Below are positions 1 to 26,401 of a stretch of 26,401 bases of DNA, in pieces. The stretch comes from a virus. The translations under genes and the position numbers were made by a program. The stretch is taken from the IMG/VR virus record IMGVR_UViG_3300021376_000300, positions 1 to 26,401 of that record. One strand, given 5' to 3'. The stretch's first letter is position 1; each line of letters starts with the position of its first letter. Under the pieces are notes generated by a model. It saw only the letters and a program-made list of their open reading frames with translations. It had not been told where the DNA came from and searched no databases.

Positions 1-1300
1 TCGTCTCAGGATACCACACCAAACCTGACTCGAACAGAGGGGCTACCGAGTTCATGCGAACATGTTTATCATTCCCGCGACTGGGTGTAAAATTCACTAC
101 CGGAATGCCCGAGGTCCGAAGTTCTTGTGTTAAAGGATGTCCGGAAGCCTTCGCCTCAATCAAGACAGTTTCTGGTTCCCAATACTTATACTCTTCTAAG
201 GCAATCTTTTTTAAATCCGGGAACTCCCATCGACCCCTTTTAGCATCAAGCAGAATTGCATTAGGCGGCCCTGCCTCCATAGGATAAAAGACACCCCACG
301 TCTGAATTGCGCTAAAGTCCGCTGTTCGTGTCTTCAAGAACGCCGTGTCATAGCTCTGCATTACATATTGTAAAGGTGGGATATTTCCCCGCTTCCAGGG
401 CTTCCACCACTCCCGCTTGATAATGGATGCAGTATCCAAAGTCGGGCACTGCATATACTGAGCATTCCATCGAGTAAGAGGAATAGAGGCCTTGACCTGC
501 TCTAGCTCGTCAAGCTTCCAATACTCCGGCCATAAAGGACTGCCACTGGGCAAAATTGCCGGAAACTCAATCAGATCCCACTGGTCCGCCTTCACATCAA
601 TAGACGACTGACGTAGCAACCGGGCAGTCAAATCCTGATCACTCCAACGGGTCATAACCAAAATAATGGTGCCCCCCGGCTGTAGCCGTTGTCTTGGACC
701 CGAACTGTACCACTCCCACGCACTCTCCAGCGCATTCGACGACATAGCGTCCTGTTCGGAGTGAGGATCATCAACAATAAACAAATCCGCACCGCGCCCC
801 GCAATAGATCCCCCCACACCCGCCGCATAATACTCTCCGCCGTCATCCGTCTCCCATCGATACGCCGCCTTGGAATCCGACCGGAGCTTTGTCGTAAATA
901 CTTTTTTGTACTCCTCCGATTCCATCAGGTTTTTTACCTTGCGGCCAAACCTCACAGACAAGTCCGCAGTGTGTGTCGCCTGCATAATTTTTAAATCCGG
1001 ATTTCTCCCAATCATCCACGCAGGAAACAAATGGCTCGCAAACTCCGACTTCGTATGACGCGGAGGTAAGTTTATAATTACTCTCTTCAAAGTTCCGTTA
1101 GCCACGGCCTCAAACTTCTTAGCAATAACCTCGTGATGCTGGCCCGGTATAAAATTAGGCCACACAAACCGCACAAAATTAAGAAAGTTTTTCTGCGCTG
1201 ACTCGTACGTTATTAACTCGCAGTCTCGTCGGGAAAGGGCCGCGTACTCTCTCAGCGCCTCATCAGGCACAGAACGAAGGTCTTCAGTTATTAATTTCAA
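1..1300 (-). CDS. terL: Terminase large subunit (TerL), C-terminus beyond left edge
   Basis: ATPase-nuclease motor that cuts concatemeric phage DNA and pumps it into the prohead. 433 codons are visible and the frame is open at the left edge. The ATPase domain has a Walker A-like motif, LPPRHTKSE (about residues 78-86), and Walker B, DLFIVDDPHSE (about 172-182). The RNase H-like nuclease domain begins at QSYDTAF with the likely catalytic Asp near 318, followed by LLDAKRGRWE, VLIEAKASG and GNDKHVRM, all typical of phage TerL. I chose the TTG at 1300-1298: it shares TTGA with the stop of the upstream gene and has GAGG five bases before it, while an in-frame stop lies a short way upstream. It is the last visible gene of a leftward operon. 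Family call is firm; the start is probable. Confidence 0.95.
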   Translation of the reverse strand, partial: MKLITEDLRSVPDEALREYAALSRRDCELITYESAQKNFLNFVRFVWPNFIPGQHHEVIAKKFEAVANGTLKRVIINLPPRHTKSEFASHLFPAWMIGRNPDLKIMQATHTADLSVRFGRKVKNLMESEEYKKVFTTKLRSDSKAAYRWETDDGGEYYAAGVGGSIAGRGADLFIVDDPHSEQDAMSSNALESAWEWYSSGPRQRLQPGGTIILVMTRWSDQDLTARLLRQSSIDVKADQWDLIEFPAILPSGSPLWPEYWKLDELEQVKASIPLTRWNAQYMQCPTLDTASIIKREWWKPWKRGNIPPLQYVMQSYDTAFLKTRTADFSAIQTWGVFYPMEAGPPNAILLDAKRGRWEFPDLKKIALEEYKYWEPETVLIEAKASGHPLTQELRTSGIPVVNFTPSRGNDKHVRMNSVAPLFESGLVWYPET

Positions 1301-1551
1301 CGGTGCCTCAAAGTAGCCCTGTTCGTCTGAGGATTATAACGATACTCCGTCTTGGATCTCCCAGAGGCAGTGGCTGCACGATCTATAGCCCGCTCCTGAG
1401 CAGTCATGCGATTGCGCCTCTCGCCCGCCGCAGTCAACGTCCCGTCGTCATTCATATGACCACGACTCTTTAAAATCTGCTCGGCTTTCTCCCGAGATCC
1501 AACTTGATAAGACAGGCGATCTACAAGCTGATGCCGACCCATAAACTTCAT
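1297..1551 (-). CDS. Small conserved phage protein upstream of terL
   Basis: About 84 residues starting MKFMGRHQLVDRLSYQVG, basic and polar, with the segment KAEQILKSRGHMNDDG and a C-terminal YNPQTNRATLRHR. From memory this resembles small proteins often encoded next to terL in phages; the function is unknown. The frame opens at 1563 with two earlier ATGs (1563, 1557), but the ATG at 1551 gives the usual-looking N-terminus. Its TGA overlaps the TTG of terL, so translation is probably coupled. A DNA-packaging accessory role is only a guess from position; the terS-like gene elsewhere (5307-5900) argues against this being the small terminase. Confidence 0.8.
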   Translation of the reverse strand: MKFMGRHQLVDRLSYQVGSREKAEQILKSRGHMNDDGTLTAAGERRNRMTAQERAIDRAATASGRSKTEYRYNPQTNRATLRHR

Positions 1552-1576
1552 GGTCATATGCATACCTCACAAAGAA

Positions 1577-1846
1577 CTAGAGAATATCATCCATGATCAG
1601 AGGACAGCCGTCAAATGCCATCTGACAGTTGTATTCGATAAACTCGGAAGCTTCGTCCTCTGTCATCTGATCTCTTATTACAAGCACATCAATCATCTTA
1701 TCATAAGAATATATTACCCGAAGCTCATGATTGATCATGGTTGTGCCAATGATCGCATCCTCAAAACCGTCCATAAGGACGGCTGTCGTATCAAAGTGTT
1801 CTGCACGTTCAGCTACTGCTTCACGAAGGGGATGGGTCTTTGTCAC
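1577..1846 (-). CDS. Conserved phage hypothetical protein, head of terL operon
   Basis: 89 residues, acidic, with AVLMDGFEDAIIG, VIYSYDKMIDVLVIRD and EASEFIEYNCQMAF segments that I recognise as a recurrent phage hypothetical protein of unknown function. It starts with GTG at 1846, preceded by AGAGGA at a good distance. It is separated from the next gene by 13 to 25 bases depending on that gene's start. It is the first gene of the leftward operon leading into terL. No transmembrane segment or cysteine cluster is seen. The upstream leader can form a G/C hairpin (1867-1884). Confidence 0.82.
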   Translation of the reverse strand: MTKTHPLREAVAERAEHFDTTAVLMDGFEDAIIGTTMINHELRVIYSYDKMIDVLVIRDQMTEDEASEFIEYNCQMAFDGCPLIMDDIL

Positions 1847-1866
1847 GGTGTCCTCTTTTTATTATG

Positions 1867-1884
1867 CCCCCCAGCCGCCGGGGG
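1867..1884 (-). other. Leader hairpin upstream of leftward terL operon
   Basis: CCCCC and GGGGG arms flank a short AGCCGC-type loop about 20 bases before the GTG start of the 89-residue gene. Read leftward it is followed by ATAATAAAAA rather than a T tract, so it looks like a 5' leader hairpin and not a terminator. Its effect on translation is unknown. Confidence 0.4.
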
Positions 1885-1907
1885 ACCCTATAAACAGACT
1901 GTAAAAA

Positions 1908-2018
1908 GGGGGCCGGGGTCAATATCAAAAGTTTTATTTCCACATAACTTTCCGTGAAAAACAGTATATATGTCAGGCGCGCGCGCGAGCAGGGGTCGAA
2001 TAGGGGGTCGGGGTCAAT
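1908..2018 (+). repeat. G-rich 16-bp direct repeat pair
   Basis: GGGGGCCGGGGTCAAT at 1908-1923 and GGGGGTCGGGGTCAAT at 2003-2018 match at 15 of 16 positions, 95 bases apart. They bracket the GC-alternating run in control region A. They could be protein-binding sites or the remains of a duplication. Confidence 0.7.
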
Positions 2019-2070
2019 GGTTCGGTCGGGCTCGATCTCGGGATTTTCAATAGGGACCCGTGCCAACAGG

Positions 2071-2097
2071 TATGCACCAGACGCATAGCAGGTATGC
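2071..2097 (+). promoter_or_regulatory. Operator-like element A (TATGC/GCATA)
   Basis: TATGC (2071-2075), GCATA (2083-2087) and TATGC (2093-2097) form a tandem-inverted arrangement. It is repeated with identical spacing at 6271-6296. The core GCATAGCAGGTATGC differs from the region B copy at two central bases only. The element ends about 11 bases before the -35 box at 2109. It is probably a binding site for a phage regulator; the protein is unknown. Confidence 0.6.
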
Positions 2098-2108
2098 GTA
2101 AATAATTG

Positions 2109-2137
2109 TTGACTTTCTTTTGACTATGTGTTAGTCT
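2109..2137 (+). promoter_or_regulatory. Promoter of first rightward cassette gene
   Basis: TTGACT at 2109-2114, a 17-base spacer and TAGTCT at 2132-2137. The -35 is strong and the -10 is weak (3 of 6). A second TTGACT lies 11 bases downstream of the first (2120-2125). The same double-TTGACT block occurs at 3711 and 4081. Confidence 0.6.
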
Positions 2138-2142
2138 GTTTG

Positions 2143-2166
2143 TGTTAGATCGATGGTGATCTAGCA
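2143..2166. repeat. Inverted repeat at the transcript start
   Basis: TGTTAGATC and GATCTAGCA pair over nine bases with one mismatch around the 6-base loop GATGGT. It lies just past the predicted -10, near the expected transcription start. It may be an operator or a 5' leader hairpin upstream of the ribosome binding site. Confidence 0.5.
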
Positions 2167-2194
2167 CGGCTGTTTTACATTGTGGAGAAATACT

Positions 2195-2536
2195 ATGGAC
2201 AGCGACAACACGATTGTGAACGCGACTGCACTCTTTTCTAGTGGCGCCTCGCGCTTATCGAACAGCTTTCAGGAACTGGTCGAACAGCTTACGAAAGAAC
2301 TTAAGGCTCACAAAGAACTTATCGATAGACTAGAGCAGAAGATAACAGATCTAGAACAGAAGGGCTCGCAGTCAGTCAGCATCAAGATAGATGGTGACGT
2401 CGGCGAAAGACTAGACGAGCTTGAGCAAAGACTCAACGACGAGCTTCACTCTGAAGAAGACATAAGAGAGTGGGCGCGAGACGAAGCTCAAGAGGTCTTG
2501 AGCAGCACGAGCTTCGAGATCACAGTCAACCAATAA
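2195..2536 (+). CDS. Acidic coiled-coil phage protein
   Basis: 113 residues, strongly charged. A long heptad-rich stretch (about residues 25-60: LVEQLTKELKAHKELIDRLE and onwards) and a second helix (ERLDELEQRLNDEL) predict a coiled coil, so the protein is probably oligomeric. The acidic C-terminal part is HSEEDIREWARDEAQEVL. I do not recognise a specific function; it could be a scaffold, an adaptor or a protein-binding anti-host factor. The frame extends upstream to a TTG at 2180, but the ATG at 2195 with GGAG before it is preferred. It has its own promoter (2109) and is followed by a hairpin (2541-2562). Confidence 0.82.
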   Translation: MDSDNTIVNATALFSSGASRLSNSFQELVEQLTKELKAHKELIDRLEQKITDLEQKGSQSVSIKIDGDVGERLDELEQRLNDELHSEEDIREWARDEAQEVLSSTSFEITVNQ

Positions 2537-2540
2537 AGAA

Positions 2541-2562
2541 GAGAGGGGATCTCTCCCCTCTC
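2541..2562 (+). terminator. Hairpin after coiled-coil gene
   Basis: GAGAGGGG and CCCCTCTC form a perfect 8-bp stem around ATCTCT, a few bases after the stop codon. The following T tract is poor (ACTCTTTC), so termination may be partial, letting transcription continue into the 80-residue gene. Confidence 0.6.
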
Positions 2563-2585
2563 ACTCTTTCAAGAAAGGAAAGAAA

Positions 2586-2828
2586 ATGGAAACGTCGCAA
2601 TATACACCAGAACGAGACCCTAATGGGAAGATGTTTATCTTAAGCATTGGATCGAGGGTTCAGGCACATCCCGCTTGTGACTGTTGGATGAGGGGAGATC
2701 GATACGGAACAGTCGTAAGGATCACGAGTAAATCAATCCATGTGAAGATGGATAGATCCGGCAGAACCCGCAAGTTTACATCCGGCCTTTTACATCCGGC
2801 CTTATTGCACAAAGGAGATACACAATGA
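2586..2828 (+). CDS. Small phage protein with 14-bp duplication at its 3' end
   Basis: 80 residues. IGSRVQAHPACDCWMRGDRY, then GTVVRI and IHVKMDRSGRTRKF, look like a small beta-barrel (SH3/KOW-like) fold of the type common in phage hypothetical proteins; that fold is inferred by eye. ATG 2586 follows AAGGAAAGAAA. The last 13 or so residues come from a frame created by a perfect 14-bp tandem duplication (2775-2802). Removing one copy would put this gene in frame with the next one. The TGA overlaps the next ATG (ATGA at 2825-2828). Confidence 0.78.
   Translation: METSQYTPERDPNGKMFILSIGSRVQAHPACDCWMRGDRYGTVVRITSKSIHVKMDRSGRTRKFTSGLLHPALLHKGDTQ
2775..2802 (+). repeat. Perfect 14-bp tandem duplication inside a gene
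   Basis: TTTACATCCGGCCT occurs twice head to tail (2775-2788, 2789-2802). Because 14 is not a multiple of three, it shifts the frame of the 80-residue gene. With one copy deleted, codons run without a stop through ATG 2825 into the 62-residue gene. Confidence 0.95.
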
Positions 2829-3013
2829 CCATCGCAGAAAAACAACTGATCCTCGCTAGCGTTCAAGCAACTTTCAATATCAGCATTGCCTTGCTCGATA
2901 GCAAAATGAAATATGCCTCCCTTGTTCAAAAATGCGATCTGATAAAAGAAAAGATTGATTTAATTCAAGCCTATGCCGCTCAGGTCTCAGAAATATGCCA
3001 CGGGAAGGCTTAA
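2825..3013 (+). CDS. Small helical phage protein, possibly split from the upstream gene
   Basis: 62 residues, predicted all-helical (AEKQLILASVQATFNISIAL, KYASLVQKCDLIKEKIDLIQ). No family is recognised. A strong AAAGGAGA site lies upstream of ATG 2825, which overlaps the previous stop by four bases. In the absence of the 14-bp duplication at 2775-2802 it would be the C-terminal part of a longer protein. It ends at 3013. Confidence 0.7.
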   Translation: MTIAEKQLILASVQATFNISIALLDSKMKYASLVQKCDLIKEKIDLIQAYAAQVSEICHGKA

Positions 3014-3015
3014 CA

Positions 3016-3078
3016 ATGTCAGACCTAATCGCAGTCATTGACGCCTATCAGGTTTTCATCATTTTAGAACTTGCATAA
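3016..3078 (+). CDS. Possible 20-residue peptide
   Basis: An ATG two bases after the previous stop opens a 20-codon frame ending in TAA at 3076-3078, encoding MSDLIAVIDAYQVFIILELA. It is hydrophobic toward its C-terminus. There is no independent ribosome binding site beyond GGAAGG in the preceding codons. It could be a translated leader, a decayed gene end or noise. Confidence 0.25.
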   Translation: MSDLIAVIDAYQVFIILELA

Positions 3079-3084
3079 AAGAAA

Positions 3085-3112
3085 GGGGAGAGAAATCTCC
3101 CCTTGACTTTTT
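3085..3112 (+). terminator. Rho-independent terminator
   Basis: GGGGAGA and TCTCCCC form a 7-bp stem around a GAAA tetraloop (3092-3095), followed by a T-rich stretch. It ends the first cassette group. Its T-rich tail overlaps the -35 box of the next promoter (3103). Confidence 0.75.
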
Positions 3113-3130
3113 CTTTATAGTTGATACATT
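3103..3130 (+). promoter_or_regulatory. Promoter of the 65-residue gene
   Basis: TTGACT at 3103-3108, a 16-base spacer and TACATT at 3125-3130 (4 of 6 to the -10 consensus), 31 bases before the ATG at 3162. It directly abuts the preceding terminator stem. Confidence 0.6.
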
Positions 3131-3161
3131 GATATTGTCCCAAAGCAGAGGAGAAAGTGCA

Positions 3162-3359
3162 ATGGACACGTTTACAGCAATCAATATAATCGAAGGCATT
3201 GAAGACGCAGAAGAGTTCGAGATTATCGAGGCCTGGCAATATCTGATCGATACAGGCATTGTCTGGAGCCTACAAGGTTTTTACGGTCGCACGGCGCGAG
3301 ATTTAATTGAGACAGGCATGTGCTATCTCAACAATAGCGAAGAAGAATTCGCAGTCTAA
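3162..3359 (+). CDS. DUF7417-like small phage protein
   Basis: 65 residues. The core AWQYLIDTGIVWSLQGFYGR followed by TARDLIETG is a recurrent signature of a small phage protein family that I associate with DUF7417 (from memory, not searched). The function is unknown. The frame reaches back to a TTG at 3129, but ATG 3162 follows AGAGGAGA at proper spacing and is chosen. It is acidic overall and has its own promoter (3103) and terminator (3363), so it behaves as an independent cassette. Confidence 0.82.
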   Translation: MDTFTAINIIEGIEDAEEFEIIEAWQYLIDTGIVWSLQGFYGRTARDLIETGMCYLNNSEEEFAV

Positions 3360-3362
3360 TCG

Positions 3363-3394
3363 AGAGCGGGGGCGCGAGCTCCCGCTCTTTTCTG
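3363..3394 (+). terminator. Rho-independent terminator
   Basis: GAGCGGG (3364-3370) pairs with CCCGCTC (3381-3387), followed by TTTTCTGTCCTTT. It begins a few bases after the stop of the 65-residue gene. Confidence 0.75.
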
Positions 3395-3411
3395 TCCTTT
3401 AATCAATCAAT

Positions 3412-3424
3412 GTCCTATTAGGAC
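3412..3424. repeat. Short palindrome abutting the first 12-bp repeat
   Basis: GTCCTA-T-TAGGAC is a perfect inverted repeat whose right arm runs into the first ACTTTACCGGCG copy. It may be part of a protein-binding site. Short palindromes of this size occur by chance. Confidence 0.4.
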
Positions 3425-3446
3425 TTTACCGGCGCGGAGACGCATC

Positions 3447-3620
3447 ATGATTACAAAAGCACAGCAACAAGCTATCCTCAGAATATACAATCGAGACACA
3501 AGTGAAGCCCCGTCTTACCTACAATTCCGTCGCAGAGTATTGCGCGGGTTTGACTGTCTTATGCTACCTTGGAAAGGCATGTGGATTGGGATTGAGACCG
3601 ATGGTTATACTCACACGTGA
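3447..3620 (+). CDS. 57-residue conserved phage protein
   Basis: A short gene with 57 codons: it begins MITKAQQQAILRIYNRDT, continues SYLQFRRRVLRGFDCLMLPW and ends GMWIGIETDGYTHT. The FRRRV, MLPW, GMW-GIE and DGYTH pattern is one I recognise in small uncharacterised phage proteins. GGAGA (3436-3440) lies six bases before the ATG. The first 12-bp repeat sits immediately upstream of the ribosome binding site and a repeat pair follows one base after the TGA, so the gene is bracketed by repeats. The function is unknown. Confidence 0.8.
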   Translation: MITKAQQQAILRIYNRDTSEAPSYLQFRRRVLRGFDCLMLPWKGMWIGIETDGYTHT

Positions 3621-3656
3621 GACTTTACCGGCGCACTGAAACTTTACCGGCGTGAT

Positions 3657-3665
3657 TTCTCCACA
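3657..3665 (+). other. DnaA-box-like 9-mer after a repeat pair
   Basis: TTCTCCACA matches the DnaA box TTATCCACA at 8 of 9 positions, four bases after the repeat at 3641-3652. An identical 9-mer follows the next repeat pair (4052-4060). Single-mismatch boxes are common by chance, so only the shared position is suggestive. Confidence 0.3.
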
Positions 3666-3671
3666 CGCCTC

Positions 3672-3709
3672 GCCCCCCGCGAATTTATTTTTGCGGGGGG
3701 CTTTTATTT
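3672..3709 (+). terminator. Strong rho-independent terminator
   Basis: GCCCCCCGC (3672-3680) and GCGGGGGGC (3693-3701) form a perfect 9-bp stem with a 12-base loop, followed by TTTTATTT. It closes the 57-residue cassette immediately before the next promoter. Confidence 0.9.
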
Positions 3710-3710
3710 G

Positions 3711-3739
3711 TTGACTTTTATTTGACTTGCCTCTATATT
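3711..3739 (+). promoter_or_regulatory. Promoter of the 77-residue gene
   Basis: TTGACT (3711-3716), a 17-base spacer and TATATT (3734-3739): a near-consensus sigma70-type promoter. A second TTGACT begins 11 bases after the first, as at 2109 and 4081. Confidence 0.8.
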
Positions 3740-3770
3740 ATCAGAGTAACGCAAACCAAGGAGAAAGATC

Positions 3771-4004
3771 ATGCGTTCAATTTCCACTATCGCACGCGAG
3801 ATCCGCGCAGACTGGACAAAGCCATACTTTGGCGCAGTCCCATACTTAAGCGCAATGCAGTCTCTCGATAGCATCGAGGATAACTATTATGAGGATAGCG
3901 GCAAATCCGTTGTTCTCTACTTTCTGGCGAACGCGCAGACTTGGAAGGGAGACAAAGCACGGGCGATAAAGGCCGAGCTTAAGAAGCTCTGCGGCATCAA
4001 ATAA
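3771..4004 (+). CDS. Conserved small phage protein (77 residues)
   Basis: 77 residues with SISTIAREIRADWTKPYFGA, VPYLSAMQSLDSIEDNY and VLYFLANAQTWKGDKARAIK segments. I recognise it as a recurrent small phage/plasmid hypothetical family without known function. The C-terminus is basic (KAELKKLCGIK). AAGGAGA precedes the ATG. It has its own near-consensus promoter (3711), is bracketed by 12-bp repeats (3641 and 4012) and is followed by a terminator (4043), so it is a self-contained cassette. Confidence 0.85.
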   Translation: MRSISTIAREIRADWTKPYFGAVPYLSAMQSLDSIEDNYYEDSGKSVVLYFLANAQTWKGDKARAIKAELKKLCGIK

Positions 4005-4042
4005 AATTAGCACTTTACCGGCGCATTGAGACTTTACCGGCG

Positions 4043-4079
4043 CGGGCCCGTTTCTCCACAAGCGGGCCCGTTTTTATTT
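4043..4079 (+). terminator. Rho-independent terminator
   Basis: Two CGGGCCCG blocks (4043-4050 and 4063-4070), each self-complementary, pair with each other around a 12-base loop and are followed by TTTTTATTT. The loop contains a second TTCTCCACA 9-mer (4052-4060). Confidence 0.85.
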
Positions 4080-4080
4080 G

Positions 4081-4108
4081 TTGACTTTCATTTGACTTGT
4101 GTTATTCT
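4081..4108 (+). promoter_or_regulatory. Promoter of the GP88-like gene
   Basis: TTGACT (4081-4086), a 16-base spacer and TATTCT (4103-4108). The block TTGACTTTCATTTGACTTG is nearly identical to that at 3711, which points to duplication of a terminator-promoter module. Confidence 0.65.
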
Positions 4109-4139
4109 TGGCGCGTCAATTCCATAGAAAGGGAACATC

Positions 4140-4787
4140 ATGACAACGTTAAAAGAAGCGCAAAGCGCAGGAAAAATTTCGACGGCTAACTCAAAGATGC
4201 CGGGCTCAACTTTCGGCGTGTCCGCAAAACATTGCAACGTAGGCGGCAAGCTAGCTCAGCTCAAGGGTTCGGTGTGCTATGAATGCTACGCCTTAAAAGC
4301 TCAAAAAAGATGGCCGTCGGTTGACATCGGATGGACCGGCAACTTGGACAAAGCCACGCGCATGATAAGCGCGGACCCTGCCCGCTGGATCGCTTATATG
4401 AGCTTCCAAATTAACAGGGCTTTCCTAAAGACCGGCGAACCCTTCCACCGGTGGTTCGATAGTGGAGACTTGCAATCGGTTGAGATGCTAGAGGCAATCT
4501 GCGACGTCGCACGCGCCACGCCCCAGATCCGCCATTGGCTTCCGACACGCGAGACAAAGATCATTAATGACTTTACCGGCTCGATCCCAGACAATCTTGT
4601 CGTGCGGATCTCGAGCCCGATGATTGATGACAAGCCAATCAACAAATACATATGGACGAGCACGGTCCACAAGAACAGTGAACCGGTCGGGCATGTCTGC
4701 CCTGCCCGTCACCAAGGCAATGCCTGCGGGTCATGCCGCGCTTGTTGGTCAGATGACATCCGAAACATCTCCTACCCCCTCCACTAA
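4140..4787 (+). CDS. GP88/DUF7227-like cysteine-rich phage protein
   Basis: 215 residues of a widespread phage family whose members I recall as GP88 or DUF7227. Signatures: MPGSTFGVSAKHCNVGGKLA, GSVCYECYALKAQ, PFHRWFDSGDLQSVEMLEAI, HWLPTRETKI, and a C-terminal CPARHQGNACGSCRACW. The eight or so conserved cysteines suggest a metal or Fe-S site, which is inference; no biochemical role is established to my knowledge. The ATG follows AAAGGGAACATC. A near-copy of the 12-bp repeat (4570-4581) lies inside the coding frame (DFTGS). Exact repeats bracket the gene and it has its own promoter and terminator. Confidence 0.9.
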   Translation: MTTLKEAQSAGKISTANSKMPGSTFGVSAKHCNVGGKLAQLKGSVCYECYALKAQKRWPSVDIGWTGNLDKATRMISADPARWIAYMSFQINRAFLKTGEPFHRWFDSGDLQSVEMLEAICDVARATPQIRHWLPTRETKIINDFTGSIPDNLVVRISSPMIDDKPINKYIWTSTVHKNSEPVGHVCPARHQGNACGSCRACWSDDIRNISYPLH

Positions 4788-4886
4788 GGGGTAGTTACTC
4801 TTTGCTTAGCTTATTGATACTTTACCGGCGTGCGTGCTACTTTACCGGCGCGACGTTGACAAACCTCCCCTGTCCGTTGCCAACTG

Positions 4887-4923
4887 CCCACGGTTGAGCG
4901 CCTGCGCTCCCGTGGGTCTTTTT
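4887..4923 (+). terminator. Long two-part hairpin terminator
   Basis: CCCACGG (4887-4893) pairs with CCGTGGG (4910-4916). Nested inside, GAGCGC (4896-4901) pairs with GCGCTC (4904-4909) around CT. TCTTTTT follows. It ends the rightward cassette island and its T tract runs straight into the parS-like palindrome. Confidence 0.9.
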
Positions 4924-4938
4924 GTTTCACGTGAAACT
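4923..4938. promoter_or_regulatory. parS: parS-like centromere site
   Basis: TGTTTCACGTGAAACT matches the bacterial parS consensus TGTTTCACGTGAAACA at 15 of 16 positions, with the 14-bp palindrome GTTTCACGTGAAAC (4924-4937) perfect. parS is the site where chromosomal-type ParB loads. The site is intergenic, between the terminator at 4887-4923 and a 12-bp repeat pair whose first copy begins inside it at 4936. No parA or parB gene is visible in the window, so a host or out-of-window ParB would be the reader. The function is inferred from sequence only. Confidence 0.65.
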
Positions 4939-4957
4939 TTACCGGCGCAGTCGGACT

Positions 4958-5380
4958 TTACCGGCGCGACTCATGAATTTTATTCATCTCTGAGCTGATG
5001 AAATCTATCAGGATTTGCCACTTTACCGGCGCACTGAGCACTAGATCTGGTGTCGACTGACCTTTGACCACTAAATCTAGTAGTTTTACACATGAAAAAA
5101 TTTCAACGACCTCTGCCCGTGGACGGCTGACCAAGTTAAACACGTTCGGTAGTATAGTACTTCTTCTTGTCTGCCAAGCAATTTGAGGAGGACGCCACAA
5201 AGAGGCCGCTTGCAAAAGCTTGCGGTGTTCTACCTTGTTCTCAACCCAGAATTCACCAAAGGAGGCGGCTCCGTTAACGTCTGGAATACCAACGCCTGCC
5301 CACGCCTCAATCCGTGTCCAGTGAATCGTCGGTGTCGCTTTGCGCAGAGACTGATACATTTGTTTTTCGGTTTGGAACAA
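4958..5380 (-). CDS. PD-(D/E)XK nuclease next to terS
   Basis: 140 residues. TRIEAWAGVGIPDVNG and EFWVENKV give E25, D34, E47 and K49, the arrangement of a PD-(D/E)XK nuclease core. The following RPPQIAWQTRR resembles the Q-containing motif of VRR-NUC-type phage nucleases. It may be a Holliday-junction or packaging-linked endonuclease. I chose the TTG at 5380 because AAGGAGAT lies at proper spacing; the first ATG is at 5359. The gene overlaps the end of terS by 74 bases. Its last codons are formed by the 12-bp repeat at 4955-4966 and another copy lies inside it (5020-5031, encoding SAPVK), so the C-terminal third may be recently altered. Confidence 0.85.
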   Translation of the reverse strand: MFQTEKQMYQSLRKATPTIHWTRIEAWAGVGIPDVNGAASFGEFWVENKVEHRKLLQAASLWRPPQIAWQTRRSTILPNVFNLVSRPRAEVVEIFSCVKLLDLVVKGQSTPDLVLSAPVKWQILIDFISSEMNKIHESRR

Positions 5381-5900
5381 AGTCTATCTCCTTCGGGGGG
5401 AGCATCGCCTGCTTCAAAGCAGGGTATTGCTCTTGCAGCTTTTGAAGCTCGGCGAGCACCTCCTCACGGGACATCTGATCGATCTTACCAACAAGAATTT
5501 CAGAGCGGCTGATGTAGAGGCCTGCCGCCATGCCACGTTGTTTCTCTGCCGCCACGGCAGGGCCAAGGGCTTTCTGCTCGATGGCAAGGTCACGGAGGCG
5601 GGCGAGCTGGCTGATGTGCGACTCGTAGGTGACCTCATGTTGCTTTGCGAGATCTTTCTCAAGTTGACGGATGCGTTCAATGATCTTGGGGTTGTCCCGC
5701 CCGTTCATGAAGCGAGAGGCCACGACGGCAGGATCCTGATAGCCCGCCTTCTCTGCTGCTTCGGTTTGGTTCATAAACCCAAAGACAAAGTTGCGGCAAA
5801 AGTCCTCCTGTTTCTGGGTCAGCCCAGACTCGAGCTTGGTAAGCACGGTCTTGGGAGGGGCGACAGTCTTCACATAGTGGGTCTGCTTACGATCCTTCAC
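5307..5900 (-). CDS. terS: Terminase small subunit (TerS)
   Basis: 197 residues. The N-terminal region SGLTQKQEDFCRNFVFGFMN, QTEAAEKAGYQDPAVVASR and NPKIIERIRQLEKDL is the DNA-binding helix-turn-helix of Terminase_2-type small subunits, which recognise the packaging site and deliver DNA to TerL. The middle (ISQLARLRDLAIEQKALGPA, VAAEKQRGMAAGLYISRSEI) is the usual helical oligomerisation part. The tail is acidic (SDTDDSLDTD). It starts with GTG at 5900, preceded by a weak AAAGAGAA. Unusually it is separated from terL by about 4 kb that includes opposite-strand genes. The downstream nuclease overlaps it. Confidence 0.88.
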   Translation of the reverse strand: MKDRKQTHYVKTVAPPKTVLTKLESGLTQKQEDFCRNFVFGFMNQTEAAEKAGYQDPAVVASRFMNGRDNPKIIERIRQLEKDLAKQHEVTYESHISQLARLRDLAIEQKALGPAVAAEKQRGMAAGLYISRSEILVGKIDQMSREEVLAELQKLQEQYPALKQAMLPPKEIDFVPNRKTNVSVSAQSDTDDSLDTD

Positions 5901-6009
5901 AGTGTTCTCTTTCTGTTCTGATTTTCCCAGTAAGGCATTCTACTCAAAGGAAATTTTATTTCTAGAGAAAAGATCTTTGTTTCCACGCGCGGGGGGAACC
6001 TATTTGAAC

Positions 6010-6028
6010 CTATCAAAAGTTTTGATAG
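6010..6028. repeat. Palindrome CTATCAAAA-G-TTTTGATAG
   Basis: Nine-base arms around a single central G. It contains the 13-mer TATCAAAAGTTTT also found in region A at 1923-1935. A plausible operator dyad or leftward promoter element (TTGATA on the reverse strand). Confidence 0.6.
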
Positions 6029-6039
6029 AATATATCGTG

Positions 6040-6197
6040 TAAGCCTTTGAATATATTGATATAGTCATATATCGTACCAATCCAGTATATCTAATCCTAA
6101 AAATTTCTATTTGGGGGCGCGCGCGCAGATTCGGTTTGAAAAATGCATTTTCTCTAAAAGTCCAATATATGACTATATCAATATATTCAAAGACTTA
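6040..6197. repeat. 33-bp inverted repeat with 92-base loop
   Basis: The arm at 6040-6072 is the reverse complement of 6165-6197 with one mismatch; the inner 27 bases (6046-6072 and 6165-6191) are perfect. The arms are AT-rich and include AATATATTGATATAGTC. The 92-base interior includes the GCGCGCGCGC run. It lies entirely between divergent operons. Confidence 0.92.
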
Positions 6198-6270
6198 GCC
6201 AATATATCCTATCACTCTTATAGTATAATATATCAAATGACCAAGGTCAGAGGTCACCGTACAACCACCC

Positions 6271-6296
6271 ATGCACCTACCGCATAGCGGATATGC
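6271..6296 (+). promoter_or_regulatory. Operator-like element B (ATGC/GCATA/TATGC)
   Basis: ATGC (6271-6274), GCATA (6282-6286) and TATGC (6292-6296), with the same 11 and 21 base offsets as element A (2072, 2083, 2093). Core GCATAGCGGATATGC. It ends 22 bases before the -35 of the main rightward promoter, about one helical turn further than in region A. Confidence 0.6.
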
Positions 6297-6318
6297 ATTC
6301 TTACCACAACTCCTGGAG

Positions 6319-6346
6319 TTTACAATTTGTGCACAATCACTATGAT
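6319..6346 (+). promoter_or_regulatory. Promoter of the main rightward operon
   Basis: TTTACA (6319-6324), a 16-base spacer and TATGAT (6341-6346, 5 of 6). The start codon is at 6383 with AAAGGAA before it. It is the best candidate to drive the genes from 6383 onward. Confidence 0.7.
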
Positions 6347-6382
6347 AACCTATGTTGATTTGTTCGTAGAAAGGAACATCAC

Positions 6383-6805
6383 ATGGGTCTCGATATGTAT
6401 TTAAGTGCCAAGCGGTCTTTTTGGTATGACGAAGAGCCACCGAAGCTTGAAGATATGCCAGAGGGCTTTCGTGTTCGGGGAGTATTCGCGGATGCCGCCT
6501 GTTGGCGGAAGGCAAACCACATCCACCAGTGGTTCGTGGACAACGTACAGGACGGAGTAGACGATTGCCGCCCCTATGAAGTGTCCCGTGATCAGCTTGA
6601 GGCACTCGTTGACCTCTGCAAAGAAGTCCTCACTGACCCGTCAGAAGCAGAGGACAAACTGCCTACGACAGACGGCTTCTTCTTTGGGTCGACTGACTAC
6701 GAGCAGTGGTACAAGGATAACCTTCAGCTAACAATTACCCAGATCGAGAAGGTGCTTGCCTCCTTCAACGACAACTGGTCATTTGAATATCAATCCTCTT
6801 GGTAA
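6383..6805 (+). CDS. Conserved phage protein (MGLDMYL family)
   Basis: 140 residues beginning MGLDMYLSAKRSFWYDEE, with ACWRKANHIHQWFVDNVQDG, a YEVSRDQLEALVDLCKEVL helix and LPTTDGFFFGSTDYEQWYKD. These segments are characteristic of a very widespread phage/host hypothetical family. No function is established that I know of. The ribosome binding site is AAAGGAACATCAC before ATG. It is the first gene of the rightward operon, suggesting an early-expressed role. Confidence 0.9.
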   Translation: MGLDMYLSAKRSFWYDEEPPKLEDMPEGFRVRGVFADAACWRKANHIHQWFVDNVQDGVDDCRPYEVSRDQLEALVDLCKEVLTDPSEAEDKLPTTDGFFFGSTDYEQWYKDNLQLTITQIEKVLASFNDNWSFEYQSSW

Positions 6806-6826
6806 GCTCGCAGAAAGGAGCACGCT

Positions 6827-7078
6827 ATGGAAATGCACTTAAACTTAAACTACCAGATGACCACCAAAGACGGTCTCGTCTTGGGTGTCTGGAACGAGAA
6901 GAAAACCTCGGCTCATCTCGACTATTATGTTGGACCGTTTGAGGACGAGGACAGCGCGAAGAAATACGCTGACGACTACACCAAGTCGTGGCAGATGGGC
7001 TACAATGGCAGAGGACGGGCGACAAAGCTCAATCACTCCTTCTATGTGGCCTGCTCCCGTTGGACATCGTGTGACTGA
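6827..7078 (+). CDS. Hypothetical phage protein, 83 residues
   Basis: 83 residues rich in aromatic residues (YYVGPF, YTKSWQMGYNG, FYVACSRWTSCD). No family recognised. AAAGGAG precedes the ATG at good spacing. It lies 21 bases after the previous gene, in the rightward operon. No signal peptide or membrane segment is evident. Confidence 0.75.
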   Translation: MEMHLNLNYQMTTKDGLVLGVWNEKKTSAHLDYYVGPFEDEDSAKKYADDYTKSWQMGYNGRGRATKLNHSFYVACSRWTSCD

Positions 7079-7103
7079 GGACCGAAACCACGGGAGCTGA
7101 GCA

Positions 7104-7289
7104 ATGAAAATCAAATATATCTGCATACAGTGCGGCTCTGATCACGTAAGTCGGGACGCCTCCTGCCGTTGGAATATCGAAACCCAACAGTGGGAGATCG
7201 CCAATTTCACAAACTTCACGTTTTGCCATGACTGCAACGACAATTTGATAATTTTGGAACTCCCGATTGAAGAAGGAGAAGACCAATGA
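7104..7289 (+). CDS. Zinc-ribbon-like small protein
   Basis: 61 residues with two CxxC knuckles, C7-x2-C10 (CIQC) and C41-x2-C44 (CHDC), so probably a zinc-ribbon fold binding nucleic acid or protein. The acidic C-terminus is LPIEEGEDQ. GGGAG precedes the ATG. The stop overlaps the next ATG by four bases (ATGA), implying coupled translation. Confidence 0.8.
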   Translation: MKIKYICIQCGSDHVSRDASCRWNIETQQWEIANFTNFTFCHDCNDNLIILELPIEEGEDQ

Positions 7290-7630
7290 ACGTAGAACAA
7301 CGCCAAGCTATCGAACGCAAGATCGTGGGGATGGTCATCGACGCGGCCTTTGAGATGGGTTTCAAGATCCGAATCGACAATGGCGGGGAGCCGGAGGAAG
7401 AGATCGCCTGCGCCACTGCAGAGGAAGCCAAGGCCAACATCATGCAGACGGACGAGGAGTACCTCCATTTGTTCGTCCAGACCGAAGAACGCCCGTGGAA
7501 AGGGGTTGGGTGGGTCTGGTGCGTCTATGGCAATGACGGCTACGACGTGATTGCTGACTACTCGAACAACGAAGCCGCGAGAAAAATCGTAGAACCAATT
7601 TATGACCTGACCGAGAAAGGACAGATCTAA
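7286..7630 (+). CDS. Hypothetical phage protein, 114 residues
   Basis: 114 residues, acidic. An N-terminal helix (QRQAIERKIVGMVIDAAFEM) is followed by a mixed alpha/beta part with GVGWVWCVYGNDGYDVIADY. The VIADYS segment is reminiscent of a recurrent phage hypothetical protein, function unknown. AAGGAGAAG precedes the ATG inside the previous gene. It overlaps the next start by one base (TAATG). Confidence 0.8.
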   Translation: MNVEQRQAIERKIVGMVIDAAFEMGFKIRIDNGGEPEEEIACATAEEAKANIMQTDEEYLHLFVQTEERPWKGVGWVWCVYGNDGYDVIADYSNNEAARKIVEPIYDLTEKGQI

Positions 7631-7881
7631 TGCCGTCGTATACCATACAGCGATTAATCGATGCCTTGAAGAACCTGCCGTCGCACGCAACAGTCTATGT
7701 CTGGGATGACGGTGATCGTCATGCTATCTTGTCAGTGGACAAGGTCGATGAAACAACGGTCGATCTTAACATCAATGCGATTGACTCGACGGAAGAACTT
7801 AGCCGGTTGCAACGTCAGCTCGACGACCTGAGAAAGGTGGCGAGACTGAACTTACAGTTGACAGGGATCAACAAAAAGTAG
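7630..7881 (+). CDS. Hypothetical phage protein, 83 residues
   Basis: 83 residues with an N-terminal alpha/beta part (IQRLIDALKNLPSHATVYVW, DDGDRHAILSVDKV) and a C-terminal coiled-coil-like helix (STEELSRLQRQLDDLRKVAR). No function recognised. The ATG shares an A with the TAA of the preceding gene. A 62-base gap follows before the next gene. Confidence 0.78.
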   Translation: MPSYTIQRLIDALKNLPSHATVYVWDDGDRHAILSVDKVDETTVDLNINAIDSTEELSRLQRQLDDLRKVARLNLQLTGINKK

Positions 7882-7943
7882 ATACTGATTCGTGGTTTAA
7901 TTTACAAAAACGCATAATTAAAAACCAGAGAAAGAAGGGGAAT

Positions 7944-8174
7944 ATGGACAAATATCAAAACGCAAATTTTCTTGTGTCTCGTAGTCTTGAGGTCAGTGCA
8001 CTGTGCCTGACCTCAGCGGACAAGGCTTTTCTCAGTATCGTTTTGGATGGGTATCGCGCAGAGATGGAGCGTGCTCTGTCTGATCCTGCGATGCCTTCCC
8101 GCACTCGCGAATTTATCTTGAAGGAAGTTGCTGACTCGAAGCGTCTCTCTGGCCTGATGACAGGTGACCAATGA
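7944..8174 (+). CDS. Small helical protein, N-terminal half of a split frame
   Basis: 76 residues, predicted helical (SADKAFLSIVLDGYRAEMER, SRTREFILKEVADSKRLSGL), ending MTGDQ. No family recognised. AAGGGG precedes the ATG. The last five residues are encoded by the first copy of a perfect 14-bp tandem duplication (8157-8184); the second copy starts the next gene with the same MTGDQ. Without the duplication one 150-residue protein would be read, so this may be a broken or deliberately split gene. Confidence 0.75.
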   Translation: MDKYQNANFLVSRSLEVSALCLTSADKAFLSIVLDGYRAEMERALSDPAMPSRTREFILKEVADSKRLSGLMTGDQ

Positions 8175-8184
8175 CAGGTGACCA
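8157..8184 (+). repeat. Perfect 14-bp tandem duplication creating a gene junction
   Basis: ATGACAGGTGACCA occurs twice head to tail (8157-8170, 8171-8184). The first copy ends one gene (MTGDQ, TGA at 8172-8174) and the second begins the next (ATG 8171). Deleting one copy makes a single continuous frame from 7944 to 8410. Confidence 0.97.
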
Positions 8185-8410
8185 AAGTAATCCAAGAAAG
8201 CTTCTTGATAAGCTTGCCAGTCTTATGAACGGCTATCTGGATGAGGCGACGACCGATAAGGAGAGGGAGTCTGCGATTACTACTGGCCTCCAGACCCTCG
8301 TGAACTTTGCGATTTTGTCGTCTTGCACGACAGGTCTGACGGAAGACGAGATGCACGATGTCGTGCATAAGATTTACTCAGTGTACAATGAAGGCAAAGC
8401 AAATGACTGA
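8171..8410 (+). CDS. Small helical protein, C-terminal half of a split frame
   Basis: 79 residues, predicted helical: SNPRKLLDKLASLMNGYLDE, ESAITTGLQTLVNFAILSSC and LTEDEMHDVVHKIYSVYNE. No family recognised. The ATG is supplied by the 14-bp duplication and overlaps the previous stop by four bases. There is no good independent ribosome binding site, so expression probably depends on coupling. The stop lies just past the next gene's ATG (8403). Confidence 0.72.
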   Translation: MTGDQSNPRKLLDKLASLMNGYLDEATTDKERESAITTGLQTLVNFAILSSCTTGLTEDEMHDVVHKIYSVYNEGKAND

Positions 8411-8795
8411 AGAAATGAAACGCCTCATCAAGTCATATGAAGAGGAGCTTGATCATTATCGAAGTTTGTTCTCTGTGGACCAATTCTCGATACGGTTGCG
8501 GGATTACTTCGGGCTAACACAACAACTGGCGGCGGCGCTAAGGCTTTTCTTGGACACAGGCCGCGTGTCGAATGATGCGCTACAAAAAATTGCTGAGGTG
8601 TACGGGCGCAAAGAAGAGCACGATCAAAGCTACTCAAAGATTGTGGTCTGGCGGTTGCGTAAAGCTTTCAAAAACTTTGGCTTTGTTATTGAGAATATTT
8701 ACGGGTGGGGATACGGGATGCCGCCTGATCAGGTGAAGGAATTGAAGGACATTATGAACGGCAAGAAAGTCAAGAAAGTCAAGAAAGGAAAATGA
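8403..8795 (+). CDS. OmpR/PhoB-type winged-helix DNA-binding protein
   Basis: 130 residues. Residues about 33-105 (LRDYFGLTQQLAAALRLFLD, RVSNDALQKIAEVYG, SKIVVWRLRKAFKNFGFVIE, NIYGWGYGM) follow the Trans_reg_C winged helix of response regulators, including the recognition-helix pattern V-x2-RLRK and the wing-hairpin G-W/V-GY. There is no receiver domain, so it would act without phosphorylation. The C-terminal tail is lysine-rich (KKVKKVKKGK). The frame reaches back to 8358, but ATG 8403 follows AAGG and overlaps the previous stop. A phage transcription regulator is the likely role; its targets are unknown. Confidence 0.78.
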   Translation: MTEEMKRLIKSYEEELDHYRSLFSVDQFSIRLRDYFGLTQQLAAALRLFLDTGRVSNDALQKIAEVYGRKEEHDQSYSKIVVWRLRKAFKNFGFVIENIYGWGYGMPPDQVKELKDIMNGKKVKKVKKGK

Positions 8796-8798
8796 GAA

Positions 8799-9056
8799 AT
8801 GTCTTTTAAAATATTAAGGGTTAAAGAAGTAATGGCACGGTGTGGGTTGTCGCGAAGCATGATTTACGTTTTGATGGCGGAAAACAAGTTTCCCGCTTCA
8901 ATTAATCTTACAATGCGGTCTATTGGATGGGTCGAGCAAGACATTGAGGATTGGATTTCATCCAGAATTGCCAAGTCGAAAAAAGCCAAGGCGAAAAAAG
9001 CCAAGGCCTTGAAGAAAATGAAAGTTAATTTAAATGACCGTATCCTACATCAATAA
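8799..9056 (+). CDS. AlpA/excisionase-like DNA-binding protein
   Basis: 85 residues. ILRVKEVMARCGLSRSMIYV followed by FPASINLTMRSIGWVEQDIE and DWISSRIAKS is the Phage_AlpA (MerR-like winged helix) pattern: a helix-turn-helix, a variable loop, then W-x-E-x2-I-x2-W. Family members regulate excision or early promoters. The tail is a lysine/alanine run (KKAKAKKAKALKKMK). It overlaps the next gene by 23 bases. No integrase is present in the window. Confidence 0.85.
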   Translation: MSFKILRVKEVMARCGLSRSMIYVLMAENKFPASINLTMRSIGWVEQDIEDWISSRIAKSKKAKAKKAKALKKMKVNLNDRILHQ

Positions 9057-9573
9057 TTACAAAACGATACGCAATAAGTTTCGTTCGCCGGCGAAGCCTG
9101 CTGTGGTTCAAAAGACAGAGGTCAAAGAACAACCCGCACCTGCCGTTGTGCTTGAGCCAAAGCAGATTAAAGAGCTTCCAAAGATCGAGCGGTGGGCGCG
9201 TTACGGTTCGAACGGTAAGAACTATCGCGACATGATAAGTGACGCGAGAATACTTCGCATCGAAGCAGAGGAGCGTGGCATCAGCTTCTATACCAAGCTC
9301 CTGGAAGGTATGCCGACCGTATCGAACCGCCTGAAGCTTGTGACGGTGGTCGTGCTTGAGGAATACGCGATTGGTTGGAAGACACTGTTTGACAAGGAAC
9401 GGTGTGTGTTTAAGACAGCGATACGATGGAAAGTCTTTGACGCACTACGTAAAGAGGGCCTGTCGCTTTTAGAAATTGCAAAGCTGTGTAACGTGGATCA
9501 CACGTCGGTGATGCACGGTCTTAAAAGAATCAGAGGAGGGAATATAGATGTCCGACACACAAAGAATTCTTAG
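9034..9573 (+). CDS. DnaA domain IV-like DNA-binding protein
   Basis: 179 residues. The C-terminal part, KTAIRWKVFDALRKEGLSLL followed by EIAKLCNVDHTSVMHGLKRI, matches the DnaA C-terminal DNA-binding domain (domain IV), including the DHTSV-H signature that contacts the DnaA box. No AAA+ domain (domain III) is present. The N-terminus is Pro/Lys/Glu-rich and probably disordered. It could bind host-type DnaA boxes for origin choice or regulation. It overlaps the genes on both sides (23 and 26 bases). The domain call is good; the role is inferred. Confidence 0.83.
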   Translation: MTVSYINNYKTIRNKFRSPAKPAVVQKTEVKEQPAPAVVLEPKQIKELPKIERWARYGSNGKNYRDMISDARILRIEAEERGISFYTKLLEGMPTVSNRLKLVTVVVLEEYAIGWKTLFDKERCVFKTAIRWKVFDALRKEGLSLLEIAKLCNVDHTSVMHGLKRIRGGNIDVRHTKNS

Positions 9574-9931
9574 GGAGCGTGGAAAGACTCACGGTAATTT
9601 TGCCGATAATGCGGCTCTCAGTCAGCAACTGAAAAGCGCCATGAGTTCCTCAAAGAACTGGTCTGCGTTAAACACTGCTCAACGAGAAGCACTAGAGCTT
9701 GTCGCTGTAAAAATCAGTCGTATTTTGGGTGGGGATAAAAACTATTGTGATCATTGGACAGATGTTGCCGGATATGCCGAGCTTGGCAGAGAATTTTCAA
9801 ACACGTCCTTAGCCACGGTTCAAAAAAATTTAGCCGAAGCAGTTCTCCCTACTATTAGCGACATTACTTTTGTCGAAGAACAGGGCAACGAGGAGAAAGC
9901 ACCACTGTTCCCGATGTTGTTTAAAAAATGA
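9548..9931 (+). CDS. DUF6378-like phage protein
   Basis: 127 residues. RGKTHGNFADNAALSQQLKS, REALELVAVKISRILGG and HWTDVAGYAELGREF are the hallmarks of a family I associate with DUF6378, common in phages, without known function. GAGGAGG precedes the ATG, inside the end of the DnaA-like gene. Its TGA overlaps the ATG of the small membrane peptide gene at 9928. Confidence 0.85.
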   Translation: MSDTQRILRERGKTHGNFADNAALSQQLKSAMSSSKNWSALNTAQREALELVAVKISRILGGDKNYCDHWTDVAGYAELGREFSNTSLATVQKNLAEAVLPTISDITFVEEQGNEEKAPLFPMLFKK

Positions 9932-10029
9932 GCCCTGAGTGGTTAGTTTTTATCCTCGGTGAGTCAGTTGTAGCCTTGTGCATTGTGATGATTTTGATTG
10001 GGCGACACACAAGAGGTCCAAGTGCCTGA
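9928..10029 (+). CDS. 33-residue single-span membrane peptide
   Basis: A short frame of 33 codons: MSPEWLVFILGESVVALCIV then MILIGRHTRGPSA. Residues about 5-24 form one hydrophobic membrane helix, followed by a positively charged tail that predicts Nout-Cin orientation. ATG overlaps the stop of the previous gene (ATGA) and the frame overlaps the next start by eight bases, consistent with a translationally coupled small gene. The function is unknown; small phage membrane peptides can be lysis regulators or inhibitors of membrane processes. Confidence 0.55.
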   Translation: MSPEWLVFILGESVVALCIVMILIGRHTRGPSA

Positions 10030-10339
10030 TGTTATTATGTGTAAAGAAACGATTGTTGAGGCAAAAATGAAAACGAAGCGAGCACGTGTTGTAAAGACAA
10101 CTAAAACTCTTGTTGAGGCGGAAATGAAAACGAAACGAGCACGTGTTGTAAAGACAACTAAAACTCTTGATGAAATTATGTCTGAGTTTATGACTGCAAT
10201 GACAAATTATTACGGGGTAGTCTCTCGTAAAATAGAACATGAGAAGGAATTAAAAAAACTTCAGAACAAAGAAAGTGAACTGCTTATCAAATACAATATT
10301 GCTTTGTTGAACATAGAAAAGCATTTCAAGGTAACATAA
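10022..10339 (+). CDS. Basic tandem-repeat protein
   Basis: 105 residues. It contains two copies of a 19-residue unit, VEAEMKTKRARVVKTTKTL (first copy VEAKMKTKRARVVKTTKTL), strongly basic and Thr-rich, then a helical coiled-coil-like C-terminal half (KIEHEKELKKLQNKESELL). The repeats suggest nucleic-acid binding; no family recognised. I chose GTG 10022, preceded by AGAGG at five bases; an ATG at 10037 and a TTG at 9998 are alternatives. The 57-bp DNA repeats are nearly identical, so the duplication is recent. Base composition is AT-rich, like the following gene. Confidence 0.7.
   Translation: MPDVIMCKETIVEAKMKTKRARVVKTTKTLVEAEMKTKRARVVKTTKTLDEIMSEFMTAMTNYYGVVSRKIEHEKELKKLQNKESELLIKYNIALLNIEKHFKVT
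10055..10168 (+). repeat. 57-bp in-frame tandem repeat (two copies)
   Basis: Units at 10055-10111 and 10112-10168 differ at only a few positions and encode the 19-residue basic repeat. 57 is a multiple of three, so copy-number change keeps the frame. Confidence 0.95.
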
Positions 10340-10390
10340 ATCAGCGAAGGTAGCGAGTTTACTTTTTAAATTTTTAGAAAGGAAAGAGAT

Positions 10391-10870
10391 ATGATGTACT
10401 ACGATCCAAAACAAATGGAGCCCTTTGACGATATGGTTCCTTCTGTTGATTCTACTACTAAGGACATCCTCAACAAAGCTATAAAAATTTATGAAGACCA
10501 AGTCTCAGTGGTTGAGGCTCAAAAGATTACTATAAAACACCTGAAGACTATTCTTGATGAGATAACAAACGACTTCATAGTTTTGAAAAGAAAATACATG
10601 CTTTCTCTTGGGGAAAAAGGCATCGCATTTGAGAAGCCAATAAAAGACCTTGATATCAGTATGCGAACTTATAATGCTTTCAGAGACCTGAGGCTTAAAA
10701 CTTTAGGTGATGTGTATGTAATTAGAAAAGAGGAACTTTTACGTCAGCGTAACTTTGGTAAAACTTCTCTCAAAGAAGTAGAGGAACTTATGTTAAGTCA
10801 CGGTCTTGAAAATTGGGGCGAGAAAAATGTGATACGAAGAAACTATCCACAACTTTTCAATGGGTCCTGA
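10391..10870 (+). CDS. RNA polymerase alpha-CTD-like protein with coiled-coil N-terminus
   Basis: 159 residues. Residues about 82-139 (KPIKDLDISMRTYNAFRDLR, LKTLGDVYVIRKEELLRQRN, FGKTSLKEVEELMLSHGL) align with the C-terminal domain of bacterial RNA polymerase alpha. Equivalents of the E. coli DNA-contacting residues R265, N268, N294, G296, S299 and E302 are present as R92, N95, N121, G123, S126 and E129; K298 is T125. The N-terminal ~75 residues are heptad-rich, so it is probably an oligomer. There is no alpha-NTD, so it would not assemble into RNAP as a normal alpha. It may bind UP-element-like DNA or sigma/activators to redirect host transcription. Three hand-counted 60-base lines are 33-37% GC, well below the replication genes. 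GGAAAG precedes the ATG. Confidence 0.85.
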   Translation: MMYYDPKQMEPFDDMVPSVDSTTKDILNKAIKIYEDQVSVVEAQKITIKHLKTILDEITNDFIVLKRKYMLSLGEKGIAFEKPIKDLDISMRTYNAFRDLRLKTLGDVYVIRKEELLRQRNFGKTSLKEVEELMLSHGLENWGEKNVIRRNYPQLFNGS

Positions 10871-10934
10871 ATAGGTCAGTTGACAAAGGGCAGAGGACAC
10901 CTTACCGTCTTCAACCCATACGGAGAAGAAAGCC

Positions 10935-11273
10935 GTGACGGTTTATATTACGCAAGAAGTCAGGGGAAGAGATCTCTCTGATGCTTTAAGTTTCGGTGAG
11001 CTAGATGTTCTGATTCCTGCAAAGGATCAGATAGCTTTGTCTGCCGCGCCAACAGTACGGCGTATGTTAAGGAAGCTGTCTAAGTTTACTGATAAGGACT
11101 ATTTAGTCCTATCCGGTGATCCAGTTTGCATTGGCATCGCTTGTGCCATTGCGGCTACTTCAAACAATGGAAAGTTCCAAGTGTTGAAGTGGGATAGGTT
11201 GGATCAGATATACTATCCAATACAGGTCAATCTCTTTGGAAAGGAGAAAGAAAGTGGATCTGTCAGTTCTTGA
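10935..11273 (+). CDS. Conserved phage hypothetical protein, 112 residues
   Basis: 112 residues. YITQEVRGRDLSDALSFGEL, then LVLSGDPVCIGIACAIAA and FQVLKWDRLDQIYYPIQVNL, form a pattern that I recognise from many phage genomes at this position, just before the replication genes. No function is known. It starts with GTG 10935 with GGAGAAGAAAG before it. It overlaps the next gene by 20 bases. Confidence 0.85.
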   Translation: MTVYITQEVRGRDLSDALSFGELDVLIPAKDQIALSAAPTVRRMLRKLSKFTDKDYLVLSGDPVCIGIACAIAATSNNGKFQVLKWDRLDQIYYPIQVNLFGKEKESGSVSS

Positions 11274-11814
11274 GGCGGCGGCTGCCGAAGTCGAGAAGAT
11301 TGAAGAGGAAGGACTCTCACGGGTTTCTTCCTTAGTCAAGAAACAGATGGCACTCGAAAAGCGTGTCACTGATATTGAAGAGGAACTTTCACGCGCGAAG
11401 GAAGATCTTCGTTGCGTGCAAGAAGAAGAGCTGCCGTCAGCGTTGTTTGAGCATGGCCTCAAATCCTTGCAGATGGAAGATGGTAGCGTTGTTACTGTCG
11501 ATTCGTTCTATGGTGCGTCTATTCCAAAGGATCGTATCGTTGAAGCTTTTAATTGGCTTCGTGACAATGGCTTTGGTGACATCGTTAAGAATACAGTCTC
11601 GGCCTCTTTTGGTCGGGGCCGCGATGACGAAGCACAAGCTCTGCTCAACAATCTCGAACAGCAGGGGATGGATGTATCGCAGAAGCAGTGGGTTGAACCC
11701 ATGACACTCAAGGCTTTTGCAAAGGAGCAGATCGAAAAAGGATCTGCTATTCCAAGTGATTTGTTTGGCGTGTACGTAGGGCAAAAGGCCCGTGTTCGGA
11801 AAGGAAAGAAGTGA
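11254..11814 (+). CDS. DUF7173-like phage protein
   Basis: 186 residues. The N-terminal third is a long coiled coil (LEAAAAEVEKIEEEG, MALEKRVTDIEEELSRAKED). It is followed by LPSALFEHGLKSLQMEDGSV, YGASIPKDRIVEAFNWLRDN, VSASFGRGRDDEAQALL, QWVEPMTLKAFAKEQIEKG and SDLFGVYVGQKARV. This is a conserved phage family that I associate with DUF7173; the role is unknown but it recurs beside replication genes. I chose GTG 11254 because AAAGGAG lies upstream; the frame opens at TTG 11236. The stop overlaps the next gene's start region. Confidence 0.85.
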   Translation: MDLSVLEAAAAEVEKIEEEGLSRVSSLVKKQMALEKRVTDIEEELSRAKEDLRCVQEEELPSALFEHGLKSLQMEDGSVVTVDSFYGASIPKDRIVEAFNWLRDNGFGDIVKNTVSASFGRGRDDEAQALLNNLEQQGMDVSQKQWVEPMTLKAFAKEQIEKGSAIPSDLFGVYVGQKARVRKGKK

Positions 11815-12617
11815 TGACTAAGAATACAGTAGCGAAGGTCGAAAAGACCTCACCCCTCGCGTTCATTGGGGAAATTGATTTAGAGCAGTATGCCGGTGCC
11901 GGTATGCAAGAAATGAAGGCGGAGGACATGTCGATCCCCTTTCTTCGCATTCTCGCACAGCTTTCACCGCAAGTGAATAAGCGTGATGGTGCATACGTGC
12001 AAGGTGCAGAAGCAGGAGACATCTATCACACGGTAGAGAATCGTGTGTTCAAGGGTGACGAAGGCGTAATTGTTGTGCCGTGCTATGTCTCGCATCGTTA
12101 TGTCGAATGGAGGCCTCGTGAGAAGGGTGGTGGCTACGTTGCTAGCTATCATCCAGAAGATCCTGTCGTAAAGACAGCATATCGTAGTGATCGCGGCAAT
12201 GATGTTCTTCCGAACGGCAACATGTTGGTAAACACATATCAATACTTTGTGCTTTTGATTACTTCAGACGGTCCACAGCGTTGCATGGTTGCCATGTCGT
12301 CCTCGCAGGTACAGCGGGCGAAAAAATGGAACACCGTATTGCAGGCTCAGACTGCTCGTGGTTCAAAGGGATTGTTTACTCTCCCGATATTCACCTACAT
12401 GTACAGAATGCGTACTACCCAACAGCAGAATGATAAGGGGTCGTGGTACGGTTGGGACATCACAAAGGAAGGTACGGTTGATGTTGAAACTTTCCAGTTA
12501 GCCGATGACTTCAGGCTTGCCGTGCGTGATGGTGACGTGAAGGTGCGTCCTCAGGAAGACGAGGCAGAACAAACTATTCGCTCAATTTCCACCGCAAAAG
12601 AAGACGAAGTTCTTTAA
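11814..12617 (+). CDS. Phage replication-associated protein, possible ssDNA-binding
   Basis: 267 residues (268 if GTG 11811 is used). Conserved-looking blocks: DMSIPFLRILAQLSPQVNKR, DGAYVQGAEAGDIYHTV, GVIVVPCYVSHRYVEWRPRE, STAKEDEVL at the acidic end, and NDKGSWYGWDITKEGTV. The family is common in phages ahead of primase/helicase genes. The predominantly beta-rich core with an acidic C-terminal tail resembles single-stranded DNA-binding proteins, but this is inference. AAAGGAA precedes the start. The start overlaps the previous stop (TGATG). Confidence 0.8.
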   Translation: MTKNTVAKVEKTSPLAFIGEIDLEQYAGAGMQEMKAEDMSIPFLRILAQLSPQVNKRDGAYVQGAEAGDIYHTVENRVFKGDEGVIVVPCYVSHRYVEWRPREKGGGYVASYHPEDPVVKTAYRSDRGNDVLPNGNMLVNTYQYFVLLITSDGPQRCMVAMSSSQVQRAKKWNTVLQAQTARGSKGLFTLPIFTYMYRMRTTQQQNDKGSWYGWDITKEGTVDVETFQLADDFRLAVRDGDVKVRPQEDEAEQTIRSISTAKEDEVL

Positions 12618-12631
12618 TTTGTGGTCAGAGG

Positions 12632-12649
12632 CACGGCCTACGGGCCGTG
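12632..12649 (+). other. Intercistronic hairpin with UACG tetraloop
   Basis: CACGGCC (12632-12638) pairs with GGCCGTG (12643-12649) around TACG, giving a C(UACG)G tetraloop, an exceptionally stable RNA hairpin class. There is no T tract after it (TCCTCCTCGGGG), so it is more likely an mRNA stability or processing element than a terminator. It lies between the possible ssDNA-binding gene and the primase gene. Confidence 0.7.
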
Positions 12650-12669
12650 TCCTCCTCGGGGGATGAGCC

Positions 12670-14199
12670 GTGGATTTAGCACAAGAATTTTTTGATCTGT
12701 TCCAAGGTAGCGACATTGCTCATGGAACATTTGAGATCAATGCAGAAAGAGTGACAGATGGCAAACGTCAGGGGACTGCCCGCGTTATTCGTGAAGCAAC
12801 GACTGTTGATCATTGGAAAAGTCATCTCAATGGCAAGATTGGCCTTGGGATCATCCCAATCACGAGTGAGAATAGTGTCCGGTGGTGCGCCATCGACGTT
12901 GATGTATACAGTCTCGATCACGCCTCCCTCGCGAGAAAGCTTAAGTCTTTACACGTCAAGGCTGTGCTTTGCCGATCAAAGTCTGGAGGGGGACACCTTT
13001 ACTTTTTTCTGAGCGAGTCGATCCCTGCCGGTGATGCGATGTTAAAATGCGGGGCTATAGCCGCATTACTCGGTTACGGTAACTGCGAGATATTCCCGAA
13101 GCAGGCGACGATCCTCAAAGATCGTGGCGACACGGGCAACTTTTTGAACATGCCCTACTTTGCCAGTGGTCGAAGCACGCGCTTTGGTTTCAACAATGAC
13201 GGCACAGGTCTAAGCGCACAAGAATTTGTAGACTTTGCAAAGTCTTGTGTGATGACAGCCGATGAATTTTTTTCAATTAAGACAAGGGACGAGAAGCATG
13301 AAGAGACGTTGCCTGAAGGACCACCTTGTCTCCAACATTTAGCGTCGCAAGGTTTCGGGGAAGGTAGCAGGAACAATGCGTTATTTAACCTTGGGGTCTA
13401 CGCAAGACTTTCAAGTCCAGATGACTGGGAAGAACGAGTTAAGAAAATGAATACGGCTATGGTTGTGCCACCTCTTGAGATCAAAGAGGTTGAGACAGTC
13501 ATCAAGCAACTTAAAAAGAAAGATTACTTTTACAAGTGCGGCGATCAACCTATCGCATCTTTCTGCAACAAAGACGTGTGTGTCACGCGTAAGTTTGGCA
13601 TTGGGGAAGGCAATGCAGGAGTTGATATTAGTTCTCTTACAAAGATTGATGGCGATCCACCGATCTGGATCTTGACTGTCAATGGACAAAGGTTGGAGCT
13701 TAGCACAGATTCGCTCCACTCTCAGACGATGTTTCAAAAAGCTTGCATCTCACAAATCAATCAGTTTCCACCGATGGTCAGCGCTCCTACATGGCAACGC
13801 AAGGTTGCCGCTCTGCTCTCCGGCGCAACTGTTGTTGAAGTACCACCAGACACCACAACTAAAGGTGAGTTTGAAGATTTGTTAACGGCGTTCTGCTGTG
13901 ACCGTGCGCGTGGCAATGAGCGACAGGAAATCTTGCAGGGTATTACGGTATGGATGGAAGGGAAGATCTTCTTTCAGATCAAGGATCTTAAAAAGCATCT
14001 GACCGTTAACGGCTTTACACAATACACGTCAAACAAGATTGGTCTTGTGTTGAAAGAGGTTGATGGTGCAACCAAGACATTCTGGAATGTACGAGGCAAG
14101 GGGGTCCATGTGTGGAGCCTTCCTGAAAAACACTTTATCAACAACATGATTGTTAATAAGCGGGAGATTCCACAATTTAAAGAGGATCAGGTGCTCTAA
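12670..14199 (+). CDS. AEP-type primase (prim-pol) with PriCT-like domain
   Basis: 509 residues. The archaeo-eukaryotic primase core shows WCAIDVDVY (metal ligands D76, D78), SKSGGGHLYFF (sxH motif, H109) and EIFPKQ/GNFLNMPYF as in TOTE-type phage primases. A PriCT-like helical domain follows (GSRNNALFNLGVYARL, PPLEIKEVETVIKQL), then a possible zinc site C290-x8-C299-x4-C304. The C-terminal ~190 residues have no recognised motif. It makes primers for phage DNA synthesis. It starts with GTG 12670 after GGGGGA and overlaps the helicase start (TAATG). Confidence 0.88.
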   Translation: MDLAQEFFDLFQGSDIAHGTFEINAERVTDGKRQGTARVIREATTVDHWKSHLNGKIGLGIIPITSENSVRWCAIDVDVYSLDHASLARKLKSLHVKAVLCRSKSGGGHLYFFLSESIPAGDAMLKCGAIAALLGYGNCEIFPKQATILKDRGDTGNFLNMPYFASGRSTRFGFNNDGTGLSAQEFVDFAKSCVMTADEFFSIKTRDEKHEETLPEGPPCLQHLASQGFGEGSRNNALFNLGVYARLSSPDDWEERVKKMNTAMVVPPLEIKEVETVIKQLKKKDYFYKCGDQPIASFCNKDVCVTRKFGIGEGNAGVDISSLTKIDGDPPIWILTVNGQRLELSTDSLHSQTMFQKACISQINQFPPMVSAPTWQRKVAALLSGATVVEVPPDTTTKGEFEDLLTAFCCDRARGNERQEILQGITVWMEGKIFFQIKDLKKHLTVNGFTQYTSNKIGLVLKEVDGATKTFWNVRGKGVHVWSLPEKHFINNMIVNKREIPQFKEDQVL

Positions 14200-15707
14200 T
14201 GAAGATTATTCTTGGCCCCCCGGGCACGGGCAAAACAACGAAGCTTCTCTCACTTGTTGAGTACTACCTCGCCAAAGGCGTGCCCCCAGATCGCATTGGT
14301 TACTTCGCTTTTACACGTCGTGCGGCGCACGAAGCAATCACTCGTGCAAAGGCTAGGTTTAAACTTGAGACTAACGCCTTTCCGTTCTTTAAGACATTAC
14401 ACAGTCTGGCGTTTCGTCAGCTTGGCATCTCGTCCAAGAACCTTATGCAGTATGAGCACTACAACGACATCAGCAAGTGGTTGAAAATCCCGAAGTTTAA
14501 TCAGAGCCTTGAGATAGAGGACGGCCCGTTTATTGACTTTGGGTATGGAGACAAATTTCTTCAGACAATTAACATGGCTCGTACTTGTCAAGTGCCACTG
14601 CGCGAGTTGTACAATCGTTCTGAGGTATCACTTCATGTAAATTGGTCAGAACTTGAGTGGGTCAACCGATGCATAAATGAATATAAAAAGAAACATTACC
14701 TTTATGATTACACGGATCTACTTGAGCAATTTGTTGCACAAGAGCTGGCACCCAGACTTGACGTTGCATTTATTGACGAGGCGCAAGATCTGTCGCCGCT
14801 ACAATGGCAGATGGCACATCTCATTGAGCGGTGCGCCGATGAAACATACATTGCAGGTGATGACGATCAGGCCATCTACAGGTGGGCGGGGGCAGACGTT
14901 GACTACTTTATCCGCCTTGATGGTGACGTGACAGTTTTAGATCGAAGTTACCGCATCCCAAGTAGTCATCATGAGATCTCGCAAAACCTGATCAATCGTA
15001 TCAATTCACGCCGACCCAAAGTTTTTGAGCCCCGCCCTGAGCGTGGCATTGTGCAGTGGCACTCGGACAGCATGAGTGTTGATCTTTCTGAAGGGTCGTG
15101 GCTTCTGCTGGGGCGCACAAAGAATATGGTCCGTGATCTTGAAGCAGAGGTAAAAGCAAAGGGCCACCTGTACACAACACGTCTTGGTAAATCCGACAAA
15201 AACGACGTCACATCTGCGATTGAGATCTGGGAACGTCTGCGCGACGGTGGCGAAGCAACCCTTGAAGAAGTTCGCCTTGCATACAAGTTCATGGAAAAAG
15301 ATCAGGTGGCACACGGCTTCAAGACAATGCCCGACGCCGATGAAGAACGTCCGTATAAAATCCAAGATCTTGTGCAAGATTTCGGGTTAAAACATCAAGA
15401 CCCTTGGAGCATTGGCCTGAAGCGTATCCCTGAAGAGACCCGGGTGTATCTTGAGGCGTGCGAAAGAAAGGGTGAGAACGTCGGCAGTAAGCCACGCATT
15501 CACATCTCTACGATTCACGGGGCTAAGGGTGCAGAGGCAGACAATGTCTTGTTGCTTACGGATTTTAATTACCCAAATGAAAGACGGCTTCGTTATAACC
15601 CACATCTTATGGACGATGAGAAGCGCGTGTTCTATGTTGGTCTTACACGAGCAAAAGAACAGCTTCACTTGATCCATCCGATGAATACACAGGGGTTTAG
15701 AATATGA
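14199..15707 (+). CDS. UvrD/Rep-like SF1 DNA helicase
   Basis: 502 residues. Walker A GPPGTGKTT (residues 6-14), motif Ia FAFTRRAAHEA, Walker B FIDEAQDLSPLQW (about 191-203), motif III AGDDDQAIYRWAGA, motif IV region VLDRSYRIP, motif V STIHGAKGAEADNVLLL and motif VI FYVGLTRAKEQLHLI. This is a 3'-5' superfamily 1A helicase that would unwind DNA at the phage fork, in place of the usual DnaB-type helicase, which is absent from the window. ATG 14199 overlaps the primase stop and its own stop overlaps the next start (ATGA). Confidence 0.95.
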   Translation: MKIILGPPGTGKTTKLLSLVEYYLAKGVPPDRIGYFAFTRRAAHEAITRAKARFKLETNAFPFFKTLHSLAFRQLGISSKNLMQYEHYNDISKWLKIPKFNQSLEIEDGPFIDFGYGDKFLQTINMARTCQVPLRELYNRSEVSLHVNWSELEWVNRCINEYKKKHYLYDYTDLLEQFVAQELAPRLDVAFIDEAQDLSPLQWQMAHLIERCADETYIAGDDDQAIYRWAGADVDYFIRLDGDVTVLDRSYRIPSSHHEISQNLINRINSRRPKVFEPRPERGIVQWHSDSMSVDLSEGSWLLLGRTKNMVRDLEAEVKAKGHLYTTRLGKSDKNDVTSAIEIWERLRDGGEATLEEVRLAYKFMEKDQVAHGFKTMPDADEERPYKIQDLVQDFGLKHQDPWSIGLKRIPEETRVYLEACERKGENVGSKPRIHISTIHGAKGAEADNVLLLTDFNYPNERRLRYNPHLMDDEKRVFYVGLTRAKEQLHLIHPMNTQGFRI

Positions 15708-15970
15708 TTGAAAAAGAGACTCATTCAGATCGTATTCAATCTGTGTATACGGCGGTAATTAAAAATATGATCGCGCAAATCAATGATTGTTACGCTACCG
15801 AAGAGCACGGTTCTTCTGAGGTTATGTTTGATTGTGCATTGGTCATGATCAAAGAGGCCGCACAGATTGCGGTTATCTTGGAAGTGCCTAAAGAGATCTA
15901 TCTAACAACGTGTGGTGAAGTGTTTGATGTAACACACTTGGCTATGGCAGACGTGGTTGGGTCGGCCTGA
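15704..15970 (+). CDS. Small hypothetical protein between helicase and polymerase
   Basis: 88 residues, helical and slightly acidic: RIQSVYTAVIKNMIAQINDC, EVMFDCALVMIKEAAQIAVI, VFDVTHLAMADVVGSA. No family recognised. It is translationally coupled on both sides (ATGA with the helicase, TGATG with the next gene), so it is probably a replication-operon accessory. Confidence 0.75.
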   Translation: MIEKETHSDRIQSVYTAVIKNMIAQINDCYATEEHGSSEVMFDCALVMIKEAAQIAVILEVPKEIYLTTCGEVFDVTHLAMADVVGSA

Positions 15971-16182
15971 TGGAAGTCGTTGCAGTTTGTGAGTGCGGTA
16001 AGGTCAAGTTGCAGATCACGATGGACCAGTTGTCCAAGAAGTGGCCGATCTGTGATTGCAATCAGTTTTTGAAAGTGTCTAATGATGTCAATGTTCTTCG
16101 TGAAACCACCAGAGACAGAGTGGGTGATGCCGACAGAGATTCCGGATCTACGCGGGGCAAAAGAATTTTGTATCGACCTTGA
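15970..16182 (+). CDS. Small CxC/CxC putative zinc-binding protein
   Basis: 70 residues. C7-x-C9 and C28-x-C30 could form a zinc knuckle (VCECGK and ICDCNQF). The last third overlaps the DNA polymerase gene by about 100 bases in another frame and looks less protein-like (RETTRDRVGDADRDSGSTRG), so the functional part may be the first 40 residues. The start overlaps the previous stop (TGATG). Moderately sure it is translated. Confidence 0.6.
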   Translation: MEVVAVCECGKVKLQITMDQLSKKWPICDCNQFLKVSNDVNVLRETTRDRVGDADRDSGSTRGKRILYRP

Positions 16183-17980
16183 AACATATGATCCTAATCT
16201 AAAGACAAAGGGCAGTGGGTGGCCGACCAAGGACGGGTATGTCGTTGGCGTAGCAATTGCCGTCGAAGGCCTGTCTGTTTACCTGCCGATCCGCCACGGT
16301 AAAGGAGCAAATCTACCGCCGAGCATGGTTTTTGAGTATGTGAAAGATCTTTGTTCGAATCCAGAGGCGCACTACATCTTTCACAACGCACAGTATGACG
16401 TGGGTTGGCTAAGGGCAGAGGGCATTGAAGTAAAGGGAACAATCATCGATACGATGGTAGCCGCCCCATTATTGGACGAAAATCGTTTTAGTTATGCGCT
16501 AAATAGTTTGGGCAAGGACTACCTGTTTGAAGTCAAAGACGAACGGATGCTCCGCGATGCGGCGAAGGAGTTTGGTCTTGACCCCAAAGCAGAGCTTCAC
16601 CTGCTCCCTGCAATGTACGTCGGTAAGTACGCAGAGCAGGACGCGGCGCTGACACTCCGACTGTGGTACCATTTCAGGGGCATGATCCAAAATGATGGCC
16701 TTGAACAGATCTTTGAAGTTGAATCTCAGATCTTGCGTATTGCCATCGATATGCGGACCAGAGGTGTCAGGATTGATCTGGAGAAGACTGAGAGTGCCGG
16801 TAAAGATCTCGTTGCAAAAGAGTGTGAGATCATTGCTTCTGTAAAGAAAGAGTACGGAATTGATGTAGACATTTGGGCGGCAGCCTCTGTGGCAAAGGGC
16901 TTTGACAAGCTGGGGCTTGACTACAACCGCACCCCAAAAGGACAGCCAAGCTTTACAAAAGACTTTCTCAAGAATCACGCACATCCTTTCGCACAGTCCG
17001 TGGTCAAGGCCCGTGAGCTGAACAAGGCGCATTCGACATTCATTGAAACAATCTTGCGCCATCAAAACAATGGTCGCTTGCACCCTGAAATGCATCAACT
17101 TCGCAGTGATGACGGCGGCACGGTAACGGGTCGGTTCAGTTATTCGAACCCCAACCTTCAGCAGATTCCGTCCCGCGATCAGAACATCTCCTCGTTGATC
17201 CGGTCGTTGTTTCTCCCCGAGCAGGGTGAGACATGGGGCTCGTTTGACTACGCTTCGCAGGAGCCACGTCTTGTCGTTCACTACGCAAAATCTTTAGATT
17301 TGTACGGGTCAGACGAGTTTGTTAACGCGTTCTTGGACGATCCTCGCACTGACTTTCATCAGCTTGCGGCTGATCTTATGGGTGTAACGCGCAAGGAAGC
17401 AAAGACAATCGGCTTGGGCTTAATCTATGGTATGGGAATCAACAAGCTATCGCATCAGCTTGGTGTGGATCTTGACGAGGCCAAAAGTCTGTCCCGTAAG
17501 TATCACCGGAATATCCCGTTCCTTAAAGAGCTTGCCGATAAATGCTCGGGCAGGGCAAGCCGTTCACCCTATCTGATCCGCACCTTGCTCCATCGCCGGT
17601 GTCGGTTCCCAATGTGGGAACCTGTATCCGTATCACGGGATGAGCCTGTGCGTACACCATACGACCGCGAGAAAGCTGAGCAGACATATGGGCCCAACAA
17701 CATCAAGGTGGCCTTTGCCTATAAGGCACTGAACCGTTTGATTCAAGGGTCTGCCGCCGATCAGACCAAGATGGCAATGGTTGAGTTACACAAGGAAGGC
17801 TTGTTGCCTCTCGTCCAAATTCACGACGAGTTGGCAATGTCTGTTCCGGATAGAGATACGGCAAACAAAGTGCGTGAAATAATGGAGTCTTGTGTAAGAC
17901 TCTATGTACCTAGTGTTGTTGACATGGAGTGTGGTCCTAACTGGGGATCACTCAAAGAAGGTTGGTACGAAGCTGAGTAA
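16082..17980 (+). CDS. polA: Family A DNA polymerase with 3'-5' exonuclease, Leu762 type
   Basis: 632 residues (from ATG 16082; ATGs at 16085 and 16091 are equally possible). Proofreading exonuclease: CIDLETYDP (D32, E34), FHNAQYDVGWL, and YAEQDAALTLRL. Polymerase: TVTGRFSYSNPNLQQIPSR, motif A SFDYASQEPRL (D389), motif B RKEAKTIGLGLIYG (K441, Y449) and motif C IHDEL (H581, D582, E583). At the residue equivalent to E. coli Phe762 it has Leu445. There is no 5'-3' exonuclease domain, as usual for phage PolA. It replicates the phage genome. The N-terminus overlaps the preceding small gene. Confidence 0.96.
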   Translation: MMSMFFVKPPETEWVMPTEIPDLRGAKEFCIDLETYDPNLKTKGSGWPTKDGYVVGVAIAVEGLSVYLPIRHGKGANLPPSMVFEYVKDLCSNPEAHYIFHNAQYDVGWLRAEGIEVKGTIIDTMVAAPLLDENRFSYALNSLGKDYLFEVKDERMLRDAAKEFGLDPKAELHLLPAMYVGKYAEQDAALTLRLWYHFRGMIQNDGLEQIFEVESQILRIAIDMRTRGVRIDLEKTESAGKDLVAKECEIIASVKKEYGIDVDIWAAASVAKGFDKLGLDYNRTPKGQPSFTKDFLKNHAHPFAQSVVKARELNKAHSTFIETILRHQNNGRLHPEMHQLRSDDGGTVTGRFSYSNPNLQQIPSRDQNISSLIRSLFLPEQGETWGSFDYASQEPRLVVHYAKSLDLYGSDEFVNAFLDDPRTDFHQLAADLMGVTRKEAKTIGLGLIYGMGINKLSHQLGVDLDEAKSLSRKYHRNIPFLKELADKCSGRASRSPYLIRTLLHRRCRFPMWEPVSVSRDEPVRTPYDREKAEQTYGPNNIKVAFAYKALNRLIQGSAADQTKMAMVELHKEGLLPLVQIHDELAMSVPDRDTANKVREIMESCVRLYVPSVVDMECGPNWGSLKEGWYEAE

Positions 17981-18004
17981 CGATAGCCACAGAAAGGGCA
18001 TCAC

Positions 18005-19441
18005 ATGAGGTATAAATTTAAACATCAGCCGTATGCACATCAGCTTACGGCACTTAAAAAATGCTGGGACAAAGATGAGTACGCTTTGTTTTGCGAGATG
18101 GGTACAGGTAAATCAAAAATCCTAATCGATAACTTCTCCATGTTATATGATAACGGAGAGATCGATGGCGTTCTTGTTGTAGCACCAAAAGGTGTCTACA
18201 AGAATTGGCAGAGGAAAGAGGTTCCTGAACATCTGCCCGAGCACATCGTTGCAGACATTGTAGTATGGTCTCCTAACCACACCAAGAAAAGGCTTGAGCA
18301 TCTTCAGCTTGCTCTGAAGGATGACGACAATCTTAAAGTTTTGATTATGAACGTCGAAGCTTTCTCTACTGCCAAGGGCGTGGAGTTTGCCAAGCAATTT
18401 CTTCGCAAGCGTAAAGTGTTCATGGCAGTTGACGAGAGCACGATGATTAAGAATCGCAGTGCCAAGCGTACAAAGAATATTGTGACAGTTGGTGGTTTTG
18501 CCAAGTACCGCAGGATTGCAACGGGCTCTCCGATTACTAAGACACCGATGGACCTGTATTCACAGTGCGACTTTCTTAATCCTGATCTTCTTGGATACGG
18601 ATCATTCTTCACTTTCCAAGCTCGGTATTGCAAGATGTGGAGACGCTCCGTCGGTACTCATTCTTTCAATCAGGTCGTCGGTTATCAAAACCTTGAAGAA
18701 CTCACGTCCAATCTTGATCGGTTTAGCTATCGTGTCCTTAAGAAGGACTGCCTCGACCTGCCTGAAAAGATCTACATCAAGCGCCTCGTCGAACTCACGC
18801 CCGAGCAACGGCGGGTCTACGACCAGCTCAAAACAATCGCACTTGCCGTCTTCGAGAAGGGGGTTGTTACGGCGGCAAATGCACTTACTCAGATCCTTCG
18901 TTTGCAACAGGTTTGCTCCGGATTCATTAAGACTGACGATGGCAGGATCGAGCAGATCCCATCCAACAAGCTTAACGAATTGCTTGAAGTATTGGAAGAG
19001 GTCGATGGCAAAGTGATTATCTGGGCAACATATACCCACGACATTCAAGTCATCGCTGAAGCGTTGCAGAAGGCTTACGGGGAAGGCATCGTTAGAATGT
19101 ATTACGGGGATACAAAGGCAGAGGACAGACAGCAAATCGTAGAGGACTTCCAAGACCCCAATAATTCAGTGCGGTTCTTTGTCGGTCAACCTCGCACCGG
19201 CGGCTATGGTCTGACGCTAACTGAGGCTGAAACTGTCATATATTACAGCAATAGTTATGACTTAGAAGTCAGACTTCAGTCCGAAGATCGCGCACATCGT
19301 ATTGGTCAGAAGAACAATGTCACATACATCGACATCGTAACCGAAGGAACAGTAGACGAAAAGATCTTGTCTGCTCTGCGTGACAAGATTGATATTGCTT
19401 CGACGGTTTTGAAAGAAGGTTACAAAGAGTGGCTAATCTAA
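18005..19441 (+). CDS. SNF2-like SF2 helicase/translocase
   Basis: 478 residues. N-terminal YAHQLTALKKCW (Q-like motif), Walker A CEMGTGKSK (about 30-38), Walker B variant VDEST (142-146, DEST in place of DEAH), motif III ATGSPITKTP. C-terminal RecA lobe with VQPRTGGYGLTLTEA-type motif V (here VGQPRTGGYGLTL) and motif VI RLQSEDRAHRIGQKN, typical of Rad54/SNF2 phage helicases. It probably remodels replication or recombination intermediates. AAAGGG precedes the ATG. It is the last gene of the rightward operon. Its TAA overlaps the convergent endolysin stop by four bases. Confidence 0.94.
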   Translation: MRYKFKHQPYAHQLTALKKCWDKDEYALFCEMGTGKSKILIDNFSMLYDNGEIDGVLVVAPKGVYKNWQRKEVPEHLPEHIVADIVVWSPNHTKKRLEHLQLALKDDDNLKVLIMNVEAFSTAKGVEFAKQFLRKRKVFMAVDESTMIKNRSAKRTKNIVTVGGFAKYRRIATGSPITKTPMDLYSQCDFLNPDLLGYGSFFTFQARYCKMWRRSVGTHSFNQVVGYQNLEELTSNLDRFSYRVLKKDCLDLPEKIYIKRLVELTPEQRRVYDQLKTIALAVFEKGVVTAANALTQILRLQQVCSGFIKTDDGRIEQIPSNKLNELLEVLEEVDGKVIIWATYTHDIQVIAEALQKAYGEGIVRMYYGDTKAEDRQQIVEDFQDPNNSVRFFVGQPRTGGYGLTLTEAETVIYYSNSYDLEVRLQSEDRAHRIGQKNNVTYIDIVTEGTVDEKILSALRDKIDIASTVLKEGYKEWLI

Positions 19442-19950
19442 GTTGCCATCTCAAACGCAGTCTTCTCCACGTTATCAACGCGACGTTGCCAGCCCTTCCC
19501 AAATGTACTCCAGGTGGGAAGGGACTGCATAAACGCGAGACGTTTGTCGCAGATGTTTGTTACAAGGTCGCGTGGGGGTGCAATGGCTACGGCAGCAAGA
19601 GTAACTGGCCCAATGATGCCATCTTGATTAAGTCCAAGAACAGTTTGAAGAAACTTAGCGGCACGCACAACACCACTATTAACAGCAACATCAAACACAG
19701 CATAGTCCACGCCTGCCGGTAGATCATCTCCACGGACACGGTCCCAGTAGTTCTTTTTGTAGAGCGGTTGGACATCTTCTATTGTCAATGCTTTCATGTC
19801 ATCGATTGTTACTGGGTGACCGACCCACTCTTCCCAAACTTTTTTAGTCACACCTTTATTGGTTGCCCCGCCCGGGTCAGATGGATGATTTACAAAACCC
19901 CCCTCGTGTTTGAGGACGTGAGCAAGGCAAGTACTGTAGTTATCGCGCAT
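19438..19950 (-). CDS. Endolysin, GH108 family
   Basis: 170 residues. CLAHVLKHEGGFVNHPSDPG then GATNKGVT is the GH108 (DUF847) muramidase signature, with E16 in HEGG the likely catalytic acid. The C-terminal half (VNSGVVRAAKFLQTVLGLNQ, DGIIGPVT) is the PG_binding_3 peptidoglycan-binding part. It cleaves host peptidoglycan at lysis. There is no signal peptide, so a holin or other release is needed; none is recognised here. ATG overlaps the stop of the polyvalent protein gene (TAATG on the reverse strand). Confidence 0.94.
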   Translation of the reverse strand: MRDNYSTCLAHVLKHEGGFVNHPSDPGGATNKGVTKKVWEEWVGHPVTIDDMKALTIEDVQPLYKKNYWDRVRGDDLPAGVDYAVFDVAVNSGVVRAAKFLQTVLGLNQDGIIGPVTLAAVAIAPPRDLVTNICDKRLAFMQSLPTWSTFGKGWQRRVDNVEKTAFEMAT

Positions 19951-22900
19951 TAGTTATACCCAACTTCTTTCGCCACTTTATAGGCCCGTTCAGACAATGT
20001 AGCCTTTCGATCTCGAAGGGTGTTTAAATACTCTGTTTTTTTCTCAGCGGGAAGATTTGGATTATTACGAATAGATCTCATCTTCTTGTTGATCTCATTG
20101 ATATCACGTTCAACGGAGTTTAGTACTTTACCAAGCGCAGCAGCCCTTGGGTTATCTGCGATTTTTTCTTTAACTAGCTCAAAATCTTTAGCCTCAGCAG
20201 CGTCCCTCATAGAGTTTGTAATCTGCTCTACTGTGCGCTTAACCTCGTAGAATTTACTAACATAGTCATTACGTATTGAGCGTTCTGTTTTAAAAAATCG
20301 ATTTAATCCGGCTACGTTTGCTAACATACCTTGGAAAGACGTAGGATCTCCAAAGTAACCTTCGGGTCGCGTCCCACCACCAGATAATAAACCATCGATA
20401 GTTCCTGTCATTACCGTTGCAAATGTACCAAGATACCCGCGCAGCAAAGCGTCCGCTTGCTTTGGTGACAAGTACGGCACGCCTTTAGCAACAAGTTTTG
20501 CAACTTCTGAGGTGTATTCATCCACACGCTCGTTCTCGGGGCGCTTTTGTTCCGAGATATTTTCAATCTGCTGGCCGGTAAAAGATTCTCTGTTGGCGTA
20601 GTAGACATCGACGAGAGGTTTGACAGCCTGAGGTATAGCGTTGAACGAAAACGTAGTGCTGAGAATGTGAGTCAGACCTTCCACAAGTTCCTCTGACTCC
20701 TTCTTGCGTGCCGCATCAATTACAAGCGACGGCACAGCACCGAACAAGGAACCAAGTTCGAATGGACGAGGCAATGCAATAATGGTGTCACCAACTTTTA
20801 CGTAGTTGTTTGAAACCTTATCTTGAACAGACAACTTATCATACCACTCGTCGTCGCCGTACATGGCCTGAAGTGCCAACTCAAACATCAGGAGCAATGC
20901 GCCACGAGCAACGATTGCGTTGGTTATACCAACGGCACCACCAAACTTTGCAACAACATCTTTATTCGCACCACCTGCAGTGTTGGGTTCAATCAAACGA
21001 TAGAGACCTTGAACACGCGCATTTAAAAACGGTACCAAGGGAATAAGAAATGCGATAGCACTCCCAAACACACCGCGTCCAGTACCACTGCGGCTGAAGT
21101 TCACAAGGTTAACCGCTTCATACGCAGCATCAGCAGGAGCCATTCCGCTGCCGCCCTTGTCTTTAGATTTTGTAAGCCAGTTGTAATACGCGATACGGGG
21201 AGCCATTTCAGAAAGCTCGCCAATCTCTTCGAGCATGTCAATAATAGCCATCGCACGTTGCTTGTACGTAGGCGTACCTGCTTTCAAAGCGTATTGACGG
21301 AGCATGTACTCGGCCTGATCTTTTGACCGAGAACCAATGTTGTACCCACCAAAACCTTGCTGAGCAATAATTGCCCTATACGATGGATTATCAAGAAAAC
21401 CTTGTCTAAGAGTTTGGTTAAATCCACTACCCATAAGTTTAAATGTTTCTGTAGCCAACTCAAAAAACGGCATCCCTGTTTTAATATATGTGTCAATAAG
21501 ACCACGATACATATTGGCAATCTGAAACGCGGGCATACTTGTAACACCGAGTCGTAACAATTCGGTCAAACGCGTAAAGAATTTCATCCACCCTTGAAGC
21601 TGTTTAGGCGACAATGAAGCTAATGCTTGAAACATTGGAACGTCATTTACACGGAAATGCTTTTCTCCACCGGCAACGCGGTATGTAATGACACCTTCAC
21701 CACCGCCCTTACCGACAGGTTCCACCAGAGACCTATCCTTTGTCTTTGCAACATATTCCGCACCTACCTTGGCAACCTTGCTATAGGCAACATTCTTCAG
21801 TCCCATTGTTACAATGGCGCTGTAGTTTCTTAAAACATTAGCGTAAAAGTCAGGGTCAAGTTTTATTTTGCCGTTCTTCAGCTTTGGACTAAAGTCTTTG
21901 ATTGATTGAGGATCTTTGATTGCCCCATCAACTTCTGGAGACAGGATAAGGTTGCCGTCCTTTTGAAGACCCTCTTCTTGCTTACGATAGAATGGGGTAT
22001 ACATCATCGAAAGAAACGCCTCGGATTGCTCTTTGGTGATGATGCCCGTGTCCAAAGCAAACTTGATCATCTTGCTGTTGAAGTAACGGTACTTCTCAGC
22101 AATCTTCTTAAGTTCCGGGTCGGCATTGTCGATAATAGATTTAAGTTCGCCCATCGTGAACGGACGACCTGTTTTTTCGTTCTCAAACCCAAGACCACTA
22201 CGATTAGCTTTACGCAAATCATATTCGCGCATAGCAACTGTTAATGCTTGAATCTCACCTTGCCGTGCAACTCCCGCTTCCTCAAAGAGTTCCTGAAGAC
22301 CACCCGTTGTAGAGTCAAACTTAAACTCGTTGGTTGCAGGGTCGTATGCAAGAGCGCCAAACTTAATCATGCCGACTAAGCGACCTTGCATGTTCTGCAC
22401 ACTCTCTAAAAGCCTACCAACCTGACGGAACTCAGGTCTTTCCAAGAATGGAAGATTTGCAGCAACAGTGTTTCTAAGCAAGGCTTTGAACATGGGTTCG
22501 TATGTAACCTTGCCATTGACGACAATTTTTTCTGCCCCGGTAATTTCGGCAAGAGTTTTTGCAAACCAAGAACTATCGTTTGTAGGGCCTGTAACAAAAG
22601 TGGCAAACTCACTCAGTGTAGGAGGCGTTGCTGTAGTTGTCGGAGGAATTTTAGCTTCCTTGGAAACAACTTGAGTACCTTCTTGAGACGGCTGTGCCTG
22701 CGCCGAAATAATGTTTGGCGTTGCCGAAGGAGTAATAACTCTACGCTGGCGAATCTGACCTTTATCTGGAACTTTTGTTTCAACACCGTACACTTCGGTC
22801 AGAAGCTTTTCAAAAGCACCTTCTGTGGGTGTGATGCCCAAAAGATTAGAAATGTAAGAAAAGATATCACGCATCGACTTAAGCACGTCACTTTGAAATT

Positions 22901-25367
22901 TTTCCATGACGGTCTTAGGCGTGCGGCCTTCCAATTCCTTCGCAAGCCAGCGAGCACCCTTCTCGGCAACCCACTCAGAAAAGTCCTGATAATACTTTCC
23001 GGCAGGAGATTCGGATCCTTTAGCAGACATGCTTGTTGCAATATCTGATGGGACAGTTTTTGCCGAAGAACTCATGAAACGATTGAACTGTTCTTCGGTA
23101 ATACCTGCTGTTTTGATAATTGACTGCTTGGCCGCAGGTTGTTTTATTCTTCCAGAATAACCCATCTCTCGAACAAACGTGAATCTCTCAAAAGCAGAGG
23201 CGTTCTTTTCTTTCAAATACTGCTGAAAGATCTCATCGCGAGTTTTTTGGTCAGACGTTTTAATCCAATAGTCTTCAGTAAGATGAGCCAACTCGTGGAA
23301 AAGAGTGTGCAGAAAAGCAACCTTAGGGGTCTGCCCATATTTCGCCGATGCCGTAAAATTAAGTTCAATCGCCGAGCCGGAAACTTCTTTGCCGCCGTAA
23401 ATTTTTTTACCCTTTTTTACGCCGCCAACAATCTGTGTTCTTTGATCGCCCGCGCCTACTGTGCGACCAAGAGATCCCATCTGATTGTTTGTGGAAACCG
23501 TAAGATTTGACCCCGGGAAAAGGTCACGTTGAATTTGACGAATAATATCCGCTGATCCCGGAAGCATGTTCTCAAGCGCCCGCTCTGTAGTACCTTTAAA
23601 GGTGATCGTTGTAGGTGCAATAGGACGCGGAGGCGTTGGGATAGCCGGAGGCGTCTGGACAGGGGGTGCCTGAACAGGTGGAGTCGGGGCAGGTACGGTG
23701 AGTGCCGGTGCTTTCGGTGCAGCAGGTGCTTTCGGTGCAGCAGGTGCTTTCGGTGCAGCAGGTGCTTTCGGTGCAGCAGGTGCTTTCGGTGCAGCACCCT
23801 CTGGAATGGTAGCGCCGCTGACAATCTCGGGGTACTTGGGACCTCTGCGGGAGAAATCTACAGGAATAACACCCGACATCTCTCCTTTGCTATAATTGAC
23901 AGCGGCAAGATTTCTTATGTGCTGACGTACAGCTCCAGCAATCGGGTCAATGAGAGCGTCGTCAAACCCCACTTTACGCAAGAAGTCGCGATACTCAACA
24001 TCACGGCTGCTTTTTTCTGACTGAGATACGAAATACAGCGCCTTGTCTACGTCGTTAAAAAACAACGGGGTGTATGAGCCTCCTCCAAAGTTAATTGGCT
24101 TGGGCTTGGCCCCGGAAAGATTTTGAGGAAGGGAGAAAACCGGCAGCTGTGTATGCGGCCCGTCAAGGGGATCTCCCTCAAGATACGGACTTGCGGGTTT
24201 CGCAGGCTTGGTAGGCGGAGCCTCGTCAGAAGGAGTAGCTTCTGTTTCCGGTGCAGCTTCAGTGTCGCCAGCCGGAGGCGGAGGAATAACCGGTGTGTCA
24301 GGTGTCAACGGCTTTCCGTCAGTTCCGATCCGAACACGAGTAGGACGTTGCCCAAATGCAGCCTCAAACGGGCCACCTATAATCGCACCAAGTGTGCCGC
24401 CAAGAATTGCCGACTGAGCAACGCCAGAGGATGTTGGGACATTGACGCCCTCTCTTTGAAGAGCGACGTTCTGGGCAAGTTGTTCCTGTCCCTCTTGCAG
24501 GGCTTCCGGAATTGCTTCTATCGCAGCGCCTTTCAACAGGCGTTTGCGAAGGCCTGCGCCGCCCATCTCAACGTAGCCTTCCTTCGCACCGGTCTTTGCC
24601 ATCTGCTCCGCAGTGGCTTCAGCCAGTTTCTTGAAAGATTCTTTTTCGGAGACGCGCTTGAGGATCTTTGAGGAGATAAGTTTTACTGCACCTCTCTCAA
24701 GACCAGTTGAACCGGCAAGACCACCGAGAAGCGCACCCACAACAATTTGATCTAAGTTCTTGCCGTTATAGGCTTGTGCAACTTGTGCGCGAGCAGCAAT
24801 GTCCTCGTCTGACAAGTCGGTGTTCTGCTTAAGTTCCTGCGTGATGGCATCATAGATGTCGCCTTTAACTGTACCAACACCACCGACTGCACCCAAAGCT
24901 GCGCCGCTAAGAGGGCCCCCTGCCAAAGCCGCGATGATGTAGGGTGCTGTACCACCGGCAAGGCTTGCAATAGTATCAACGGGTGCAATTTTAATATATT
25001 CCCAAGAAGCCACGAGGTTTGCAAGGACACCTTCGTCCTTTGCTTTTGCAAGAACTTCTTGCTGAGCCTTGGCGTCCTTGTAATACTGGGCGGACATGTA
25101 CTCGCCCAACAAATCTTCGATGCCGCGCACGTTTTGAGAGAATTCATTGTTCGCACCAAAGGCATCACTAATATTGCGAACGCTCATGGCTACGTTACGA
25201 GCAAAGTTGAGTGGTACGTCTGCTATTGCACGCAGCTTCGGATATTCATCCTTCTGTTCTTCAGGAGGAGCGGGACGGTAAGCCTTAAAAGGAGCCGTTG
25301 GGTCAAACGCTCGCGAGGCTCCGGAGACCGGAACCGCCGCATATGGAGCAGAAGGATCAAAAGCCAT
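19950..25367 (-). CDS. Giant polyvalent virion-type protein with zincin protease motif and LPD38-like region
   Basis: 1805 residues. The N-terminus repeats AFDPSAPY/AFDPTAPF. Glycine-rich hydrophobic segments (about 132-168, 207-222 and 313-336) look membrane-active. A Pro/Ala/Lys linker has AAPKAP repeated five times (about 524-554). A metallopeptidase motif HELAH (691-695), in LHTLFHELAHLTEDYW, indicates a zincin. The C-terminal ~800 residues (RLGVTSMPAFQIANMYRGLI, VNLVNFSRSGTGRGVFGS) resemble the large polyvalent protein-associated domain LPD38. Such proteins are packaged and injected with DNA in short-tailed phages; the protease would act on host or virion proteins. It is late, cotranscribed with the endolysin. 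Family assignment was made by eye. Confidence 0.87.
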   Translation of the reverse strand: MAFDPSAPYAAVPVSGASRAFDPTAPFKAYRPAPPEEQKDEYPKLRAIADVPLNFARNVAMSVRNISDAFGANNEFSQNVRGIEDLLGEYMSAQYYKDAKAQQEVLAKAKDEGVLANLVASWEYIKIAPVDTIASLAGGTAPYIIAALAGGPLSGAALGAVGGVGTVKGDIYDAITQELKQNTDLSDEDIAARAQVAQAYNGKNLDQIVVGALLGGLAGSTGLERGAVKLISSKILKRVSEKESFKKLAEATAEQMAKTGAKEGYVEMGGAGLRKRLLKGAAIEAIPEALQEGQEQLAQNVALQREGVNVPTSSGVAQSAILGGTLGAIIGGPFEAAFGQRPTRVRIGTDGKPLTPDTPVIPPPPAGDTEAAPETEATPSDEAPPTKPAKPASPYLEGDPLDGPHTQLPVFSLPQNLSGAKPKPINFGGGSYTPLFFNDVDKALYFVSQSEKSSRDVEYRDFLRKVGFDDALIDPIAGAVRQHIRNLAAVNYSKGEMSGVIPVDFSRRGPKYPEIVSGATIPEGAAPKAPAAPKAPAAPKAPAAPKAPAAPKAPALTVPAPTPPVQAPPVQTPPAIPTPPRPIAPTTITFKGTTERALENMLPGSADIIRQIQRDLFPGSNLTVSTNNQMGSLGRTVGAGDQRTQIVGGVKKGKKIYGGKEVSGSAIELNFTASAKYGQTPKVAFLHTLFHELAHLTEDYWIKTSDQKTRDEIFQQYLKEKNASAFERFTFVREMGYSGRIKQPAAKQSIIKTAGITEEQFNRFMSSSAKTVPSDIATSMSAKGSESPAGKYYQDFSEWVAEKGARWLAKELEGRTPKTVMEKFQSDVLKSMRDIFSYISNLLGITPTEGAFEKLLTEVYGVETKVPDKGQIRQRRVITPSATPNIISAQAQPSQEGTQVVSKEAKIPPTTTATPPTLSEFATFVTGPTNDSSWFAKTLAEITGAEKIVVNGKVTYEPMFKALLRNTVAANLPFLERPEFRQVGRLLESVQNMQGRLVGMIKFGALAYDPATNEFKFDSTTGGLQELFEEAGVARQGEIQALTVAMREYDLRKANRSGLGFENEKTGRPFTMGELKSIIDNADPELKKIAEKYRYFNSKMIKFALDTGIITKEQSEAFLSMMYTPFYRKQEEGLQKDGNLILSPEVDGAIKDPQSIKDFSPKLKNGKIKLDPDFYANVLRNYSAIVTMGLKNVAYSKVAKVGAEYVAKTKDRSLVEPVGKGGGEGVITYRVAGGEKHFRVNDVPMFQALASLSPKQLQGWMKFFTRLTELLRLGVTSMPAFQIANMYRGLIDTYIKTGMPFFELATETFKLMGSGFNQTLRQGFLDNPSYRAIIAQQGFGGYNIGSRSKDQAEYMLRQYALKAGTPTYKQRAMAIIDMLEEIGELSEMAPRIAYYNWLTKSKDKGGSGMAPADAAYEAVNLVNFSRSGTGRGVFGSAIAFLIPLVPFLNARVQGLYRLIEPNTAGGANKDVVAKFGGAVGITNAIVARGALLLMFELALQAMYGDDEWYDKLSVQDKVSNNYVKVGDTIIALPRPFELGSLFGAVPSLVIDAARKKESEELVEGLTHILSTTFSFNAIPQAVKPLVDVYYANRESFTGQQIENISEQKRPENERVDEYTSEVAKLVAKGVPYLSPKQADALLRGYLGTFATVMTGTIDGLLSGGGTRPEGYFGDPTSFQGMLANVAGLNRFFKTERSIRNDYVSKFYEVKRTVEQITNSMRDAAEAKDFELVKEKIADNPRAAALGKVLNSVERDINEINKKMRSIRNNPNLPAEKKTEYLNTLRDRKATLSERAYKVAKEVGYN
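23707..23796 (+). repeat. 18-bp tandem repeat, five identical copies
   Basis: GGTGCTTTCGGTGCAGCA is repeated five times without a difference (23707-23796). On the coding (minus) strand it encodes AAPKAP units of the linker in the polyvalent protein. Identity at the DNA level implies recent expansion. Length changes stay in frame. Confidence 0.97.
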
Positions 25368-25375
25368 GGGTGTTA

Positions 25376-26401
25376 TTATTCCACGGGTTCGGCTGTCGTT
25401 GGTCTACCGTTTTGATCTACGCCGGTCACTCTATATTGAATACCGTTTTGCGTTACAATGCTGCCTATACCGAAAGCAGAACCGGGTGCAGCACCATAGA
25501 GGTCGATACCTTCATATCCAAGACGACTCATTGTTTCCTGTATAATGCGTTCATTTCTATTTTTTTTCGCTTGAAGATAATCGATTCGCTCTTGTATGCG
25601 ACTTTTTTGAGTCTCATCCAAAGCCTCTTTCATGTCTCTACCAAGCTCATCGATATCCCTATCGATCCGGCTGTTCTCATCCGTCTTGATATCAAAGATG
25701 CGCGTTTCTCTAGTAAGCTGTTTTTCTTGAAGAAGTTCAGCAGCACGTTGGATACGAGCAAGCCTATCTTCTTTATATTTCTGTTCTTCTGCAGCAAAAG
25801 CGCGATCTTCTTTTTCCGCACGAGCAAACTGCTCAAGACCAGCAATACTACCTTCGCCAATATTGGAGAGGGCATTTGAACTCTTGCCGCTCATAATGCC
25901 AAGACCGGCACGAATGAGGGCCATGTTAAAATTATCCTCGCGTTGACGCGCACGTTCTGCCTTGTTGTCCTCAATCTCTGTGGTCGGATCTTTGTCGTCA
26001 GACGAAGATGCCTTAGGATCTTTCTTTTTAGATTCTCTTGGGGGAATAATTGAAACGACCCCGCGAGAGGCATTCGAATCATTTGAAGCGCGAGAAGAAG
26101 TTTCCGTATCAACAAGCCCTTGGGTTTTATCACCTCCAACCAGTCCCAACCCAGCCCTTGGCACCATGTCAGGACGCAATTGTAATTTTGAAGGCGGTTT
26201 TGGCAAAACAGATGGAACACCTGAAGACCCTTGACCGCCGTATTGATAAGGACCAACAAATCTAGGATCACCGGGCTTAGGTGGTTGAACAGGACCAATA
26301 AACTCAGGATCACCGGGCTTAGGAGCCTCAGGCTTAGAAGCCTTTGGCTTAGAAGCCCAAGGTGACTTTGTTACTTTTTCCGGAGCAGGAGCCTCAGGCT
26401 T
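25376..26401 (-). CDS. Probable virion protein with Pro/Lys-rich N-part, open at right edge
   Basis: At least 341 codons; the frame is open through the right edge, so the N-terminus is missing (the TTG at 26206 is not a believable start). The visible N-part is Pro/Lys/Ala-rich with repeats such as KPEAP and PPKPGDP-F-GP. It is followed by RAGLGIMSGKSSNALSNIGE, a long charged coiled coil (AEKEDRAFAAEEQKYKEDRL through ERIDYLQAKKNRNERI), and a small C-terminal beta part (IVTQNGIQYRVTGVDQNGRP). Coiled-coil proteins of this kind sit beside large internal virion proteins in phages; a structural or ejection role is inferred. It ends eight bases before the polyvalent protein gene. Confidence 0.82.
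   Translation of the reverse strand, partial: KPEAPAPEKVTKSPWASKPKASKPEAPKPGDPEFIGPVQPPKPGDPRFVGPYQYGGQGSSGVPSVLPKPPSKLQLRPDMVPRAGLGLVGGDKTQGLVDTETSSRASNDSNASRGVVSIIPPRESKKKDPKASSSDDKDPTTEIEDNKAERARQREDNFNMALIRAGLGIMSGKSSNALSNIGEGSIAGLEQFARAEKEDRAFAAEEQKYKEDRLARIQRAAELLQEKQLTRETRIFDIKTDENSRIDRDIDELGRDMKEALDETQKSRIQERIDYLQAKKNRNERIIQETMSRLGYEGIDLYGAAPGSAFGIGSIVTQNGIQYRVTGVDQNGRPTTAEPVE

What the first reader, a model, noticed from the sequence alone, without database searches (positions are those of the whole stretch)
10391..10870. Stand-alone RNA polymerase alpha-CTD mimic fused to a coiled coil
Seen: about 58 residues align with bacterial alpha-CTD, keeping six of seven DNA-contact (265-determinant) residues, without alpha-NTD. 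The N-terminal part is a predicted coiled coil. Known: alpha-CTD binds UP elements, sigma region 4 and activators. Inference: a phage factor that tethers or diverts host RNA polymerase or competes for UP elements.
Basis: partly seen in the sequence, partly recalled or inferred. Interest (0 to 1): 0.74.

Follow-up and report, generated by a model that had tools for sequence, protein, structure and literature searches.

The report
Phage stand-alone RNA polymerase alpha-tail protein
This freshwater phage carries a small protein that joins a long helix to a copy of the DNA-gripping tail of the bacterial RNA polymerase alpha subunit; other phages have captured this tail too, probably to steer the host's transcription machinery, but nobody seems to have tested it.

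Summary
ORF 10391-10870 (+, 159 aa) has residues 80-133 matching Pfam RNA_pol_A_CTD (6.4e-13; 48.7 bits, cut-off 23.8) with no alpha-NTD. AlphaFold2 gives one 52-residue helix followed by an alpha-CTD. The alpha-CTD superposes at 0.8 A over 61 columns on Caulobacter alpha-CTD bound to AT-rich DNA (9zum). Of the DNA-contact residues, R265, N268, N294, G296, S299 and E302 are kept; C269 is A and K298 is T. A 57%-identical ortholog in a syntenic 67 kb phage contig keeps the same six and the same K298T. The acidic 259/261 patch (sigma region 4 face) is kept; the 285-287 (CRP face) is not. A long helix is firm; a coiled-coil dimer is only plausible.

The gene is accessory, absent from the nearest named phages, and its allele looks exchanged. 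Stand-alone alpha-CTDs are already annotated in several phages. In a tree of the domain, phage copies fall in different bacterial groups, so phages captured it more than once. Some gut-type phages fuse it to a sigma-70 region 4. I found no published functional study. Best reading: a host-RNAP/promoter-DNA accessory factor. The mechanism is inferred.

The parts
10391..10870 (+). CDS of the stand-alone alpha-CTD protein (159 aa, stop included)
   Evidence: ortholog at the same place in L003 (57% aa identity, dN/dS well below 1)
10356..10389 (+). Leader conserved with the ortholog, including the Shine-Dalgarno-like AAAGGAAAG (10378-10386)
10391..10450 (+). Residues 1-20, MMYYDPKQMEP... short N-terminal segment, strongly conserved with the ortholog
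   Evidence: 80% aa, 87% nt identity against 42% aa in the next segment
10451..10606 (+). Residues 21-72: single long helix, possible coiled-coil dimerisation segment
   Evidence: AlphaFold2; heptad analysis marginal
10634..10810 (+). Residues 82-140: alpha-CTD domain
   Evidence: Pfam, PDB sequence search, AlphaFold2 pLDDT above 90, Foldseek rmsd 0.8 A
10646..10654 (+). D86 and D88 = E. coli D259 and E261, acidic patch facing sigma region 4
   Evidence: role from established knowledge
10664..10675 (+). R92 and N95 = E. coli R265 and N268, minor-groove contacts
10751..10777 (+). N121, G123, T125, S126, E129 = E. coli N294, G296, K298 (changed to T), S299, E302

Best explanation
A phage-encoded accessory transcription factor built on a captured RNA polymerase alpha-CTD. 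Shown: the domain, its fold, six kept DNA-contact residues, kept acidic 259/261 residues, a changed activator (285-287) face, a long N-terminal helix in place of the alpha-NTD, purifying selection, and no multisubunit RNA polymerase or sigma region 4 detected in the 67 kb relative. Inferred: the helix pairs to make a dimer that carries two alpha-CTDs, mimicking the alpha dimer of RNAP; these bind the minor groove of A+T-rich DNA upstream of promoters and touch sigma region 4 of the host holoenzyme. This would raise host RNAP use of phage promoters, or take UP elements and sigma contacts from the host alpha subunits. I favour a promoter-side helper or redirector over a pure poison, because DNA and sigma faces are both retained.
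For: Pfam 6.4e-13. Structure match at 0.8 A to alpha-CTD on AT-rich DNA. R265, N268, N294, G296, S299, E302 identical in both 57%-diverged orthologs (hypergeometric P 0.04), while 285 and 287 differ between them and 285-287 differ from E. coli in both. 259/261 acidic in both. Other phage proteins join alpha-CTD to Sigma70_r4 and an HTH (Sigma70_r4 1e-9, RNA_pol_A_CTD 2e-17 in L028), and the L028 model has a long helix straight before the alpha-CTD as here. Some phage alpha-CTDs group with Bacteroidota and others with Proteobacteria, i.e. repeated captures. No multisubunit RNAP or sigma region 4 in G001. The gene lies in a + strand run next to replication genes.
Against: No binding data. K298 and C269, invariant in the 15 bacterial RpoA rows compared, are lost in both orthologs, which may weaken DNA contact. 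Dimerisation rests on a marginal heptad signal and no multimer model. The gene is accessory and missing from related phages, so it is not essential to this phage type. The host is unknown, so the fit to host sigma cannot be judged.
Confidence: 0.5

Rival explanations
1. Competitor or shut-off factor: the protein occupies UP elements, sigma region 4 or alpha-CTD-binding activators without delivering polymerase, lowering host transcription during infection.
For: Same surface data as the best explanation; free alpha-CTD without the NTD cannot itself join RNAP. Other phages attack alpha by other means, e.g. Rac-mediated cleavage of the alpha subunit (PMC7552054).
Against: The activator face (285-287) is not kept, so decoying CRP-like activators is unlikely. 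K298T argues against strong DNA competition.
Confidence: 0.22
2. Simple A+T-rich minor-groove DNA-binding protein (nucleoid-like, replication-origin or counter-silencing role) that no longer touches RNA polymerase.
For: DNA-contact residues are the best kept; the gene lies beside replication genes.
Against: The acidic 259/261 patch, not needed for DNA binding, is kept in both orthologs; related phage architectures pair the domain with sigma region 4.
Confidence: 0.2
3. Generic HhH similarity or chance, not an alpha-CTD.
For: Alpha-CTD is an HhH-type fold; short domain of about 60 residues.
Against: E 6e-13, twice the gathering score, all strong PDB hits RpoA, no generic HhH model at E<1; NCBIfam RpoA models also hit.
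Confidence: 0.02
4. Decaying fragment of a captured rpoA without function.
For: Accessory gene, rapidly diverging (57% against 85-98% for the genes just downstream).
Against: dN/dS about 0.2-0.3 over the gene and 0.1-0.2 in the domain, intact frame and ribosome-binding site in both orthologs; the high dS points to allele exchange rather than decay.
Confidence: 0.04

Closest known systems
RpoA C-terminal domain of bacterial RNA polymerase (Pfam PF03118; structures 9zum Caulobacter, 1lb2/3n97 E. coli)
   Same: Fold (0.8-1.2 A), hairpin RNFGKTSLKE, R265/N268/N294/G296/S299/E302, acidic 259/261
   Different: No NTD so cannot assemble into RNAP; long N-terminal helix; C269A, K298T; changed 285-287 face
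Phage proteins already annotated as RNA polymerase alpha subunit C-terminal (uncultured Caudovirales entries such as A0A6J7WD60, Rhodococcus phage Finch A0A2P1JY10, Mycobacterium phage Mithril, Bacillus phage Goe8 gp5)
   Same: Stand-alone alpha-CTD in a tailed phage
   Different: Different N-terminal parts; only 17-29% identity in the structural matches; I found no functional study of any
Gut/rumen-type phage HTH-sigma70 region 4-alpha-CTD fusions (L027, L028, L029, L030, L033)
   Same: Alpha-CTD preceded by a long helix (modelled for L028)
   Different: These also carry an HTH_17/AlpA-like domain (not scored in L030) and a sigma-70 region 4; the window protein has neither
T4 sigma appropriation (MotA/AsiA) and Rac of phiKMV-like phages (PMC6755090, PMC7552054; titles and abstracts only)
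   Same: Phage proteins that act on the sigma or alpha side of host RNAP
   Different: Unrelated proteins; here the phage uses a copy of the polymerase's own domain

Membership tests
RNA polymerase alpha-CTD domain family (PF03118) | Profile score above curated cut-off | tested here: met
   48.7 bits vs 23.8; ortholog 55.5
RNA polymerase alpha-CTD domain family (PF03118) | Alpha-CTD fold | tested here: met
   AlphaFold2 plus Foldseek, rmsd 0.8 A to 9zum_E
RNA polymerase alpha-CTD domain family (PF03118) | 265 determinant (DNA contact) residues | tested here: met
   Mostly met: 6/7 or 5/7 by list; K298T and C269A changed
RNA polymerase alpha-CTD domain family (PF03118) | Binds A+T-rich/UP DNA | not testable with these tools
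   needs EMSA or footprinting
RNA polymerase alpha subunit (RpoA) | N-terminal dimerisation/assembly domain | tested here: not met
   ORF has none; only CTD hits, far below RpoA equivalog cut-offs
Sigma region 4-alpha-CTD phage fusion proteins | Sigma70_r4 domain in the same protein | tested here: not met
   no Sigma70_r4 hit in P0001 nor in G000/G001/G002
Phage stand-alone alpha-CTD proteins | Alpha-CTD without NTD encoded by a phage | tested here: met
   window is a virus record; syntenic phage contigs

The most novel reading that the evidence does not exclude
Phages have repeatedly captured the host polymerase's own alpha-CTD and rebuilt it as a separate dimeric promoter factor, sometimes fused to a sigma region 4, so that a phage supplies the UP/-35 recognition face of the holoenzyme in trans. 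The window protein would be the minimal form.
Probability: 0.3. Interest if true: 0.78.

Novelty: new member of a known kind. Interest (0 to 1): 0.52.

Why it matters
It gives a small, testable case of a phage using a copy of RNA polymerase's own regulatory domain rather than an unrelated inhibitor. If it works as proposed, it would show promoter recognition supplied in trans and explain a recurring but uncharacterised annotation in phage genomes. It also points to sigma-4/alpha-CTD fusion proteins in gut-type phages as a class worth biochemical study.

Tried and rejected
Generic HhH or chance: rejected.

Origin and host from a domain tree: window and L003 form a clade (100/99) on a long stem with no resolved bacterial source, so neither a Bacteroidota nor an Alphaproteobacteria origin is claimed. 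The window copy scores best against one RpoA chain of Bacteroidota type (9n9p, 43 bits), while L003 scores best against Caulobacter alpha-CTD (9zum).

A regulatory repeat upstream: the conserved leader occurs once and is explained by the ribosome-binding site and the conserved gene start. The sigma-70 promoter scan was no better than shuffles.

A T7-type polymerase was not found in the relatives, but that search had no positive control.

Literature searches for phage alpha-CTD proteins found no functional paper in the open library; subscription papers are not covered. The genome-contig scan returned only rpoA genes because the search pattern favoured Bacteroidota. Pattern-based scans of viral contigs are insensitive, so the frequency of this family in phages was not measured.

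Full report
Observation. The 159-aa ORF at 10391-10870 (+) is a real coding sequence. It has a conserved ribosome-binding site and an ortholog at the same place in a 67 kb phage contig (L003/G001). L002 carries the same gene as L003, and L001 carries a copy identical to the window. The window is itself a whole virus record of 26,401 bases.

Identity of the domain. Residues 80-133 match Pfam RNA_pol_A_CTD at 6.4e-13 (48.7 bits, cut-off 23.8), with no generic HhH family at E<1. The strong PDB sequence hits are all RpoA chains. NCBIfam RpoA models match only the C-terminal part of their length, far below their full-length cut-offs. AlphaFold2 (17-row alignment, mean pLDDT 84) shows a 52-residue helix and a CTD at pLDDT above 90. 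Foldseek places it on Caulobacter alpha-CTD bound to AT-rich DNA (9zum) at 0.8 A over 61 columns, with E. coli, Bacillus and cyanobacterial alpha-CTDs close behind.

Surface residues. Numbering was checked on an E. coli RpoA translation. R265, N268, N294, G296, S299 and E302 are kept in both the window and L003, which share only 36 of 60 aligned domain positions (P 0.04 that all six match by chance); C269 and K298 are changed in both. D259/E261, which face sigma region 4 (established knowledge), are D/D in the window and E/E in L003. Residues 285-287, the CRP-contact face (established knowledge), differ from E. coli in both. So the DNA and sigma faces are better kept than the activator face.

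Evolution. The three genes just downstream are 85-98% identical in protein between window and L003, but this gene is 57%. Its dS is 1.2-1.5 against 0.28-0.73 for two flanking genes, while the first 20 codons remain 87% identical and the leader is nearly so, which suggests exchange of a divergent allele. dN/dS is about 0.2-0.3 over the gene and 0.1-0.2 in the CTD, so selection is purifying; dS is near saturation and these values are rough. No alpha-CTD was found in the named relatives DSL-LC04, 023Pt_psg01 and Pan1.

Wider context. Other phage contigs carry alpha-CTDs with different partners: HTH plus sigma-70 region 4 (L027, L028, L033 by Pfam; L029 by similarity to L028; L030 has the sigma-4 part just under its cut-off), a likely membrane anchor (L031), and a short helical-looking N-terminus (L130). 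The L028 model has the order HTH, helix, sigma-4, 57-residue helix, alpha-CTD, though overall confidence is moderate (pLDDT 73, pTM 0.32). In a 60-column tree, L027, L028, L030, L031 and L033 lie among Bacteroidota RpoA (forks 83-92%, not all strongly supported). L130 and L129 lie in a starred fork with Alpha-, Beta- and Gammaproteobacteria rows. Window and L003 form their own clade on a long stem. This means capture more than once. BFVD already names several stand-alone phage alpha-CTD proteins, and Bacillus phage Goe8 has two copies, one near each end of its record. So the kind is known by annotation; I found no functional study in the open library.

Mechanism. The 67 kb relative shows no multisubunit RNAP and no sigma region 4, with working controls, so dependence on host RNAP is likely. 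The best reading is a dimer-forming alpha-CTD factor acting at the UP/-35 face of host holoenzyme. DNA binding is the better-supported step, sigma contact less so, and dimerisation and direction of effect are inferred. Competitor and DNA-only roles remain open.

Noticed in passing
L027, L028, L029, L030, L033 (L021): Phage proteins of about 300-337 aa that combine an AlpA/HTH_17-like domain, a sigma-70 region 4 and an alpha-CTD in one chain (HTH_17 not scored in L030, and its sigma-4 just below the cut-off). Potential trans-acting promoter-recognition factors.
   Followed up: partly
L129:2605-3513: 303-aa phage protein with an alpha-CTD in the middle and, by eye, a sigma-4-like HTH at the C-terminus.
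   Followed up: no
L031:2417-2746: 110-aa alpha-CTD protein with a likely N-terminal membrane helix (by eye); N268 is changed to Y.
   Followed up: no
L130:2809-3240: Short helical-looking N-terminus plus an alphaproteobacterial-type alpha-CTD: the same layout as the window protein, apparently a separate capture.
   Followed up: partly
window 9998-10339: Upstream 113-aa ORF contains a nearly exact direct repeat of about 57-60 bases (around 10058-10174) and a heptad-like C-terminal helix.
   Followed up: no
window 9034-9573: 179-aa protein whose C-terminus resembles DnaA domain IV (Pfam Bac_DnaA_C 0.0043, below cut-off).
   Followed up: no
window 8358-8795: 145-aa protein with a possible winged-helix motif by eye (VVWRLRKAF...GWGYGM); no convincing family hit.
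   Followed up: no
window 8799-9056: AlpA-type HTH regulator (Pfam Phage_AlpA 1.6e-18), not matched in the relative G001.
   Followed up: no
window 10935-11273: Pam3_gp32-like protein directly downstream, 98% identical in the relative while the alpha-CTD gene is 57%.
   Followed up: partly
window 19950-25367 (-): 1805-aa protein only about 40% identical over 1291 residues in a relative whose neighbouring genes are above 90%: a second strongly diverged locus.
   Followed up: no
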